NCBI RefSeq assembly: GCF_009600605.1
Contig: NZ_VWNA01000001.1
Coordinates: 1-64,000, forward strand
Reading direction: 5' to 3'
Source of the DNA: Segnochrobactrum spirostomi
Lineage (GTDB): Bacteria > Pseudomonadota > Alphaproteobacteria > Rhizobiales > Segnochrobactraceae
Length of the DNA: 64,000 nucleotides
Shown: positions 1 through 64,000 of the stretch, piece by piece
Position numbering within the stretch: position 1 is the stretch's first letter
How the letters are laid out: each line of letters opens with the position of its first letter
Position numbers and translations under genes: made by a program
Notes under the pieces: model-generated
Told to the model about the DNA's origin: nothing
Databases searched by the model: none
Seen by the model: only the letters and a program-made list of their open reading frames with translations

Positions 1-894
1 ATGACCATTCCTCCGTTGCCCCCGATCGTCTCCACCGAAGTTCTGGCAAGGGAACTCGCCCGCACGGACCGCCGTACCGATCTTGTGGTGCTCGATGCCA
101 CGATCGGCAAGAGGATCGGCGAGGACGGGGCGGCCGTTCGGCACGAGACGCGCGCCCAGTTCGAGGACTCGGGCCACATTCCCGGCGCCCTCTATGCCGA
201 CCTCCTCCACGATTTCTCCGATCCGTCGGCACCGTTCGAGTTCACGCGTCCGCCGGCCGAGGCGTTCGAGACGGCGGCGCGCGCGCTCGGCATCGGATCC
301 GCGAGCCGGATCGTCGTCTATGATTCCGCCGACGGCATCTGGGCGGCGCGGCTCTGGTGGCTGTTCCGGGCCTTTGGGCACGACGCCGTCCAGGTGCTCG
401 ACGGCGGTCTGACCAAATGGCGGGCCGAGGGCCGGCCGCTTGCATTCGGCCCGGCCTCGGCGCTTCCCGGCGATACCGTGTTCGAGGCGCACCCGCGGGC
501 GGGGTTCTTCGTCGATCTCGACGATGTCAGGGCGATTGTCGAAGGCCGTGCGGCCGGCCGGCTCGTCTGCGTTCTCCGTCCGCCGGTGTTCGACGGCCGC
601 GAGCGGGTCTATGCCCGTTCGGGCCACATTCCGGGCAGCCTCAGCCGACCCTATCGCGATCTGATCGAGCCGGAGACGAATGCCCTGCGGTCGCTCGCGG
701 CCCTGCGTGCCGCCCTCGGCGATCTCTCGGCGGAGCCGGAGCGGCTGATCCTCTATTGCGGTGGCGGCATCACCGCGGCGGGCACGGCGCTCGCCCTCAC
801 GCTCCTCGGCGCGCGCGACATCGCGATCTATGACGGGTCGCTGTCGGAATGGTCCGCCGATCCGTCGCTTCCCATGGTGACGACGAAACCCTGA
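1..894 (+). CDS. 3-mercaptopyruvate/thiosulfate sulfurtransferase (two rhodanese domains)
   Basis: The 297-residue protein has two tandem rhodanese domains, about residues 10-145 and 165-292, the usual size of the SseA/TST family. Such enzymes move sulfur from 3-mercaptopyruvate or thiosulfate onto a thiophilic acceptor through a persulfide on one cysteine of the C-terminal domain. That cysteine is visible as C253 in the loop CGGGITA, close to the CG(S/G)G(V/I)TA loop of mercaptopyruvate sulfurtransferases. Paired HIPGAL and HIPGSL motifs mark each domain, and the N-terminal domain has no loop cysteine, as expected for the inactive half. The ATG is the first base of the window, so upstream signals cannot be judged and a longer start is possible. 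A flavin monooxygenase follows 25 bp downstream on the same strand. Confidence 0.88.
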   Translation: MTIPPLPPIVSTEVLARELARTDRRTDLVVLDATIGKRIGEDGAAVRHETRAQFEDSGHIPGALYADLLHDFSDPSAPFEFTRPPAEAFETAARALGIGSASRIVVYDSADGIWAARLWWLFRAFGHDAVQVLDGGLTKWRAEGRPLAFGPASALPGDTVFEAHPRAGFFVDLDDVRAIVEGRAAGRLVCVLRPPVFDGRERVYARSGHIPGSLSRPYRDLIEPETNALRSLAALRAALGDLSAEPERLILYCGGGITAAGTALALTLLGARDIAIYDGSLSEWSADPSLPMVTTKP

Positions 895-919
895 ACCGCC
901 GGCCGCAGCGGAGCTCTCG

Positions 920-2029
920 ATGGCCCTCAAGACCCTCTGGTACCTCAATCTCGCCGACGGCGACTATCCGTGGATCCCGGGCGGGCTCTACCCGCTCGAT
1001 TTCGACCGCTATCGGCGTCTCGCCCAGACGATCGACGCGGGCGGCTTCTACGGGGCGCTCGTCGCCACCTGGCCGAACGATCCCTTCGTCTCCGCTTCGT
1101 TCGCGGCGAGCTACACGACGCGGATGCGCTTCCTCGTCGCCGTCTACGCCCGGATGACGCCGGCGAAGCTGCTCGCACAACAGGCGTTGACCTTCGATGC
1201 CTTCACCGGAGGCCGGCTGCTCCTCAATCTCATCAACGGGCGCGACAACATCATGGAGACCTACGGCGTCTCCACCAGCCACGACGATCGCTATGCCCTC
1301 GGCGAGGCCTATTGGCGCGATTTCCGCCGCTTCTACGCCGAGGGCAATCCGACGAACTTCCCGAACACGCCGCTCGTTCTGCCCCCCACCCAAGCCGGTG
1401 GCCCCGCGCTCTGGGGGGCGGGCGACTCGGACGCGGGCGTCGCCCATGCCGGCGCGGTCATCGACGTCTACCTGACCATGCTGCGCCGGCTCGGACCCAT
1501 CCGCGCGAAGTTCGATGCGGTGCGCGCCGCCGCGCAAAGGCGAGGCCGGACCTTCGCCGACATGGGGGCACTCGCGAGCGCGGTGGTGCGGCCCTCCCGC
1601 GCCGAGGCGGAGGCGCATTTCTACGACATCTTCCGCAGGACCGGGGTCGAGACCATCGTCGCCAAGCTCGACGCCGCCGTGGTGCGGCGCACCGGCGGCC
1701 GGCAGAATCTCGCCACGTTCGTTGCGCCGAACGAGCAGCGCCAGGGATGGGTGCGCGCGCTTCTCGCCGGCCGGCTGCCGGCTCTCGAGGACTTGCGGCT
1801 CGAGGGCAGCCTGTTCGCTGGCATCACGGCGTGGTCGCCGCTCGACATCTTCGATGCGGGCTCGTCGGCGGTCTATTTCGTCGGGGACCCGGACACCATC
1901 GCGGCCGACGTCGCGCGCTATCACGACGACGCGGGCCTGACCGCGCTGATCCTCTCCGGATGGCCGCTGATCGACGAAGCGAGGCGCGTGTCCGAGCTGC
2001 TTCTACCCCGGCTCGCGGAGATCGCCTGA
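920..2029 (+). CDS. LLM-class flavin-dependent monooxygenase (SsuD-like)
   Basis: The 369-residue protein has the luciferase-like TIM barrel of the alkanesulfonate monooxygenase branch: an N-terminal strand with YLNLADGDYP, the TPAKLLAQQALTFDAFTGGR segment, and LNLINGRDNIMETYG with the following HDDRY. Family members use FMNH2 from a partner reductase and O2 to oxidise a substrate, often desulfonating alkanesulfonates. No flavin reductase or sulfonate ABC transporter lies next to it, so the substrate is unassigned. It follows the sulfurtransferase by 25 bp on the same strand, which could mean joint work in sulfur metabolism, but that is inference from position only. The ATG at 920 is preceded by a GGAG-type site. 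Confidence 0.8.
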   Translation: MALKTLWYLNLADGDYPWIPGGLYPLDFDRYRRLAQTIDAGGFYGALVATWPNDPFVSASFAASYTTRMRFLVAVYARMTPAKLLAQQALTFDAFTGGRLLLNLINGRDNIMETYGVSTSHDDRYALGEAYWRDFRRFYAEGNPTNFPNTPLVLPPTQAGGPALWGAGDSDAGVAHAGAVIDVYLTMLRRLGPIRAKFDAVRAAAQRRGRTFADMGALASAVVRPSRAEAEAHFYDIFRRTGVETIVAKLDAAVVRRTGGRQNLATFVAPNEQRQGWVRALLAGRLPALEDLRLEGSLFAGITAWSPLDIFDAGSSAVYFVGDPDTIAADVARYHDDAGLTALILSGWPLIDEARRVSELLLPRLAEIA

Positions 2030-2032
2030 GCC

Positions 2033-2065
2033 AAAAAAGAGAAGGGCCGGATCGCTGTCCGGCCC
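2033..2065 (-). terminator. Intrinsic terminator of carA
   Basis: Read on the minus strand, an 8-bp perfect stem (GGGCCGGA paired with TCCGGCCC, 2044-2065) with a 6-nt loop is followed by a T-rich run (complement of the A-tract at 2033-2038). It sits just past the carA stop codon. Confidence 0.85.
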
Positions 2066-2095
2066 AACCTCGCTTGAACTCGCGATTCGGGCCGT

Positions 2096-3289
2096 TCAGC
2101 CCTTCGCCTTGTGCTCGTCGATGAGATCGACGAAGCGGCGGAACAGATAATGGCTGTCGCGCGGGCCGGGCGAGGCCTCGGGATGGTACTGGACCGAGAA
2201 GACCGGCTTGTCCTTGAGCCGCACGCCGCAATTCGACCCGTCGAACAGCGAGACGTGGGTCTCCTCTACCTCCGGCGGTAGGCTGTCGCGATCGAGCGCG
2301 AAGCCGTGGTTCATCGAGGTGATCTCGACCTTGCCGGTGGTGTGGTCCTTGACCGGGTGGTTCGCGCCATGGTGGCCCTGGTGCATCTTGACGGTCTTGC
2401 CGCCGAGCGCGAGGCCGAGCATCTGGTGGCCGAGGCAGATGCCGAACACCGGCAGGCCCGCGTCGACGACACCGCGGATCGCCGGGACGGCATAGTCGCC
2501 GGTCGCCGCCGGATCGCCCGGGCCGTTCGAGAGGAACACACCGTCCGGCTTGTGGGCGAGGATGTCCTCGGCCGTGGCGGTCGCCGGGACGACGGTCACC
2601 TTGCAGCCGTTCTCGGCGAGCAGGCGCAGGATGTTGCGCTTGATGCCGTAATCGACCGCGACGACGTGGTGGCGCGGGGCCTCCTGGCGACCGTAGCCCT
2701 TGTCCCACACCCAGGTCGTCTCGTCCCAGCCATAGGTTTGGCCGCCGGTGACGTCCTTGGCGAGATCGAGGCCTTCGAGGCCCGACCACGCCGCGGCCTG
2801 GGCCTTGAGGGCGGGAAGATCGAAGGTGCCGTCGGGCGAATGGGCGATCACCGCGTTCGGCATGCCCTTCTCGCGGATCAGGGCGGTCAGCGCGCGGGTG
2901 TCGACGCCGCTGATGCCGATGATGCCGCGCGCGGCGAGCCAGCGGTCGAAGGCGCGGCTCGCGCGGTAGTTCGACGGGGCGGTGATGTCGGTCTTGAGAA
3001 CGATGCCGCGCACGCCGGAGGCGCTCGCCGCGTTCACCGTCTCGATGTCTTCGTCGTTGGTGCCGACATTGCCGATGTGCGGGAAGGTGAAGGTGACGAT
3101 CTGCCCGGCATAGGAGGGATCGGTGAGGATCTCCTGGTAGCCGGTCATCGCCGTGTTGAAGCAGACCTCGGCGACGGCGATGCCGGTGGCGCCGATGCCC
3201 GTTCCCTCGATCACCGTTCCGTCGGCGAGCACGAGGAGGGCCGTGGGCGCGGGTTCGCTCCAGCCGTCGGCGTCAATCGGGTCGGTCAT
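2096..3289 (-). CDS. carA: Carbamoyl-phosphate synthase small (glutaminase) subunit
   Basis: The 397-residue product is the glutamine amidotransferase subunit of carbamoyl-phosphate synthase; it hydrolyses glutamine and channels ammonia to CarB for arginine and pyrimidine synthesis. The N-terminal CarA domain has the FNTAMTGYQEILTDPSYAGQ signature, and the C-terminal class I glutaminase domain carries the nucleophile in FGICLGHQML (about C285) and the catalytic His/Glu in QYHPEASPGP. The open frame extends 49 codons further upstream, but the extra residues resemble nothing in CarA, whereas MTDPIDADGWSEPAP leads directly into the conserved LVLADGTVIEG start, so the ATG at 3289 is chosen. carB is not adjacent. 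A clear terminator lies downstream and an imperfect 15-bp tandem repeat in the leader. Confidence 0.95.
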   Translation of the reverse strand: MTDPIDADGWSEPAPTALLVLADGTVIEGTGIGATGIAVAEVCFNTAMTGYQEILTDPSYAGQIVTFTFPHIGNVGTNDEDIETVNAASASGVRGIVLKTDITAPSNYRASRAFDRWLAARGIIGISGVDTRALTALIREKGMPNAVIAHSPDGTFDLPALKAQAAAWSGLEGLDLAKDVTGGQTYGWDETTWVWDKGYGRQEAPRHHVVAVDYGIKRNILRLLAENGCKVTVVPATATAEDILAHKPDGVFLSNGPGDPAATGDYAVPAIRGVVDAGLPVFGICLGHQMLGLALGGKTVKMHQGHHGANHPVKDHTTGKVEITSMNHGFALDRDSLPPEVEETHVSLFDGSNCGVRLKDKPVFSVQYHPEASPGPRDSHYLFRRFVDLIDEHKAKG

Positions 3290-3297
3290 GGGGGCAC

Positions 3298-3327
3298 CTG
3301 GATTTCGAAGCACTGGATCTCGAAGCA
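3298..3327. repeat. Tandem 15-bp repeat in the carA leader
   Basis: Two adjacent copies of CTGGAT(T/C)TCGAAGCA differ at one base and each contains a TTCGA core. They lie 9-38 bp upstream of the carA start codon. No function is known; they could be a regulator site or a chance duplication. Confidence 0.6.
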
Positions 3328-3576
3328 GCGGATGGCCGGCACACGAAAAGAGCCGGGGCAGGAGGCTGCCGCCGGCTCGGCCAGCTTCGAAGCGCGAGAG
3401 GTAAGGGAGGGGCGGGGAGGCGTCAACCCCGCGCACCGGAGCCGCGTGATCCTACGCCGTCTCATGACGTTCCACACCAGATGGAAATCTCACGGCCCGA
3501 GCGCGTTTCCTCGTCCAGGCTGCGCTGACTCAGGACGATCGTCGTCCGCGATGGGCGCGGCTCCCGGGGAGCCCTG

Positions 3577-4638
3577 ATGAACAAGTCGACGAGAGAGACA
3601 GGGACGATCGTGCACGGTCGCCTCGATCTGCCGGACATTTCGGTCACAAGCTACAATCTGGAGATCAAGGACGAGGACGGGTTTGTCGGCGATCGCGCCA
3701 GCGGCCGCGCCTTCCGTGCGATTCTCGACGACGTGCGGGCGCGCGTCGCCGAGGTCGGAGAGGATCCGCTCGGAGAGGCGCCGAGCGGGGACTTGCGGAA
3801 GCGCACGCTCGACGAGGTGCTCGAAAAGGGCGAGCCGGAGGCCGCGGGCGTTGTGCAGGGGGCGATCGAGACCTTCGCCGGCGAGCTCGCCGGCGTGACC
3901 CGGCGCTTCCTCAAGCAGAAGGCGTGGCGCGGCATTCGCCGGATCGTCGTCGGCGGCGGGTTCGCCGGGGCGCGTATCGGCGAACTGGCGATCGGCCGCG
4001 CCTCGGTTCTTCTCAAGAGCGACCATGTCGACGCCGAGCTGGTGCCCCTCGGTCTGCATCCCGACGAGGCCGGGCTGATCGGCTGCGCCCATCTGGCGCC
4101 GCCCTGGATCTTTGAAGGCTTCGACGCCATTCTCGCCGTCGATGTCGGCGGGTCGAACATCCGCTGTGGGATCGTCGAACTGCGGCGCAAGAAGGCGCCG
4201 GATCTCTCCAAGGCGCGGGTCGGTGGGTTCGATCTCTGGCGCCACCGGGACGACAAGCCGACGCGGGAGCACGCCATCGATCGGCTCGGCGACATGCTCG
4301 GCCGCCTCGTCGCCGAGGCGGAGAAGGACGGCCTGCGCCTCGCGCCGTTCGTCGGGGTCGGCTGTCCGGGCGTCATCGATTCCGACGGCACCATAGAGCG
4401 GGGCGCGCAGAACCTGCCGGGCCGCTGGGACGGCCCCCGCTTCAACCTGCCGGCGGCGATCCGTGAGCGTCTGCCGACGATCGGGGCTCATGAAACGCTG
4501 GTGCTGGTGCACAACGACGCGGTGGTGCAGGGCCTCTCCGTAGTGCCGCGCATGGCCGAGGAGGATCGATGGGCGGTGCTCACCATCGGCACCGGCCTCG
4601 GCAATGCGAGCTTCGCGAAGCGCACCTTACCAGCGTAA
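3577..4638 (+). CDS. ROK-family sugar-kinase-like protein with permuted domain order
   Basis: The 353-residue protein contains ROK/glucokinase motifs in an unusual order. The phosphate-1 motif DVGGSNIRCGIV, normally near residue 8, begins at residue 189, followed by GVGCPGVIDSDGTIERG, the catalytic-type HNDAVVQGL and LTIGTGLGNA at the very C-terminus. The first 180 residues instead look like the end of a ROK protein: helices, then the C-terminal strand RRIVVGGGF and HPDEAGLIGCAHLAP. Total length is normal for the fold, so this reads as a circular permutation rather than a truncation. The zinc site (GHxxx-CxCGxxGC) of many ROK proteins is not visible. It probably binds ATP and a sugar or related metabolite, but the substrate is unknown. 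The SD GGGGAG precedes the ATG. The 3' end overlaps the convergent anti-sigma gene by 12 bp. Confidence 0.75.
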   Translation: MNKSTRETGTIVHGRLDLPDISVTSYNLEIKDEDGFVGDRASGRAFRAILDDVRARVAEVGEDPLGEAPSGDLRKRTLDEVLEKGEPEAAGVVQGAIETFAGELAGVTRRFLKQKAWRGIRRIVVGGGFAGARIGELAIGRASVLLKSDHVDAELVPLGLHPDEAGLIGCAHLAPPWIFEGFDAILAVDVGGSNIRCGIVELRRKKAPDLSKARVGGFDLWRHRDDKPTREHAIDRLGDMLGRLVAEAEKDGLRLAPFVGVGCPGVIDSDGTIERGAQNLPGRWDGPRFNLPAAIRERLPTIGAHETLVLVHNDAVVQGLSVVPRMAEEDRWAVLTIGTGLGNASFAKRTLPA

Positions 4639-5265
4639 CAGGCGCGGCCCGAGCCAGCGGCCGACGAGGGTGACGCCGCCAATCGCGATCGCGTACCAGG
4701 TCGCGACGAAGAACGGGCTGTCGTCGGGGCAGTGGGCGGCATAGAGCGTCGCCCCGATCGCCCCGGCTGCAAGCCCGCCGACGAGCCCGGCCAGTCTGGG
4801 ATCCGCGGGCGCGCCGTGCCGCAGCACCAGCATGATCGCGGCGAGCGGCACCAGCGACAGAAACGGGATGGCGAACAGGCAGAACAGGGCGTTGGAGCCG
4901 ATCCAGCGCGCCGCCCAGGCGTCCGACGGAATGGTCGCGGCCTCGAATCCGAGCCCGGCGGCGAGGAGGGTGAGGGGGAGGGCGAGCACGATCGCCGGGC
5001 GTCGCGGCGTCGCGTCCGGTCGCCCGAGCCGCAGCGCGAGCGCGGCCGCCGGCACGGCGAGGCTCAGCGTCACCACGAACTTGAAGGGAAAGCGCACGGT
5101 GCCGAGCGCGAGGGCGATGTCCGGCCTCACGTGCAGCGTGATGAGAAAGATCGCGGCCGCGAGCGGCAGGGCGACGGCGAGCACCAGAGCGGCGTAACGC
5201 GCCTGGGGCACGGCCCGCTTCGGGCCGTCGGCGACCAGAGCCGCGATGAGATCGTTCGTCTTCAT
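4627..5265 (-). CDS. nrsF: Anti-sigma factor, NrsF family (DUF1109)
   Basis: This 212-residue inner-membrane protein has about six hydrophobic segments (roughly residues 25-45, 60-80, 90-107, 124-148, 158-177 and 186-206), the layout of NrsF/DUF1109 anti-sigma factors. In Caulobacter crescentus the homologue holds sigma-F at the membrane until heavy-metal stress, and two conserved cysteines about 50 residues apart are needed for the response. Here C129 and C179 are the only cysteines and are exactly 50 apart. The ATG overlaps the sigma-factor stop codon by four bases (5262-5265), so the pair is translationally coupled and co-transcribed. It should keep the upstream sigma factor silent under non-stress conditions. 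Confidence 0.88.
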   Translation of the reverse strand: MKTNDLIAALVADGPKRAVPQARYAALVLAVALPLAAAIFLITLHVRPDIALALGTVRFPFKFVVTLSLAVPAAALALRLGRPDATPRRPAIVLALPLTLLAAGLGFEAATIPSDAWAARWIGSNALFCLFAIPFLSLVPLAAIMLVLRHGAPADPRLAGLVGGLAAGAIGATLYAAHCPDDSPFFVATWYAIAIGGVTLVGRWLGPRLLRW

Positions 5266-5819
5266 TCGATCGCCTTCCGATAGATCGCCGCGAGCGCCTT
5301 GAGCCCGCGGTGGAGCGCGACGCGCACCGCGCCCTCGCTCATGCCGAGCCGCACCGCGGTGTCGCGCACGCTCGCCCCCTCGACGGAGAGCGAGCGGACG
5401 ATGTCCCGCTGCCTGGCGCCCAGATGATCGAGCATCCGCTCGACGTCCTCGCCCTCGAACGGATCGGGCTCGGGATCGGCCGGCAGCACCTCGATGAAGT
5501 CCTCGATCGGGGCCTCGGCCCGCCGTCCGCGCCGCCGCAGGGCGTCGAACACCTTGTGCCGGGCGATCACCGTCACCCATGGCGCCACCGGCTTCGCCGG
5601 GTCCCAGGTGTGGCGCTTCAGGTGGATCGCAAGCAGCGTCTCCTGAACGAGATCCTCGACCTCGGCGGGGGCGAGGCCGACGCGGCGCACATCGCCGCGC
5701 ATGGCGACCCGGAGCGCTGGGGCGAGCGAGGACAACAGCATGCGGTACGCAGCGTCGTCGCCCGCAAGCGCCGCCCGCATCCAATCCGTCCACTGCTGCT
5801 CGACCGCCCGCGCACTCAT
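5262..5819 (-). CDS. sigF: ECF RNA polymerase sigma factor, SigF-like
   Basis: The 185-residue protein has only sigma regions 2 (about residues 15-100, with [22 protein letters not shown] and [21 protein letters not shown]) and 4 (about 128-182, with the helix-turn-helix [22 protein letters not shown]), which defines ECF sigma factors. The DPAKPVAPW segment and its coupling to an NrsF anti-sigma gene place it in the Caulobacter sigma-F type group that responds to metal and redox stress. It is transcribed divergently from the buf operon. Its own promoter (5834-5859) carries the same -35/-10 signal as the buf promoter, so autoregulation is likely. The transcript leader would be only about 10 nt. 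Confidence 0.88.
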
Positions 5820-5833
5820 CAGATCGAGTGTAC

Positions 5834-5859
5834 TACGCCGCCGAAGACCACGGTGTTAC
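5834..5859 (-). promoter_or_regulatory. Predicted SigF-type promoter of sigF-nrsF
   Basis: On the minus strand, GTAACA (complement of 5854-5859), a 16-bp spacer, then CGTA (complement of 5834-5837) match the AAC/CGT pattern of ECF promoters and closely resemble the GTAACC-N16-CGAA-like motif reported for Caulobacter sigma-F. The distance to the ATG at 5819 allows a very short leader. Confidence 0.75.
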
Positions 5860-5918
5860 AGCGCGCGTAAAAAATTCTCTCCTCCTCCGGATCGAAGAAA
5901 AAATCGTGGGGGGCCGTG

Positions 5919-5944
5919 TAATGCGGCTTCGGTGCGGTGCGTAG
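5919..5944 (+). promoter_or_regulatory. Predicted SigF-type promoter of the buf operon
   Basis: GTAATG (5919-5924), exactly 16 bp, then CGTA (5941-5944). It has the same spacing and -10 element as the divergent sigF promoter 60 bp away. Transcription would begin near 5951, about 40 nt before bufA. Confidence 0.75.
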
Positions 5945-5991
5945 AGCCCGGTAGCGAGCGGATCGAAAGCTCGCTTTGCAGGAGACACATC

Positions 5992-6282
5992 ATGAACCGT
6001 CGTTCCGTCAATCTCGCACTCGCCGGCTCGCTCGCGAGCGCGCTCACCCTCGCCGCGAGCCTGCCGGCCTCGGCCGCCGACACCGCCGGCAAGGAGAAGT
6101 GCTGGGGCGTGGCGCTCAAGGGCCAGAACGATTGCGCCGCCGGCGCCGGCACCACCTGCGCCGGCACCTCCAAAGTGAACTATGACGGCAAGCACTGGAA
6201 GCTCGTGCCCGCCGGCACCTGCACCACGATGAAGACGCCCTATGGCCCCGGCTCGCTGACGCCGATCAAGCGCCCGACCTGA
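5992..6282 (+). CDS. bufA: Bufferin-type RiPP precursor, BufA1 family (DUF2282)
   Basis: The 96-residue precursor has a Sec signal peptide (charged MNRR, hydrophobic core 8-22, cleavage probably after ASA at residue 28) and a mature part with four cysteines at 37, 48, 56 and 77 in the DUF2282 pattern [16 protein letters not shown]...TTCAGTSKV...PAGTC. Bufferins are periplasmic peptides in which a DUF692 iron oxidase turns cysteines into thiooxazole rings that bind copper and buffer metal stress. The gene has a good SD (GGAG, 5981-5984) and is first in a four-gene operon behind a SigF-type promoter. There is no cleaved leader other than the signal peptide, as typical for this family. The metal specificity here is unknown. 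Confidence 0.9.
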
Positions 6283-6344
6283 TCCCGCAGGCGGCGGGGG
6301 TGCGCTCCCGCCGCCGCTCTCCTCCTCGTCCCGAGGATCCGCAC

Positions 6345-7223
6345 ATGAACGTTCCCGTCTTCCCGGGTCCCGGGCTTCCCCGCCGCGCCGGCGTGGGTTT
6401 CAAGCCGGACCATTTCGCCGACATCGCCGGTGCGGCGCAGCCGATCGGCTTCTTCGAGATCCATGCCGAGAACTATATGGGCGCTGGCGGTCCACCCCAT
6501 GCCCGGCTGGCGCGGCTCCGGGCCGACTATGCCCTCTCGGTCCACGGCGTCGGCCTCTCGATCGGCGGCGAGGACCCTCTCGACGATGACCATCTCTCGC
6601 GGCTCGCCGAGCTCTGCGCGCGCTACGAGCCGGCGAGCTTTTCCGAACATCTCGCCTGGTCGAGCCACGGCGACGTCTTCCTCAACGATCTGCTGCCGCT
6701 CCCCTATACGCCGGCGACGCTCGCCCGCGTCGTCGAGCACGTCGATCGCGTGCAGACGGCGCTGAAGCGGCCGATGCTGCTCGAAAACCCGGCGACCTAC
6801 GTCGTCTTCAGCGAGAGCACCATCGCCGAGACGGACTTCCTCGCCGAGATCGCCGCGCGGACCGGCTGCGGCCTCCTTCTCGATCTCAACAATGTCCACG
6901 TCTCCGCGACGAACCACGGTTTCTCGTCGGCGGACTATCTCGCCGCCTTTCCGCTCGCGGCCGTGGGCGAAATCCATCTCGCCGGCCACGCGGTGGCTGA
7001 TGGGGAGGGGGAGCGGCTGCTGATCGACGCTCACGACCGCGCCGTCTGCGCCGAGGTCTGGGACCTCTACGACCGCCTCGTCGAACGGATAGGCCCGGTC
7101 CCGACCCTGATCGAATGGGACAACGACGTGCCCGATTGGGCGACGTTGCGCGCCGAGGCGGTCGAGGCCGATCGGCGGATGGCGGCGGCCGCGACGCGGG
7201 TCGCCGCGCGCGAAGCGGCGTGA
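6345..7223 (+). CDS. bufB: DUF692 multinuclear non-heme iron oxidase, BufB type
   Basis: The 292-residue protein is a DUF692 (MNIO) enzyme, the family that modifies cysteines in RiPP precursors using a di- or tri-iron centre. Conserved acidic and histidine positions are present: E38/H40/E42/N43 in [12 protein letters not shown]67 in SVHGVG, E101/H102 in FSEHLAWS, E147/N148 in LENPATYV, D180/N183/H185 in [10 protein letters not shown], and E209/H211/H215 in EIHLAGH. By analogy it installs thiooxazoles on the BufA cysteines in the cytoplasm before export. The ATG at 6345 follows GAGG (6333-6336). It lies 62 bp after bufA and 8 bp before bufC. The length is normal and no key residue appears missing. 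Confidence 0.93.
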
Positions 7224-7231
7224 GGCCCACG

Positions 7232-8014
7232 ATGTCGGTGCTCTCGCAATCCGCCGTCTATGCGGCCGTCCGCGATCCCGAAGCGCCGGTGCCGGCGGGC
7301 TTCGCCGGCGATGCCGCGCGCCGCTTCGCGATCTACCGCAACAACGTTGCAGTCGGATGGATCGGGGCGCTCGAAGCGCGCTTTCCCGCCGGGCGGCGGA
7401 TCGTCGGCGAGGATTTCTTCCGCGCCATGGCTGCGGCGTTCGTGCGCGTGCGACCGCCGCGTTCGCGGCTGCTGCATACCTACGGCGACGATTTCCCCGA
7501 TTTCGTCGAGGACTTCCCGCCGGCGGCGGGCGTGCCTTACCTGGCCGACGTGATGCGCCTGGAGGCGGCGCGGACGCGGGCCTACCACGCCGCCGATGCC
7601 GCGCCGCTCCTACCGGAGGCTCTGGCGGCCGTCGCGCCGGAGGCGGCCGAAACGCTCCGCTTCGCCGCCCACCCCGCAGCCGCGATCGTGGCTTCGCCCC
7701 ATCCGATCGTGCGCCTGTGGGCGATGAACGTTGGCGATCTCGCCTGCGGGCCCCTCGACGATTGGATGCCGGAAGCCGCCCTCGTCGTGCGGCCCGGGCT
7801 CGAGGTCGAGGTTCACGCGCTGGAGGCGGGTGCGGCCGCGTTTGCCTTGGCGCTGCTGGCCGGAGTCCCGCTGACGGCGGCCGCCGCGTCGCCGGACGGC
7901 GCGCCCGCGTTCGATCTTGCTGCGACGCTCGGCCTGCTCATCGGCGCCGGAGCGTTCGCCCGCGCAACCGACCTTTCCCCATCATCATCGGAAGACGATC
8001 ATGCCGATCGCTGA
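7232..8014 (+). CDS. bufC: BufC/HvfC-family RiPP maturation partner (DUF2063)
   Basis: The 260-residue protein has the DUF2063 N-terminal domain (about residues 5-95), recognised by RRFAIYRNNVAVGWIGALEARFPAGRRIVGEDFF and the later HTYGDDFPDFVEDFPPAAGVPYLADVMRLEAARTRAYHA. DUF2063 proteins are encoded next to DUF692 oxidases and act as recognition partners that bring the precursor to the enzyme; the C-terminal half is a more variable RRE-like region. The start at 7232 is 8 bp after the bufB stop, with the SD overlapping that stop. Its 3' end overlaps the DoxX gene by 14 bp, so the operon is very tightly packed. It has no signal peptide, which fits a cytoplasmic role. Confidence 0.88.
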   Translation: MSVLSQSAVYAAVRDPEAPVPAGFAGDAARRFAIYRNNVAVGWIGALEARFPAGRRIVGEDFFRAMAAAFVRVRPPRSRLLHTYGDDFPDFVEDFPPAAGVPYLADVMRLEAARTRAYHAADAAPLLPEALAAVAPEAAETLRFAAHPAAAIVASPHPIVRLWAMNVGDLACGPLDDWMPEAALVVRPGLEVEVHALEAGAAAFALALLAGVPLTAAAASPDGAPAFDLAATLGLLIGAGAFARATDLSPSSSEDDHADR

Positions 8015-8510
8015 AATGCTCGACGGCTCAGCCGTCTCCGCCCCCAAAATCTCACCGGCCGTCGCGGCCTTCCGCCTGTTCCGGCGCGGCTGCGAGGCGG
8101 TGCCGCTGTCGCTGATCTCGCTTGGCGCGCGGATCTTTCCGGCCGCCGTGTTCTGGCAATCCGGCGAGACCAAGCTCGAGGGGTGGCACGTCTCGGATAG
8201 CGCGGTCTTTCTGTTCCAGGAAGAATACAAGCTGCCGCTGATCGACCCGTGGCTTGCTGCCCATCTCGCGGCCTTCGCCGAGCATTTCTTCCCCATCCTG
8301 CTCGTGCTCGGGCTCGCCTCTCGGTTCGCGGCGCTCGCCCTGCTCGGCATGACGCTGGTGATCGAGATCTTCGTCTACCCCGACGCGTGGCCGACCCACG
8401 GCGTCTGGGCGATCTCGTTCCTCACGGTCATCGTCCACGGCCCCGGCCTCTTCTCGCTCGATCACCTGATCCGGCGGCGGTTCGATCCCCCGGCCTCGCT
8501 GCGGGCGTGA
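8001..8510 (+). CDS. DoxX-family membrane protein of the buf operon
   Basis: This 169-residue DoxX-like protein has four predicted membrane helices (roughly residues 36-55, 80-102, 108-128 and 135-155). DoxX proteins are common last genes of DUF692 operons and are thought to work in the membrane, perhaps in redox coupling or export of the modified peptide; the exact role is not established. The ATG at 8001 lies inside the end of bufC (14-bp overlap) and is preceded by GGAAG, so translation is probably coupled. It ends 3 bp from the convergent H4MPT-linked gene, with no obvious terminator between them. Confidence 0.85.
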   Translation: MPIAEMLDGSAVSAPKISPAVAAFRLFRRGCEAVPLSLISLGARIFPAAVFWQSGETKLEGWHVSDSAVFLFQEEYKLPLIDPWLAAHLAAFAEHFFPILLVLGLASRFAALALLGMTLVIEIFVYPDAWPTHGVWAISFLTVIVHGPGLFSLDHLIRRRFDPPASLRA

Positions 8511-8513
8511 CCT

Positions 8514-9608
8514 TCAGCCGCCGGCGAGCAGCGCGACCGCCACCGCCGGTGCGGCCCGCGCAGCCCAAGGCGCTGCCGCGGGCGCGACCGGGATCGTCTC
8601 GGCGAGGGAGATCCACCGGCGTCCGAGCCGGTGGGCCAGGGCGCGGCTCAGGAAGTCGCCGATGCCCGCACCGACGATCGGCGCGTCATCGGCAACGGTG
8701 CCGTGCGAGAGCACCAGGGACGCCGCGTCGAACAGGCTCCCGAGCTGGCGTTCGCCGAGATAGTGGGCGAGACGCAGCCAGTCCGCCTCGCGCGCGTCCG
8801 CCGCGTCGTAGCCGACCATGCGGGCGAGGCGGGCGCGGCTTTCGGCGAGGCTCTTGCCCCGTCCGTCCGCCGTCGCGTGCTGATCGACGCCCTCGGGGAG
8901 CTCGCCGGTGATGCGCCGGACGTCGGCCATCGAGGCGAAATATTCGTTCATGAGGGGCTGCCACCGCCCCGCGAACGGCACGCGGTCAGCGATCGCCATC
9001 ACGAAGGTGCGCGTTGCGCCGGTATAGAGGAGCTCGCCGCTCGCGAGCCGCTCCGCGTCGCCGTAGCCCTGGGCCGCCGGCCGGGCGTCCACGATCGGAA
9101 TGAGGTCCGCCGTCGTCGAGCCGATATCGACGAGGAGGGCATTCGGGCACGTCCGCCCGACGAGGGCCGCGGTCGCGTGCCAGTTGGCGGAGGCGACCGC
9201 GGCGACATGGTCTGCGGCGTCGGCGATCGGCAGGAAGCCCTTCGGCCCGGCATAGATGATTGTCTCTGGCCCCAACGCTGCGGCAAGCCGATCGGCGAGT
9301 TGCGAGATGCCGTCGCGGCGCGAGGCGAACGCGTCGGTGAGTTCGGCCGTCACCGTGACGGCGAATGCCGGCGATCCCGTCGCGGCGAAACGCTGCCTTA
9401 CGCTCGCGAGCGCGTCGTCGAGATGATGCAGGCCCTGCCAGAGCGGCGTCGCGATCTGAACGACGTCCTCGATGCGTCCGTCGCGGGCGAGGGCGCCTTT
9501 GGTGTGGGCGCCGCCGACATCGAGCCCGACGATCGTCCGTCCTTGCCAGCCGTGCGGCACGCCGCTAGCGCTTGCCGGCGTGAGAGAGGCAGCGTCACCC
9601 GTGTTCAC
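8514..9608 (-). CDS. Hydantoinase/oxoprolinase-fold protein linked to methanofuran/H4MPT metabolism (MfnF-like)
   Basis: The 364-residue protein has an ASKHA-type nucleotide site near its start (IVGLDVGGAHTKGALARDG, about residues 27-45), a second acidic-glycine loop ALLVDIGSTTADLIPI around 160, and a C-terminal GAGIGDFLSRALAHRLG. This pattern belongs to the hydantoinase/oxoprolinase-like proteins encoded with H4MPT genes in methylotrophs and related to archaeal MfnF, which couples furan and tyramine units of methanofuran. A cofactor-synthesis role is inferred from family and from the fae gene 0.8 kb away. The GTG at 9608 has upstream GAGGACGGGGAC and overlaps the divergent GTG at 9601 by 8 bp. 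A GTG at 9560 is an alternative that would remove the overlap. Confidence 0.72.
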   Translation of the reverse strand: MNTGDAASLTPASASGVPHGWQGRTIVGLDVGGAHTKGALARDGRIEDVVQIATPLWQGLHHLDDALASVRQRFAATGSPAFAVTVTAELTDAFASRRDGISQLADRLAAALGPETIIYAGPKGFLPIADAADHVAAVASANWHATAALVGRTCPNALLVDIGSTTADLIPIVDARPAAQGYGDAERLASGELLYTGATRTFVMAIADRVPFAGRWQPLMNEYFASMADVRRITGELPEGVDQHATADGRGKSLAESRARLARMVGYDAADAREADWLRLAHYLGERQLGSLFDAASLVLSHGTVADDAPIVGAGIGDFLSRALAHRLGRRWISLAETIPVAPAAAPWAARAAPAVAVALLAGG

Positions 9609-10302
9609 GATCGTCCCCGTCCTCGATATCCGTCATCGCCGCGTCGTGCGCGCCCGCGCCGGCGACCGGGCCCATTATGCCCCGATCGAAACGCCGCTCG
9701 CCCCGGGTTCGGAGCCGGTGGATATTCTCGCCGGCCTCGCCCGTCTTCACCCGTTCCGGGCTTATTACGTCGCCGATCTCGACGGCATCGAGCAAGGCCG
9801 TCCGAACCTCGACCTCGTCGCGCCGCTCGCCGTCACGGTACCCGAGGCCGAAATGTGGGTCGACGCAGGCATCGCCGACGCGGCGGCGGCGCGGCGTCTC
9901 GCGGAAGCCGGCGCGGGACGCGTTCTGATCGGCAGCGAAAGCGCGCCGCCGCCCCGTCTCGCGCTCGATCTCACCCAAGAGGGGCACCCGGTCGCCCTGT
10001 CGCTCGATTTTCGCGGCGACGATTTCGTCGGGCCGGCCGCGCTTTTAGACGATGCCGCGCTATGGCCAGACGTCGTCGTCGTCATGACGCTCGCCCGCGT
10101 CGGCATGGGCCGCGGGCCGGACCTCGCCAAGCTCGAGGCGATCCGCCGCCGGGCCGGCGACCGCCGCGTCTTCGCAGCGGGCGGCGTGCGCGGACCGGAT
10201 GATCTCGCTGCCCTTGCAAATGCCGGGATCGACGGAGTGCTCGTCGCCTCGGCGCTGCACGACGGCGCGCTCACGTCCGCCGACCTCGCCGCCTTCGGCT
10301 GA
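9601..10302 (+). CDS. HisA/HisF-like TIM-barrel protein, H4MPT-associated
   Basis: From a GTG at 9601 the gene encodes 233 residues resembling HisA/HisF half-barrels: FTIVPVLDIRHRRVVRARAGDRAHYAPIETPL at the start, the ADLDGIEQGRPN strand-loop, AEAGAGRVLIGSES, and the second-half phosphate loop VFAAGGVRGPDDL with AGIDGVLVASALHDGAL. It has no histidine-biosynthesis neighbours. Genes of this type recur beside fae and the MfnF-like gene in methylotrophic proteobacteria, so a step in H4MPT or methanofuran synthesis is the best guess; the reaction is unknown. The longer frame from 9472 runs through the divergent gene and its extra residues look like antisense shadow, so the GTG is preferred. A hairpin at 10331-10360 follows. 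Confidence 0.72.
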   Translation: MFTIVPVLDIRHRRVVRARAGDRAHYAPIETPLAPGSEPVDILAGLARLHPFRAYYVADLDGIEQGRPNLDLVAPLAVTVPEAEMWVDAGIADAAAARRLAEAGAGRVLIGSESAPPPRLALDLTQEGHPVALSLDFRGDDFVGPAALLDDAALWPDVVVVMTLARVGMGRGPDLAKLEAIRRRAGDRRVFAAGGVRGPDDLAALANAGIDGVLVASALHDGALTSADLAAFG

Positions 10303-10330
10303 ACGCCGGTAGGCACTCCCTGAAATGAAA

Positions 10331-10360
10331 GACGCGCCGGAGCGGGAAGCTCGGCGCGTC
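10331..10360. terminator. Hairpin between the TIM-barrel gene and fae
   Basis: GACGCGCCGgAGC and GCTCGGCGCGTC form a 12-bp stem with one bulge and a short GGGAA loop. On the minus strand it is followed by TTTCATTTCA, so it probably ends fae transcription and may also serve the convergent gene. Confidence 0.65.
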
Positions 10361-10396
10361 GATCGTCAGGCCGCAATGGCCCGTATGCCGGAACGA

Positions 10397-10906
10397 TCAG
10401 TTCGCGGCGAACGGGTGATGGGCGCTGTTGCGCTGGGCGGTGACTTCGGCGGCGGTCGGCTTGCCGTTGACGGCGCGCTCGAGCGCTTCCTTGGTCGCCT
10501 TGTAGTTGTATTCCTGGATCTTCGCGTCGTCCGAAGCTTCCCAGTGAATGAAGACGCCGACCGAGACGAACAGGTCGTCGGCTTCCTCGACCGGGATGAT
10601 GCCTTCGGCGACCGAGTCCTGGATCGCCTTGGCCACGCCGTACTGGGCCGGGCCGAACATCTGGACGGCCTGGCGGGCGTCCTTGATGGTGACCTTGTTG
10701 AACAGGATCGTGTTCGGCTTGCAGGGCAGGTTCGGCGCGAGAACCGCGAGGAGGGTCGTGAAGCCGTCCTTGTTGTTCGTCAGGGCGTTCACGAACGCCG
10801 TCTCGGCCGCGGAACCGCGGGGTCCGATGACGAGGTCGATGTGGGCCACTTCGTTACCGTCGCCGACGAGAGACTCGCCGATGAGCACTTTAGTGATCTT
10901 CGCCAT
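10397..10906 (-). CDS. fae: Formaldehyde-activating enzyme
   Basis: The 169-residue protein is a full-length Fae. It speeds condensation of formaldehyde with tetrahydromethanopterin to methylene-H4MPT in the cytoplasm, the first step of the H4MPT formaldehyde oxidation route. The sequence closely follows methylotroph Fae: [16 protein letters not shown]-like start with the proposed catalytic His at H22, [53 protein letters not shown] and the HPFAAN end. A strong GGAGG lies 9 nt before the ATG, consistent with the very high expression usual for Fae. The flanking MfnF-like and TIM-barrel genes support the pathway. Other H4MPT genes (mch, mtdB, fhc) are not in the window. Confidence 0.96.
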
Positions 10907-11343
10907 GTGAGTGGTCCTCCCTTGAGGGAATCCGTATGGAACACAAGCCGCGCGCGCCGCGTGGTGGCATTTGGGCCTGCCAAGCGGCCGCTATCCTTGT
11001 TATCGGCGTTCGGTTCCAAACCGAACCGGTTGGCCAGATAGGGTACTGGTCGTGCGGCGCGACGACCCTAATCTGAAAGACCTCGCAACGGCAAGGCGCA
11101 CCGCAACGCGGCGTTTGGCAGCGCGGGTCATTCCGGGGACGGATGAAATGATCGCTGCGCGCGTCTTGAAACGGTCACCCCGGCAACCCTATCTTTGAGG
11201 TGAGATTCTCTCGCGCGCGCCAGCGGGAGGATCGCCGTTTGAGGGGGCTCATCGGACCCGAGGTCCGACCCGCGTGTCGTAAGGCGCGAAGGAGCGTTTC
11301 AGCAGGGCGAGAGAGGACAAGTTCCCTGAGCATAGCAGTGGAA
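10907..11343. other. Intergenic region between fae and rsfS
   Basis: About 440 bp with no convincing gene. It must hold the fae promoter on the minus strand and an rsfS promoter, but I could not recognise clear -35/-10 pairs. Short frames here look like chance. The usual rsfS neighbours nadD and proA are absent. Confidence 0.5.
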
Positions 11344-11754
11344 ATGGAGAGCACGGCCGTCCGTGCCGCTCATGAATCGGTGACCCCGGCGCGCGTTGCC
11401 GCCGAGACCCCGATCGAAGTCGTTCTGGCGAGCCTCGATTCTTCCAAGGCGGAAGAAATCTCGGACATCGACGTGACCGGCAAGACGTCGCTCTGCGACC
11501 ACATGGTGGTTGCATCCGGGCGATCGAACCGACACGTCGGCGCTATCGCCGATCACCTCCTGAAAGATCTCAAGGACGCCGGGTTCGGCAATGCGCGGGT
11601 CGAAGGCCTGCCGCAATGCGACTGGGTCCTGATCGACGCCGGCGACGTCATCGTCCACGTCTTCCGGCCCGAAGTCCGTACCTTCTACAATATCGAGAAA
11701 ATGTGGTCGGTGGACGCGGCGACCCCGCCGACGCCGGCGCGCGTCAAGCTCTGA
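11344..11754 (+). CDS. rsfS: Ribosome silencing factor
   Basis: The 136-residue product belongs to the RsfS/Iojap/YbeB family, which binds L14 on the 50S subunit and blocks subunit joining when nutrients are scarce. The core is clear: VVLASLDSSKAEEISDIDVTGKTSLCDHMVVASGRSNRHVGAIAD, then VEGLPQCDWVLIDAGDVIVHVFRPEVRTFYNIEKMWS. The open frame reaches back to 11200 but the upstream residues are low-complexity arginine-rich and not family-like. The ATG at 11344 is chosen; a GTG at 11338 is equally possible, as neither has an ideal SD. rlmH follows after 25 bp, the standard rsfS-rlmH pairing. Confidence 0.92.
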   Translation: MESTAVRAAHESVTPARVAAETPIEVVLASLDSSKAEEISDIDVTGKTSLCDHMVVASGRSNRHVGAIADHLLKDLKDAGFGNARVEGLPQCDWVLIDAGDVIVHVFRPEVRTFYNIEKMWSVDAATPPTPARVKL

Positions 11755-11779
11755 GCCGGGTGGGCGTCTCGGTTCGATC

Positions 11780-12262
11780 GTGCGCATTGTCCTTCTCACT
11801 ATCGGCCGCCTCAAGGCGGGGCCCGAGCGCGAGCTTGCGGCCCGCTATCTGGAGCGTGCTGCGAAGGCGGGGCCGGCGATCGGCCTCGCCGGCTTCGAGG
11901 TGATCGAGATCGCCGAAAGCCGGGCCGCGCGCGCAGAGGCGCGCAAGGACGAAGAAGCCGCCGCCCTGATCGCCGCATTGCCGGCCGGGGCGGCTCTGAT
12001 CGCGCTCGACGAGCGTGGCCGCACCGTGTCGAGCGAGGCGTTGTCCGAGCGGGTCGGACAATGGCGCGACGGCGGCCGGCCGGCACTCGGCTTTGCCATC
12101 GGCGGCCCGGACGGGCACGGCGAGGCGATCCGCCGGCAGGCCGACCTCCTCGTCGCGTTCGGGGCGATGACCTGGCCGCACCAGCTCGTGCGCATCATGG
12201 CGGCCGAGCAGCTCTACCGCACCGTCACGCTGTTGTCGGGCCATCCCTATCACCGGGCCTGA
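11780..12262 (+). CDS. rlmH: 23S rRNA (pseudouridine-1915-N3)-methyltransferase
   Basis: The 160-residue SPOUT-fold enzyme methylates pseudouridine 1915 in helix 69 of 23S rRNA with S-adenosylmethionine. The knot and SAM-binding segment FAIGGPDGHG and the C-terminal MTWPHQLVRIMAAEQLYRTVTLLSGHPYHRA are hallmark RlmH sequences, and length is normal. It uses a GTG start at 11780 and begins 25 bp after rsfS. envC follows downstream on the same strand after about 150 bp. Confidence 0.95.
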   Translation: MRIVLLTIGRLKAGPERELAARYLERAAKAGPAIGLAGFEVIEIAESRAARAEARKDEEAAALIAALPAGAALIALDERGRTVSSEALSERVGQWRDGGRPALGFAIGGPDGHGEAIRRQADLLVAFGAMTWPHQLVRIMAAEQLYRTVTLLSGHPYHRA

Positions 12263-12414
12263 CCGGGCGGAGGGCGATGCCGGGGCGTTCGATGCTTCGC
12301 TGCGGCGAACGTGACGAAGGCTTAACTTGACCGCGCTCAGATGGCGCGACATGCACGGCGGAGCACCGACCGGCGAAGCCATTCGCGGCGCCGGGTGCGG
12401 CAGGACGATCGAGT

Positions 12415-13806
12415 TTGCGGACGGCGACGGCAGCGCGACAGTCGAGCGGGCGGAGGCTCCCCTTCATCGGGGCGGCGTCCGTCGTTGCGGCCACGTGCCT
12501 GATCGGCGTCCCGCCGGCGTCGGCCCAGAATGCAGCCGGCACAGCTCCCCAGGGCCATGCGGCGAGCGCGGCGCCCGCCGATCCCGCTGCCGCGGCGAAG
12601 CCGACCGACCCGAAGACGGAAAAGCAGCAGCGTGAGGCCGAGCTCGCCACGCTGAACCGCACCATGCAGGTGAGCGCGGAACGTCAGGCGCAGCTCGCCC
12701 GCGAGATCGACGCGCTCGACAAGGACCGCGCCAGCCTGAACGCGGAGCTGATCAAAACCGGGGACCGGCTCGCCTCGCTCGAAAAAGCGGTGGAGGAGAG
12801 CGCGGGCAAGCTCGCCAAGATCCAGGCCGACGAGGAACGCATTCGCGGTTCGCTCAACGAGCGGCGCGGAGAATTGTCCGAGGTGCTGGCCGCCCTCGAG
12901 CGGATCGGGCGGCATCCGCCACCGGCGCTCGTGGTCGCGCCGTCGGACGCACGCCAGGCCGTGCGCAGCGCCATCCTGCTCGGCGCGGTGCTGCCGCAGA
13001 TCCGCGTCGAGGCCGATGCGCTCGCTGCCGACCTCGCGGCACTGGCCCGCCTCGAAAAAGACGCCGCCGACGAACGCCAGCGCCTCGAAGCCGATGCCGC
13101 GCGGCTCGGCGAGGAGCGGACCCGCCTCGCCCTCCTGATCGAAGAGAAGCGCAAGGCGCAGGAGCAATCGGCCGGCGAACTCGCCGCCGAGAAGGACCAC
13201 GCCGCCGCGCTCGCCGCCCAGGCCTCCGGCCTCGAAGACCTGATCGGGCGGCTCGAACGCGATCTGAAGAGCGCGAGAAACGCCGCCGCCGAGGCCCGTG
13301 CCTCGGATGGCAAGAGCGCTCGGCCGAGTGCCGGCGATCCCTCGCGCCTGTCGCCCGCGACCCCGTTCGCCTCGACCAAGGGGCACCTGCGCCTGCCGAC
13401 CCGCGGTGCGATCACGGTCAAGTTCGGTGCGGACGACGAATTCGGGAATAAGGTACAAGGCGACACGCTCGCGGCGGCGGCCGGTGCCCAGGTGACGGCG
13501 CCCGCCGACGGGTGGGTCGTGTATGCGGGGCCGTTCCGTTCCTACGGGCAGATCTTGATCCTGAACATGGGCGACGGATATCATGTTCTTTTGGCGGGGC
13601 TGGGCCGGATCGATGTCGATCTGGGTCAGTTCGTCCTAGCGGGAGAGCCGGTCGGAACGATCGGTGGTACGATGCTCGCAAAAGCAGGCGGAACCGACGC
13701 GGACCAGCCGCAATCGACGCTCTATATTGAGTTCCGCAAAAACGGCACTCCCATCGACCCGACCCCGTGGTGGGCGGCTTCGGCTGACGAAGAGGTACGC
13801 GGATGA
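12415..13806 (+). CDS. envC: Murein hydrolase activator, EnvC family (degenerate LytM/M23 domain)
   Basis: From a TTG at 12415 the gene encodes 463 residues: signal peptide (to about residue 38, VPPASAQ), a long coiled coil (about 65-300, rich in E, R, A, L heptads such as RLEADAARLGEERTRLALLIEEKRKAQEQ) and a C-terminal LytM/M23-like domain (about 322-460). The M23 zinc ligands are missing: the first HxxxD position reads QGDTLAAAAG and the final HxH position reads LYIEFR. That is typical of EnvC, which does not cut peptidoglycan but activates amidases at division. It overlaps ctpA by four bases (ATGA), a common alphaproteobacterial arrangement. The TTG start is the only one that yields an intact signal peptide. 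Confidence 0.87.
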   Translation: MRTATAARQSSGRRLPFIGAASVVAATCLIGVPPASAQNAAGTAPQGHAASAAPADPAAAAKPTDPKTEKQQREAELATLNRTMQVSAERQAQLAREIDALDKDRASLNAELIKTGDRLASLEKAVEESAGKLAKIQADEERIRGSLNERRGELSEVLAALERIGRHPPPALVVAPSDARQAVRSAILLGAVLPQIRVEADALAADLAALARLEKDAADERQRLEADAARLGEERTRLALLIEEKRKAQEQSAGELAAEKDHAAALAAQASGLEDLIGRLERDLKSARNAAAEARASDGKSARPSAGDPSRLSPATPFASTKGHLRLPTRGAITVKFGADDEFGNKVQGDTLAAAAGAQVTAPADGWVVYAGPFRSYGQILILNMGDGYHVLLAGLGRIDVDLGQFVLAGEPVGTIGGTMLAKAGGTDADQPQSTLYIEFRKNGTPIDPTPWWAASADEEVRG

Positions 13807-15140
13807 TTCGCAGGTTTACGCTCGTGGGCGCTGGCGTCGTGCTCGGAGCGGCGTTGATGCTGGTGGCGACGCAGCCGCGGTTTTCGCCGGCGAGCATTGC
13901 GAACGCCGCCAGTGCGTCGACCGACGTCTACCGTCAGCTCAATCTGTTCGGCGACGTGTTCGAACGGATTCGCTCCGATTATGTCGATCAGCCGGATGAC
14001 GCCAAGCTCGTCGAGGCGGCGATCAAGTCGATGCTGACCTCGCTCGACCCGCACTCGGAATATCTGCCGCCCGACAAGCAGCGCGACATGAACGTCAAGA
14101 CGCGCGGCGAGTTCGGTGGCCTCGGCATCCAGGTGCTGATGGAGAACGGCGCCGTGAAGGTGGTGTCGCCGATCGAGGGCACTCCGGCTCAGAAGGCTGG
14201 TGTGCTCTCCGGCGATGTCATCACCGCGGTCGATGGCAAGTCGCTCGAGGGCGTGACGCTCGACGAGGCGGTCGACCGCCTGCGCGGCCCGATCAACACC
14301 CCGGTGACGCTCACCATCAAGCGCGCGAACGCCGAGAAGCCGCTCGAGTTCAAAATCGTCCGTGATCGCATCGTCATCCCGTCGGTGCATTGGCGGGCTG
14401 AGGGCGACGTCGGCTACATCAAGGTCAACGAGTTCACCGAGAACACGAACGACGGCCTGAAGAACGCGATCGACGAGCTTTCCAAGGACATTCCGAAGGA
14501 CAAGCTCAAGGGCTACATCATCGATCTGCGCAACAATCCCGGTGGCTTGTTCGATCAGTCGATCATGGTAGCGGACGATTTCCTCGACCGCGGCGAGATC
14601 GTGTCCACCCGCGGCCGCGACCCGGACAAGATCCAGCGCTTCAACGCCCGCTCCGGCGACCTGACCGGCGGCAAGCCGATCATCGTGCTCGTCAACGGCG
14701 GCTCGGCCTCGGCGTCGGAGATCGTGGCCGGTGCGCTGCAGGATCACCGCCGGGCGACCATCCTCGGTACCCGCTCGTTCGGAAAGGGTTCGGTCCAGAC
14801 GATCATCCCGCTCGGCTCGAACGGCGCGATCCGCCTGACCACCGCGCGCTACTACACGCCGTCCGGTCGTTCGATCCAGGCCAAGGGCATCGAGCCGGAC
14901 ATCGAGGTCGTGCAGGACGTTCCGGACAACCTCAAGGACAAGGTCGAGGTGAAGGGCGAGGCGACCCGCGCCGGCCACCTCAAGGCCGAGGACGGCAAGG
15001 AGCAGCTCGCCCCCTCGCAGGCCTACGTTCCGGAGGATCCGAAGCAGGACAAGCAGCTCAACACAGCGCTCGAACTGCTCCGTGGCCTCCAGGCGAACAA
15101 GAACTTCCCGCCGAATCCGGAGACCCCGGTTCCGAACTGA
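13803..15140 (+). CDS. ctpA: Carboxy-terminal processing protease, S41 family
   Basis: The 445-residue periplasmic serine protease has an N-terminal signal/anchor (about 7-38), a PDZ domain (about 98-180, GGLGIQVLMENGAVKVVSPIEGTPAQKAGVLSGDVITAVDG) and the S41 catalytic domain. The Ser is S303 in NGGSASASEIVAGAL and the general-base lysine is K328 in GTRSFGKGSVQT. CtpA cleaves C-terminal tails of envelope proteins and affects peptidoglycan and outer-membrane remodelling. The start overlaps the envC stop (ATGA), so the two are co-translated. A strong UUCG-loop terminator follows at 15165-15194, closing the operon. Confidence 0.96.
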   Translation: MIRRFTLVGAGVVLGAALMLVATQPRFSPASIANAASASTDVYRQLNLFGDVFERIRSDYVDQPDDAKLVEAAIKSMLTSLDPHSEYLPPDKQRDMNVKTRGEFGGLGIQVLMENGAVKVVSPIEGTPAQKAGVLSGDVITAVDGKSLEGVTLDEAVDRLRGPINTPVTLTIKRANAEKPLEFKIVRDRIVIPSVHWRAEGDVGYIKVNEFTENTNDGLKNAIDELSKDIPKDKLKGYIIDLRNNPGGLFDQSIMVADDFLDRGEIVSTRGRDPDKIQRFNARSGDLTGGKPIIVLVNGGSASASEIVAGALQDHRRATILGTRSFGKGSVQTIIPLGSNGAIRLTTARYYTPSGRSIQAKGIEPDIEVVQDVPDNLKDKVEVKGEATRAGHLKAEDGKEQLAPSQAYVPEDPKQDKQLNTALELLRGLQANKNFPPNPETPVPN

Positions 15141-15164
15141 GCCGGGCGGATCGACCCTCTCGCG

Positions 15165-15194
15165 GCGGCGCCTTCGGGCGCCGCTCGCATTTTT
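15165..15194 (+). terminator. Intrinsic terminator after ctpA
   Basis: GCGGCGCC-TTCG-GGCGCCGC (15165-15184) is an 8-bp stem capped by a stable UUCG tetraloop, followed by TCGCATTTTT. Confidence 0.88.
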
Positions 15195-15378
15195 GGGGGA
15201 ACGGTCCGAGAGCGTCGCGCTTTGACCTGCCGGCCGCTCCTTTCTATGGTCCTCCCGTCTATGATCCTTCCGCCGGTCGCCGACCGGTCCGCCATGCCGA
15301 TCCGGGGGACCGCACCCCGGTCGGTCCTTCGCCTTCCGCGTGCCGCCGGCGCGCCATCCAGGGACGAACGCGCCGCTC

Positions 15379-15867
15379 ATGAGCCGCCTCGATGTCTTCC
15401 TCGCCCGCCTGACCGCCCAGAAGGCGCTCCTCGAGCTCGTCGCTGCGAAGATCGCCGACGTGCCGGGTCCCGTGCTCGAGCTCGGCCTCGGCAACGGGCG
15501 GACGTTCGATCACCTGCGTGAGATCCTGCCGGGCCGCGAGATCTTCGTGTTCGACCGCGCCGTCTCCGCGCACCCGGCCTCGATTCCCGACGGCGACCAC
15601 ATGATCGTCGGCGACATTCGCGAGACGCTCGCTTATTGCGGGCCGCGCGTGGGCGCTCCGGCGGCCTTCATCCATTGCGATCTCGGCACCGGCGATCCGA
15701 CCGCCGACCTCGCCCGGGCCGATTGGCTGGCGCCGCTCATCGACGCGCGCACCGCCTCGGGCGGCTATCTCGCCACCGGCGTGCGCCTCGATCTCGCGAA
15801 TTTCGACATGCTGCCGATGCCCGAAGGGCTCGAAAAGAGCCGCTATTGGCTCTACCGCAAGCGGTGA
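15379..15867 (+). CDS. Class I SAM-dependent methyltransferase-like protein, copy 1
   Basis: The 162-residue protein starts MSRLDVFLARLTAQKALLELVAAKIADVPGPVLELGLGNGRTFDHLREILPGREIFVFDR. The LELGLGNGRT glycine-rich loop with a following acidic strand end is SAM-binding motif I of class I methyltransferases. It is short for the fold, so the substrate lid may be absent. The substrate is unknown. The next gene is a clear paralogue with the same start and the same GDIRETLAYCGPRVGAPAA segment, so the pair is a tandem duplication. I chose the ATG at 15379 because it aligns with the paralogue's MSRLD start; an upstream frame to 15340 exists. Confidence 0.75.
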   Translation: MSRLDVFLARLTAQKALLELVAAKIADVPGPVLELGLGNGRTFDHLREILPGREIFVFDRAVSAHPASIPDGDHMIVGDIRETLAYCGPRVGAPAAFIHCDLGTGDPTADLARADWLAPLIDARTASGGYLATGVRLDLANFDMLPMPEGLEKSRYWLYRKR

Positions 15868-15877
15868 AAGCGGACCG

Positions 15878-16372
15878 ATGAGCCGCCTCGACAGCTTCAT
15901 CCGCCGCCTCAAGGCGCAGAAGGTCCTGATCGAGCACGCCGCGTCGCTGATCGGCGACGTGCCGGGGCCGATCCTCGAACTCGGCCTCGGCGTGGCGCGC
16001 ACCTACGATCACCTGCGCGCGCTGTTGCCGGACCGGGAGATCTTCGCCTTCGACAACGTGATCGTCGCCCCGATCGATCTCCTGCCCGATGCTCATCACC
16101 TCATCATGGGGGAGATCCGCGAGACGCTCGCCTTCTGCGGGCCGCGCGTCGGGGCCCGAGCGGCCCTGATGCACAACGACATCGGGTCCGGCGACGAGAT
16201 CCACAACGCGGCGACGCGGGCGTGGCTCGCGCCCCTCGTGCCGCCGCGGATGGCGCCGGGCGGCATCGTCATCACCAGCTTCACCATGGAGCTGGCGGGC
16301 TACGAGAAGCTGACGGTGCCCCCGGAGGTGCCGGCGAACCGCTATCACCTCTATCGCGCGCCTCGGGGCTGA
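15878..16372 (+). CDS. Class I SAM-dependent methyltransferase-like protein, copy 2
   Basis: This 164-residue paralogue of the gene 10 bp upstream starts MSRLDSFIRRLKAQKVLIEHAASLIGDVPGPILELGLGVARTYDHLRALLPDREIFAFD, with SAM motif I LELGLGVART and the shared GEIRETLAFCGPRVGARAALMHNDIGSGD. The two copies agree along their whole length yet differ at many positions, so the duplication is old, and both keep an intact frame. The 10-bp gap implies one transcript. The motif I changes from GLGNGRT to GLGVART between copies, which hints at different cofactor or substrate handling. The substrate is unknown. Confidence 0.75.
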   Translation: MSRLDSFIRRLKAQKVLIEHAASLIGDVPGPILELGLGVARTYDHLRALLPDREIFAFDNVIVAPIDLLPDAHHLIMGEIRETLAFCGPRVGARAALMHNDIGSGDEIHNAATRAWLAPLVPPRMAPGGIVITSFTMELAGYEKLTVPPEVPANRYHLYRAPRG

Positions 16373-16482
16373 GAGCCCGTCGCGCGCCCGTCACCCGCCC
16401 ATGAAAGGGTGAAACGAATCCGTCCCCTGGATTCGAGGGTCGGGTGCCTTATGTGTCGCTCGCACCTTCGAGAGGATCATCG

Positions 16483-17085
16483 TTGCAGGCCGATCACCCC
16501 CGAACATCGGACATGCTGACCGGCCTGCTCGCCGCCCACCCGGAGGAGCGCATCCGCGTCGGCGACCTCGTGGCGGGGCTGCGCAACCGCGTGTTCGGGC
16601 TGACCTTCCTCGTGTTCGGCATTCCGAACTGCATCCCGATGCCGCCGGGCGTGCCCGTCATCTGCGGTATCGTGCTCGGCTTCGTCGCCGCCCAACTCGC
16701 CCTCGGCCGGGACTTTCCCTGGCTGCCGGCCCGGGTCGCCGACAAGACCTTTCCCCGCAGCGTGCTCGTCTCGATCGTCGAGCGGGCGGTGCCGATCATC
16801 CGCAAGTTCGAGCGGCTGAGCCGCCCGCGCCTCGACGTGCTCGTGACATCCAGTGCGCGGCGGGCCATCGGCGCGATCATCGTGGTGCTCGCGGGCATTC
16901 TGGTCCTGCCGATTCCCTTCCTTGGCAACATGCCGCCGGGTATCGCGATCTGCATCTTCGGCCTCGCGTTGATCGAGCGCGACGGCCTGTTCGCCCTCGG
17001 CGGCTATGTCGCGACGGTGCTCGGCCTCGCCGTCACCGTCGGCATGACGTGGGCGATCTTCGCCGGCGCCGCGCAGCTCTTCTGA
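16483..17085 (+). CDS. exoD: ExoD-family membrane protein
   Basis: The 200-residue protein matches the ExoD family (exopolysaccharide synthesis/alkaline tolerance protein of rhizobia): RIRVGDLVAGLRNRVFGLTFLVFGIPNCIPMPPGVPVICGIVLGFVAAQLALGRD, then LPARVADKTF and three C-terminal hydrophobic segments. Its biochemical role is not settled; exoD mutants of Sinorhizobium have altered exopolysaccharide and alkaline sensitivity. The frame is open from a GTG at 16444, but AGAGGA at 16471-16476 sits 6 nt before the TTG at 16483, so the TTG start is preferred. It stands alone between the methyltransferase pair and an aminotransferase. Confidence 0.85.
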   Translation: MQADHPRTSDMLTGLLAAHPEERIRVGDLVAGLRNRVFGLTFLVFGIPNCIPMPPGVPVICGIVLGFVAAQLALGRDFPWLPARVADKTFPRSVLVSIVERAVPIIRKFERLSRPRLDVLVTSSARRAIGAIIVVLAGILVLPIPFLGNMPPGIAICIFGLALIERDGLFALGGYVATVLGLAVTVGMTWAIFAGAAQLF

Positions 17086-17184
17086 GGAGCGGCTGCCGTC
17101 CGGTCTCGCCCGTCGATCGGAGGGGTTGACGCTCCACCACGGGAGCGCGCACAGGGGAGGCCCGACCGCCTCCGAGGTATTGCC

Positions 17185-18366
17185 ATGTCCGCGTCGCCCG
17201 ATTTCCTCCTCGAACTCTCCCGTGCCGCGCGTGGCGCCCCCGAGAGCGGGATCGTCGAAGTGGTCAATTATGGGCGACTCAAGGAGGGGCTCATCCCGCT
17301 GTGGGTCGGCGAAGGGGACCTGCCGACGCCGGCCTTCATCAGCGAGGCGGCGACGCGAGGCCTCGCCGCCGGCGAGACCTTCTACACCTGGCAGCGCGGC
17401 ATCCCGGAGCTTCGGCAGGCGATCGCGGATTATCACGGCCGGCTGTTCGCCCGGCCGTTCTCGGCCGAGCGCTTCTTCGTCACCATCGGCGGGATGCACG
17501 CGGTCCACATCGCGGTCGGCCTCGTGGTCGAGCCGGGGCAGGAGGTGATCGTGCCGTCGCCGACCTGGCCGAACGTGCCAGCGGCGGTCGAACTCGCCGG
17601 CGGGCGCGCCCGCATCCTGCACATGGATTATGCCGCGACCGGCTGGACCCTCGACATCGACCGGCTGGAGGCCCTGATCGGCCCCGCGACGCGGGCGATC
17701 CTCCTCAATTCGCCGGCCAATCCGACCGGCTGGGCCGCCGACGAGGCGACCCTCAAGGCGGTGCTCGCCGTGGCCCGCAAGCACGGGCTCTGGATCATCG
17801 CCGACGAGGTCTATGGCCGCTTCTCGTTCACCGGCGAGCGCGCGGCCTCGTTCCACGACGTCGCCGACGAGGCGAACGACCGCATCCTCTACGTGAACAC
17901 CTTTTCGAAGAACTGGGCGATGACCGGCTGGCGCATCGGCTGGCTCGAGGCGCCGCCGGCGTTCGGTCCGGCGATCGAGAACCTCGTCCAATATACGACC
18001 TCGGGCGTGCCGGGCTTCCTGCAGCGCGGTGCGCTTGCGGCGATCGAACGGGGCGAGGATTTCATCGCCTTCCAGAAGGCGCGGGTCGGCCGCGCGCTCG
18101 ACGTGATGACGAGCGCGCTCGCCGCCACCAACCGGGTGAGCTTCGCCAAGCCTGACGGCGCGTTCTACCTGTTCCTGGCGATCGACGGGTTCGACGACAC
18201 GCGGCGGCTGGCGCTGCGCCTGATCGACGAGGCCGGCGTCGGCGTCGCGCCGGGCACCGCGTTCGGTCCCGGCGGCGAGCGCTTCCTGCGCCTCTGCCTC
18301 GCCCGCAGCGAATCGCACATCGCGACCGCCGCCGACCGGCTTCAGGATTGGCTGCGGAAGGCGTAA
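17185..18366 (+). CDS. PLP-dependent class I/II aminotransferase
   Basis: The 393-residue fold-type I aminotransferase has the PLP lysine at K242 in NTFSKNWAMTGWRIGW, the substrate/cofactor segments LNSPANPTGWAADEATL and IIADEVYGRF, and the C-terminal arginine region ERFLRLCLARS. It is closest in style to aspartate/aromatic aminotransferases of the AspC/AruH-like group, transferring an amino group between an amino acid and a 2-oxo acid. Substrate specificity cannot be read from these motifs. It is monocistronic, and a cluster of palindromic repeats fills the 288 bp downstream. Confidence 0.88.
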   Translation: MSASPDFLLELSRAARGAPESGIVEVVNYGRLKEGLIPLWVGEGDLPTPAFISEAATRGLAAGETFYTWQRGIPELRQAIADYHGRLFARPFSAERFFVTIGGMHAVHIAVGLVVEPGQEVIVPSPTWPNVPAAVELAGGRARILHMDYAATGWTLDIDRLEALIGPATRAILLNSPANPTGWAADEATLKAVLAVARKHGLWIIADEVYGRFSFTGERAASFHDVADEANDRILYVNTFSKNWAMTGWRIGWLEAPPAFGPAIENLVQYTTSGVPGFLQRGALAAIERGEDFIAFQKARVGRALDVMTSALAATNRVSFAKPDGAFYLFLAIDGFDDTRRLALRLIDEAGVGVAPGTAFGPGGERFLRLCLARSESHIATAADRLQDWLRKA

Positions 18367-18458
18367 GGCGGGGGGCGCGAGGCGCGCGGAGTGTAGGATT
18401 TGGCCGCTGTGTTCGCCTGCGACTGAGACGCACGCGATTGCCCCATCACCTGCCACCT

Positions 18459-18514
18459 CTTCCTTCGCCCCGCTTGGCGGGGAGAAGGCGGCCCGATAGG
18501 GCCGGATGAGGGGC
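18459..18514. repeat. Intergenic palindromic repeat A
   Basis: Contains the hairpin CCCCGC-TTG-GCGGGG and a second one GGCCC-GATA-GGGCC (18490-18503), ending in GGATGAGGGGCC. This wording resembles the dispersed intergenic palindromes seen across many Rhizobiales genomes. It lies between two genes and encodes nothing obvious. Confidence 0.65.
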
Positions 18515-18561
18515 CTGGGTCCGAGACGTCCTTTGCGAGGCTTCGAGGCGTCTCGTTCGCC

Positions 18562-18620
18562 GCTTCACCCCACCCCGACGCTGCGCGTCGACCCTCCCCC
18601 TGACAGGGGAGGGTGGGGCG
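18562..18620. repeat. Intergenic palindromic repeat B
   Basis: Contains CGACGC-TGC-GCGTCG and then a 9-bp stem ACCCTCCCC / GGGGAGGGT (18591-18614). It is a second, different element of the Rhizobiales-type dispersed palindrome class, placed tail-to-tail with repeat A. It could act as a bidirectional terminator for the aminotransferase gene and hemA. Confidence 0.65.
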
Positions 18621-18654
18621 CCTTGTCCCTGGCGGGAGGGTTCGGCGCCGTGCC

Positions 18655-19932
18655 TCAGCCGCCGGCGGCCTGGAAGATTTCGTAGGTTGGGTGGGACAGG
18701 TGGTGGCCGAAGCGGCCCGTCGGGCGGTCGCGGTTCAAGCCGAGCGACTGCCACACCTCGATCAGCGCGCCGGTCAGGTGCTCGATCAGCTCGTCGGCGT
18801 GGAACGGCGTCGGCGTGATGCGCAGCCGCTCGGTGCCGCGCGGCACGGTCGGATAATTGATCGGCTGGATGTAGATACCGTGCACCTCAAGCAGCCGATC
18901 GCTTGCCGCCTTGCAGAGCTCGGGATCGCCGACGAGGATCGGCACGATGTGGGTCTCGGACGGCATCACCGGCAGGCCGGCGGCGGTCAGGACTTCCTTC
19001 GTGCGGTGGGCCTGGCGCTGCTGGGCGCGGCGCTCGGTGCTCGACGCCTTCAGATGGCGGATCGAGGCGGTCGCGGCGGCGGCGAGCGCCGGGGGCAGGG
19101 CGGTCGTGAAGATGAAGCCCGGGGCATAGGAGCGCACCGCGTCCACGAGCACCCGCGAGCCGGTGATATAGCCGCCGAGAACGCCGAATGCCTTGGCAAG
19201 CGTCCCTTCGATGACGTCGATGCGGCCCATCGCGCCGTCACGCTCTGCGATGCCGGCGCCGCGCGGGCCGTACATGCCGACCGCGTGAACCTCGTCAAGA
19301 TAGGTGAGCGCGCCGTACTTTTCGGCGAGGTCGGCGATCTGGGCGATCGGCGCGATGTCGCCGTCCATGGAGTAGACCGATTCGAAGGCGATCAGCTTGG
19401 GGCGGTCGGGACCCGCCGCCTTGAGCAGTTCTTCGAGATGGGCGACGTCGTTGTGCCGCCAGACCTGCTTGGCGCACCCCGAATTGCGGATGCCCGCGAT
19501 CATCGAGGCGTGATTGAGCTGGTCGGACAGGATCAGGCAATCCGGTAGAAGCCGGGCGATGGTCGAGATCGCGGCCTCGTTGGAGATGTAGCCCGACGTG
19601 AAGGTGAGGGCGGCTTCCTTGCCGTGCAGGTCGGCGAGTTCGGCCTCGAGCTCGACCAGCGGGTGGTTGGTGCCCGAGATGTTGCGCGTACCGCCGGCGC
19701 CGGCGCCCATGCGGGTCGCGGCTTCGGTGAGCGCGCCGACCACGTCCGGATGCTGGCCCATGCCGAGATAATCGTTGGAGCACCACACGACGATTTCGCG
19801 GGTCTCATCGTCGCGCCGCCAGATCGCGTGGGGGAACCGGCCCGCGATTCGCTCCAAATCGGCGAAGACGCGGTAGCGACGCTCCGCTTTCAGCGCGTCG
19901 AGGGCACGATCAAAGAAAGCCTGGTAGTCCAT
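18655..19932 (-). CDS. hemA: 5-aminolevulinate synthase
   Basis: The 425-residue PLP enzyme condenses glycine and succinyl-CoA to 5-aminolevulinate, the committed step of the Shemin heme route used by alphaproteobacteria. Recognisable segments are [68 protein letters not shown] and the PLP-lysine loop [14 protein letters not shown] with K247. The C-terminal [16 protein letters not shown] is standard. The length fits the family. The AAGGA before the ATG at 19932 gives a normal start. It is monocistronic. Confidence 0.97.
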
Positions 19933-20206
19933 CCGTCGCGTTCCTTCGGGTGACGTTCCTGCTCCCTTAAGCCGGCCGGGGGCGGCCAGCTTTGATCTGG
20001 AACAGTTTCGCCAAGTCTGCGCAGCGCATTCGGGCGGATGTCGAAACGGCGATCCGTCGGCAGGGTGCGTTGGCCGGCCAATCAGACTGGAATTTTTCGC
20101 AATGTAGCCTTTCGGGGGCTGTTGTCGAAGCGCGTGTTGACGCGGGCGCAGCCGCGGGGGCGGCGCCTGAAACGGGCTCCGGACGGTCGGGGCGAGGTGC
20201 GAAGCC
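19933..20206. other. Intergenic region between hemA and the AsnC-type gene
   Basis: About 270 bp upstream of hemA (minus strand) and downstream of the AsnC-type gene. It should hold the hemA promoter, but I see no clear hexamer pair and no gene. Confidence 0.4.
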
Positions 20207-20443
20207 TCAGAACGCCTTGAAGGTCGGGATCGTCTTGGTGTCGCGGATGCCCGACACGCTGTGGACGTTCTCGTTCACGAAATGGCCGATGTCGGAATCG
20301 TGCTCGGCATAGAACTTCACCAGCAGGTCGTAATCGCCCGCCGTGGAATAGATCTCGGAGGCGATCTCCCGGTCGGCGATCGCCGCGGCGACTTCGTAGG
20401 CCCGTCCGAGCTCGCATTTGATGAGGACAAAGAAGGGCTTCAT
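20207..20443 (-). CDS. Stand-alone Lrp/AsnC ligand-binding (RAM) domain protein
   Basis: The 78-residue protein is only the C-terminal RAM domain of Lrp/AsnC regulators: [22 protein letters not shown]...[49 protein letters not shown]. There is no DNA-binding helix-turn-helix. Such stand-alone domains form multimers, bind amino acids and may modulate full-length regulators or enzymes; the partner is unknown. The ATG at 20443 is supported by an upstream GGAGAG. The extra 14 codons of the open frame are not family-like. Confidence 0.88.
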
Positions 20444-20555
20444 CGGGCTCTCCGCAGCGCGGGCCGGCCTGCCCGCGGGGCTCAATCAACCGGATCGCGC
20501 GGCCCGCCGCAAGGGTTAGACATCACATCACAGCCGGTAACGAACAGGGTCGTTG

Positions 20556-20975
20556 CTAGTTGCAAACAATCGTCCTACCGCACTGCATTCCAGCTATAGT
20601 TATGGCTTGCTTTGCCAATTCAGAGGCTGCGTCGTCACAAGAGGCGCGGTCATGGCCGGCTTTCATGCAGTGATATTCAAAGACGGCAAGCATGTTGCAA
20701 GATATAAGCAGGGGATAAATATTATCATAGCCCATATTGGTGCGCTGCTGGAGCTCGCTCCACGCCAAAATAGCATTTGATGTCATGCAATTGCGAAAGG
20801 CTGTTACGAGACTCTCAGATGCGCCTGCATTGTCGGGATCCAGCGGTTCGCTATGCGCTCTATGCAATCCGCCAGCCGCCGCCGCAAAGACACTCGTGGC
20901 GATCAACAGCAGTATGGGACGCCTTACGCGGTCGGCCAACTTGCGCACACCGGTCGGCAACGTGACTGCGTACAT
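20556..20975 (-). CDS. Orphan secreted six-cysteine protein
   Basis: The 139-residue protein is unrecognised. It has a basic N-terminus and a hydrophobic stretch (residues 20-36) that look like a signal peptide, then about 97 residues with exactly six cysteines (63, 93, 103, 113, 132, 138), all after the signal, which suggests disulfide bonding in the periplasm or outside. The DNA is clearly AT-richer than its neighbours and codon use looks different (AAT, ATA, TTG, AAA are frequent), which points to transfer or relaxed selection. It lies between the AsnC-type gene and the TPP riboswitch, with nothing mobile visible nearby. The upstream GGAAA could be the SD. Confidence 0.55.
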   Translation of the reverse strand: MYAVTLPTGVRKLADRVRRPILLLIATSVFAAAAGGLHRAHSEPLDPDNAGASESLVTAFRNCMTSNAILAWSELQQRTNMGYDNIYPLLISCNMLAVFEYHCMKAGHDRASCDDAASELAKQAITIAGMQCGRTIVCN

Positions 20976-21061
20976 GGCGCTTTTCCAAACCCATCTGCCT
21001 TTAAAAATGATTCAACGGCTCTCATTTGCAAGCGCGCGCGGGGAGCGCTACATGAGCGTCA

Positions 21062-21147
21062 TCTCATGGGGGTGCCTAAACAGGCTGAGAGGTCGTCCCG
21101 ACCAACCCCTTGAACCTGAACCGGGTCATGCCGGCGGAGGGAATTGA
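21062..21147 (+). promoter_or_regulatory. TPP riboswitch (THI element)
   Basis: The conserved THI-box order is present: GGGGTGCC, GGCTGAGAGG (core CTGAGA at 21085-21090), AACCCCTTGAACCTGA (core ACCTGA at 21114-21119), then CCGGGTCATGCCGGCGGAGGGA. The GGAGG at 21136-21140, which serves as the thiE SD, lies inside the 3' end of the aptamer, so ligand binding probably blocks ribosome entry. Confidence 0.96.
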
Positions 21148-21151
21148 GACG

Positions 21152-21844
21152 ATGCTCCAGCCCGAATCGTCGCCCCGCGCACGCGTCCCTGTGGACGTGC
21201 GCCTCAATGCGATCGTCGATCCCGCGGCGCTCGGCGCCACGCCGCCGGCCGAGGCGGCGCTCGAGGCCGTCCGCGGCGGTGCGACGCTCCTGCAATATCG
21301 CGACAAGAGCGGATCGACCCGCGCGATGGTGAGCGCGGTGCGCGCGATTCTCGCCGCGGTGCGGGGCACCGGCGTGCCCGTCCTCGTCAACGACCGGCTC
21401 GACGTCGCGCTCGCGGCCGGGGCGGACGGCATCCATGTGGGGCAGGACGACCTGCCCGCCGCGGACGCCCGCCGCCTGCTCGGGCCGGAGGCGATCATCG
21501 GACTTTCCATAACCGACGCGGCCGAGGCGGACGGCGCCGGCGATCCGGCCGTCGATTATGTCGGGCTCGGCCCGGTGTTCGCGACCGGCAGCAAGGCGGA
21601 TGCGGCCGACGCCCTCGGCCTCGGCGGGACCGAAGCGGTCGCCCGGCTCATCCGCGCGGCTGCGCCGGGCCTGCCGATCGTGGCGATCGGCGGCCTCGGG
21701 CTCGCCAACGCGGCGGATGTGATCGGCGCGGGCACCGACGGCATCGCCGTCATCTCGGCGATCCTCGGCGCGCCGGACCGCCGCGCCGCCGCCGCGGAGC
21801 TGCGGCGGGCGGTCGATCGGGCGCTGGCGGAGACCGGCCGATGA
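21152..21844 (+). CDS. thiE: Thiamine-phosphate synthase
   Basis: The 230-residue TIM-barrel enzyme joins HMP-pyrophosphate with thiazole phosphate to make thiamine phosphate. Motifs: [69 protein letters not shown] and [13 protein letters not shown]. The ATG at 21152 follows the riboswitch directly; a longer frame to 21110 would run through the aptamer and is rejected. The gene overlaps thiD by four bases (ATGA). Expression should fall when TPP is plentiful. Confidence 0.94.
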
Positions 21845-22682
21845 GCGCGGGGAGGGACGTGGAGACCATGAAGACCAAGACGCCGATCGCCGTCACCGTC
21901 GCCGGCTCCGATTCCGGCGGCGGGGCCGGAATCCAGGCCGACCTCAAGACCTTCTCGGCGCTCGGGGTCTACGGTGCGAGCGTCATCGTGGCGCTCACCG
22001 CGCAGAACACCCTCGGCGTGTCCGGCATCCACGACGTGCCGCCGGCCTTCGTGCGGGCCCAGATCGACGCCGTGTTCTCGGATCTCGCGGTCGACGCCGT
22101 AAAGATCGGCATGGTCTCGCAGGTCGCGACGATCGAGGCGATCGCCGCCGGCCTCGACGCCTACGATCAGCGCACCATCGTGCTCGACCCGGTGATGATC
22201 GCGACCTCCGGCCACGCGCTGCTCGCCCCCGACGCCGTCTCGGCGGTGAAGAGCCTCCTGGTATCGCGCGCGCTCATCGTGACCCCCAATCTCCCCGAAG
22301 CCGCGCGTCTGACGGATCGTCCGATCGCCGAGACGGAGGCCGAGATGGTGGCCCAGGGCGAGGCGCTCCTGACGCTCGGCGCGCGCGCGGCACTCATCAA
22401 GGGGGGCATGCGTCGGGACGGGAGAGTGCCGACGTTCTGGTGACGCAGACGGCAGCGCCGCGCTGGTATCGGGCGCCGCGGCACGCGACGCGGAACACCC
22501 ACGGCACCGGCTGCACGCTGTCGTCGGCGATCGCGGCGGGGCTCGCCAAGGGGGCGGCGCTGGAGGCGGCGGTGGCGGTGGCAAAGGACTATCTGACGGA
22601 GGCGATCATAGCCGCGGACGATCTCTCGATCGGCGCGGGCCACGGTCCGGTGCATCACTTCTACGCCCAATGGCGGGCGTGA
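21841..22682 (+). pseudogene. thiD: thiD (HMP/HMP-phosphate kinase) interrupted by a frameshift
   Basis: Two frames together make one ThiD of normal length. Frame 1 (21841-22443) has [58 protein letters not shown] and ALIKGG, then runs off into RVPTFW and a stop. Frame 2 (22440-22682) continues with the catalytic anion-hole segment RNTHGTGCTLSSAIAAGLAKGA. Restoring one G in GACGGGAGAG (22418-22427) would read DGESADVLVTQTAAP and rejoin the halves. ThiD phosphorylates HMP twice for thiamine synthesis and should be essential to this operon, so either another copy exists, the strain needs thiamine, or the base was lost in a homopolymer sequencing error. The start may be 21841 or the ATG at 21868. 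Confidence 0.88.
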
Positions 22683-22827
22683 CCGCCCCGTTTCGGCCCG
22701 CTTTACTTGGCGTTCGTCATAATATTGATATCGGAATCGCGTTCCTGAGCGGCTATCCAAGAGACGTCGCGGCCGGCAGGTGGTCAATCGAGGCAGGGCG
22801 CAAGGCGATCTGAAGGAAGCGGTCTCC

Positions 22828-23628
22828 ATGAGCGACTCCCCCGAGCCTCGGCACTATCGCGCGCTGTTCTTGTCCGACGTGCATCTCGGCACGCGCGGCT
22901 GTCAGGCGGACATGCTGCTGGACTTCCTCCGGGTGTACGATGCCGAGACGATCTATCTCGTGGGGGACATCGTCGACGGCTGGCGCCTACGCCGGCAATG
23001 GTACTGGCCGCAGTCCCACAACGACGTCATCCAGAAGCTCTTGCGCAAGGCGCGGAAGGGTGCGCGGGTGATCTACACCCCCGGCAACCACGACGAGTTT
23101 CTGCGCGATTATCTCGGCACCCATTTCGGTGGCGTGGAGGTGGTCGACTCGGTCATCCACGAGGGCGCCGACGGCCGCCGCTACCTCGTTATCCACGGCG
23201 ATCAGTTCGACGTCGTGGTGCGTCATGCGAAGTGGCTCGCGTTCCTCGGCGATTGGGCTTACACTGCCGCGTTGGGAATCAACACGTGGCTGAACATCTT
23301 CCGCCGCAAAGCCGGCCTTACCTACTGGTCGCTTTCGGCGTGGGCAAAGCTCAAGGTCAAGAACGCCGTGAACTTCATCGGCAAGTTCGAAGAGGCGCTG
23401 TCGAATGAGGCGCGCCGGCGCGGGGTGGACGGAGTGGTCTGCGGGCACATCCATCACGCGGCGATGCACGATCGTTTCGGCATCCGCTACATCAATACGG
23501 GCGATTGGGTGGAAAGCTGCACCGCCATCGCCGAGACGCACGACGGCCAGTTCGAATTGATCCGCTGGGCGAAGCCGAGCGGGCTGGGGGCGGTGGTGCC
23601 GGCCTCCCGCGAGCGCGCGGCGGCATGA
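22828..23628 (+). CDS. LpxH-like metallophosphoesterase (UDP-2,3-diacylglucosamine diphosphatase family)
   Basis: The 266-residue calcineurin-fold phosphoesterase has all metal-site motifs: FLSDVHLG, VGDIVDGW, TPGNHDE, VIHGDQFDVV and CGHIHHA. It resembles LpxH-type hydrolases, which release lipid X from UDP-2,3-diacylglucosamine, but proteins of this subgroup, paired with a GT4 glycosyltransferase as here, may act on another glycolipid, and many alphaproteobacteria use LpxI for the lipid A step. The ATG at 22828 with GAAGGA upstream is preferred over the open frame to 22780. Its stop overlaps the start of the glycosyltransferase gene (ATGATG at 23625), so the two are coupled. Confidence 0.82.
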   Translation: MSDSPEPRHYRALFLSDVHLGTRGCQADMLLDFLRVYDAETIYLVGDIVDGWRLRRQWYWPQSHNDVIQKLLRKARKGARVIYTPGNHDEFLRDYLGTHFGGVEVVDSVIHEGADGRRYLVIHGDQFDVVVRHAKWLAFLGDWAYTAALGINTWLNIFRRKAGLTYWSLSAWAKLKVKNAVNFIGKFEEALSNEARRRGVDGVVCGHIHHAAMHDRFGIRYINTGDWVESCTAIAETHDGQFELIRWAKPSGLGAVVPASRERAAA

Positions 23629-24668
23629 TGCGTCTGCTCGTCGTCACCGACGCTTGGCAACCGCAGATCAACGGTGTCGTCCGCACCCTCGAGCGGACCA
23701 TCGAAGAGCTGGACAAGATGGGGGTTCAGACCACCGTCCTGAGCCCCGCAGATTTCCGCACCCTGCCGTGCCCGACCTATCCGGAGATCCGGCTGTCGCT
23801 CACGACGCCGGTGAAGATCCGCCGCATCATCGAGCGCATCAAGCCGGACGCGGTCCACATCGCCACCGAAGGTCCGCTCGGCATGCTGGCGCGGCGCCAT
23901 TGCATGCGCACGCACCGTCGCTTCACCACGAGTTACCACACCCGCTTCCCCGAATATCTCGCGGCCCGTGCGCCCGTTCCGCTGCGCATGTCCTATGCGT
24001 GGATGCGGCGGTTCCACAATGCCGCCAGCGGCTGCATGGTGGCGACCGACTCGCTCGAGGCAGACCTCGCGAGCCGCGGCTTCCGCCACCTGATGCGCTG
24101 GTCGCGCGGCGTCGACCACAAGCTGTTCAATCCCGATTATCCCCGCGTGCTCGATCTGCCGCGGCCGATCTTCGGCTATGTCGGCCGCGTCGCGGTCGAG
24201 AAGAACATCGAGGCGTTCCTGGCGCTCGACCTGCCCGGCTCCAAGGTCGTGGTGGGGGGCGGGCCGGCGCTCGAGGACATGCGCCGCCGCTTCCCCGACG
24301 TGCACTTCACCGGCCCGAAGGTCGGCGAGGCGCTGGCGGCGCACTACTGCTCGCTCGACGTCTTCGTGTTCCCGAGCCTCACCGACACCTTCGGCAACGT
24401 GCTCATCGAGGCCTTGTCGGCCGGCGTGCCGGTGGCCGCGTTCCCGGTGATGGGGCCGGTCGACGTGATCAGCAATTCGGGCACCGGCGTCCTCGACAAC
24501 GATCTGGCCGCGGCGGCGAAGGCCGCCCTCTCGATCCCCCGCGACCGGTGCCGCGAATATGCGCTCCGCTTCAGTTGGGAGGCGAGCGCCCGACAGTTCC
24601 TCGACAACCTGATCGAGGCGATGGGCGAGGAATCGGCCCGTCTCCCGGTGCGCGTCGCCGCCGAGTAA
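23625..24668 (+). CDS. Family 4 glycosyltransferase (MgtA/SqdX-like)
   Basis: The 347-residue GT-B enzyme has the N-terminal donor-independent domain (LVVTDAWQPQINGVVRTLERTIEELDKMG) and a C-terminal nucleotide-sugar domain with RWSRGVDHKLFNP, FGYVGRVAVEKNIEAFLAL and the E-x7-E motif in DTFGNVLIEALSAGVPVAA. It resembles GDP-mannose-dependent lipid mannosyltransferases and sulfolipid SqdX. It probably adds a sugar to a membrane lipid. Coupling to the LpxH-like phosphatase suggests a two-step glycolipid pathway, but the products are unknown. The ATG at 23625 overlaps the previous stop. Confidence 0.83.
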   Translation: MMRLLVVTDAWQPQINGVVRTLERTIEELDKMGVQTTVLSPADFRTLPCPTYPEIRLSLTTPVKIRRIIERIKPDAVHIATEGPLGMLARRHCMRTHRRFTTSYHTRFPEYLAARAPVPLRMSYAWMRRFHNAASGCMVATDSLEADLASRGFRHLMRWSRGVDHKLFNPDYPRVLDLPRPIFGYVGRVAVEKNIEAFLALDLPGSKVVVGGGPALEDMRRRFPDVHFTGPKVGEALAAHYCSLDVFVFPSLTDTFGNVLIEALSAGVPVAAFPVMGPVDVISNSGTGVLDNDLAAAAKAALSIPRDRCREYALRFSWEASARQFLDNLIEAMGEESARLPVRVAAE

Positions 24669-24685
24669 TCGTCGGTCACCGGCTT

Positions 24686-25117
24686 TCACTGCCGGTGACG
24701 GTGCTCCTCGTAGCGCAGGTGCAGGCTGACGGTCTGAATCAGGATCGCGGTCGTCCACCCGAACATCAAGATACCGTCGGCCGCCGTGATCGGCGCCATA
24801 AGCCGCGAGTGCGTCGCCGGCAGGATGTCGCCGTAGCCGAGCGTCGTGTAGTTCACGAACGCGAAATAGAAGGCGTCGTGCGGCTTCACGATCGTCCCCT
24901 CCCAGACATAGATCCCGGCCCACAACGCAACCTCGATGAGGTGGGCGAAGATCATCAGAAGCGTCACCAGCGGCATCGACAGGAGCAGCCGCCAGCGGTG
25001 ATTGCGAAGGGTGATCGGCGGGATCTTGTGGTCGAGCTCGACGAGCAGGAACATCGCGCCGAGGTGCACGATGATGCTCGCCACCACCACGAGAGCCGCG
25101 AGCAGGATCGGGATCAT
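24686..25117 (-). CDS. Two-helix ion channel protein (K+-channel filter)
   Basis: The 143-residue membrane protein has a first helix (about 5-27), a second (45-72), and a pore region with the potassium selectivity filter TTLGYGD (about 91-97) followed by a final helix (about 108-130). This is the Ion_trans_2 pattern of small potassium channels. No RCK/TrkA gating domain is attached, so gating is unknown. It is convergent with the glycosyltransferase gene and divergent from creA. Confidence 0.84.
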   Translation of the reverse strand: MIPILLAALVVVASIIVHLGAMFLLVELDHKIPPITLRNHRWRLLLSMPLVTLLMIFAHLIEVALWAGIYVWEGTIVKPHDAFYFAFVNYTTLGYGDILPATHSRLMAPITAADGILMFGWTTAILIQTVSLHLRYEEHRHRQ

Positions 25118-25367
25118 GGACGATCGGCTCCGCTAGGGGATGGAGACCGTCGGAGTGCGACCGGCCGGGGAGGGGCATCGGGTCGGCGACGGCGAGTCGG
25201 TGGAAACCACCGGGATGACGCCACTTCGAACGCGCCGAACCCGATCTTCGTCCGGGTCGTCTAGCCCGCGTGCGGCGAACGCGCAATATCCCCTTCGCGA
25301 ACGACCCGGGATGTCCCATATGAGGCCCGCCGGCCGTTCGCGCCGCCCCGCTTTACAGGAGACCCGC

Positions 25368-25883
25368 TTGGTCATGCGCCGCTTCATGTTGGCCCTCGCC
25401 ACGCTCGCCACCCTCGTCGTGCCCGCGGCGGCGGGCGGCCAGGATCCCGACCTCATCTTCAAGAAGTCCACGACCTGGAAGATGCTCACCCCGGACGACA
25501 AGCTCGCGACCTACGCGATCGACGATCCGGTGGTCGAGGGCGTGTCCTGCTTCTACACCGTGCCCGAAAAGGGCGGCGTGAAGGGGGCGCTCGGAATCGC
25601 CGAGGAGGTGTCGGACATCTCGCTCGCCTGCCGGCAGATCGGCCCGATCAAGTTCAAGGACAAGTTCTCTCAGGGCGACGAGGTGTTCCGCGAGCGCCGC
25701 TCCTTCTTCTTCAAGAAGATGCAGATCGTGCGCGGCTGCGACGTGAAACGAAACGTTCTCGTCTATATCGTCTATTCCGACAAGCTGATCGACGGCAGCC
25801 CGAAGAACTCGACGACGGCGGTGCCGGTGATGCCGTGGGGCGCGGGCGAGACGCCGCCGAACTGCGCCGATTATGTGAAATGA
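25368..25883 (+). CDS. creA: CreA family periplasmic protein
   Basis: The protein of 169-171 residues has a signal peptide (MRRFMLALATLATLVVPAAAG) and the CreA core DPDLIFKKSTTWKMLTPDDKLATYAIDDPVVEGVSCFYTVPEKGGVKGALGIAEEVSDISLACRQIGPI. CreA is widespread in proteobacteria but its function is unknown. GGAG at 25358-25361 is 6 nt before the TTG at 25368 and 12 nt before the ATG at 25374, so the TTG is slightly favoured. It has three conserved cysteines in the mature part (SCFY, LACRQ, RGCD) plus one near the C-terminus (NCADYVK). Confidence 0.9.
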   Translation: MVMRRFMLALATLATLVVPAAAGGQDPDLIFKKSTTWKMLTPDDKLATYAIDDPVVEGVSCFYTVPEKGGVKGALGIAEEVSDISLACRQIGPIKFKDKFSQGDEVFRERRSFFFKKMQIVRGCDVKRNVLVYIVYSDKLIDGSPKNSTTAVPVMPWGAGETPPNCADYVK

Positions 25884-26032
25884 GCGCGCGAAGCGGCCGG
25901 CGACCGAGGCCGGCCGCACCGATCCGCCTCGGCTTCCGCCCCATCCATCCCCGGGGTCTGCGCCTCTTGCATCCCCCGGCTGCGCCGTCCAGTGTGCACC
26001 CGGCGCCGGGACACCGCCGTGGGATGGGATCA

Positions 26033-26473
26033 ATGCTCGACGTGCGTACGCTGACGGTTCGTCTTGTCGCGGTGCTCGCCCTCATGGTGGCCGCGGTCGC
26101 ACCGGCGTCGGCGCAGATCTTCGCCGGCAAACAGTTCGTGGTGATTTCCGACCACGATCCGTTGCGCTTCTCGACCGCGCTCCGCGCGGCGGACGATTTT
26201 TTGGGCGATCAGGGCACCGCCTTCCGCATCATCCTGAATGGGCGCGGCGTCCTCCTCGCCATTCCGGGGACGACCAACGTCCAGAAGGAATATGTCGCGA
26301 TCAAGCGCAAGCGGCCGGGCCTCACCGTCGTCGTCTGCAAGGAGGTCGTCGACGCTTTGCAGAAGGCCAACAAGCGCCGGGTGCCCTACCTGCCGGGCGT
26401 GCAGATTCTGCCCTGCGCAAACCTCAGGGTGCAGCTCGAGCGCGACGGCTATCAGCGGGCGATCGGGTTCTGA
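26033..26473 (+). CDS. Secreted DsrE/DsrF-like protein
   Basis: The 146-residue protein has a signal peptide (to about residue 28, APASAQ) and a mature part that reads like the DsrE/DsrF fold: FVVISDHDPLRFSTALRAADDFL at the start, FRIILNGRGVLLAIPG in the middle and VVVCKEVVDALQK...LPGVQILPCANLRVQLERDGYQRAIGF at the end. Cytoplasmic DsrE proteins carry sulfur on a cysteine; secreted relatives exist with unknown function. Two cysteines (in VVVCKE and LPCANL) remain. The ATG at 26033 is chosen; one at 26024 is possible. The assignment is by pattern only. Confidence 0.62.
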   Translation: MLDVRTLTVRLVAVLALMVAAVAPASAQIFAGKQFVVISDHDPLRFSTALRAADDFLGDQGTAFRIILNGRGVLLAIPGTTNVQKEYVAIKRKRPGLTVVVCKEVVDALQKANKRRVPYLPGVQILPCANLRVQLERDGYQRAIGF

Positions 26474-26543
26474 GCCCAATCCGGTGGACGGCGACGCCGC
26501 AGCCCGTTGACGGCGCGCCGGCGCGCGACCACCTTCAGCGGCC

Positions 26544-26978
26544 ATGACCATCCATCTCGTCAAATTGTGCGTCGGAGCGGACTCGGTCGAGGACCTGCGG
26601 ACGTGGATCGAAGAGCGGATCGCCGAGCGGCGCGCCCGCGGCGAACCCATCGAGCAAACCCATACCACCCGCATGGTGCCGACACGCCGCGAGGAGATTC
26701 TCGACGGCGGCTCGCTCTATTGGGTCATCAAGGGCGTCGTGCAGGTGCGCCAGCGCATCCTCGATATCCGCCCCTTCAAGGATACCGACGGCATCGGCCG
26801 CTGCGATCTGGTGCTGGATCCCGCGCTTGTGCCGACCCAGCGTCAGCCGCGCCGGCCGTTCCAGGGCTGGCGCTATCTGACGGCGAAGGACGCGCCGCGG
26901 GATGTCGGAGGCGGCGCTGGGAGCGACGAACTGCCCGAGCATCTGCGCGAAGCCCTCGCCGAACTGTGCCTTCTCTGA
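26544..26978 (+). CDS. DUF1489 family protein
   Basis: The 144-residue protein matches DUF1489, a family largely confined to alphaproteobacteria: MTIHLVKLCVGADSVEDLRTWIEERI, HTTRMVPTRREEILDGGSLYWVIKGVVQVRQRILDI and the GWRYLTAKDAPRDV end segment. The function is unknown. It is cytoplasmic, has no signal peptide, and is followed after 13 bp by a DnaJ-domain membrane protein, which suggests co-transcription. Confidence 0.9.
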   Translation: MTIHLVKLCVGADSVEDLRTWIEERIAERRARGEPIEQTHTTRMVPTRREEILDGGSLYWVIKGVVQVRQRILDIRPFKDTDGIGRCDLVLDPALVPTQRQPRRPFQGWRYLTAKDAPRDVGGGAGSDELPEHLREALAELCLL

Positions 26979-26991
26979 GGCGGCGGCGAAC

Positions 26992-27693
26992 ATGGGACTT
27001 CTCCTCGGCGTCGCGATCCTCGTCCTCTTCCTGGTGTTCGGGAAAACGTTCGCCGGGGCCAATCCGAAGAAACTTGCGAAACTCGGCAAGTCCGCGGGCG
27101 GTGCCGCCCTCCTCGTGGTAGCGGCCTGGCTGACGCTCACCGGACGCTGGGAGGCCGGCCTTCCGCTCGGGGCAATCGGCCTCGGCCTGCTCGGCTACGG
27201 CAGCGCCTGGGAGACCTTCGCCGCCCGCCATTTCGGGCAGCGACCGGGGATGGCGCGCAGAGCGACATCGTGGATCGAGGTTGCCGTCGACCCCGCGAGC
27301 GGCCGCATCCGGGGAAGGTTCCTCGCCGGACCTTGGGCTGGCACCGACCTCGATCGCCTCTCGCTCGGCGATCTCAAAACTGCTCGGGACCGCCTTTCGG
27401 GCGATGCGGAGAGCGTCGCCCTACTCGAAGCTTATCTCGACGGCCGGGCGCCCCGCTGGCGTGAGAACGTCGACGACGACCCGGCACGGCGGCATCGTGG
27501 CGCGCCGGGCACGGGAGGCATGAGCGAAGAGGAAGCCTATCAGACCCTTGGTCTTCGCCCCGGCGCGACCGAGGAGGAGATCCGCGCCGCGCACCGGAGC
27601 CTGATGAAGCGGGTCCACCCCGACCTCGGCGGTTCGGCGGGCCTTGCGACGCGGCTCAATCTGGCGAAGGAACGTCTTCTCGGTCGCGGCTGA
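26992..27693 (+). CDS. Membrane-anchored DnaJ-domain protein
   Basis: The 233-residue protein has two hydrophobic segments near the N-terminus (about 2-18 and 34-64), a linker, and a C-terminal J-domain (about 180-232: YQTLGLRPGATEEEIRAAHRSLMKRVHPDLGGSAGLATRLNLAKERLLG) with the HPD tripeptide needed to stimulate DnaK ATPase. The topology resembles small TIM14-like J-proteins. It probably recruits DnaK to the membrane; the client is unknown. The ATG at 26992 is 13 bp after the DUF1489 gene. Confidence 0.85.
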   Translation: MGLLLGVAILVLFLVFGKTFAGANPKKLAKLGKSAGGAALLVVAAWLTLTGRWEAGLPLGAIGLGLLGYGSAWETFAARHFGQRPGMARRATSWIEVAVDPASGRIRGRFLAGPWAGTDLDRLSLGDLKTARDRLSGDAESVALLEAYLDGRAPRWRENVDDDPARRHRGAPGTGGMSEEEAYQTLGLRPGATEEEIRAAHRSLMKRVHPDLGGSAGLATRLNLAKERLLGRG

Positions 27694-27759
27694 CGACGAG
27701 TCGGCGCCGGGGGGATTGTTCGAAAACGGCTCGGCGACACTCGTCATCGCGATGGTCCG

Positions 27760-29388
27760 TTACTGGCGCAGGGTCATGCACTCATAGGAGTGCTTCTTGA
27801 GCTGGGAGCAGGCGGCCTTGGCGGCGCGTTCGCTGTCGAAACCGACGAAGCGGGCGCGGTAGAGGGTGGTTCCGCCGCGACGGACCTTCTCGGTGTACGG
27901 CTCGGCCGAGGCGAGCACGCGGCCGCCCTTGCTCTTGGCATTCTTGAGGAAGGCGAGGGCGCGGCTGTGGTCGGGCATCGCGCCGATCTGGATCTGCCAG
28001 CCGGACGGGGCTGCGGCGGCGCTCGACGCGCTGTCGGACGGGTCGGTGGTGGACGAGTCGGTGGTGGACGCATCGGTCTCGATGTCGGTCGCGGAGGGCG
28101 CGCGCGCCACCTGGACCGGTTTCGTCGCCGGCGCCTCGCCGGCCGGATATTCACCGGTCGCGAACGGAGTGTTGGCGAACTGCGTGCGGCTCATCGTGGC
28201 ATTCGCGGCTTCCGCGGCCTGGACCTGGGCGCCGATGGCGTCATAGCGGCTGGTGCGGGTCGGCGCGTTGGTCTCGACGGTGTCGCTGGGCATCGAGGCG
28301 TCGCCCTGGCCGACCCCGTCCTGTTCCGCATAGGACGCGAGCATCAAGGGTTCTCCGTTCGCCTCCTGCGGGGCCTGGGCGACCTGCTGCTCCTGGGTGT
28401 GCGCCGGGGCTGCGGCGAGTGCCGCGCGCGGGGCGGCACTCGGAACCGGGGCCGCCGTCGTCGGCAGAGCATTCGGGCTGTCGCCGCCGAAGCCGGTGGC
28501 GGCGTTCGAGGCGACCATCATGTCGCCGCCGCGCATCGGCTGGGCCTGCGGCAGATAGGTCTCGATCAGCCGCGCGACCTGGGCGTCGCGGCCGGCCGAC
28601 GTCGCGCCACCCATCACCACGGCGATGATGCGGCGGTTGCCGCGCTTGGCGGAGGTGACGATGTTGAAGCCCGAGGCACGGATGAAGCCGGTCTTGATGC
28701 CGTCCACGCCCTCGACCTTGCCGAGCAGGTGGTTGTGGTTGCGGAAGGAGCGGCCCTTGTAGGAATAAACCCGGGTCGAGAAGATCTTGTATTCCTGCGG
28801 GAAGTCGCGCTGGAGCGCGAGCCCGAGCATGGCGAGGTCGTGGGCCGTCGACGCCTGGCCGGCGATCGGCAGGCCGTTCGCGTTGCGGAACGTCGTCGAG
28901 CGCATGCCGATCCGGTGCGCCGTCGCTGTCATGCGCTGGGCGAACACCGGCATCGACCCGGATACGCGCTCGGAAATCACGACGGCGCAATCGTTCGCCG
29001 AGAGTGTCACCAACGCATACATGCAATCGCGCACGGCGACGGTGCTGCCGGCCTTGACGCTGAGTTTGGTCGGCTCCTGGGCGGCGGCGAGGGCGGAGAC
29101 ACGCATCTGGGTGTCGAGGGTGAGCCGGCGGGCCCGCAGCTCCTCGAACAGGATATAGAGCGTCATCATCTTGGTGAGCGACGCAGGGTAGCGCGGCGCG
29201 TCGGCGTTCTTTGCGTAGAGCACGCGGCCGGTCGAAACGTCGAGCACGTAGGCGGCGGAACGATCCCCGGCCGATGCGGCACTCCCCACCATGGCCAAGG
29301 CGCCGACGCCGATCACGGCACGCGTCACGAAGCCACGGCAGGCATCGGCCAGACGGCGACCTCGCAAGCTACGCCAAAGGGTCATCAC
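27760..29388 (-). CDS. D-alanyl-D-alanine carboxypeptidase with SPOR domain
   Basis: The 542-residue penicillin-binding protein has a signal peptide (to about residue 40), an S11 peptidase domain with SxxK at S70-K73 (PASLTK), SxN at S130-N132 (SAND) and KTG at K232-G234, then a long low-complexity linker (about 290-455) rich in A, P, S, T, and a C-terminal SPOR domain (about 460-540, WQIQIGAMPDHSRALAFLKNAK). It removes the terminal D-Ala of peptidoglycan stems in the periplasm. SPOR domains bind glycan strands lacking stem peptides at the division site, so it should localise to the septum. The linker includes a 15-bp tandem DNA repeat. Confidence 0.92.
   Translation of the reverse strand: MMTLWRSLRGRRLADACRGFVTRAVIGVGALAMVGSAASAGDRSAAYVLDVSTGRVLYAKNADAPRYPASLTKMMTLYILFEELRARRLTLDTQMRVSALAAAQEPTKLSVKAGSTVAVRDCMYALVTLSANDCAVVISERVSGSMPVFAQRMTATAHRIGMRSTTFRNANGLPIAGQASTAHDLAMLGLALQRDFPQEYKIFSTRVYSYKGRSFRNHNHLLGKVEGVDGIKTGFIRASGFNIVTSAKRGNRRIIAVVMGGATSAGRDAQVARLIETYLPQAQPMRGGDMMVASNAATGFGGDSPNALPTTAAPVPSAAPRAALAAAPAHTQEQQVAQAPQEANGEPLMLASYAEQDGVGQGDASMPSDTVETNAPTRTSRYDAIGAQVQAAEAANATMSRTQFANTPFATGEYPAGEAPATKPVQVARAPSATDIETDASTTDSSTTDPSDSASSAAAAPSGWQIQIGAMPDHSRALAFLKNAKSKGGRVLASAEPYTEKVRRGGTTLYRARFVGFDSERAAKAACSQLKKHSYECMTLRQ
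28042..28071. repeat. Tandem 15-bp repeat inside the DD-carboxypeptidase linker
   Basis: Two copies of GTCGGTGGTGGACG(A/C) sit side by side and encode the repeated STTD residues of the linker. Such in-frame repeats change the linker length without breaking the protein. Confidence 0.8.
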
Positions 29389-29658
29389 CGGGTCCTTATG
29401 AATGTCGCTGGTCTGCGGAGGGCTGCTCGGATCAGCGAGCCCCTGACCGCTCGCCCGTCGCTTGTCGAGGAGGCTAACGTCGGAGCGGTTAGCGCTTGGT
29501 AAAAGCGCGGCAATCTTCAGGCCTTGTTAAGGCGCTATGCTGCGATGCAAAATGATATTTGACTTCTTTTGTGCGGTGCATATATTGGCCTCCAGACACG
29601 CGAGGCGGCCATGAAGGCGCGCCGGTGCCAATATGAATATCCTCGAAGGATGACGATC
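29389..29658. other. Intergenic region upstream of the phasin gene
   Basis: About 270 bp, AT-rich near 29520-29600. It contains the phasin promoter described separately and, on the minus strand, the unseen promoter of the carboxypeptidase gene. No further gene is visible. Confidence 0.5.
29559..29586 (+). promoter_or_regulatory. Predicted sigma-70 promoter of the phasin gene
   Basis: TTGACT (29559-29564), 16 bp, then TATATT (29581-29586): close to the housekeeping consensus and rare in this GC-rich window. It is about 75 bp upstream of the phasin start. Confidence 0.7.
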
Positions 29659-29994
29659 ATGACCTATGGCTTCGAAGACTTTCAGCGCCTCCAGAAGGAC
29701 AACATCGAAACTGCGGTGAAGAGCTTCGGCGCTTATTCCAAGGGCGTGCAGGCGATTGCCGTCGAGGTGGCCGACTATTCGAAGAAGAACTTCGAAGAGA
29801 CGACCGCCGCCGCGGAAAAGCTGTTCGCCGCTCGCACGCTCGACAAGGCGGTCGAGGTGCAGAGCGAGTACATCCGGCAGAGCTACGAGGGTCTCGTGGC
29901 CCAGCTCACCAAGATCGGCGAGCTTTATGTCGATCTCGCCAAGGACGCCTACAAGCCGTTCGAGGCCGTCGTCGCCAAGGCCTCCGCGAAGTGA
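29659..29994 (+). CDS. Phasin family protein (PHA granule-associated)
   Basis: The 111-residue helical protein matches the Phasin_2 family: TYGFEDFQRLQKDNIETAVKSFGAYSKGVQAIAVEVADYSKKNFEETTAAAEKLFAARTLDKAVEVQSEYIRQSYEGLVAQLTKIGELYVDLAKDAYKPFEAV. Phasins coat polyhydroxyalkanoate granules and control their size. GAAGGA (29644-29649) is adjacent to the ATG at 29650 but 9 nt before the ATG at 29659, so the latter is the better start. A near-consensus sigma-70 promoter precedes and a strong terminator follows, fitting an abundant protein. PHA-related genes appear again near 57-60 kb. Confidence 0.9.
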   Translation: MTYGFEDFQRLQKDNIETAVKSFGAYSKGVQAIAVEVADYSKKNFEETTAAAEKLFAARTLDKAVEVQSEYIRQSYEGLVAQLTKIGELYVDLAKDAYKPFEAVVAKASAK

Positions 29995-30043
29995 GTCTTT
30001 AAGGCGGAGGCCAAGCGCCTCCCGCCATCGACGCGAATTGCCT

Positions 30044-30073
30044 AAACCCGGTCGCCCTGGCGGCCGGGTTTTT
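30044..30073 (+). terminator. Intrinsic terminator after the phasin gene
   Basis: AAACCCGG..CGCC / GGCG.CCGGGTTT pairs across 30044-30073 and runs into TTTTTG. Confidence 0.85.
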
Positions 30074-30301
30074 GCGTTTCAGGCCCGTGCGCGGGCGGCC
30101 GGGCCGCGGAAATGGTGGGCGATTGTGTCAAGACAGCTTCGCTCCATTGCGCGCTGTCAGGATGGCCTTACAATGACCCGATGGCGCCCTACATAGTGTG
30201 ACGTCCGGGCCATGAGGAGCGGCTTGGAGAAGGGGTGTTTCCCCTGGCCACCGCTTCATAACAGACGGACCCGCCTGCGACGGCGGTGTTCCGAAGGTGT
30301 G

Positions 30302-30670
30302 ATGGGGAACGTGCTTACGTCAATGCGGCTCGAACCGAGAATGGGTCCAAACGGGGACCGGCGCGACGACGGGGACCACGGCACTTCCGTGGCCACGCGC
30401 ACGCGGCCGAAGACGAAACGCCCCAGCCTGTACCGTGTCCTGTTGCTGAACGACGACTACACGCCGATGGAGTTCGTCGTGCACGTCGTCGAACGGTTCT
30501 TCCAGAAGAGTCGCGAGGAAGCGACCCGCATCATGCTCCATGTGCATCACCACGGTGTGGGCGAATGCGGCGTCTTCACCTACGAGGTTGCCGAGACCAA
30601 GGTGACACAGGTGATGGATTTTGCGCGCAAGCATCAGCACCCGCTTCAGTGTGTGATGGAAAAGAAGTGA
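30302..30670 (+). CDS. clpS: ATP-dependent Clp protease adaptor
   Basis: The 122-residue protein is ClpS, which binds N-degron substrates (Leu, Phe, Tyr, Trp) and hands them to ClpA. It has a disordered N-terminal tail (about residues 1-40), then [24 protein letters not shown], the [22 protein letters not shown] segment with the N-degron pocket and [10 protein letters not shown]. The ATG at 30302 with AAGG upstream is preferred; the open frame extends further but its residues are not family-like. clpA follows after 9 bp, the standard adaptor-unfoldase pair. Confidence 0.95.
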
Positions 30671-30679
30671 GGAGTTCCC

Positions 30680-33067
<2,388 letters not shown>

Positions 33068-33094
33068 CGTCCTGATCCTTTCGGCATACCAAGC

Positions 33095-33129
33095 AAAAGG
33101 CCCGCGCCGGAAACGACGCGGGCCTTTTT
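33095..33129. terminator. Bidirectional terminator between clpA and the monooxygenase gene
   Basis: AAAAGGCCCGCG and CGCGGGCCTTTTT form a 12-bp stem flanked by A and T runs, so it can stop transcription from both convergent genes. Confidence 0.9.
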
Positions 33130-33133
33130 CATG

Positions 33134-34270
33134 TCAGGGTGCGGCACGCGAGACCGATTCGAAGAGGTCGACGACGCTCCACGGCGCGCCGTCGCCGAAG
33201 AAGCGTGCATGGTTTCGCGCGGAGAGCGCGGCGACGTCCGCGCTGCGGGGAAAAAGCCGGCTTTCATAGTCCATGAGCGCGGCCTCGATGTCGCCGGGAT
33301 GCCGAACGATGGCCGTGGCGAGGTCGGCGCCATCGACCATGGCGAGATTGGCGCCCGCACCGGCGAACGGCGACATGAGATGGGCCGCGTCGCCGACCAG
33401 AGTGAGGCCCGGACGCCGGTCCCACCGATGCCCGACCGGGAGCGTGTAGATAGGACGGAGCACGGGATCGGCCTCGCTGCCGCGGATGAAGGCGGTCAGG
33501 TGGGGCGCCCAGCCTTCGAACTCGTTCGCCACGCGCGCCAGATCGATCCTCGCATCGCGGCCGTTGAGCGCCTGAATCCAGGCCGCAGGCTTGTGCAAGG
33601 CCGCGTAGCCCCGGGCGGTGCCGTCCGCGTAACGGTGAACCATGATGCCTTTGCCGGGAGCGACCGCCATGAGCGTCCCGCTCCCGATCGCGTCGAGCGA
33701 TGAGGCGTGGCGTTCGGTGTCGGTGAGCAGGGCAATTTCGATGAAGCAGGTGCCGGAATAGGTGGGCTGGGTGTCCGAAAGACGGCTCCGGACCTTCGAC
33801 CACGCGCCGTCGGCGCCGACGACCAGATCGGCGACCATCGTCGCACCGTCGGCGAAGCCGACGACCGGCCGGCCTTGGTCCGTCCCGATCGACGTTACCT
33901 TGCGGCCCCAGCGGATCGTGCCGTCGGGCAGCGAGTCGATCAGCATCTGCCGTAGGGCGGCCCTGTCGACTTCCGGACGGCGCGAAGCGACATTCCCCGG
34001 CTGGTCGAAAAGAACGCTGCCGTTCTGGTCGACGACGCGTTTGGCGTCCTCTCCCCGGCGGACGATCGCGCGGAAGGTGTCGATCAGGCCGGCGTCGCGC
34101 AAAGCGCGCTGGCCCGTGTGTTCGTGGATGTCCAGCAGGCCGCCTTGCGACCGCGCGGTGGCGGTCGGTTCGACCTCATAGATAGAGGCGCGGATGCCGT
34201 TCACGTGGAGGACACGCGCCAACACGAGGCCGCCGAGCCCGGCACCAACAATTGTGATGAGGTCGCTCAT
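33134..34270 (-). CDS. FAD-dependent monooxygenase, TetX-like
   Basis: The 378-residue class A flavoprotein monooxygenase has an N-terminal dinucleotide fold (ITIVGAGLGGLVLARVL, residues 4-20), VVGADGAWSKVRSRL (about 165-179) and the FAD-ribitol segment LTLVGDAAHLMSPFAGAGANLAMVDGADLA (about 300-330). The wording GDAAHLMSPFAGAGANLA is characteristic of the TetX/tetracycline-destructase-like group, but many members act on other aromatic substrates, so no drug resistance should be inferred. The ATG at 34270 is chosen because GGAG lies 7 nt upstream; an ATG at 34297 is in frame. It is convergent with clpA across a shared terminator. Confidence 0.85.
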   Translation of the reverse strand: MSDLITIVGAGLGGLVLARVLHVNGIRASIYEVEPTATARSQGGLLDIHEHTGQRALRDAGLIDTFRAIVRRGEDAKRVVDQNGSVLFDQPGNVASRRPEVDRAALRQMLIDSLPDGTIRWGRKVTSIGTDQGRPVVGFADGATMVADLVVGADGAWSKVRSRLSDTQPTYSGTCFIEIALLTDTERHASSLDAIGSGTLMAVAPGKGIMVHRYADGTARGYAALHKPAAWIQALNGRDARIDLARVANEFEGWAPHLTAFIRGSEADPVLRPIYTLPVGHRWDRRPGLTLVGDAAHLMSPFAGAGANLAMVDGADLATAIVRHPGDIEAALMDYESRLFPRSADVAALSARNHARFFGDGAPWSVVDLFESVSRAAP

Positions 34271-34589
34271 TCCAACGCTCCACTGAGCCGCCGGCATCGA
34301 CGATGCGGACGGCTACCCGCGACCGATCGGTCTCGGGCGCTTGTTTCAGGAGACGCTGGCCGAGCTGTGCCTTGGGGCACGGCTGACGTGTACGCGATGG
34401 CCGGGGAGCGATGCGCGCTCGGAGCCGGCGATCGTTTTTCGCGACGAGGGCGAGTTTAGGCGCCGGCTCGTCGGGGGACAAGCACCCGCCGTGCTTTGCG
34501 ACCGCCGGAACGTTGCGAGCTTTTTTCGCCGGTGGCGCGTGGCGGGATATGGCGTATTCTAGTTTCGCGGCCTTACGGGAGCCCGGAAC

Positions 34590-34838
34590 ATGAGCGAACG
34601 CCCCGATCTCAAGGTGATCGTCTCCCATGACGAGGGGGAGGGGATCTGGTTCGTCCTCTCGTCGGACATCCCCGGTCTTATCGTCGAAGCGCCGACCTAC
34701 GACGCTCTCATCGAGATCGTCACCGATGCTGCCGCTGACCTCGTCGAGGCTAATCTGCTCGATTATCGCGGCCCGTCAGATGCGTCGATTCCGCTGAACT
34801 TCCAGTACCACGCAAAGGCGCGGCGACAGGCCGCCTAA
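34590..34838 (+). CDS. hicB: HicB-type antitoxin (DUF1902-like)
   Basis: The 82-residue protein has the partial RNase H fold of HicB antitoxins (LKVIVSHDEGEGIWFVLSSDIPGLIVEAPTYDALIEIVTDAAADLVEAN) and lacks a long C-terminal DNA-binding domain. HicB binds and silences HicA. A GGAG precedes the ATG at 34590. The toxin gene follows after 8 bp, so this is antitoxin-first order, the common layout for this subtype. Autorepression would need a ribbon-helix-helix or partner, not visible here. Confidence 0.87.
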   Translation: MSERPDLKVIVSHDEGEGIWFVLSSDIPGLIVEAPTYDALIEIVTDAAADLVEANLLDYRGPSDASIPLNFQYHAKARRQAA

Positions 34839-34846
34839 GGTGCCGG

Positions 34847-35044
34847 ATGGGGGGCAATCTCTATCCTGAACTGAGCGCGCTCTTGAGAGCCGCAGGATGC
34901 TACGTCGTCCGCCAAGGTAAGGGCTCCCATGAAATCTGGTACAGCCCCGTCAGTCAGATGAAGCTGACCGTGCCCCGAGACACGACCAAGCGACACACCG
35001 CGAATGCTGTTCTGAAGGCCGCGGGTTTGCCGAAGCGGTTCTAA
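34847..35044 (+). CDS. hicA: HicA-type mRNA interferase toxin
   Basis: The 65-residue protein has the dsRBD-like HicA fold: LYPELSALLRAAGCYVVRQGKGSHEIWYSPVSQMKLTVPRDTTKRHTANAVLKAAGLPKRF, including the catalytic histidine in GKGSHEIW. HicA cleaves mRNA and stops growth when HicB is lost. AAGG precedes the ATG at 34847, 8 bp after hicB. Both genes have intact frames, so the pair looks functional. Confidence 0.9.
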   Translation: MGGNLYPELSALLRAAGCYVVRQGKGSHEIWYSPVSQMKLTVPRDTTKRHTANAVLKAAGLPKRF

Positions 35045-35165
35045 TCGATGCCAGGATCGCGCCGTAGGGGATGACGACGGAGAGCGGGGAGGTCTCCGCG
35101 GAACAGGCGCGATGCCAGTTCGGCACAACCAGGAGTCATAACAACTCTAGGAGACCTAACGACCC

Positions 35166-35206
35166 GGCCTCCGCCCGCTCACCGACTTGGCCTCCGCCCG
35201 ATCACC
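35166..35206. repeat. 18-bp direct repeat at the 3' end of the HIT gene
   Basis: GGCCTCCGCCCG(C/A)TCACC occurs at 35166-35183 and 35189-35206, separated by GACTT. The second copy includes the stop codon of the HIT gene, so the repeat is a partial duplication of that gene's end. Confidence 0.75.
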
Positions 35207-35639
35207 CCTCTTGGGCGATCGCGTCGCGCAGCTTCGCGCCCGTGGCGGCGATCTCGTCGCGGGGCGCCATCTGGCCGGTGTGGGGCTTCAGGGCCACGCC
35301 GTCGTGGCGGGGGATGACGTGGATGTGGGTGTGGAACACCGTCTGTCCGCTCGCCGGCTCGTTGAACTGCATGATGTTGATGCCGTCCGCGGCGAAGGCG
35401 CGCTTGGCGGCGCGGGCGACCTTGGCGGCGATGCCGATCGCGTAGGCGAGGTCGTCCGGCGCGATGTCGAGGATGTTGCGCGAGGGCGCCTTGGGGATCA
35501 CCAGGGAATGGCCCGGCGCCTGGGGCATCACGTCCATGATCACGACGACGCGGTCGTCCTCATAGACCTTCTCGGACGGGATCTCGCCCCGGAGAATCTT
35601 CGCGAAGACGTTCTGATCGTCGTAGACGGGCGTCGTCAT
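35202..35639 (-). CDS. HIT family protein (Hint-like nucleotide hydrolase)
   Basis: The 145-residue protein has the histidine triad HTHIHVIPR (about residues 99-107) and the family core NVFAKILRGEIPSEKVYEDDRVVVIMDVMPQAPGHSLVIPKAP. Hint-type enzymes split nucleoside phosphoramidates or acyl-adenylates. The physiological substrate here is not known. The ATG at 35639 follows GAGGAG; the extra frame upstream to 35738 is not family-like. It lies downstream of a sulfotransferase gene on the same strand (gap about 90 bp). Confidence 0.92.
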   Translation of the reverse strand: MTTPVYDDQNVFAKILRGEIPSEKVYEDDRVVVIMDVMPQAPGHSLVIPKAPSRNILDIAPDDLAYAIGIAAKVARAAKRAFAADGINIMQFNEPASGQTVFHTHIHVIPRHDGVALKPHTGQMAPRDEIAATGAKLRDAIAQEG

Positions 35640-35727
35640 GGTGGGCTCCTCGGCCTGCCGCCCGCCGCGCGCATTGGCGCGGCCGGGCGATCTCGGAGGC
35701 GCATCTCGCCGTGCCGACCGCGTCGGG

Positions 35728-36498
35728 TCAAGCGGCAATCGGACGCTCGCGGAGCGCGTGCCGCGGCTTGGCGCGGGCCGTGAAGAGGCGCTTGAAGCCG
35801 CTCGTGGCGAAGGCCGGCGCGGCGGTCGAGAGGCCGTCGCGCTGGCGCCCGAGGAAGACCTGGACGGCCTCGGAATAGAGCGCGAGGTCGGGGATATTTT
35901 CCGCGGCGATCGCCGCGCGGGTGGCGCGGTCGACGGTGCCCTTGGTCGCGTTGAGGTTGGCGAAGGCGCGCCGGCCGCCTGGCATCTTCAGGCCGAGCAT
36001 GTCGAGGCCCGCGGCGAAGTGCTCGGTGATGCCGACGAAGCCGAACGCGGCGATCGGCACCCCGCCGACCTGACGGGATTGCAGGTTGCGGATCGCGGCG
36101 TGGCCGGCGAAGCCGCCGACCGACATGGCGCCGCTTGCGACCGTCCGCCCGAGCTTCGACCGCGCACCGGTCTGGTCGTGCAGGAAATGGAAGTGCGAGA
36201 TGGTCCGCTCGATTGGGTCGCGCAGCCAGATCCACCAATGCCGGGGATCGGGCTCGACCTCGGCGAGATCGGCCGCGCCGAAATGGCCGTGAACGACCTG
36301 AATGCCGTCGTCCACCAGCGACCGCACGGCGACCGGGTCGAGCACGTGGGTGCACTCCTTCAGCCGGGGATGGGTGCGCGGATGCTCGCGGCCGTAGGCG
36401 AACGCGACGCGCTTGCCGTAGGTGCGCGCGAGCACCTCGGCGAAGGTCGTGCCGCCGGTCTTCGGGATGTGGATCGAAAAGATCGGATGCTGGCTCAT
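35728..36498 (-). CDS. Sulfotransferase family protein
   Basis: The 256-residue protein has the PAPS-binding signature FSIHIPKTGGTTFAEVL at residues 7-23 (5'-phosphosulfate loop) and WLRDPIERTISHFHFL (about 90-105, 3'-phosphate binding). This is the sulfotransferase-2 / heparan-sulfotransferase-like group that moves sulfate from PAPS to a carbohydrate hydroxyl. In soil and symbiotic alphaproteobacteria such enzymes modify lipids, polysaccharides or signal molecules; the acceptor is unknown here. No signal peptide, so it is cytosolic or at the inner membrane face. Confidence 0.8.
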   Translation of the reverse strand: MSQHPIFSIHIPKTGGTTFAEVLARTYGKRVAFAYGREHPRTHPRLKECTHVLDPVAVRSLVDDGIQVVHGHFGAADLAEVEPDPRHWWIWLRDPIERTISHFHFLHDQTGARSKLGRTVASGAMSVGGFAGHAAIRNLQSRQVGGVPIAAFGFVGITEHFAAGLDMLGLKMPGGRRAFANLNATKGTVDRATRAAIAAENIPDLALYSEAVQVFLGRQRDGLSTAAPAFATSGFKRLFTARAKPRHALRERPIAA

Positions 36499-36635
36499 CG
36501 GGCGAATCGGCAGGGGTGGGCGCAGGCCGAACGGACGGGCGGGGAAGGCGCCGGCCGGCCGGGCTGCCGGAAAACCGTCGCGGTGAGGGCGCGTCCGCCC
36601 CGCCGCCGGTCCCCCTTATGGAGCGCCCTTATGCT

Positions 36636-37877
36636 TTAATTTTCCTTACGGAAGGGCCCGTGCTCGGCGAGGAATTCGGTTTCCTCTTCGACCATCGCCC
36701 GCTCGCGGACGAGGAAGGAGGCGACCGCGTCGCGCAAGCCCGGATGGGCGATCCAATGGGCCGAGCGGGTGAGGGTGGCGCGGTAGCCGCGCGCGGCCTT
36801 GTGTTCACCCTGGGCGCCTGCCTCGACGCGGCTCAGCCCGTGGGCGATCGCGTAATCCACCGCCTGATGGTAGCAGACCTCAAAATGCAGGAAGGGATGC
36901 TCCTCGAGCGCGCCCCAATAGCGGCCATAGAGGGCATCCGAGCCGATGAGGTTCAAGGCGCCGGCGATCGGCCGCCCGTCGCGATAGGCGAAGATCAGGA
37001 GCACCCGCTCCGCCATGCGCTCGCCGAGGAGGGAGAAGAAGCGGCGGTTGAGATAAGGCGTGCCCCATTTGCGGCTGCCCGTATCCATGTAGAACGCGAA
37101 GAAGGCGTCCCAATGGGCCTCGGTCAGGTCGGCACCGGTGTGCCAGCGGATTTCGATGCCGTCGGCGAGCGCGTCGCGCCGCTCGCGCTTGACCTGCTTG
37201 CGCTTGCGCGAGGCGAACGTCGCCAGAAAGTCGTCGAAGCTGCCGAAGCCCTCGTTGTACCAGTGGAATTGCCGGTCGAGCCGAGGCAGCCAGCCGGCCT
37301 CGACCAAGGTCGCCCATTCGTCCTCTTCCGGAAAGGTGACGTGGACCGACGAAGCGTCGCGCTGGGCGGCGAGGGCTTGGAGGCCTTGGGCGAGGACGCG
37401 CCGCTTGCAATCCGCCTCGGGCCCACAGCCCACCAGGAGGCGCGGGCCGGTCGCCGGCGTGAACGGCACCGAGACCTGCACCTTCGGATAATAATGCCCG
37501 CCGGCGCGCTCGAAGGCGTCCGCCCAGCCCCAATCGAAGACATATTCGCCCTGGGAATGGGATTTCAGATAAGCCGGCACCGCCGCCGCGAGGCCGCCGT
37601 CCGGGCTCTGGAGCAGCAGGTGCTGCGGCACCCAGCCGGCCCGGCGCCCGACCGTCCCCGCCGCCTCGAGCGCTTCAAGAAAAGCATGGCAGACAAACGG
37701 ATTGAACGGGTTTTCTAGCGATTCACTTCCGGTCGCCTCGAGCCGCCCGTGGGCGCCGAGCCGCCAGCCGGGATTGGCGAGCGCGTCCCAGTCCGTGGCC
37801 GGCACGGCCGCCAGGGAGGGGGCGATCGCGAGCTTCACCTCGTGGGTCGCGGTCATGTCGTCGCTTCGGTCGCGCAT
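36636..37877 (-). CDS. FemAB-like acyltransferase (GNAT fold, PF04339 type)
   Basis: The 413-residue protein matches the peptidogalycan/FemAB-like group (DUF482): NPFNPFVCHAFLEALEAAGTVG, GWADAFERAGGHYYPKVQVSVPFTPATGPRLL, HVTFPEEDEW, FHWYNEGFGSFDDFLATFASRKRKQVKRERR and GRYWGALEEHPFLHFEVCYHQAVDYAIAHGL. The fold has duplicated GNAT domains and probably transfers an aminoacyl or acyl group to a cell-envelope acceptor; no member of this branch has a firmly known reaction. ATG 37877 has GGAG 9 nt upstream; a second ATG at 37856 is possible. Confidence 0.85.
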   Translation of the reverse strand: MRDRSDDMTATHEVKLAIAPSLAAVPATDWDALANPGWRLGAHGRLEATGSESLENPFNPFVCHAFLEALEAAGTVGRRAGWVPQHLLLQSPDGGLAAAVPAYLKSHSQGEYVFDWGWADAFERAGGHYYPKVQVSVPFTPATGPRLLVGCGPEADCKRRVLAQGLQALAAQRDASSVHVTFPEEDEWATLVEAGWLPRLDRQFHWYNEGFGSFDDFLATFASRKRKQVKRERRDALADGIEIRWHTGADLTEAHWDAFFAFYMDTGSRKWGTPYLNRRFFSLLGERMAERVLLIFAYRDGRPIAGALNLIGSDALYGRYWGALEEHPFLHFEVCYHQAVDYAIAHGLSRVEAGAQGEHKAARGYRATLTRSAHWIAHPGLRDAVASFLVRERAMVEEETEFLAEHGPFRKEN

Positions 37878-37948
37878 CCGTCCGAACTCCGGCCGGTGCG
37901 GGAGGAAAGGCAGCCGGCTCCCTCAGTTTAGGTCGCCGGACGGCCATC

Positions 37949-38722
37949 TCAAGGCGTGGGGACGAAACCTTCGAAGATCATCTGGTCGGCGTTCGCCTGC
38001 GCCACCGCGCGCTCGCCCGGCGTGCGCACCGTCCAGGTGAGCAGCGGAACGCGGAAAAACTTGCGCAGCAGCAGCGGCGTGATCATCGGCAGCGCGTGGA
38101 CGTCGTAGGCGACGAAGGCCGGGCGCGTGCGCGGGGCGTGGAGGAGATGGCGCAGGCCGAACCGCTCGATCAGGCTGAGGCCGGGATAATCCCGCGCGTC
38201 GGTGGCGCGGTCGGCCACGATGCCGTGCGGCCGGGTCGGCGCGGCGCGCGGCAGTTCCTCGACGATGTCGGGATCGAACGACATCAGCGCGACGGGGCCG
38301 GCATAGGTCTCGATCACCGCCGCGACGCGCTCGATGAGGGCGCGGTTGACGGCGCGGCCGCGCCCACCCTTGGCCCAGGTGCTCTTGAGCTCGATGACGA
38401 GCGGCACCCGGCCGGCGATGAGGGCGAGGAGCTCGCCGAGGGTCGGGATGCGGGCGTCGGTGCCCTTGAGGGTCAGCCCGGCGAGATCGGCCGCGCTAAG
38501 CGCCGTGACCGGGCCGCTCGCGTTGGTCAGGCGCTCCAAGGTGTCGTCGTGGAACACCATCGCCTCGCCGTCCGACGAGAGGCCCACGTCGCATTCGATC
38601 GAAAAGCGGTGTTCGATCGCCGCGGCGGCGGCCGGCAGCGTGTTTTCGAGCCGGCCGGCGGCGACGTCGTGGAGACCGCGATGGGCGATCGGACGGGCGG
38701 TCAACCAGGCGAACTCAGGCAT
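37949..38722 (-). CDS. Glycerophosphodiester phosphodiesterase
   Basis: The 257-residue GDPD enzyme hydrolyses glycerophosphodiesters to glycerol-3-phosphate and an alcohol. The catalytic and metal residues are visible in PIAHRGLHDVAAGRLENTLPA, SIECDVGLSSDGEAMVFHDDTLERLT and PLVIELKST. It has no signal peptide, so it resembles cytoplasmic UgpQ. It lies 34 bp downstream of a RidA-family gene and GGAG precedes the ATG at 38722, so the two are probably one operon. Confidence 0.92.
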   Translation of the reverse strand: MPEFAWLTARPIAHRGLHDVAAGRLENTLPAAAAAIEHRFSIECDVGLSSDGEAMVFHDDTLERLTNASGPVTALSAADLAGLTLKGTDARIPTLGELLALIAGRVPLVIELKSTWAKGGRGRAVNRALIERVAAVIETYAGPVALMSFDPDIVEELPRAAPTRPHGIVADRATDARDYPGLSLIERFGLRHLLHAPRTRPAFVAYDVHALPMITPLLLRKFFRVPLLTWTVRTPGERAVAQANADQMIFEGFVPTP

Positions 38723-38756
38723 GTCGTTCTCCTTCGCGGCCGTCCGCACGGATCGA

Positions 38757-39221
38757 TCAGGCGACTTCCAGGATAGCCTCGACTTCGACGGGCGCGCCGA
38801 AGGGCAGGGCGGCGACGCCGACCGCGGAGCGGGCATGGCGGCCGCGATCGCCGAGCGCCGAGACGAGGAGGTCGGAGGCGCCGTTGACGACCTTCGGCTG
38901 GTCGCCGAAATCGGGCGTCGAGGCGACGAAGCCAACGATCTTCACGACGCGCACGATCTTCTCGAGATCGCCGAGCGCGGCCTTCGCCTGGGCGAGCACG
39001 TTGACGGCACAGAGGTGGGCCGCGGCGCGCGCCTCATCCACATCGACGTCGGCGCCGCAGGTGCCGCGATACCGCAAGCCTTCCGAATCGAGAGGAAGCT
39101 GGCCGGAGATGTAGAGATGGTTGCCAGTCCGGACCGCGGGCACGTAGTTTGCGACCGGGGTGGCGGGCGTCGGCAGGACGATGCCAAGGGCGGCGAGACG
39201 GGCTTCCGCAGTCTCCGACAT
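38757..39221 (-). CDS. RidA/YjgF/Rid family protein
   Basis: The 154-residue protein is of the larger Rid subgroup: MSETAEARLAALGIVLPTPATPVANYVPAVRTGNHLYISGQLPLD, DVDEARAAAHLCAVNVLAQAKAALGDL and RHARSAVGVAALPFGAPVEVEAIL. The arginine in RSAVGVAALP corresponds to the deaminase-site arginine of RidA, which removes reactive enamine/imine intermediates of PLP enzymes. The ATG at 39221 follows GAGGAG. It is first in a two-gene operon with the GDPD gene. Confidence 0.92.
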   Translation of the reverse strand: MSETAEARLAALGIVLPTPATPVANYVPAVRTGNHLYISGQLPLDSEGLRYRGTCGADVDVDEARAAAHLCAVNVLAQAKAALGDLEKIVRVVKIVGFVASTPDFGDQPKVVNGASDLLVSALGDRGRHARSAVGVAALPFGAPVEVEAILEVA

Positions 39222-39402
39222 AAGCGGGCTCCTCAATTTGGGGTCTGCCCGTCATGGCGGAATTTGCAAATCGCTGCAACTGTCGCATCCTAGGCGCGGT
39301 GATCACGCGCCGTCATCGTTCCGCCTCCCTCGGATGCGAACGGCAGAAGGCCGAACGGATCGACCGGACGGGGCTGGATCAGGGCTTGGCAGGGAATTCG
39401 TG

Positions 39403-40302
39403 ATGGCGTCGGTTCAAGTCTGGCGGGTCGGTTCGGCCATACGGCGGGTCGCCGTGCGCGTTTTGGGAACGGCCGGTCTTCTGCTGTTGATGGCGGCGAC
39501 GGCGCTGCCGGCGTGGGCGGGCGCGGACCCGGCGGTCTCCGCCTTTGCGCCGCATCGGGCCGTCTACGACCTCTCCCTCGGCGACACGAGCGACGACGGC
39601 TCCGTCAACGACGTGTCGGGCCGCATGGTGTTCGAGTTCACCGGCTCGGCCTGCGACGGCTTCACGGTCAATTTCCGTATGGTGACCCGCGTCGAGGACG
39701 ACGACGGCACCACGCGCACCACCGACCTCAGAACCTCGAGCTTCGAGGGCGGCGAGGCGAACGAATATCAGTTTCTGACTCAGAGCTTCGTCGATCAGCA
39801 GAAGAGCGACGAGACCAAGGGCGTCGCCAAGCGCGAGCACGGCGAGGTGCTCGTCGATCTCGTCCAGCCGGCGAAGAAGCGCGAGGAGCTCGCCAAGGGC
39901 GTCGTCTTCCCGACCCAGCATCTCGCCCGCCTGATCGAGGCGGCGGAGAAGGGCGAGACGGTCGTTCAAGCCGACCTCTACGACGGCTCCGACGACGGCG
40001 AGCAGGTCTATGCGACGACGGCCTTCATCGGCAAGGAAGTGACCGGCCCGGACCCGGACGACGGCGACGATGCGAAAGCCGTCGCGAACCTCAAGGGCAT
40101 CCGCCACTGGCCGATCCGGCTCAGCTATTTCGACCCCGTCGAGGGGCATTCCGGCGAACAGACGCCGAGCTACCAGATGTCGTTCCTGCTCTATGCGAAC
40201 GGCGTCACCCGGCGGCTGAAGCTCGATTACGGCGACTTCGTCGTGGACAGCAAGCTGACCCAGCTCGACCTGCTGCCGACCGCCAAGGATTGCACGAAGT
40301 AA
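39403..40302 (+). CDS. eipB: Cell-envelope integrity protein EipB (DUF1849)
   Basis: The 299-residue periplasmic protein has a signal peptide (cleavage near 39, LPAWAG) and the DUF1849 core: PHRAVYDLSLG, GRMVFEFTGSACDGFTVNFRMVTRV, FPTQHLARLIEAAEKGETVVQADLYDGSDDGEQVYATTAFIG and RLSYFDPVEGHSGEQTPSYQMSFLLYANGVTRRLKLDYGDFVV. In Brucella EipB forms a spiral beta-shell needed for envelope stability, with a disulfide between two conserved cysteines; here only C84 and C297 match that pair. AGGGA precedes the ATG at 39403. Confidence 0.93.
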   Translation: MASVQVWRVGSAIRRVAVRVLGTAGLLLLMAATALPAWAGADPAVSAFAPHRAVYDLSLGDTSDDGSVNDVSGRMVFEFTGSACDGFTVNFRMVTRVEDDDGTTRTTDLRTSSFEGGEANEYQFLTQSFVDQQKSDETKGVAKREHGEVLVDLVQPAKKREELAKGVVFPTQHLARLIEAAEKGETVVQADLYDGSDDGEQVYATTAFIGKEVTGPDPDDGDDAKAVANLKGIRHWPIRLSYFDPVEGHSGEQTPSYQMSFLLYANGVTRRLKLDYGDFVVDSKLTQLDLLPTAKDCTK

Positions 40303-40395
40303 GTGGACGGCGCGAAGGCGGCCCGCTGCAAACGCAGCGTGGATCGAACCATATGCGATGGCGCTGGCTGCAAACGGGGCCTGCGTATCCGTGCG

Positions 40396-41703
40396 TCAGT
40401 CCCGCCGGCCGCGTCCGCTCTGGCCGAAGGTCAGGCCGATCTCGACGGCGGATCGGCCGAACTTGTCGCGGATCGCGTCCATCGCCCGCTCCGCCTTGGC
40501 GCGCTTGGTCTGGCCGACATCGACGAGATCGCCCGGGTCCGCCGTCGCGCCGGCCGAGAGATCCGACACGGTGACGCCGATCAGCCGGTAGGCGCGGTCC
40601 GGCTCGCGGGCGAGCAGGTCGATCGCGGCGCGGTGGATTCGGTCGGCGAGCTGGGTCGGGTCGCCGATTTGGCGAGCCCGCGTCAGCAGGCGGAAATCCG
40701 GCGTCTTCATCTTGAGCGTCACTGTGTGCCCGGCGAGGTCCGCCGCCTTCAGGCGCCGCGACACGGTTTCCGACAGCACCCTGAGCGTCGCCGACAGGTG
40801 GGCGCGGTCGGCGACGTCGGTGTCGAAGGTCGTTTCCGCGCCGACGCTCTTGCGCTGGCCCTCCGGGGTCACCTTGCGCTCGTCGATGCCGCGGGCAAGC
40901 GCGTGGAGCTTCAGGCCGTAGGCGCCGACGAGGCGCACCAGGTTGGCCGGATCCGCGGCGGCGATGGCGCCGAGCGAGGAGAGGCCGGCCTGGGCGAGCC
41001 GCGCCGCAGCGGCCTTACCGACACCCGGCAGCATGGTTGGCGGCTGGCCGGCGAGGAAATCGACTGCCTCGGCCCGCCCGATGACGGAAAAGCCACGCGG
41101 CTTGTCGAGATCCGAGGCGATCTTCGCGAGAAATTTCGCGTACGAAAGCCCGACCGAGACGGTGATGCCGATCTCGTTCTCCACCGCCTTGGCGAAGCGG
41201 GCGAGCGTCTCGGCGGGCGTCGCGCGGTGGAGTTGCTCCGTGCCGGAAAGGTCGAGGAAGGCCTCGTCGATCGAGATCGGCTCCACGAGCGGTGTCAGCG
41301 CCAGCATCATCTCGCGAACCTGCCGGCCGACGGCGGAATATTTCTCCATGTTCGGCCGGATCACGACCGCGTCGGGGCAAAGCTCGCGCGCCTTGAACAT
41401 CGGCATCGCCGAACGCACACCCGATATCCGGGCGATGTAGCAGGCGGTGGAGACGACGCCGCGCCGCCCGCCGCCTATGATCACAGGCTTGTCGCGTAGG
41501 CTCGGATCGTCGCGCTTCTCGATCGTCGCATAGAACGCGTCGCAATCGACGTGGGCGATGGAAAGGCGGTCGAGTTCTGGATGGCGCAGGCGGCGTGGAC
41601 TTCCGCAATGCGGGCAGCGCCGATCAAGCACCGGGCTGCGCGTCAGGCAATCCCGGCACAAGGCGGCATCGGCGAGGGATGCGTGCGGACCGGCGGGTGC
41701 CAT
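40396..41703 (-). CDS. dinB: DNA polymerase IV with N-terminal zinc ribbon
   Basis: The 435-residue Y-family polymerase copies past lesions. The catalytic core is complete: [50 protein letters not shown], then [10 protein letters not shown] and the little-finger domain. Before it lie about 45 residues with two zinc-binding pairs, C16-x2-C19 and C30-x2-C33, an extension found in alphaproteobacterial DinB proteins and of unknown purpose. It lies downstream of a DUF3572 gene on the same strand after a 50-bp gap. I saw no LexA box upstream. Confidence 0.95.
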
Positions 41704-41753
41704 CGGCGCCGTGTCGATGTCCTCTGCGACGGCCCTGTGCCGTCCGGCGAAGC

Positions 41754-42068
41754 CTAAGCCCCGAAATCGTATCCGACAACGCGGCCGAGGGCGATCCGGG
41801 CGGACTCGACCCTGGCCGGCGTCAGCCCTTCCGTCTCGGCGAAGGCGAAGAGGAGGGATTCGTCGGCCGCGATGTGTTCGAGCACCGCCGACAGGAAACC
41901 TGGCGTGCCGGCCGCTTCCCGCAGCGTCTCGGGGCTCAGCCCGGCGAGGGAAAGGAACCGCTCGAGCCGCTCCGGCTCTCCGGCGAGAAATCGGAGCCCC
42001 GCGATCGCCACGGCCTCGGCATCGGCGGCCATCGTCGGTTTACCATAGGGAGCGTGCGTTCTTGCCAT
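41754..42068 (-). CDS. DUF3572 family protein
   Basis: The 104-residue protein matches DUF3572: [82 protein letters not shown]. The function is unknown. It commonly sits between dinB and divK in Rhizobiales, as here (dinB downstream on the same strand, divK divergent). The ATG at 42068 is chosen over the frame to 42206, which runs into divK. Confidence 0.88.
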
Positions 42069-42162
42069 GTTTGCGGGACCTTGTTTCGCTCTGTTCCAGT
42101 GCCACCTATGATCCCTGCCGGGCGCGGGGCGATGCGCGACCGGTGCGCGCAGTGAGGGCCCG

Positions 42163-42531
42163 ATGGCGAAGACCGTTCTGATCGTGGAAGACAACGAGCT
42201 CAACATGAAGCTCTTTCACGATCTTTTGGAGGCCCACGGCTATCGGACGCTCCAGAGCAACCACGGGCGCGAGGCGATCGAGATGGTGCGCGAGCATCGC
42301 CCGGACCTCGTCATCATGGATATCCAGTTGCCGGAGGTCTCCGGCCTCGAGGTGACGAAGCAGATCAAGGCCGACCCGAACTTGAAGCGGATCCCGGTCG
42401 TCGCTGTTACCGCCTTCGCCATGAAGGGCGACGAGGAACGCATCCGCGAAGGCGGCTGCGAGGCCTACATGTCGAAGCCGATCTCCGTCGCCAAGTTCAT
42501 GGAGACGGTGCGGGGCTTCCTCGGCGAGTGA
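42163..42531 (+). CDS. divK: Single-domain response regulator DivK
   Basis: The 122-residue receiver-only protein has the phosphorylation aspartate at D53 ([12 protein letters not shown]), acidic pocket residues in VEDNE, the T in [11 protein letters not shown] and K in MSKPIS. DivK controls cell polarity and CtrA activity in alphaproteobacteria, under PleC and DivJ kinases. The sequence [31 protein letters not shown] is highly typical. The ATG at 42163 starts it. pleD, which usually follows in this order, is missing and rpmG comes next on the opposite strand. Confidence 0.95.
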
Positions 42532-42586
42532 TCCAAGGCGCCGCCCCGGGACGAATCGCTCGGAGCCGGTCCTGATCGCAGGCAAA

Positions 42587-42620
42587 GAAAAAGCGCGCGG
42601 AGCGGGGCTCGGCGCGCTTT
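42587..42620. terminator. Bidirectional terminator between divK and rpmG
   Basis: AAAGCGCGC (42590-42598) and GCGCGCTTT (42612-42620) pair across a 13-nt loop, with an A-run on the left that becomes a T-run for the minus-strand rpmG. Confidence 0.8.
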
Positions 42621-42656
42621 CGATGGTGAGGCGGCGCGTCGATCGCGCCGCGCCGA

Positions 42657-42824
42657 TCACTTGATCTTGGCTTCGCGGAACTCGACGTGCTTCTTCGCAA
42701 CGGGGTCGTACTTCCGCTGCGTCATCTTCTCGGTCATCGTGCGGGAGTTCTTCTTCGTGACATAGAAGAAGCCGGTGTCCGCGGACGAGACGAGCTTGAT
42801 CTTGATCGTAGTAGCCTTGGCCAT
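42657..42824 (-). CDS. rpmG: 50S ribosomal protein L33
   Basis: A 55-residue gene, short enough to be missed by ORF cut-offs. The translation starts [20 protein letters not shown] and continues [20 protein letters not shown] and [15 protein letters not shown], a complete L33 of the cysteine-free proteobacterial type. It is a component of the large ribosomal subunit near the E site. The ATG is at 42824 and the stop TGA at 42657. A strong terminator follows downstream. In many Rhizobiales divK-pleD-rpmG are contiguous. Confidence 0.97.
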
Positions 42825-42828
42825 AGCG

Positions 42829-43149
42829 CCAAATCCCTAAATTGTCGGGCTGCGCCCGGATGGTCGGAGCCCTTTCCGCGCCGTTCCGTTGAACGGCCTG
42901 GAAAGAGCTCCAGGTTCGAAGCTGCTCCGCGCGGCAGGCGGCTCCAACCGGAACGCATCCTTCGGCGGTGACATCTGAACGACGCTATCGAGCGACACCG
43001 ACCGAAGATCGGCATCCCGGGTCCGGCGCCAAATGTCCGAATGAGCGCGGAAACTGACGGAACGGCGTCCGAAAGTCAAGCGCGGAGCCGCGCGCCGTGC
43101 GCCCGAATGGGGGAGGGCGCACCGGCCCGCCGCCGTCGGGGTGCGCCCG
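42829..43149. other. Intergenic region upstream of rpmG with two hairpins
   Basis: About 320 bp without a gene. It holds the leader and promoter of rpmG on the minus strand. Two inverted repeats are visible: CGGGC-TGC-GCCCG (42846-42858) and GCCGTTC-CGTT-GAACGGC (42880-42897). They could be leader hairpins; no T-run follows. Confidence 0.55.
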
Positions 43150-43800
43150 TCAGCCGGCGATCCCGAGCGGGTTGGCATCCGGCGCTGTCATTTGGTCTTG
43201 ATAGGCTTTTTCCGCCCGCGCGGAGCGCGCATCGCGCTGGCGGTCCGCGGCTTCCGCGCCGCCCGGTGTGACGGACTTGCCGATCGGCTCCTTATCGATG
43301 GGGCCTTTGGCGTCGCTGACGTCGCCGGCCGGGCTCGACAGCGCGACGGTCAGGGCGTGGCGCACGCTCTGGGACAGCGACCCGCTCGCGCTCAGCGCGG
43401 CATCGGAATCACCCCGAGAGAGGGCGTCGGCGAGGGTGTTCACGTCGTCCCGGACGTCGTTGAGCGAACCATCGCGGGAGTCGGGCGCCGCGGAGGTCGG
43501 CGACGGGGGGCGGGCGTCCGCGGCGTCCACGCTCGCCTTGAGGGTCGAGACGTCGATCAGGGCCGCCGGTTTGCGGGTGGCGCTCGCGGTGTCGTCGCTG
43601 GCGGAGATTTCGCTCACCGCCTGCTGGGCTTGGAGGTCCGCGATCTGCTGCGTGTCGCGGTCGACGATTGCCTGCTGGGTCTTGGCCGCGGCGGCATCGC
43701 GGGCTTTTTGTGCCTCTTCGAGCGCCTTGAGGGCGGCGTCACGCTCGCGCGTCAGGGCGTCGAGTTTCGCGGCGGAAACGGAGGACACGCTTGTGGACAT
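43150..43800 (-). CDS. Unknown coiled-coil protein
   Basis: A 216-residue protein I do not recognise. Residues 15-65 form a coiled coil rich in A, E, K, Q, R, D (LDALTRERDAALKALEEAQKARDAAAAK...), and the rest is low-complexity and likely disordered, ending in ARAEKAYQDQMTAPDANPLG. There is no signal peptide, membrane segment or catalytic motif. The ATG at 43800 is supported by GAGG upstream. The AEKAYQDQM tail resembles small phage-tail-like or structural proteins only vaguely, so I give no function. It lies between rpmG and an ABC transporter on the opposite strand. Confidence 0.6.
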   Translation of the reverse strand: MSTSVSSVSAAKLDALTRERDAALKALEEAQKARDAAAAKTQQAIVDRDTQQIADLQAQQAVSEISASDDTASATRKPAALIDVSTLKASVDAADARPPSPTSAAPDSRDGSLNDVRDDVNTLADALSRGDSDAALSASGSLSQSVRHALTVALSSPAGDVSDAKGPIDKEPIGKSVTPGGAEAADRQRDARSARAEKAYQDQMTAPDANPLGIAG

Positions 43801-44006
43801 GGCTCGCCTCACTTCGGCCTGCGCACAGCCCCCGTGCGCGGCGATGATCCGCCCCCGCTCAAGAGGTGTGCAGTGAAGCTTGCGCGAAGCTGCCGCGGCC
43901 CGGCCGTCCGTGGCGGCGCGCTCGGCACGGAAGTGTCACGCTACTGTCGTCGAGCCGGGTTACGCGATGCCGGATAACGATAATTTTCGTGAAGGCTGGG
44001 GGTGCC

Positions 44007-44759
44007 ATGCAGCCGATACTTCGCGTTCAGGACCTCCGTAAATCTTTCGGGAACAAGCCGATCCTCAAAGGGGTCAGCCTGCAGATCGAGGAGGGCGACC
44101 TCGTCTCGATGATCGGCCCGTCGGGCTGCGGCAAATCCACCTTGCTGCGCTGCCTCAACGGGCTCGAAAGCATGGATTCGGGCCTCATCGAGGCCTGCGG
44201 CGTCGTGATGGAGCGCAAGCCCGGCCAGACGCAGGGCCTCGACGAGATCGCCCATCGGCTGCGCAAGAACGTCGGCATGGTGTTCCAGAGCTTCAACCTC
44301 TTCCCCCACAAGACGCTGATGCAGAACGTCATGCTGGCGCCGATGGTGGTGAAGGGGGTGAGCCGCGACGAGGCGGCCGCAATCGCCGAGCGGCTGCTCG
44401 AGAAGGTGGGGCTCAGCGAGCACGTCGATCTCTACCCGATCCATCTTTCCGGCGGACAGCAGCAGCGCGGCGCGATCGCCCGCGCGCTCGCGATGTCTCC
44501 GAGGGTGATGCTCTACGACGAGCCGACCTCCGCCCTCGATCCGGGCCTCGTTGACGAAGTGCTCGACGTCATGAAGGAGCTCGACGCGGAGGGGATGACG
44601 CAGATCATCGTGACCCACGAGATGCGCTTCGCCCGCGACGCCTCCGACTACATCGTCTTCATGGAAAAGGGGGAGATCGTCGAGATCTCCGACGAGGACG
44701 AGATCTTCGAGAACCCCAAGGACCCGCGCACCCGGCAATTCCTGCGCCGCTTCATCTGA
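44007..44759 (+). CDS. Amino-acid ABC transporter ATP-binding protein
   Basis: The 250-residue ABC ATPase has Walker A GPSGCGKST (about 34-42), Q-loop MVFQSFNLFPHKT, signature LSGGQQQR, Walker B VMLYDEPTSALD and the switch histidine in TQIIVTHEM. The polar amino-acid group is indicated by sequence (HisP/GlnQ style) and by the neighbouring fused binding-protein/permease, which it would power. The ATG at 44007 is the family-like start; upstream residues are not. Its stop overlaps by one base the earliest possible start of the next gene (44759). Confidence 0.93.
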   Translation: MQPILRVQDLRKSFGNKPILKGVSLQIEEGDLVSMIGPSGCGKSTLLRCLNGLESMDSGLIEACGVVMERKPGQTQGLDEIAHRLRKNVGMVFQSFNLFPHKTLMQNVMLAPMVVKGVSRDEAAAIAERLLEKVGLSEHVDLYPIHLSGGQQQRGAIARALAMSPRVMLYDEPTSALDPGLVDEVLDVMKELDAEGMTQIIVTHEMRFARDASDYIVFMEKGEIVEISDEDEIFENPKDPRTRQFLRRFI

Positions 44760-44830
44760 TGCCGGCCGCCGCCCACGCCGTGCAAGCCCGCGCGACGTCC
44801 GAGCCCGAACCGACCTTTCTGGGGATCGCC

Positions 44831-46345
44831 ATGCGCCTCGCCCTCGCTCTTCTCTTGATCCTCACCGGTCTGACCGGGGCGTTCGCGCAGACGGCGGCGC
44901 CGTCCGGCCCGCCGCTGCGCTACGGCGCCGACGCGACGAGCGGCGCGCCCTACGTCTTCAAGGACCCCGCCGACCCGACCGTCACGACCGGCTTCGAGGT
45001 CGATATCATGACGGAGATCGGCAAGAAGCTCGGCCGCAAGCCGGTCCTCGTCCAGAACGATTGGGGCAACCTGATCCCCGGGCTCAATGCCGGGCTCTAC
45101 GATCTCGTCATCGACGGGCTCGAGATCACGCCGGCCCATCAGGCGGCGGCGGATTTCACGATCCCCTATTACACGACCTTCGGGCAGATCGTGATCCGGC
45201 GGGGCGATGCGCCGTTGCAGACGGTCGCCGACCTCAAGGGCAAGAGCGTCGGCACCCTCAAGTCGAGCCAGATGGAATATATCCTGCGCGCCGCTGGCAA
45301 CATCGACGTGCGCACCTACGACGAGGAGATCGACGCCTATTCCGATCTCAAGCTGAAGCGTATCGACGCGACGGTGATGGATTTCCCGATCGCGGTCTAT
45401 TACGCGCAGCCGGACCGCGAGTTGCAATTCACCGGCGAGCCGGTCGGCCAGATCCAATACGGCATCGCGGTGAAGAAGGGCGCTCATCCCGATCTCGTCG
45501 CCGCCCTCAACACGGCGCTGTCGCAGATGATCCAGGACGGCTCGCTGCGCGAGGTGCTGGACCGCTGGGGCCTGTGGACGCCGATGATGGCGCAGGTGAC
45601 CGGCGACGCCCGCCCGATGCAGGCGCAGCCTTCGGCCTACGAACACTTCGTCGACGCGACGCAGCCCCATGGCTGGAAGGCGCAACTGGAGCGCTATGCC
45701 CGCTTCCTGCCCCAGCTCGGCTGGGCGGCGGTGATGACGCTGCAGATTTCGATTCTCGCGATGGTGCTCGCGGTCGGGCTCGGCGCGGCGCTCGCGCTCT
45801 GCCGCGTCTATGGCGGCAAAATTCTCGACCATGTCGCCCAGATCTACATCGAGGTGGTGCGCGGCACGCCGCTCCTGATCCAGGTGCTGTTCATCTACTA
45901 CGGCCTGCCGAAGATCGGCGTGCAACTCGACCCGTACGTCGCCGGCGTGCTCGCCCTTGGTCTCAACTATGCGGCCTATGAGGCTGAAAATTATCGCGCC
46001 GGCCTGCTTGCCATCCCGCGCCAGCAGATGGAGGCGGCTGTGGCGCTCAACATGACGGAGCGCCAATCGCTGCGCCACGTCATCATCCCGCAGGCGGCGC
46101 GCATCGTGCTGCCGCCGACCACCAACGACTTCATCTCGCTCATCAAGGATTCGTCGCTGGTGTCGGTCATCTCGCTCGTCGAGCTGACCAAGACCTATGA
46201 GCAGATCTCCACGACCTATTACGACTATTTCGGCACGGGCATCCTGGTCGCCGCGATCTATCTGATCATCGGCCTGCCGTTCGTGCGGCTCGCCCGCTGG
46301 GCCGAGAAGCACGTCAGCCGCGGCGTCACACGCTCGAGTCAGTGA
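44831..46345 (+). CDS. Fused substrate-binding protein and permease of an amino-acid ABC importer
   Basis: The 504-residue protein joins two importer parts: a signal-like helix (1-20, LALALLLILTGLTGAFAQ), a type-3 periplasmic solute-binding domain (about 30-260: YVFKDPADPTVTTGFEVDIMTEIGKKLGRKPVLVQNDWGNLIPGLNAGLYDLVIDGLEIT, DATVMDFPIAVYYA) and a permease of the HisM/GlnP type (about 290-500) with the coupling motif EAENYRAGLLAIPRQQMEAAVALNMT. Such fusions are known in polar amino-acid importers. The ATG at 44831 precedes the signal peptide (GGGGAT upstream); a start at 44759, overlapping the ATPase stop as TGATG, would add 24 residues. Substrate: probably a polar amino acid, not determined. 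Confidence 0.87.
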   Translation: MRLALALLLILTGLTGAFAQTAAPSGPPLRYGADATSGAPYVFKDPADPTVTTGFEVDIMTEIGKKLGRKPVLVQNDWGNLIPGLNAGLYDLVIDGLEITPAHQAAADFTIPYYTTFGQIVIRRGDAPLQTVADLKGKSVGTLKSSQMEYILRAAGNIDVRTYDEEIDAYSDLKLKRIDATVMDFPIAVYYAQPDRELQFTGEPVGQIQYGIAVKKGAHPDLVAALNTALSQMIQDGSLREVLDRWGLWTPMMAQVTGDARPMQAQPSAYEHFVDATQPHGWKAQLERYARFLPQLGWAAVMTLQISILAMVLAVGLGAALALCRVYGGKILDHVAQIYIEVVRGTPLLIQVLFIYYGLPKIGVQLDPYVAGVLALGLNYAAYEAENYRAGLLAIPRQQMEAAVALNMTERQSLRHVIIPQAARIVLPPTTNDFISLIKDSSLVSVISLVELTKTYEQISTTYYDYFGTGILVAAIYLIIGLPFVRLARWAEKHVSRGVTRSSQ

Positions 46346-46385
46346 GGTTTCGACCGGGACCCAGCGCCGCGCTCGGCCGGTCGGC

Positions 46386-47045
46386 TCACGCAGCCGGCCA
46401 GACCAGCGCCGGCGGAGCGGCGGGCTCGCCGCTGATGCGGACCCGTTCGCCGTCGACCACGGCCCGCCCGCTCGCGAACAACGCGAGGGCGGCCGGATAG
46501 AGCGCGTGCTCGGCCTTGAGAACGCGGGCCGCGAGGCTGTCCGGATCGTCGCCCTCGACGACCGGCACCGCCGCCTGGGCGATGATCGGGCCGACGTCCA
46601 TCTCCGCCCGCACCACATGCACCGTGCAGCCGTGCAGCTTCACCCCGTCGGCGAGCGCGCGCTCGTGGGTGTGGAGGCCCTTGTAGGCGGGCAGCAGAGC
46701 AGGGTGGATGTTGATGAGCCGGTCGCGCCACGTTTCGACGAACCAGGGCGTCAGCAGACGCATGAAGCCGGCGAGGCAGACGAGCTTGACGTTGGCGGCG
46801 ACGAGCGCGGCGTGGACGGCGCGGTCGAAGCTCTCGCGGTCGGGATAGGCCTTGTGATCGACCACCGCCGTCGGCAGGCCCGCTGCCGCGGCACGGTCGA
46901 GTGCGCCGGCTCCGGGGCGGTTCGACAGGACCAGCGCGATCTCGGCCGGAAAGGACGAGTCGGCGGCGGCCTCGATCAGCGCGGCCATGTTGCTGCCGCG
47001 CCCGGAGACGAGGACGCCGACGCGGCGGCGCGGTCCGGCGGTCAC
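46386..47045 (-). CDS. purN: Phosphoribosylglycinamide formyltransferase
   Basis: The 219-residue enzyme formylates GAR using 10-formyl-THF in purine synthesis. Motifs: [109 protein letters not shown], which include the catalytic N, H and D. A GTG at 47045 overlaps the purM stop (GTGA). The frame open much further upstream is purM shadow. purM and purN form one operon. Confidence 0.96.
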
Positions 47046-48127
47046 GCGCCGAGCCCCAGATCGCCGCGATAGGCCACCGGCGAACCGCCGCGCGGCATGA
47101 TTTCGCCGATCACCGACACGGTCTCGCCGTGGGCACGGAGCGTCGCGGTGACGGCGTCGGCCTCCTCGGGCGACACCACCACCACCATGCCGATGCCGCA
47201 ATTGAAGGTGCGCAGCATCTCCTTGGCCTCGATGCGCCCGCCGCGGGCGAGCCACGAGAACACCGGCGGCACGGCGATGCGGTCGAGCTCGATCAGGGCC
47301 GCAACGTCGCCCGGCAGCACGCGGGGAATGTTCTCGGTCAGCCCGCCGCCGGTGATGTGGGCGAGGGCCTTGATGCCGCGCCCGGCGGCGAACGCCGCGA
47401 GCAGCGGCTTCACATAGATGCGCGTCGGGGCGAGCAGGGCGCGGCCGAGGCTGTCGCCGCCGCCAAACGGTGAGGCGGCATCCCAGCCGAGGCCTTCCGC
47501 GGCGACGATGTGGCGGACCAGCGAATAGCCGTTGGAATGCACGCCGGAGGAGGCGAGGCCGAGCAGGACGTCGCCCGGCAGCACGTCGCCGCGCGGCAGC
47601 AGGCGGTCGCGCTCGACGGCGCCGACGGCGAAGCCCGCGAGATCGTAATCGCCCTCGGTATAGTGCCCCGGCATCTCGGCGGTCTCGCCGCCGACCAGCG
47701 CGGCGCCGGCCTGGAGGCAGCCCTCGACGATGCCGGAGACGACGGCAGTCGCGACCGCCACGTCGAGCGTGCCGGAGGCGAAATAATCGAGGAAGAAGAG
47801 CGGCTCGGCGCCCTGCACGACGAGATCGTTGACGCACATGGCGACGAGGTCGATGCCGACCGTCTCGTGAACGCCCGCCTCGATCGCAACGCGGAGCTTG
47901 GTGCCGACGCCGTCGGTCGCCGCGACGAGAAGCGGATCGGAGAAGCCGGCGGCCTTGAGGTCGAAGATGCCGCCGAATCCGCCGATCGCCGCGTCGGCGC
48001 CGCTGCGCGCGGTGCGCCGCACCAGGCCGGAGATCGCCTTCACCAGCGCATCGCCGCGATCGATATCGACGCCGGCGTCCGAATAGGTGAAGGAAGGGGA
48101 CGAGGCGTGGGGCTCGCTGGAGGGCAT
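47042..48127 (-). CDS. purM: Phosphoribosylformylglycinamidine cyclo-ligase (AIR synthetase)
   Basis: The 361-residue ATP-dependent enzyme closes the imidazole ring of AIR. The sequence is classic: [130 protein letters not shown] and [16 protein letters not shown] place the start at the ATG at 48127, since the upstream frame (to 48316) is not family-like. It overlaps purN by four bases and is divergent from the AI-2E-type exporter gene. Confidence 0.96.
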
Positions 48128-48397
48128 CGGAGGCTGATCCTGTGTCGAAACGCGCCTCGGGCGCGCGGCGGTCGCGGATTTCGTCGTGATCTGAGAGGAC
48201 CCGGCGGCCGGCCGGTGCCCGGAGCCGGAGGTATGAAGCGTGAACGAAGTGAAGGCAAGCGCCGCGCCGCCTCGAAACAGGGCTTCGTTGCAGCTTGACG
48301 CTGGGCGCCGGCACACCCTATCTCGTTTTCTGCGCCGCAGTGCACAATGCCAGGCGGCAATCCGCCTTGTTCGGGCGTCTCGGAAGGATCGCAGGGC

Positions 48398-49483
48398 GTG
48401 AGTCTCGGACGTCAGATCGCCTTCTGGGTGGGCGCCCTCGTGGCGTGCGTCCTCTTTCTATTCGTCTTCGCGCCGATTTTGCTGCCGTTCGTGGCCGGCA
48501 TGATTCTGGCGTACCTGCTCAACCCGATCGCCGATCGGCTTCAGCAGTTCGGCTGTAGCCGGCTCGTCGCGACGTTGATCATCCTCGCCGCGTTCGTGGT
48601 GATCTTCGCGCTCGTTCTCGTCATCCTGGTCCCGGTGCTGGGGCACCAGATCGGCGGCTTCATCGGCAACATGCCGCGCTATGCGACGGCGCTGCAGTCC
48701 TTCGTGACGCGCCAGCTCCAGGGCGACGGGAAGATCTCTCAGATCCTCGGCATGTCCATGCAGGACCTGCAATCCTCGCTCGGCCAGGTCGTCACCCAGA
48801 GCACCCAATGGCTGGCGAGCCTGTTCACGTCGATCTGGACGGGCGGACAGGCGCTGATCTCCGTCGTTTCGCTCCTGGTCGTCACCCCCGTGGTCGCCTT
48901 CTACATGCTGCTCGATTGGGAACGGCTCGTCGAGCAGGTGGACAGTTGGCTGCCGCGGGACCACGCGGCGACGATCCGTGAACTGTTCCAGGAGATGGAC
49001 CACGGCGTCTCGGGCTACATCCGCGGTCAGGTGCTCGTCTCGATCTCGCTCGCGATCTATTACGCCGCGACGCTGAGCGTCGTCGGGCTCAATTTCGGCC
49101 TTTTGATCGGCATCGGAATCGGGATGATCAGCTTCATCCCCTATGTCGGGTCGTTCCTCGGATTTTTGATGTCGGTCGGCGTTGCGGTCGGCCAGTTCTG
49201 GCCGGAATACACGTCGGTCGGCTATGTCGTCGCGATCTTCGCCTTCGGTCAGTTCCTGGAGGGATACGTCCTCCAGCCGAAGCTCGTTGGCGAGAATATC
49301 GGCCTGCATCCGGTGTGGCTGATGTTCGCCTTGTTCGCCTTCGGCTACCTGTTCGGCTTCGTCGGCCTGCTCGTCGCCGTTCCCGCCTCGGCCGCCGTCG
49401 GCGTCCTCGCCCGCTTCGGCATCGCCCGCTACAAGGCGAGCCCATTCTATCGGGGCGTGGCGGGCGGAGATCACGTGCCGTGA
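48398..49483 (+). CDS. AI-2E family transporter (PerM-like)
   Basis: The 361-residue protein has seven to eight membrane helices and the PerM signature regions [50 protein letters not shown] and [47 protein letters not shown]. Members export autoinducer-2 or act as sodium/proton antiporters; the substrate is unknown here. The GTG at 48398 with GGAAGG upstream is preferred. It overlaps hdaA by four bases (GTGA), the usual Rhizobiales linkage. Confidence 0.88.
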
Positions 49484-50166
49484 CGGGCGACGATCGGCGG
49501 GTGCAGTTGCCTCTCGCGCTGCCCGCCGCGCCGGCCCTCGGGCGTGACGATTTCCTCGTCGGACCGACAAATGCGGCGGCCGCCGAACTGATCGATCGCT
49601 GGCCCGGCTGGCCGAGCCGGCTCGTTGTTCTGGTCGGCCCCGCTGGTTCGGGAAAAAGCCATCTGGTCGCGGTGTGGCGGCAACATGCCGGGGCGGAGAT
49701 CGTGGCGGCGGCTGACCTGGGCGGGATCGACCCGATCGCCGCCGCGGCCGGCCCGCTGGCGGTCGAGGACGTCGATTCCGGCCCGATCGCGGAAGTCGCC
49801 CTTTTCCACCTCCTCAACGCGGCGGCGACCGGGCCCGGTCTCCTGCTCACGGCGCGCACGCCGCCGGAGGAATGGTCCGTCCGCTTGCCAGACCTCGGCT
49901 CGCGCCTGCGGGCGGCGACCCGCGTGACCATGCAGGAGGCCGACGACGACCTGCTGCGCCGGGTCGTCGTCAAGCTGTTCGCCGACCGGCAGTTTGCCGT
50001 CGATCCGGGCGTCATCGATTATCTGCTCGCCCGCATGGAACGCTCGCTCGCGGCGGCAAACCGCCTCGTGGCGGAAATCGATCGGGAGGCCCTCGCCCAG
50101 CGGCGCCCGGTGACGCGCGGGCTCGTCGCGGAGGTTCTCGCGCGCCCAATCGAGGGTGTCGCGTGA
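49480..50166 (+). CDS. hdaA: DnaA-related regulatory protein HdaA
   Basis: The 228-residue AAA-family protein resembles Hda/HdaA: QLPLALPAAPALGRDDFLVGPTNAAAAELIDRWPGWPSRLVVLVGPAGSGKSHLVAVW (Walker A GPAGSGKS) and the C-terminal ERSLAAANRLVAEIDREALAQRRPVTRGLVAEVL. HdaA with the DNA clamp stimulates ATP hydrolysis by DnaA and prevents over-initiation; the N-terminal QLPLAL is the clamp-binding motif. The GTG at 49480 overlaps the exporter stop. It precedes ppk1, a conserved order in Rhizobiales. Confidence 0.92.
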   Translation: MTGDDRRVQLPLALPAAPALGRDDFLVGPTNAAAAELIDRWPGWPSRLVVLVGPAGSGKSHLVAVWRQHAGAEIVAAADLGGIDPIAAAAGPLAVEDVDSGPIAEVALFHLLNAAATGPGLLLTARTPPEEWSVRLPDLGSRLRAATRVTMQEADDDLLRRVVVKLFADRQFAVDPGVIDYLLARMERSLAAANRLVAEIDREALAQRRPVTRGLVAEVLARPIEGVA

Positions 50167-50180
50167 CACATCGGTGACAA
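50163..50180. promoter_or_regulatory. PhoB-box-like 11-bp direct repeat upstream of ppk1
   Basis: GTGACA occurs at 50163-50168 and 50174-50179, exactly 11 bp apart. On the minus strand this reads TGTCACCGATGTGTCAC, close to the CTGTCAT-N4-CTGTCA Pho-box pattern. It overlaps the hdaA stop and lies about 140 bp before ppk1. The orientation is opposite to ppk1, so a role is uncertain. Confidence 0.4.
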
Positions 50181-50309
50181 AGACGTCACGACCGCGAAAA
50201 ATCCGTCATACTTTGGGGGTAACCGGATTAGAGGCTGGAGCGGTTTCTTCGTCGGGCGGCATTTTTCCGCGCGTCTAACGTGTCCGGCGACGTGGGAGAG
50301 AGGGCGATC

Positions 50310-52517
50310 ATGGACATTGAAACTGTGGCCGAAGCCGGCGCCGAGCAGCTTCCCGAGACGGCGGCCCACGCGGCGGGCGAGGGCCACGCGGACATCCGCC
50401 AAGATCCCTCCCGGTTTGTGAACCGCGAGCTTTCCTGGCTCCAGTTCAATCTCCGCGTCCTCGAGGAATCGGCCAACAAGCGCCACCCGATCCTCGAACG
50501 CCTGCGCTTCCTGTCGATCTCGGCGAACAATCTCGACGAGTTCTTCATGGTCCGCGTCGCCGGCCTGCGCGGTCAGCAGCGCGCCAAGGTCGATCTCCTG
50601 AGCGACGACGGCCGCACCCCGACCGAGCAGCTCGCCCTCGTCAGCGAGGCCGTCGGCCGGCTGCAATCGGCCCAGCAGGAGCAGTGGCGCTCGCTGCGCT
50701 CGGAACTCGTCGATTACGGCATCGTCCTCGTCGAGCAGCCGGACCTCAACGCCCGCGACCGGGAATGGCTCGAGGACTTCTTTCTCGCCCACGTGTTCCC
50801 GGTGCTGACGCCGCTCGCGATCGATCCGGCGCATCCGTTCCCCTTCATCCCCAATCTCGGCTTCTCGCTGGTGCTCGAGCTCGCGGCACCGACCGGCGAG
50901 CGCATGATCGCGCTGATCCGCGTCCCCGCTCAGGTCGACCGCTACATCCGCCTGCCGGCGGGGGAAGGCGAGACGCGCGTCCGCTTCATCGCCCTCGAGA
51001 ACGCCATCGGCTTGTTCATCGGCCGCCTCTTCCCCGGCTACGAGATGCGGGGCGAGGGCGCCTTCCGCGTCATCCGCGATTCGGACATCGAGATCGAGGA
51101 AGAGGCTGAGGATCTCGTCCGCCTGTTCGAGAGCGCGCTGAAGCGCCGTCGCCGCGGCTCGGTGATCCGCCTCGAGATCGAGCACTCGACGCCGGAGCCG
51201 CTGCAGCGCTTCGTCGCCGGCGCCCTCGGGGTCATCGACGACGAGATTTTCCTCGTCCATGGCGCGCTCGCCCTGAAGGACCTGTCCTTCCTCGTCGGGC
51301 TCGACCGGCCGGAGCTGAAGTTCGTGCCCTACACGCCCCGCTTCCCGGAGCGGGTGCGGGAGCACGGTGGGGATTGCTTCGCCGCGATCGGCCAGAAGGA
51401 CATCGTCGTCCATCACCCGTACGAATCGTTCGACGTCGTCGTGCAGTTCCTGTCCCAGGCCGCGCGCGACCCTGACGTGGTGGCGATCAAGCAGACCCTC
51501 TACCGCACCTCGAAGGACTCGCCGATCGTCCGCGCTCTGGTCGAAGCGGCGGAGGCCGGCAAGTCGGTGACGGCGCTCGTCGAGCTCAAGGCCCGCTTCG
51601 ACGAGGAGGCCAACATCCGCTGGGCCCGCGATCTCGAGCGCGCCGGCGCGCAGGTGGTGTTCGGCTTCCTGGAGCTCAAGACCCACGCCAAGCTGTCGAT
51701 GGTGGTGCGCCGCGAGGGCTCGAACCTGCGGTCCTATTGCCACATCGGCACGGGCAACTATCACCCGATCACGGCGCGCATCTATACCGACCTGTCCTTC
51801 TTCACCGCCGAACCGGCGATAGGCCAGGACGTCGCGCGCATCTTCAACTTCATCACGGGCTATGCGCGCCCGGGTGAACTCAGCAAGCTCGCCATCTCGC
51901 CGCTCACGGTGCGCAAGCGCATCCTCGATTCGATCGAGGCCGAGATCGAGCACGTCAAGGCGGGCCGCCCGGCGCAGATCTGGATGAAGATGAACTCTCT
52001 CGTCGATGCCCAGATCATCGACGCGCTCTACGACGCGAGCCGCGCCGGGGTGGAGATCGATCTCGTGGTGCGCGGCATCTGCTGCCTGCGGCCGGGCGTG
52101 CCGGGGCTTTCCGAGACGATCCGGGCGAAGTCGATCGTCGGCCGTTTCCTCGAGCACAGCCGCATCTTCTGCTTCGGCAACGGCCACGGCCTGCCGTCGC
52201 CCCAGGCAACCGTCTATATCGGCTCCGCCGATATGATGTCGCGCAACCTCGACCGCCGCGTCGAGGCCCTGGCGCCGATCGAGAACACCACGGTGCACGC
52301 CCAGGTGCTCGATCAGATCATGGTCGCGAACCTTACCGACAACCAACAGAGCTGGGAGCTCTTGCCCGACGGCGGTCACCGTCGTATCCACCCGGCAGAG
52401 GGCGAAGAGCCGTTCAACGCCCATCAGTACTTCATGACCAACCCTTCGTTGTCGGGACGTGGCAAGTCACTCCAAACAGACTCCCCCAAGCCCTTCTCCA
52501 AGCGCCTTGGGCACTGA
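50310..52517 (+). CDS. ppk1: Polyphosphate kinase 1
   Basis: The 735-residue enzyme makes polyphosphate from ATP. It has the N-terminal and head domains ([51 protein letters not shown]) and two PLD-like catalytic domains; the phosphorylated histidine is about H459 in [12 protein letters not shown], with [18 protein letters not shown] near the end. The ATG at 50310 with GGAGAGAGGG upstream is preferred over a GTG at 50280. Its 3' end overlaps ppx by 59 bp, so synthesis and breakdown are co-expressed. Confidence 0.96.
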
Positions 52518-54063
52518 GCCGTCGCGGCCTTCCGCCGCGACATCCCTGCCTTTGCCGGAGCCGGCGCCCGGGCGATTGCCGGGGTTCGGTCCGATCTCGG
52601 TCATCGACATCGGATCGAACTCCGTCCGCCTCGTGATCTACGAGCGGCTGTGCCGGTCGCCGACCGTTCTCTTCAACGAGAAGGTGCTGGCGGGCCTCGG
52701 CCGCGGCATCGCCAAGTCCGGGCGGCTACAGGCCGATGGGGTGGCGATGGCGCTCAAGGCCGTCGGCCGGTTCCGCCAGATCTGCGACCAGATGGGCACG
52801 CGCACGCTCGACGTGATCGCGACCGCCGCGGCGCGCGACGCCTCGAACGGCCCCGAATTCATCGCCGAGATTGAGCGGATCTGCCGCTGCAGGGTGGAGA
52901 TCCTGTCCGGAGCCGAGGAGGCCCGCCGCTCCGCGCTCGGCGTCGTCGCCGGTGTGTGGCGTCCCGACGGCGTCGCCGGCGACCTCGGCGGCGGCAGCCT
53001 CGAACTCGTCGACGTGAAGGGCGAGCATATCGGCCTCGGCCGCACCTATCCGCTCGGCGGCCTGCGCTTGCAGGAGACGGCGGACGGCTCGGTGCGCAAG
53101 GCGGAGAAGATTGCGGCGGAAGCGCTCTCCACGAGCGATCTCCTCACCATCATGCAGGGCCGCGATTTCTACGCGATCGGCGGCACCTGGCGCTCGCTCG
53201 CCCGCCTGCACATGTTCCAGACCGGCTATCCGCTGCACATCATGCACGAATATGCCATCCCGGCCGAAGAGGCGCTCGACTTCTGCAAGACGGTCGCCCG
53301 CGGCTCGATCGATTCCCTCGATTCCGTCGAGGTGGTGTCGCGCCAGCGCCGGTCGCTCCTGCCGTTCGGCGCCGTCGTGATGTCGCAGATCATCCAGGCC
53401 GGCAAGCCGAAGCAGGTCGTGCTCTCGGCGCTCGGCATCCGCGAAGGCCTGCTCTACGAGCGGCTCGATCCAGCCGAGAAGGCGAAGGACCCGCTCATTG
53501 CGGCGTGCGAGGAGATGTCGCTGCTGCGCTCCCGCTCGCCGCGCCATGCGGCCGAGCTCGGTGAATGGACGGAGCACGTCTTTCAGGCGCTCGGCATCGA
53601 CGAGACCGCCGACGAGCGCCGGCTCCGCATTGCCGCATGCCTCCTCGCAGATATCGGATGGCGCGCCCACCCGGATTATCGCGGCGAGCAGAGCATGGCG
53701 ATCATTTCGAACGCCGCGTTCACCGGCGTCGATCACCACGGCCGCGCCTATCTTGCGATGGCCGTCTATTATCGCCATTTCGGGCTCGTGGACGACGCCT
53801 TGAGCCCGCGTCTGCGCGAGATGGTCTCGACCCGGCTCAAGGAGCGCGCCCGCTGCCTCGGCGCGGCGCTGCGCGTCGCCTCGGTGCTGTCGGCGTCGGC
53901 GCCGGGTGTCGTCAGCCGCATCAAGGTCGATGCGAGCGACGACAAGGTGGTGCTGCACATCCCCGAGGATCTCGCCGCCCTCGATGGCGAGGTGATCCGC
54001 AAGCGCCTGGAGCAGCTCTCCAAGCTCGTCGGGCTCGGTTCGTCCGTCGTGATCGGCGCCTGA
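52459..54063 (+). CDS. ppx: Exopolyphosphatase (Ppx/GppA family)
   Basis: The 534-residue protein has the ASKHA-type Ppx/GppA domain: [16 protein letters not shown] (about 49-64), [16 protein letters not shown] and [16 protein letters not shown], followed by an HD-like C-terminal domain. It hydrolyses terminal phosphates of polyphosphate and possibly pppGpp. The GTG at 52459 lies inside ppk1 (59-bp overlap); the first 45 residues are proline/serine rich and probably disordered. A hairpin with 11-bp stem follows at 54075-54104. Confidence 0.92.
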
Positions 54064-54074
54064 GGCGTTAGTCT

Positions 54075-54104
54075 GCGGGCCGCGCGGGTGCGCGGCCTGC
54101 CTTT
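54075..54104 (+). terminator. Hairpin after ppx
   Basis: GCGGGCCGCGC-GGGT-GCGCGGCCTGC (54075-54100, with one G.T pair) is followed by CTTTCC. The T-run is weak, so termination may be partial. Confidence 0.6.
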
Positions 54105-54262
54105 CCGTCCGGGTGGCGACGCACGAAGTGCGGCCGCGCCAGCGCGATGCCGTGCTGGCGCCTTTTTTCGCCGCGAGCGGATATCTCACTGAAACGGGGC
54201 GAGGGGGCGCCGGTCGGGAGTGGTTCCGATCCGGGGTCCCGGTCTGTCGCGAGGAACGTCTG

Positions 54263-56620
54263 ATGAAATCGATCAATGCCCGCATCGCCGAAGAGCTCGG
54301 CGTTCAGGAGCGCCAGGTCGCGGCGGCGGTCGAGCTTCTCGACGGCGGTTCGACGGTGCCGTTCATCGCGCGCTACCGCAAGGAAGCGACGGGCATGCTC
54401 GACGACGCGCAATTGCGCACCCTCGACGAGCGGCTGCGCTATCTACGCGAGCTCGAGGAGCGCCGCACCGCGATCCTCGACTCCGTGCGGGAGCAGGGCA
54501 AGCTCGACGACGCCCTCCGCCATGCCATCGAGACGGCCGAGACCAAGGCGCGCCTCGAAGACATCTATCTGCCGTTCAAGCCGAAGCGGCGCACCAAGGC
54601 ACAGATCGCGCGGGAAGCCGGCCTCGGGCCGCTCGCCGACGCGCTGCTCGCCGATGCCTCCCGCGAGCCGAAGGCCGTCGCCGCCGCGTTCGTCAATGCG
54701 GAGAAGGGCGTCGCCGACGAGGACGCCGCCCTCGAAGGCGCCCGTGCGATCCTGGTCGAGCGCTTCGCCGAGCATGCCGACCTGATCGGCCATCTGCGCG
54801 ATCTCGTCTGGAACGAAGGCCGCCTCGTCTCGAAGGTCCGGGAGGGCAAGGAGAAGGACGGCGCCAAGTTCGCCGACTATTTCGCCTTCTCCGAGCCGCT
54901 GAAGAAGCTGCCCTCGCACCGCATCCTGGCGCTGTTCCGCGGCGAGAAGGAAGAGACCCTCGATCTCAAGATCGAGCCCGAAGCGACGGATTCACAAAGA
55001 GGAACGGCGCTCGGGCCGCACGAGCTCGCGATCGCCCGCCGCTTCGCGGTCGAAGATCGCGGCCGTCCCGGCGACCGCTGGCTCACGGAGACGGTGCGCT
55101 GGGCGTGGCGCACCAAGATCCTCGTCCACATCGGCATCGACGTGCGCGGCCGGCTCTGGCAGGCGGCCGAGGACGACGCGGTCAAGGTGTTCGCGGGCAA
55201 CCTGCGCGACCTGTTGCTCGCGGCGCCGGCCGGCATGCGGGCGACGATGGGGCTCGATCCCGGCTACCGGACGGGCGTGAAGGTCGCCGTCATCGATGGC
55301 ACTGGTAAGGTGGTCGCGACCGGCACGATCTATCCCCACGAGCCGCACCGGCGCTGGGACGAGTCGCTCGCCACCCTCTCGAAGCTCGCCCGTCTCCACA
55401 AGGTCGAATTGATCGCGATCGGCAACGGCACCGCCTCGCGCGAGACCGACAAGCTCGCGATGGAGCTCGTCGCCCGCGAGCCGGACCTGAAGCTCACCAA
55501 GGTCGTCGTGTCGGAGGCGGGCGCCTCGGTCTATTCGGCCTCGGCCTATGCCTCGTCCGAGCTTCCCGATCTCGACGTTTCGCTGCGCGGCGCGGTGTCG
55601 ATCGCCCGGCGGCTCCAGGACCCGCTCGCCGAGCTCGTGAAGATCGATCCGAAGTCGATCGGCGTCGGCCAGTACCAGCACGATCTCGCCGAGCACAAGC
55701 TGTCCCGCTCTCTCGACGCGGTCGTGGAGGATTGCGTGAACGGCGTCGGTGTCGACGTGAACACGGCGTCGGCGCCGCTGCTCGCCCGCGTCTCGGGTCT
55801 CGGCGACTCGCTTGCCGGCAACATCGTCGCCTATCGCGACGCCAACGGGCCGTTCCGCACCCGGGCCGCGCTGAAGGCGGTGCCGCGGCTCGGGCCGAAG
55901 GCGTTCGAGCTCTCGGCCGGCTTCCTGCGCATCCCGAACGGCGACGATCCACTCGATGCCTCGTCCGTCCATCCGGAGGCCTATTCGGTGGTGCGCAAGG
56001 TGGCCACTGCGGCGAAGTCGGATGTGCGCGGCCTGATCGGCAACACTGCCGTGCTCCGCGCGCTGAAACCTGCGGCCTTCGTCGACGAGACGTTCGGCCT
56101 GCCCACGGTCACGGACATCCTGCGCGAGTTGGAGAAGCCCGGACGCGATCCGCGCCCCGCCTTCAAGACGGCGACGTTCCTCGAAGGCGTCGAGAAGGTC
56201 TCGGACCTGAAGCCGGGCATGCTGCTCGAAGGCACAGTGACCAACGTCGCGGCGTTCGGCGCCTTCGTCGATGTCGGCGTTCACCAGGACGGTCTCGTCC
56301 ACGTCTCCGCGATGTCCAAGACCTTCGTGAAGGATCCGCGCGAGGTGGTGAAGCCGGGCGACGTGGTGAAGGTGAAGGTTCTCGAGGTCGACGTCGAGCG
56401 CAAGCGCATCTCCTTGACCTTACGGCTCGACGATCCGCTGGAGCCCGCGGCACCGCGTGGGGCGGGTCCGCGCCAGGCGACCCGGAGTCCGGCGCCGAGC
56501 GGTGGCGGCGGCCGCAAGCCGGAGGCGCCCGGCAACAACGCCTTCGCCGACGCCTTGCGGCGCGCAGCCGAGGCGAAGGGCGGCGGTGCCGGGAGCGACC
56601 GGCGGCCGCCCAAGCGCTGA
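54263..56620 (+). CDS. tex: Tex family RNA-binding transcription accessory protein
   Basis: The 785-residue protein has Tex domain order: N-terminal helical region (RIAEELGVQERQVAAAVELLDGGSTVPFIARYRKEATG), YqgF-like nuclease fold from about residue 329 (MGLDPGYRTGVKVAVIDGTGKVVATGTIYPH), helix-hairpin-helix (about 490-560), and an S1 domain (about 648-718, LKPGMLLEGTVTNVAAFGAFVDVGVHQDGLVHVSAM). It binds RNA and affects transcription. The C-terminal 60 residues are a Gly/Pro/Arg-rich tail. The ATG at 54263 with GAGGAA upstream is chosen. Confidence 0.95.
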   Translation: MKSINARIAEELGVQERQVAAAVELLDGGSTVPFIARYRKEATGMLDDAQLRTLDERLRYLRELEERRTAILDSVREQGKLDDALRHAIETAETKARLEDIYLPFKPKRRTKAQIAREAGLGPLADALLADASREPKAVAAAFVNAEKGVADEDAALEGARAILVERFAEHADLIGHLRDLVWNEGRLVSKVREGKEKDGAKFADYFAFSEPLKKLPSHRILALFRGEKEETLDLKIEPEATDSQRGTALGPHELAIARRFAVEDRGRPGDRWLTETVRWAWRTKILVHIGIDVRGRLWQAAEDDAVKVFAGNLRDLLLAAPAGMRATMGLDPGYRTGVKVAVIDGTGKVVATGTIYPHEPHRRWDESLATLSKLARLHKVELIAIGNGTASRETDKLAMELVAREPDLKLTKVVVSEAGASVYSASAYASSELPDLDVSLRGAVSIARRLQDPLAELVKIDPKSIGVGQYQHDLAEHKLSRSLDAVVEDCVNGVGVDVNTASAPLLARVSGLGDSLAGNIVAYRDANGPFRTRAALKAVPRLGPKAFELSAGFLRIPNGDDPLDASSVHPEAYSVVRKVATAAKSDVRGLIGNTAVLRALKPAAFVDETFGLPTVTDILRELEKPGRDPRPAFKTATFLEGVEKVSDLKPGMLLEGTVTNVAAFGAFVDVGVHQDGLVHVSAMSKTFVKDPREVVKPGDVVKVKVLEVDVERKRISLTLRLDDPLEPAAPRGAGPRQATRSPAPSGGGGRKPEAPGNNAFADALRRAAEAKGGGAGSDRRPPKR

Positions 56621-56775
56621 CGAGGGCGCAGCCCGGCGACGACGCACGGCTTCGTGATGCTGCGCGGCAGCGCGGATTTTGCGCTGCATCATAGCTCGGC
56701 CGCGCCCCGCCCGTAGTCTCTCCCGCATCAGTCCCGGCGTGACGCGCTCCCGGGACGGCGTTCAGGAGAGTAGCC

Positions 56776-57780
56776 ATGGCGGCCAAGCGCACCGACGACG
56801 AGGCGGTCAGTCTGACGACCATCCCGCCTCGATCGACCTCGCACGAAAAGTTCGAGCGGCTGATCGGCAGCACACGGGACATCCCGCCGGTCAGGACGGC
56901 GGTCGCCCATCCCTGCGAAGCAACCTCGCTCGAAGGCGCCCTTCAGGCCGCCGCCGACAAGATCATCGTGCCGATCCTCGTCGGACCCGAGCACAGGATC
57001 CGGGCCGTCGCCGACGAGATCGGCGCGAGCCTCGACGGGATCGAGATCGTCGACACCCCGCACAGCCACGCCTCCGCCGCTGCCGCCGTCGAACTGGTGC
57101 GCGAGGGCAAGGCGTTCATGCTGATGAAGGGCAGCCTGCATTCGGACGAGATTCTCGCCGCCGTGGTCGACCACGCGACCGGGCTGCGCACCGAGCGGCG
57201 CATCAGCCATGTCTTCATCATGGACGTGCCGCTTTATTCCGAGCCGCTGTTTATCACCGACGCGGCGGTCAACATCTTCCCCGATCTCACGACCAAGCGC
57301 GACATCGTCCAGAACGCCATCGATCTCCACCTCGCGCTCGGGCTCGGAACGCCCCGCGTCGCGATCCTCTCGGCGGTCGAGACGGTGACGCCGAAGATCC
57401 CGAGCACGATCGAGGCCGCCGCGCTCTGCAAGATGGCCGACCGCGGCCAGATCGAAGGCGGCCTGCTCGACGGCCCGCTCGCCCTCGACAATGCGATCGA
57501 TCCCAAGGCGGCCGAGATCAAGGGTATCCGCTCGGAGGTCGCCGGCCGGGCCCAGATCCTCGTGGTCCCCGACCTCGAAGCGGGCAACATGCTCGCCAAG
57601 AACCTCACTTTCCTCGCCGGGGCCGATGCCGCCGGGGTCGTGCTCGGGGCCCGGGTGCCGATCGTGCTGACCTCCCGTGCCGACAATCTCATCGCGCGCC
57701 GGGCGTCCTGCGCCATCGCCGCGCTCTATGCCCAGAGCCTCGCCCGAGGCGGCGAGCGGACGGGGGAGGTGCGCTCATGA
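56776..57780 (+). CDS. Phosphate acyltransferase (phosphotransacetylase/phosphotransbutyrylase type)
   Basis: The 334-residue protein has the Pta/Ptb core: VRTAVAHPCEATSLEGALQAAADKIIVPILVGPEHRIRAVADEIG, HSHASAAAAVELVREGKAFMLMKGSLHSDEILAAVVD, RRISHVFIMDVPLYSEPLFITDAAVNIFPDLTTKRDIVQNAIDL, and GLLDGPLALDNAIDPKAAEIKGI. It moves acetyl or butyryl groups between CoA and phosphate. The stop overlaps the start of the DUF3141 gene by four bases (ATGA), and in other Rhizobiales these two occur with an acetate kinase; none is seen here. The ATG at 56776 has GGAG upstream. Confidence 0.87.
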   Translation: MAAKRTDDEAVSLTTIPPRSTSHEKFERLIGSTRDIPPVRTAVAHPCEATSLEGALQAAADKIIVPILVGPEHRIRAVADEIGASLDGIEIVDTPHSHASAAAAVELVREGKAFMLMKGSLHSDEILAAVVDHATGLRTERRISHVFIMDVPLYSEPLFITDAAVNIFPDLTTKRDIVQNAIDLHLALGLGTPRVAILSAVETVTPKIPSTIEAAALCKMADRGQIEGGLLDGPLALDNAIDPKAAEIKGIRSEVAGRAQILVVPDLEAGNMLAKNLTFLAGADAAGVVLGARVPIVLTSRADNLIARRASCAIAALYAQSLARGGERTGEVRS

Positions 57781-60113
57781 ATACGCCGACGATCCCCACC
57801 CGGGACACCACGAAGACGGCGGTTGCGGACCGGCCGGAGCGCCGGCGGGCGTCGCCCCGTGACGCCGACGCGATCCACGAAGGCGCTGTGCTCCATCCCG
57901 AGCACGAGCGCGCCGTCTCCCGCGGGCCGGTCGCCCACGGCGGCGTTCCGGCCGATCCCCATGCGCTCGCTCGGTCCGTCCGCCGCGGCCCCCTCGCACC
58001 CTGGCTCGACGCGGTCGATTATGCCTGGGACGCCTGGCAGCGCTCGATCCTCTATCTCGACGTGATGCGCGAGCGCGGCAACCAATATCGCGAGCACATG
58101 GCGAAGCGGACGCCGGGCGTCCTGATGTTCGACGCCGAAGTCCTCGTCGATGGACGGACTCTCGAGCATCCCTGCAATTACGGGCTGACGCGCATCCTGC
58201 CGCCCGAGGGGACGGTGATCGATCCCGGGAAGCGGCCCTATGTGGTGGTCGATCCGCGGGCCGGGCACGGTCCCGGCATCGGCGGCTTCAAGGCCGACAG
58301 CGAGATCGGCGTCGCGCTCGCGGCCGGCCATCCCTGCTACTTCATCGGCTTTCTGCCGGAACCGGTGCCGGGCCAGACGATCGAAGACGTGATGGCCGCC
58401 GAGGCCGTCTTCCTCGAGACCGTCATCGCCCGGCATCCCGGCGTGGAGGGATTGCCGGTCGTGGTCGGAAATTGCCAGGCCGGCTGGGCGGTGACGATGC
58501 TGGCCGCGGTGCGGCCGGACTTGTTCGGGCCGATCATCCTCGCCGGCTCACCGTTGTCGTTCTGGGCGGGTCACAAGGGCGGCTCGCCGATGCGCTATAT
58601 GGGCGGCCTGATCGGCGGAAGCTGGATGACGGCGCTCACCGGCGATCTCGGTCGGGGGCTGTTCGACGGCGCCTGGCTCGTCACCAACTTCGAGGCGCTC
58701 AATCCGGCCAACACCTTGTGGACCAAGCAGTTCAACCTGTGGGCCAAGGTCGACGAGGAGGCGCCGCGTTATCTCGGCTTCGAGCGCTGGTGGGGCGGCC
58801 ACATCGACCTCAACGCCGAGGAGATGCAGTTCATCGTCGATGAATTGTTCATGGGCAATCGCCTCGCCACCGCCGAACTCATCACCCGCGACGGCGTGCG
58901 CGTGGATCTGCGCTCGATCCGCTCGCCGATCGTCGTGTTCTGCTCCCGGGGCGACGACATCACGCCGCCGCCCCAGGCGCTCGGTTGGATTACCGACCTC
59001 TACGAGAGTGACGACGATCTGATCGGCTCGGGTCAGACGATCGTCTACACCGTCCACGACAGCACCGGCCATCTCGGCATCTTCGTCTCGGGCAGCGTGG
59101 TGCGCCGTGAGCACCGGGAGTTCGCCAACAACATCGAGCTGATCGATTGCCTGCCGCCCGGCCTCTACGAAATGGTTCTCATGCCGGCCGAGCCGGGAAG
59201 CGAGGAGGCTGAGCGCGGCGAACCGTGGATCGCCCGCTTCGAGGGGCGCACGCTCGCCGATGTCCGCACGCTCGTCGGGGCGAACGAGGAGGATGAGCGA
59301 GCCTTTGCAGCGGTCCGGCAGGTCTCCGAGGCGAATCTCGGCCTCTATCGGACGGTGCTCCAGCCGATCGTGCGGGCCGCGATCACCGAGCCCGGCACGC
59401 AGTGGCGCCATGCGCTGCAACCCTCGCGATTGCCGTTCGAGCTCTTTTCGGACACCCATCCGTTGGCGCCGATGGTCAAGCGCGCGGCAGCTCACGTGCG
59501 GGCCCATCGCCGCGCGGCGGCGCCGGACAATCCGCTTCTCGGCGTCCAGGACCTCGTCTCGAAGGCGATGGTGACTGGGCTCGACCTCTACCGGGACCGC
59601 CGCAATGCGGCGGCTGAGGCGCTGTTCTACGCCATTTACGGGGCGCCTCTCGTTCAGGCGTTGGCGGGGCTGAAGGCGTCCGACGCGGCGCCGCGCCGCC
59701 ATCCCGGCTTGATCCCGGAAGGCGTCGCGGCCCGCCGTCAGCACCGAGACGACCTCATGAAGCGTGTCGGGGAAGGGGGCATTCGCGAGGCGGCAATGCG
59801 CGCGGCGCTCTATGTCGGCCGCGGCGGGCTCGCCGTCGATGAACGCATGTTCGAGGTGGTGCGCGCCGTGCGGGCCGAGACTGCGGACGACGAAACCCAG
59901 GAGGACTTCAAGCGGCGGCTGCGCGAGCAATATCTGATGCTCGAGTTCGACGAGGTGGCTGCCCTCGCGGCGCTGCCGAAATTGCTGCCGGCGGACGAGG
60001 CGGTGCGGCGCAACATTCTGGCCCTGACGGAGCGTGTCCTGACGGCGGCGGGTCCCTTGAACGACGACGCCCGCCGGCGTCTCGACCATGTCGCGACCCT
60101 CTTCCTCTCGTAA
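57777..60113 (+). CDS. DUF3141 PHA-synthase-like alpha/beta-hydrolase
   Basis: The 778-residue protein has an alpha/beta-hydrolase core with a PHA-synthase-type nucleophile C233 in VVVGNCQAGWAV, an acid/His segment VVFCSRGDDITPPPQALGWI, and the His region DSTGHLGIFVSG, plus a long helical C-terminal half (about 520-778). DUF3141 proteins were annotated as poly(3-hydroxyalkanoate) synthetases, but their activity is unproven. A cysteine nucleophile fits a thioester acyl chemistry. Coupling to a phosphate acyltransferase suggests acyl-CoA use in PHA or volatile fatty acid metabolism. ATG at 57777 overlaps the previous stop. Confidence 0.85.
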   Translation: MNTPTIPTRDTTKTAVADRPERRRASPRDADAIHEGAVLHPEHERAVSRGPVAHGGVPADPHALARSVRRGPLAPWLDAVDYAWDAWQRSILYLDVMRERGNQYREHMAKRTPGVLMFDAEVLVDGRTLEHPCNYGLTRILPPEGTVIDPGKRPYVVVDPRAGHGPGIGGFKADSEIGVALAAGHPCYFIGFLPEPVPGQTIEDVMAAEAVFLETVIARHPGVEGLPVVVGNCQAGWAVTMLAAVRPDLFGPIILAGSPLSFWAGHKGGSPMRYMGGLIGGSWMTALTGDLGRGLFDGAWLVTNFEALNPANTLWTKQFNLWAKVDEEAPRYLGFERWWGGHIDLNAEEMQFIVDELFMGNRLATAELITRDGVRVDLRSIRSPIVVFCSRGDDITPPPQALGWITDLYESDDDLIGSGQTIVYTVHDSTGHLGIFVSGSVVRREHREFANNIELIDCLPPGLYEMVLMPAEPGSEEAERGEPWIARFEGRTLADVRTLVGANEEDERAFAAVRQVSEANLGLYRTVLQPIVRAAITEPGTQWRHALQPSRLPFELFSDTHPLAPMVKRAAAHVRAHRRAAAPDNPLLGVQDLVSKAMVTGLDLYRDRRNAAAEALFYAIYGAPLVQALAGLKASDAAPRRHPGLIPEGVAARRQHRDDLMKRVGEGGIREAAMRAALYVGRGGLAVDERMFEVVRAVRAETADDETQEDFKRRLREQYLMLEFDEVAALAALPKLLPADEAVRRNILALTERVLTAAGPLNDDARRRLDHVATLFLS

Positions 60114-60212
60114 AATCAGGACGGCTCGCCGACGGCCTCGCGAAAGGTGATAAGCGTTAATTCCAGCGTTGGGCTACGCTAACATCACATCATTCGAATC
60201 GCGGGGATCAGT

Positions 60213-60500
60213 ATGGAACGGAGCAAGAAGAAGATCATCGTCGCGGCGGCGGCTGTCATGGCGCTCGCCGCGGCCGGTTGCACCCAGCAGGAGACCAACC
60301 GGGCGGCGGTTGGCGGACTGGTGGGCGGTGGTCTCGGCGCCTTGACGGGTGGCCTCATCTCCCACACTCCGACGGGTGCACTGGTCGGCGCCGCGGTTGG
60401 TGCGGTCGGCGGTGCCGCGATCGGTGCCGCGACGACGCCGAAGCCGAAGACCTGCACGGCCTACGACTCCAACGGCCAGGCCGTGAAGGTCGCCTGCTGA
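60213..60500 (+). CDS. Glycine-zipper lipoprotein
   Basis: The 95-residue protein has a lipoprotein signal with lipobox LAAAGC (Cys23) and a YMGG/glycine-zipper body: AAVGGLVGGGLGALTGGLISHTPTGALVGAAVGAVGGAAIGAA (about 32-74). Glycine zippers pack helices in a membrane; related small lipoproteins sit in the outer membrane and influence permeability. The end TPKPKTCTAYDSNGQAVKVAC has two cysteines that could form a disulfide. Function unknown. It is monocistronic, with a hairpin at 60576-60598 downstream. Confidence 0.82.
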   Translation: MERSKKKIIVAAAAVMALAAAGCTQQETNRAAVGGLVGGGLGALTGGLISHTPTGALVGAAVGAVGGAAIGAATTPKPKTCTAYDSNGQAVKVAC

Positions 60501-60575
60501 GGCCTGAGCCAGGGGCGGGACGGCCGCCAACGGGGCGCGCCGTGATTAGGGTCTGCTGACATTGTGGAGAGAGTT

Positions 60576-60598
60576 GAGGGCGCCGCAATGGCGCCCTC
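60576..60598. terminator. Hairpin downstream of the lipoprotein gene
   Basis: GAGGGCGCC-GCAAT-GGCGCCCTC is a perfect 9-bp stem but has no T-run, so it may be a weak or bidirectional terminator. Confidence 0.5.
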
Positions 60599-60630
60599 GC
60601 TGTCTCTGCATGGGCGCTGCAGGTCTCGAG

Positions 60631-61455
60631 TCAGGGCGCTTCCATCCCCCGCAGCGCCTGATGCATGTAGGTGCTCGGGATGCTGAAGATGCCGTCATCG
60701 AATAGGGTGTTGAGGTCGACGATGACGTACATTGCCGAGGCGATGGCCGCCGCGCCCAAGATGATGATGATCGTGGCGATGGGATTGGTCGGGGCCGTGA
60801 GGCCGAAGCAGGCGAACACGATCACCATCCAGAGGACCAGCGTGAGCAGGAACGGCAAGTCGACGGTCGGGTTCTCGACCGAGAGCAGATACCATCGGTT
60901 CTGATCGAGATCGCGGAATTGGCGATCGGCGGCATTGCGCGCCTCGCGCTCCACGAGCCCGTCTTGGGGCAGATTGACGACGGCGACGCCGATTTTGTTG
61001 ATCATCTGGCCGAGTTTGGAATTCGCAATATCGATATCGTTCGGGTTGTCCGGCGCCAGGCGCGGATAATAATCGCCCTTCGGAGAAGGCTCCTCGGACC
61101 ACGTGGAGGCGATGGCGGCCGCGGTGTAAGCGCGGAGCTGAGCCCGAATGTCGTCGGCGACCGGGCCGGCATCGCGGAGGGCACGATCGAGCTCGATCAA
61201 TTTGATTGCATAATTGTGCATCTCGCCATCGGCCGTGTCGAAGGCGGTCTTCGACGACGAGACGAGGAGACCGAGAACGATCGAGGCGAAGGTCACGAGC
61301 ATCGTGACCGAAACCTGGATCAGCTCGATCGTCTCCCGCGATCGGTGGCGTTCGGCGATCTGCGTGCGGATCAGGCCGCCGAACAACGCCGCTCCAGCGA
61401 GGCAGACGAGGACGAAGAGGCCCGTGTAGAGGGGAGACTGGGCCAAGGCGCTCAT
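60631..61455 (-). CDS. DUF4239-like membrane protein
   Basis: The 274-residue protein has membrane helices near residues 8-28, 45-65, 205-228 and 232-252, with a soluble loop of about 130 residues between the pairs. This layout, with VTMLVTFASIVLGLLVSSSKTAFD and ending in a short tail, matches the bestrophin-like DUF4239 family; function is unknown, possibly channel-like. The ATG at 61455 has GGGAG upstream; a TTG at 61476 is less likely. Confidence 0.75.
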   Translation of the reverse strand: MSALAQSPLYTGLFVLVCLAGAALFGGLIRTQIAERHRSRETIELIQVSVTMLVTFASIVLGLLVSSSKTAFDTADGEMHNYAIKLIELDRALRDAGPVADDIRAQLRAYTAAAIASTWSEEPSPKGDYYPRLAPDNPNDIDIANSKLGQMINKIGVAVVNLPQDGLVEREARNAADRQFRDLDQNRWYLLSVENPTVDLPFLLTLVLWMVIVFACFGLTAPTNPIATIIIILGAAAIASAMYVIVDLNTLFDDGIFSIPSTYMHQALRGMEAP

Positions 61456-61843
61456 GGGCGAGACGCTCCCTTTCAATGGACGATGGCGTCTTCCGAAAAG
61501 ACCGCGACCCGCGGATGCGCGCCATTTAACAAAAATCGCGGCCTTGGCAGATGGCTTTCTGAAGCGCGCGGCGGCGAACGGCCCTACGGGCTGTTGTCTC
61601 CATCGAGGGCGCGTCCCCTATCATCCGCCCGTTCGCGGTTGGCGTGAAGCGCAGATCGACCCAATTTTCCTCATTGTGCCGACGCGGGATTCGCCCGCAT
61701 CGTCCCGACATTGAGCGCCGCGGGATGCAGCGTCGGTCCAGCGTGCGAGCGCAGGATGCGATCGGTGCCGGCGGCGGCGGCCCTTCACGGGATCGTGAGG
61801 GTGGACCGTCCGCGAGATCGCGGACGCGAAAGGGCGAGACGGA
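61456..61843. other. Intergenic region with a palindrome before the secreted unknown
   Basis: About 390 bp without a convincing gene. GTCCGCGA-GA-TCGCGGAC (61808-61825) is a perfect 8-bp inverted repeat 18 bp before the next start codon; it could be a leader hairpin or operator. Confidence 0.5.
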
Positions 61844-62365
61844 ATGAGAACTCGGTTGGATGAGACGATGCCTTCGCGCCGGCGCGTGGCGTCCGGACTG
61901 GCGGCCGTGATGGTGGCGGTGGCGGTGGCCGGGGGGGCGACGCTGCCCGCGCGTGCCGACGACACCTTCGAGGGCAAGAAGCCCGTCGGAACGATCTCGC
62001 TCAAGCAGTTCCAGGCCGGCTATCTCGCCAGCGCCGGCGGCGGCGAGGGTGTCCTCGTGTTTGATGGGCACAAGGTGCCGTTCTCGATCGGCGGGCTCGG
62101 CGTCGGCGGCGTCGGTGCGGCGGAGACCGAGGCGGAGGGCTACGTCTACGGTCTGACCAACCTCGCGCAGTTTCCCGGCAACTATGTCCAGGTGCGCACC
62201 GGCTTCGCGATCGGAACATTCGGCGGCGGGGATCTCACGCTGCGCAACAAGGCGGGCGTCGTTCTCAAGCTCAAGGCGCACCGCAAGGGTCTGATGCTCG
62301 GCTTCGGAGGTGATGTGATTTCCGTCACCCTGAAGGAGACACCGGCCCAGGTGAAGGCGAACTGA
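61844..62365 (+). CDS. Secreted protein of unknown function, glycine-rich beta type
   Basis: The 173-residue protein has a signal peptide (hydrophobic core about 18-33, cleavage near PARADD at 38) and a mature part rich in Gly and beta-prone residues: FQAGYLASAGGGEGVLVFDGHKVPFSIGGLGVGGVGAAETEAEGYVYGLTNLAQFPGNYVQVRTGFAIGTFGGGDLTLRNKAGVVLKLKAHRKGLMLGFGG. I do not recognise a named family; it has no cysteine. A second in-frame ATG at 61868 (MPSRRRVA) would give a tighter signal peptide and is an alternative start. It stands alone. Confidence 0.68.
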   Translation: MRTRLDETMPSRRRVASGLAAVMVAVAVAGGATLPARADDTFEGKKPVGTISLKQFQAGYLASAGGGEGVLVFDGHKVPFSIGGLGVGGVGAAETEAEGYVYGLTNLAQFPGNYVQVRTGFAIGTFGGGDLTLRNKAGVVLKLKAHRKGLMLGFGGDVISVTLKETPAQVKAN

Positions 62366-62425
62366 TCGCAGTTGCCCGCAGGAGCGGCCGCCTCGCGTGG
62401 CTGCTCCGCGTCGCGGTTACCGCAC

Positions 62426-63652
62426 CTACATCAAGGCGACCCACGCCGCCGCCAGCGCCAGCGAGGCGAGCGTCACCGGCAGGCCGGCGCGGCAGAATTC
62501 CGCCGCGCCGATGCGCACACGGCGCGCCGCCGCCTGCTCCACCACGATGATGCCCGCGAGCGATCCGAAGATCACGAGATTGCTCGAGAAGCCCGTTCCG
62601 AGCGAAAGCGCCGCGCCGATCGCGAGCGGGTTCGCGGCGTGGGACAGGAACGGCGTCACCAGCATCACGGCGGGATTGTTGCCGACGATGTTGGAGATCA
62701 CCGAGACGACGCCGAGCAGGACCATCGGCTGGGCGAGGTCGAAGCCGGAGGCGGCGAGCGCCGCGATCGCCTTCTGCGGCAACTCGGTTTCCGTGAACGC
62801 GGCATTGACGACGAAGAGCCCCATCAAGAGCAGGAGCAGGCTGCCGTCGACGGTCTTCAGCACGTCCTTGGAGGCGATGGTGCGGTTGAGCAGCATGACC
62901 GCCGCCGCGGCGAGCGCCACCAGATCGCGCGGCCAATCGGTCGTGACGAAGATCACGATGACCGCGAGCGTGACGACGAGCGTCTTGATCGTCTCGGCCT
63001 TGTCGAGCCGCGGCACGCTCGCTCGGGCCGGCGCCTCCGCCGACGGCGCGCGCATCCACCGCCCGCGATAGAGGAAGGCGATGACACCCCACACCAGCGG
63101 CAGCGAGAGCGCCGCCGGCACGAAGGCCGCGGCGAGGAAGCCGTTGAAGGAGAGCCCGAGCGTCTGCGCGACGATCATGTTCTGCGGACTGCCGATGATC
63201 GTCGCAGCCGAGCCGGTGTTGCTGGCGAAGCAGAAGCCGAGCAGGAACGGCACCGGGTTCAGACCGCGCGACAGGGTGATCGAGACGAGGAGCGGCGTCA
63301 TCGCCACCACGACCACGTCGTTCGTGAGAAGCGCCGAGAGGACGCCGCCGGTGAGGACGAGGAGGGCGAGCAGCGCCGCCGGACCGACCTTGAGCAGCGC
63401 CACGCGCGCGGCGAGCCAGCCATAGAAGCCGGACACGACGAAGCCGCCGGACACCACCATCAGTCCGAACAGGAGCGCGATCGTGCGGTAGTCGATCGCC
63501 GCCCAGGCCTGGCCGTCGGTGATCCGCGCCGTGGCGATCATGGCGAAGGCGCCGATCACCGCGGCGCCGGTGCGGTCGACCAGGAATCCCGGCAGGTGGC
63601 CGATCGCGAGCGCCACGTAGACGAGGAGAAAGATGAGGAGCGTGGTGTCCAT
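62426..63652 (-). CDS. SLC13/ArsB-NhaD-like permease
   Basis: The 408-residue protein has ten or so membrane helices and the ion-transporter superfamily motifs LTGGVLSALLTNDVVVVAMTPLLV and LGFCFASNTGSAATIIGSPQNMIV, repeated in the second half as VVSVISNIVGNNPAVMLVTPFL. The family includes arsenite, dicarboxylate and Na+/H+ carriers; no arsenic gene is nearby, so the substrate is not known. No clear SD is seen before the ATG at 63652. A 12-bp perfect palindrome lies 71 bp upstream. Confidence 0.82.
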   Translation of the reverse strand: MDTTLLIFLLVYVALAIGHLPGFLVDRTGAAVIGAFAMIATARITDGQAWAAIDYRTIALLFGLMVVSGGFVVSGFYGWLAARVALLKVGPAALLALLVLTGGVLSALLTNDVVVVAMTPLLVSITLSRGLNPVPFLLGFCFASNTGSAATIIGSPQNMIVAQTLGLSFNGFLAAAFVPAALSLPLVWGVIAFLYRGRWMRAPSAEAPARASVPRLDKAETIKTLVVTLAVIVIFVTTDWPRDLVALAAAAVMLLNRTIASKDVLKTVDGSLLLLLMGLFVVNAAFTETELPQKAIAALAASGFDLAQPMVLLGVVSVISNIVGNNPAVMLVTPFLSHAANPLAIGAALSLGTGFSSNLVIFGSLAGIIVVEQAAARRVRIGAAEFCRAGLPVTLASLALAAAWVALM

Positions 63653-63722
63653 CGGGCGACCGGACGCGAGGGAAATGCGGAACCGCCGGCCGGGCGCGCC
63701 GCCGGCCGATCTCTGCGATTCT

Positions 63723-63734
63723 ATCCTATAGGAT
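63723..63734. promoter_or_regulatory. Perfect 12-bp palindrome upstream of the permease gene
   Basis: ATCCTATAGGAT reads the same on both strands and is AT-rich in a GC-rich region, in the 138 bp between the permease and ppk2 genes. It might be an operator of the minus-strand permease; no regulator gene is nearby. Confidence 0.4.
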
Positions 63735-63790
63735 CATAAGCCGGCTTTTCTTGCGCCGGTCTTTCCCGTGCGCCCGATCTGGGACCGCCT

Positions 63791-64000
63791 TCAGGCGGAT
63801 TTGCCCGCGGCCGCCGCGTGGTAGGCGTGGCGGATCGCCTCGAGATCGACGCTCGGCTTCGGCATCTCGAGCTTCATGTCGCGCAAGGTCTCGGCGATGA
63901 TCTGCGACACCGCGAAATTGCGGAACCATTTGTGATTCGAGGGGATCACGTACCACGGCGCGGCCGGCGTCGAGCAATGGTTCAGCATCGCGTCGTAGGC
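63791..64000 (-). CDS. Polyphosphate kinase 2 family protein (C-terminal part, cut by window end)
   Basis: Only the last 69 residues are in the window. They read AYDAMLNHCSTPAAPWYVIPSNHKWFRNFAVSQIIAETLRDMKLEMPKPSVDLEAIRHAYHAAAAGKSA, the C-terminus of a PPK2 enzyme with the diagnostic APWYVIPSNHKWFRN. PPK2 uses polyphosphate to phosphorylate ADP/AMP or GDP. It is the third polyphosphate gene of the window after ppk1 and ppx. The 5' part lies beyond position 64000. Confidence 0.9.
   Translation of the reverse strand, partial: AYDAMLNHCSTPAAPWYVIPSNHKWFRNFAVSQIIAETLRDMKLEMPKPSVDLEAIRHAYHAAAAGKSA

Follow-up and report, generated by a model that had tools for sequence, protein, structure and literature searches.

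The six-gene cluster at 4627-8510 of the window (the entire 64,000-nucleotide stretch of DNA analysed here) is a further member of the known Buf1/sigma-F system, ordinary rather than new. It very probably functions as a bufferin cluster of the Buf1 type that is governed by an ECF16 sigma factor of its own, with a copper-buffering scheme comparable to that of Caulobacter. What unites it with this system, namely its genes, its promoter-like sites, its conserved residues and its distribution, is established directly for the cluster, and leaves the understanding of the bufferin system unchanged.

Gene content and architecture of the cluster

The six genes form two divergent transcription units, namely nrsF-sigF on the minus strand and bufA-bufB-bufC-doxX on the plus strand, which are separated by a gap of 172 bp between sigF and bufA (Table 1). 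The packing is close, with a 4-bp overlap (ATGA) between sigF and nrsF and a 14-bp overlap between bufC and doxX, and the positions, strands and packing of the original prediction are all borne out. Its family assignments likewise stand, as every one of the six products has a Pfam match (E-values across the six genes 1e-11 to 1e-104) and BufB scores 385 against the NCBIfam bufferin-maturase model MNIO_BufB (NF050167), above its cut-off of 310. SigF scores 259.9 against NF009165 (cut-off 198), and NrsF falls below the cut-off of the NCBIfam NrsF equivalog (92 bits; cut-off 300). The 5.4-Mb genome contains a single DUF2282 gene and a single MNIO gene.

Table 1. Coordinates of the cluster, its regulatory features and the adjoining genes in the window
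Feature	Position	Strand	Description	Support or context
ROK-like protein	3577-4638			convergent with nrsF, 12 bp overlap at 3' ends
nrsF	4627..5265	-	anti-sigma factor of six-helix NrsF family, 212 aa	Pfam NrsF E=1.3e-58
sigF	5262..5819	-	ECF sigma factor, 185 aa	Pfam Sigma70_r2 + Sigma70_r4_2
sigma-F-type promoter of sigF-nrsF	5834..5860	-	TGTAAC-N17-CGTA	
sigma-F-type promoter of bufABC-doxX	5917..5943	+	TGTAAT-N17-CGTA	
bufA	5992..6282	+	Buf1/DUF2282 bufferin precursor, 96 aa	Pfam DUF2282 2.6e-24
RNA hairpin, bufA-bufB gap	6287..6317	+		no T-run follows
bufB	6345..7223	+	MNIO (DUF692) bufferin maturase, 292 aa	Pfam MbnB_TglH_ChrH (ex-DUF692) 3.4e-104
bufC	7232..8014	+	partner protein, 260 aa	Pfam DUF2063 1.6e-24
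doxX	8001..8510	+	DoxX-family membrane protein, 169 aa	Pfam DoxX 4.5e-18
TIGR03123 H4MPT-linked protein	8514-9608			directly after doxX
HisA-like protein, H4MPT-linked	9472-10302			
Fae	10397-10906			

The starts given for nrsF (5793) and doxX (7917) in the list of open reading frames are too long, the likely starts being 5265 and 8001. For sigF the start is tentative, as no more than about 15 bp separate the ATG at 5819 from the -10 box, and an alternative at Met14 (5780) would yield a protein of 172 aa. The GC content of the gene island (70.4%) barely differs from that of its flanks (69.0 and 69.5%), so that composition offers no hint of recent transfer. We rejected truncation of the neighboring ROK-like gene by the cluster, given that its homologues align over the same span (up to residue 349 of 353); relatives of this gene were found in only 4 of the 41 genomes searched, its own included.

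Conserved residues and paired promoters

BufA combines the DUF2282 domain with an N-terminal stretch that, judged from the sequence, resembles a signal peptide, and with four cysteines (Cys37, Cys48, Cys56 and Cys77) that are invariant in 125 sequences. This four-cysteine pattern is typical of Buf1 precursors (PMC12452194), with which BufA agrees in these features. The tryptophan following Cys37 (KCWGV) was considered as a unique trait and discarded, as Kaistia has the same residue. The His/Asp/Glu positions of BufB mostly align with those of the structure 3BWW and are conserved among its homologues. Buf1 partner proteins combine DUF2063 with a C-terminal RRE-type domain, and BufC has the DUF2063 match. 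In NrsF, no variation is seen at C129 and C179 across 40 homologues, and equivalent pairs are known from OsrA (C129/C179; PMC3420878), AbcS (C129/C179; PMC8315932) and Caulobacter NrsF (C131/C181; PMC3511200). The succession of an ECF sigma gene and an NrsF-family gene with two conserved cysteines is that expected of an ECF16 sigma-F/NrsF pair.

The published ECF16 consensus is (T/C)GTAAC-N17-CGAA (PMC8315932), and the sigma-F motif of Caulobacter, GTAACC-N16-CGAA, has an equal spacing (PMC3511200). Sites of this type, with CGTA replacing CGAA, precede both the sigma gene and its target operon, lying back to back and diverging within the sigF-bufA gap; the CGTA variant of the -10 element is found throughout related loci. 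Genome-wide there are six GTAAY-N17-CGTA sites, of which two are the pair in this gap and a third, at C1:2355198, lies upstream of msrP. A reversed control pattern is commoner than the motif itself (23 matches versus 6), suggesting that the value of the motif comes from where it is placed and not from rarity alone; outside the paired gap it proves little by itself. Of 27 loci with the divergent arrangement, the window included, 26 have a promoter box facing bufA, as against about 1.5% in shuffles. The choice of T or A in the -10 element appeared to covary between the two divergent promoters (15 TT, 12 AA and 6 mixed; Fisher p=2e-4). When placed on the SigF tree, this pattern reduces to a few clade-level changes and independent pairs give no support, and hence it is not counted as evidence.

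Phyletic distribution and genomic neighborhood

Among 80 homologous loci retrieved by BufB, nrsF-sigF is divergent from bufA-bufB-bufC in 26, nearly all of which also have doxX. The hosts include Rhizobium, Ciceribacter, Kaistia, Chelatococcus, Methylocapsa, Thioclava and Paracoccus. More broadly, an MNIO gene occurs in 50 of 81 sampled genomes, a sample comprising mostly one or two genomes per family of the order. Many related clusters (L001-L007, L010, L013, L015, L017, L030, L076) possess two tandem bufA genes, and the window has one.

Descriptions of the module, in which regulator and operon diverge, date from 2012 for Caulobacter (PMC3511200) and from 2018 for Sinorhizobium meliloti (PMC6180224); sigma/NrsF genes were listed within Buf1 clusters in 2025 (PMC12452194). 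Hence, the earlier proposal that regulator and RiPP operon constitute one module holds with respect to self-regulation, which is supported by the domains, the conserved cysteines and the paired sigma-F promoters. Its implication of something special to this lineage does not hold, the Caulobacter and S. meliloti systems and the 26 of 80 loci being alike.

The closest counterpart is Caulobacter sigF-nrsF (CC3253-CC3252) with CC3254-CC3257, the bufferin 1 operon, in which gene content and order are the same, and which shares the GTAAC-N17-CGAA type of promoter, the NrsF cysteine pair and the inclusion of msrP in the regulon. Control of CC3252-CC3257 by sigma-F has been shown experimentally (PMC3511200). 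The two systems differ in the -10 element (CGTA here, CGAA in Caulobacter), in the number of bufferin operons per genome (one here, two in Caulobacter), and in the H4MPT genes that flank the cluster only here. The S. meliloti rpoE7-ecfR7//SMb20530-SMb20527 system has the same divergent layout, including the four target genes, and a promoter on either side, although its -10 element is CGAA; sigma control has been shown experimentally there as well (PMC6180224). The gold-induced (gig) operons of Cupriavidus and Legionella, published as bufferin clusters, share the core genes but are named after a gold and copper response. Brucella bcrS-abcS/bcrXQP similarly combines an ECF16 sigma factor and an NrsF-family anti-sigma factor with divergent promoters and the C129/C179 pair, but controls a methionine-rich peptide and MsrPQ instead of a bufferin.

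The earlier characterization of the host as methylotroph-like is supported by fae and the other H4MPT-linked genes adjoining the cluster; the genome has two further Fae-family genes. The well-described copper-buffering module is extended to an alphaproteobacterium with C1-metabolism genes. The TIGR03123 gene and fae directly downstream could alternatively mean that the function of the cluster is tied to the adjoining one-carbon metabolism, with the NrsF cysteines sensing formaldehyde or thiol-reactive C1 intermediates. This appears very unlikely, given that one relative within the family (G001) has the module in a genome without fae, another (G002) retains the fae-rsfS-rlmH order without any MNIO gene, and none of the 80 homologous loci has H4MPT neighbors.

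Predicted mechanism, ligand and additional regulatory features

Under the favored copper-buffering scheme, NrsF would keep SigF at the inner membrane in the resting state. Periplasmic copper or thiol stress, read by C129 and C179 of NrsF, would set SigF free to activate the two diverging promoters of the cluster and, probably, the msrP promoter. BufB, as a multi-iron MNIO enzyme, would together with BufC convert the central C48 and C56 of BufA to 5-thiooxazoles. Sec would export BufA, a C37-C77 disulphide would close the peptide, and the exported form would chelate surplus periplasmic copper, with DoxX perhaps fulfilling an accessory membrane role. We infer the signal, the thiooxazole chemistry, copper binding and export from orthologues. 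The expected loss of 4 Da per modified BufA cysteine, as proposed previously, agrees with the published chemistry, in which thiooxazole formation amounts to -4 Da per cysteine (PMC13097082).

With regard to the ligand, the initial suggestion of a copper, cadmium or chromate buffer retains copper as the best-supported candidate, with cadmium and chromate less supported, because the Caulobacter sigF mutant is copper-sensitive (PMC8224329) and the Caulobacter bufferin chelates copper (PMC12452194). Sensitivity of that mutant to cadmium and chromate was reported to be similar to wild type (PMC8224329). In S. meliloti, fusions of the orthologous promoters showed no response to H2O2, cadmium or chromate, in a passage that does not name copper (PMC6180224), suggesting that the inducer may differ by lineage.

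The same genes might instead mainly mediate a response to oxidants or reactive chlorine, with NrsF thiol oxidation freeing SigF, BufA and MsrP guarding periplasmic proteins, and copper being secondary. Other ECF16 systems do answer H2O2, singlet oxygen or HOCl (PMC3420878, PMC8315932), and msrP has the same promoter type here. Nevertheless, ROS generators do not induce the sigma-F genes of Caulobacter (PMC3511200), loss of sigF there results in copper sensitivity (PMC8224329), and the msrP frame appears broken in the assembly, all of which render this alternative improbable. The copper-buffering scheme yields a concrete predicted regulon, namely sigF-nrsF, bufABC-doxX and msrP, the last of which (msrP/yedY) belongs to the sigma-F targets of Caulobacter (PMC3511200, PMC8224329). 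With a single bufferin operon and its regulator in one genome, the system would be a simple genetic model.

The msrP-like gene itself (C1:2355198-2356400; L116:2698-3866) has a TGTAAT-N17-CGTA site, and the frame that encodes its twin-arginine signal sequence differs from that of the mature domain, implying either a broken gene or an assembly error.

The bufA-bufB gap (6283-6344) folds at -34.8 kcal/mol (z=-2.85 against dinucleotide shuffles), and strong hairpins occur in 66 of 105 such gaps, the window included, when compared with mononucleotide shuffles. In a fixed 63-nt window the mean z is -1.36 in the gap, -0.80 before bufA and -0.40 inside bufB, a modest excess over the controls. An Rfam search of the region returned no match, and the bufferin survey (PMC12452194) does not mention a hairpin-type regulatory layer between bufA and bufB. 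We tentatively consider that the hairpin might set the ratio of precursor to maturase through RNA processing or partial read-through, though the odds are somewhat against this.

An NrsF-family gene (61.7 bits) diverging from a second ECF sigma gene is located at C1:1927200-1929300 (L115:3234-5230), and its product appears, by eye, to be without an equivalent of C179. One TGTAAC-N17-CGAA box follows this NrsF-family gene, ahead of a 70-aa secreted Thr/Lys-rich peptide, and another lies upstream of the second sigma gene. A further such box (C1:3129568-3129594; L149:2069) is found just upstream of the gene for a DegP/HtrA-like periplasmic protease, which may be controlled by the second sigma factor.

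Follow-up and report, generated by a model that had tools for sequence, protein, structure and literature searches.

Predicted divergent SigF-type promoters shared by an ECF16-type sigma factor gene and a bufferin operon in Segnochrobactrum spirostomi

In Segnochrobactrum spirostomi, an ECF sigma factor gene (sigF) and a bufferin-type operon (buf) face away from each other across a short gap, which raises the question of whether the sigma factor would activate both itself and the operon from one shared region. An earlier note had predicted this from two matched sites in the 64-kb window (the whole stretch of DNA that was analysed); its site coordinates, strands, 16-bp spacers, shared CGTA -10 elements and divergent orientation were all recovered unchanged (Table 1), while the separation, given as 60 bp, came to 58 bp when measured from the outer G of one -35 element to that of the other, and the control region, given as 170 bp, to 172 bp between the start codons. 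The pattern GTAAYR-N16-CGTA matched the window twice, against an average of 0.01 matches in 100 shuffles (none with two). As this pattern was derived from the two sites themselves, the published ECF16 motif provides the fairer and stronger test: (T/C)GTAAC...CGAA, together with its CG(t/a) form, fits both sites except that, at position 5 of its -35 element, the buf site has T where the motif has C. The absence of a third copy from the window, judged by eye in the earlier note, held for GTAAYR-N16-CGTA and also for GTAAYN-N15/16-CGWA. Short A/T tracts lie upstream of each -35 element (5867-5877 and 5896-5904) and are possible UP elements; A runs likewise precede both sites of a second NrsF/sigma system of this genome (see below).

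Table 1. Features of the sigF-buf region and related loci in the same genome (positions are those of the window unless a contig or locus is named)
Feature	Position	Strand	Basis
nrsF, NrsF/DUF1109-type anti-sigma, 212 aa	4627..5265	-	PF06532, 198.7 bits (cut-off 26.8)
sigF, ECF sigma factor, 185 aa	5262..5819	-	PF08281, PF04542; NF009165, 259.9 bits (above cut-off)
Divergent intergenic control region	5820..5991		sigF-buf start-codon gap
Predicted SigF-type promoter of sigF-nrsF	5834..5859	-	-35 GTAACA 5859-5854, N16, -10 CGTA 5837-5834
Predicted SigF-type promoter of buf operon	5918..5943	+	-35 GTAATG 5918-5923, N16, -10 CGTA 5940-5943
bufA, bufferin-1-type precursor (DUF2282), 96 aa	5992..6282	+	PF10048, 85.4 bits
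bufB, MNIO bufferin maturase	6345..7223	+	NF050167, 385 bits (above cut-off); PF05114
bufC, DUF2063 partner protein	7232..8014	+	PF09836, 86.4 bits
bufD, DoxX-family membrane protein	8001..8510	+	PF07681, 66.1 bits
Second NrsF/ECF pair	G000:C1:1927234-1928870 (L037 1235-2871)
Third CGTA site, ahead of msrP-type gene	G000:C1:2355198-2355223
msrP	L039 2351-3366 (G000:C1 about 2355350-2356365)		NF003767, 398 bits, catalytic part

Gene content on the sigF side corresponds to that of ECF16 SigF/NrsF systems: the sigma factor has regions 2 and 4 only, an NrsF/DUF1109 anti-sigma gene recognised by PF06532 lies downstream (its start overlapping the sigF end by 4 bases), and a GTAAC-N15/16-CGWA promoter sequence stands ahead of the sigma gene. 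On the narrower NF042994 equivalog profile NrsF scored 91.9 bits, below the cut-off of 300. Two conserved cysteines, Cys129 and Cys179, were both kept in 104/104 aligned relatives and were matched by position to residues 131 and 181 of the Caulobacter protein. On the other side, a DUF2282 precursor with a signal-like N-terminus (AGGAG at 5980-5984), an MNIO maturase and DUF2063 and DoxX partners make up a bufferin-1 cluster; the available text of PMC12452194 describes clusters of this composition and notes sigma and NrsF genes in them.

Comparable arrangements have been characterized experimentally. In Sinorhizobium meliloti, the ECF16 pair rpoE7-ecfR7 is likewise divergent from a four-gene DUF692 and DUF2063 operon (SMb20530-SMb20527); both divergent promoters, of rpoE7 and SMb20530, were mapped (GTAACA, spacers 16 and 15), overexpression of the RpoE7 sigma factor induced both, and promoter fusions showed no response to H2O2, Cd or chromate, according to the available text of PMC6180224. 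Both -10 elements there are CGAA, whereas both here are CGTA, and the buf -35 here is GTAATG. In Caulobacter crescentus, SigF drives itself, the CC3254 buf operon and msrP, with reporter and mutant data for the sigF and CC3254 promoters, and cysteine mutants identify two functional NrsF cysteines (131 and 181). Copper induces the C. crescentus SigF regulon, including msrPQ, and raises sigF and nrsF alike; a sigF mutant is copper-sensitive. The present locus resembles this system in gene content, in the two NrsF cysteines and in msrP as a third (here predicted) target, but the Caulobacter promoters are GTAACC-N16-CGAA rather than ending in CGTA, and a second buf operon is under SigF there. The autoregulated ECF16 system EcfF/OsrA of Bradyrhizobium japonicum has the motif GTAAC(g/a)-N14-15-(c/t)CG(t/a), which already allows T as the third base of the -10 element; the available text of PMC3420878 does not mention a DUF692 or DUF2282 partner operon. 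Brucella melitensis BcrS/AbcS, also ECF16, has mapped TGTAAC...CGAA promoters for its own and its target operon; that target is bcrXQP, unlike buf here, and DUF692 is not mentioned in the available text of PMC8315932. Divergent matched ECF16 promoters for a sigma factor and a buf operon are thus already published, with the window a further example, and since experiments on RpoE7 of S. meliloti and SigF of C. crescentus have demonstrated the control logic, the idea is not new.

Our main reading, held at a probability of about 0.9, is that the sigF-buf gap is a divergent ECF16-type SigF/NrsF control region, in which SigF freed by stress would read the promoters of sigF and buf along with that of msrP. 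Following the Caulobacter model, the membrane anti-sigma factor NrsF would hold SigF at rest, and copper or other thiol-reactive stress at the two NrsF cysteines would release it. Free SigF with RNA polymerase would then read both GTAAY-N16-CGTA promoters, the sigF-side one re-supplying sigF-nrsF as feedback and the buf-side one yielding the bufferin precursor, its maturase and the partner proteins, by which periplasmic copper would be buffered; a third promoter would drive msrP for the repair of oxidised methionines in periplasmic proteins. Given that the S. meliloti fusions were unresponsive to H2O2, cadmium and chromate, we infer the signal here. In this way sequence alone would fix how a copper-buffering RiPP operon is controlled, and a three-part predicted regulon (sigF-nrsF, buf and msrP) would be extended to Segnochrobactrum spirostomi.

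To establish how widely the site pair is kept, 107 sigF loci, many of them close kin, were compared: 27 from genomes with an NrsF match (L007-L033) and 80 named-genome loci from a SigF-alignment search (80 of 407 confirmed relatives), leaving out L034 and L035 (below cut-off) and L036. The strict motif was found ahead of sigF in 95/107 loci (CGAA in 65, CGTA in 30; spacer of 16 in 65, of 15 in 30), and a buf operon divergent from sigF was recognised in 37/107. Both promoters were present in 31 of these 37 divergent loci with the strict motif in a fixed 320-bp window, in 32 when the region ran from bufA to just inside sigF, and in all 37 with a relaxed motif (other -35 first bases and C as the -10 last base) that was settled on once the five misses were known; a reversed-motif control matched in 2/37 (strict) and 3/37 (relaxed). 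The divergent promoter pair is therefore near-universal in the 37 divergent loci examined. Within the 320 bp upstream of the 107 sigF genes (68,480 bases, both strands) the motif occurred 134 times (reversed, 2; complemented, 2), compared with 7 times in the other 770,350 bases of the loci (reversed, 21; complemented, 21). From locus to locus, paired -35 elements lay 33 to 152 apart (outer bases), so the promoter pair resembles two independent units rather than one fixed operator. The GTAAT form of the buf -35 is rare in relatives (4/31 buf sites, 2/95 sigF sites). Identical -10 elements, which the earlier note had pointed out, are present but not special in themselves, with 6/37 loci having CGTA on the sigF side and CGAA on the buf side. 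Together, the protein domains, the ECF16 motif and the conservation of the site pair support the prediction that the sigma factor would activate itself and buf from a shared region.

For autoregulation there is a competing reading, namely that SigF reads both sites while sigF is expressed mainly from another promoter, so that autoregulation is minor and the region acts as a one-way switch for buf. C. crescentus sigF shows no strong auto-induction by metals (that by Cr/Cd is weak) and depends on a second regulator, to which its promoter also answers, and Brucella bcrS is reported to have basal expression without its sigma factor (PMC8315932, available text). Against this, the sigF-side site is the better conserved of the two (36/37 strict and 37/37 relaxed, compared with 32/37 and 37/37 for the buf-side site) and is present in 95/107 loci, and autoregulation is reported for both bcrS and B. 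japonicum ecfF in the available texts of PMC8315932 and PMC3420878. A one-way switch is unlikely, if far from negligible, and sigF in this organism would be expected to be autoregulated. Two Pleomorphomonas loci (L091 and L103) lack a GTAA motif in the 320 bp upstream of sigF; there, an apparent DoxX gene end precedes sigF on the same strand, and an upstream buf promoter may read into the system. A near-leaderless sigF mRNA, suggested by the short stretch from -10 element to start codon (median 17 bases; 14 in the window), was set aside, the starts of this survey having been set by a rough rule (62/95 GTG); a Shine-Dalgarno-like word was present in 67/95 sigF leaders, taken from the -10 element to the assigned start, and bufA starts were unreliable in about half of the rows.

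The genome-wide search with GTAAYN-N16-CGTA proposed in the earlier note returned 6 matches against 23 for the reversed pattern (49 against 69 for a looser pattern), so enrichment of the promoter word was rejected, and the position of the sites, not their number, carries the signal; the search did yield an additional candidate target, msrP. This lack of genome enrichment, together with a pattern picked after its sites had been seen, is what could be said for coincidence as the explanation of the match between the two sites; the chance expectation, the known ECF16 motif and conservation relative to controls refute it in practice. Sorting 31 genome loci (the 6 strict matches and 25 of the 49 looser ones) by rough gene calls, which missed bufA itself, gave no plausible target gene for the strict CGTA sites C1:2258507, C1:2258816 and C3:562354. 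The third CGTA site lies ahead of an msrP-type gene whose Tat-signal-like N-terminus is read in another frame than its catalytic part; with this frame change near the 5' end, the msrP gene may be broken or mis-sequenced. In C. crescentus msrQ stands beside msrP, whereas here msrP has no msrQ-type neighbour, and the genome's one Ferric_reduct match lies at C1:3936147.

Linkage between motif and msrP was evaluated in 26/29 genomes with an NrsF match and 30/72 without; dropping those that lacked a full-length msrP left 19 and 23 genomes (24 loci), respectively. A motif stood no more than 400 bp upstream of msrP in 9/19 genomes with the system vs 1/24 loci without (Fisher P = 0.0022); two of the nine motifs end in CGAT, and with CGWA only the figures are 7/19 vs 1/24. 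In the named set (30 of 80 genomes searched, 29 used), a sense-strand motif preceded msrP in 8/29 genomes (one CGAT) and an opposite-strand motif lay near msrP in a further 8/29, six of which have the strict motif facing ilvD. The link is common, not universal, and suggests that msrP, away from the sigF-buf locus, probably belongs to the SigF regulon as well. The msrP CGTA site in this genome and the linkage of the msrP motif to genomes with the system are among what the present comparison adds; neither a many-locus survey of both sites nor the CGTA/CGAA paralogue split described below was found in the open-licence PMC papers searched. The putative ilvD, named from its sequence as a dihydroxy-acid dehydratase (an Fe-S enzyme), has GTAACAAA-N16-CGTA ahead of it, divergent from msrP, in six Rhizobium-group genomes (L209, L212, L213, L215, L216 and L217), and is a possible further SigF target.

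All three sites in this genome, at sigF, buf and msrP, have CGTA, while its second NrsF/ECF pair, with a sigma factor homologous to SigF at 34% identity, has a GTAACC-N16-CGAA site on either side. One stands 5' of the sigma gene; the other overlaps the anti-sigma stop codon and precedes a small Lys/Thr-rich ORF with a signal-like start (L037 2959-3171). In a genome of the same family (G001, L036), both sites recur around the homologous pair. With such a homologue and sites so close to the window motif, the second system (G000:C1 about 1927530-1928848) might read or share the window promoters. Its sites nonetheless carry A as third base of the -10 and C as sixth base of the -35, unlike all three CGTA sites, and the same split recurs in six multi-copy Rhizobium-group genomes, which makes sharing quite improbable. 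Further NrsF copies were sought in 39 of the 80 named genomes (L072 left out). In seven of eight genomes with several SigF systems, the main system has CGTA and a paralogue CGAA, and each of the six Rhizobium-group genomes has at least one CGTA system and at least one other, CGAA system. The buf-linked system has CGTA at both promoters in G102, G104, G134, G136 and G137 (with a second CGTA system in G104), and G103 has CGTA at one system and CGAA at the other, with buf not seen. The exception is G001, whose buf system has ATAACA/CTAACA-N16-CGAA and in which the -35 element, (A/C)TAACA instead of GTAACC, appears to be what sets the systems apart.

One tentative explanation is that -10 base 3 insulates paralogous SigF/NrsF systems from one another, G001 doing so through the -35 element; the whole sigF, buf and msrP regulon would have shifted to CGTA, with sister systems keeping or regaining CGAA. 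One-base promoter insulation has reportedly been seen for SigX and SigW of B. subtilis. The base at this position agrees in 31/37 sigF/buf pairs (TT 12, AA 19, TA 6, AT 0; Fisher P = 1e-5) and is the same in sigF and msrP sites in 12/13 cases; as proof of co-evolution this covariation was rejected, the rows being related and shared ancestry a possible cause. The sigma tree contains only 3 and 2 supported independent pairs, and CGTA is scattered on it (14 changes, of which supported branches force at least 6). No residue in the inspected region-2 stretch separates the CGTA from the CGAA class, which speaks against strict insulation; T- and A-type Rhizobium sigma factors are nearly alike there, and the top mutual-information columns (S150, W13 and K182, first-protein numbering) fall outside it. 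CGTA in single-copy genomes and six loci mixing CGTA with CGAA inside one system also argue against insulation, which we consider doubtful, and a tie of CGTA to multi-copy genomes was rejected, as many genomes with one NrsF also have CGTA. The paralogue split nevertheless offers a cheap and direct test of cross-talk avoidance by related ECF sigma factors. Tandem or near-tandem NrsF gene pairs follow a single sigma gene in G103, G134 and G136 (L271, L280 and L282).
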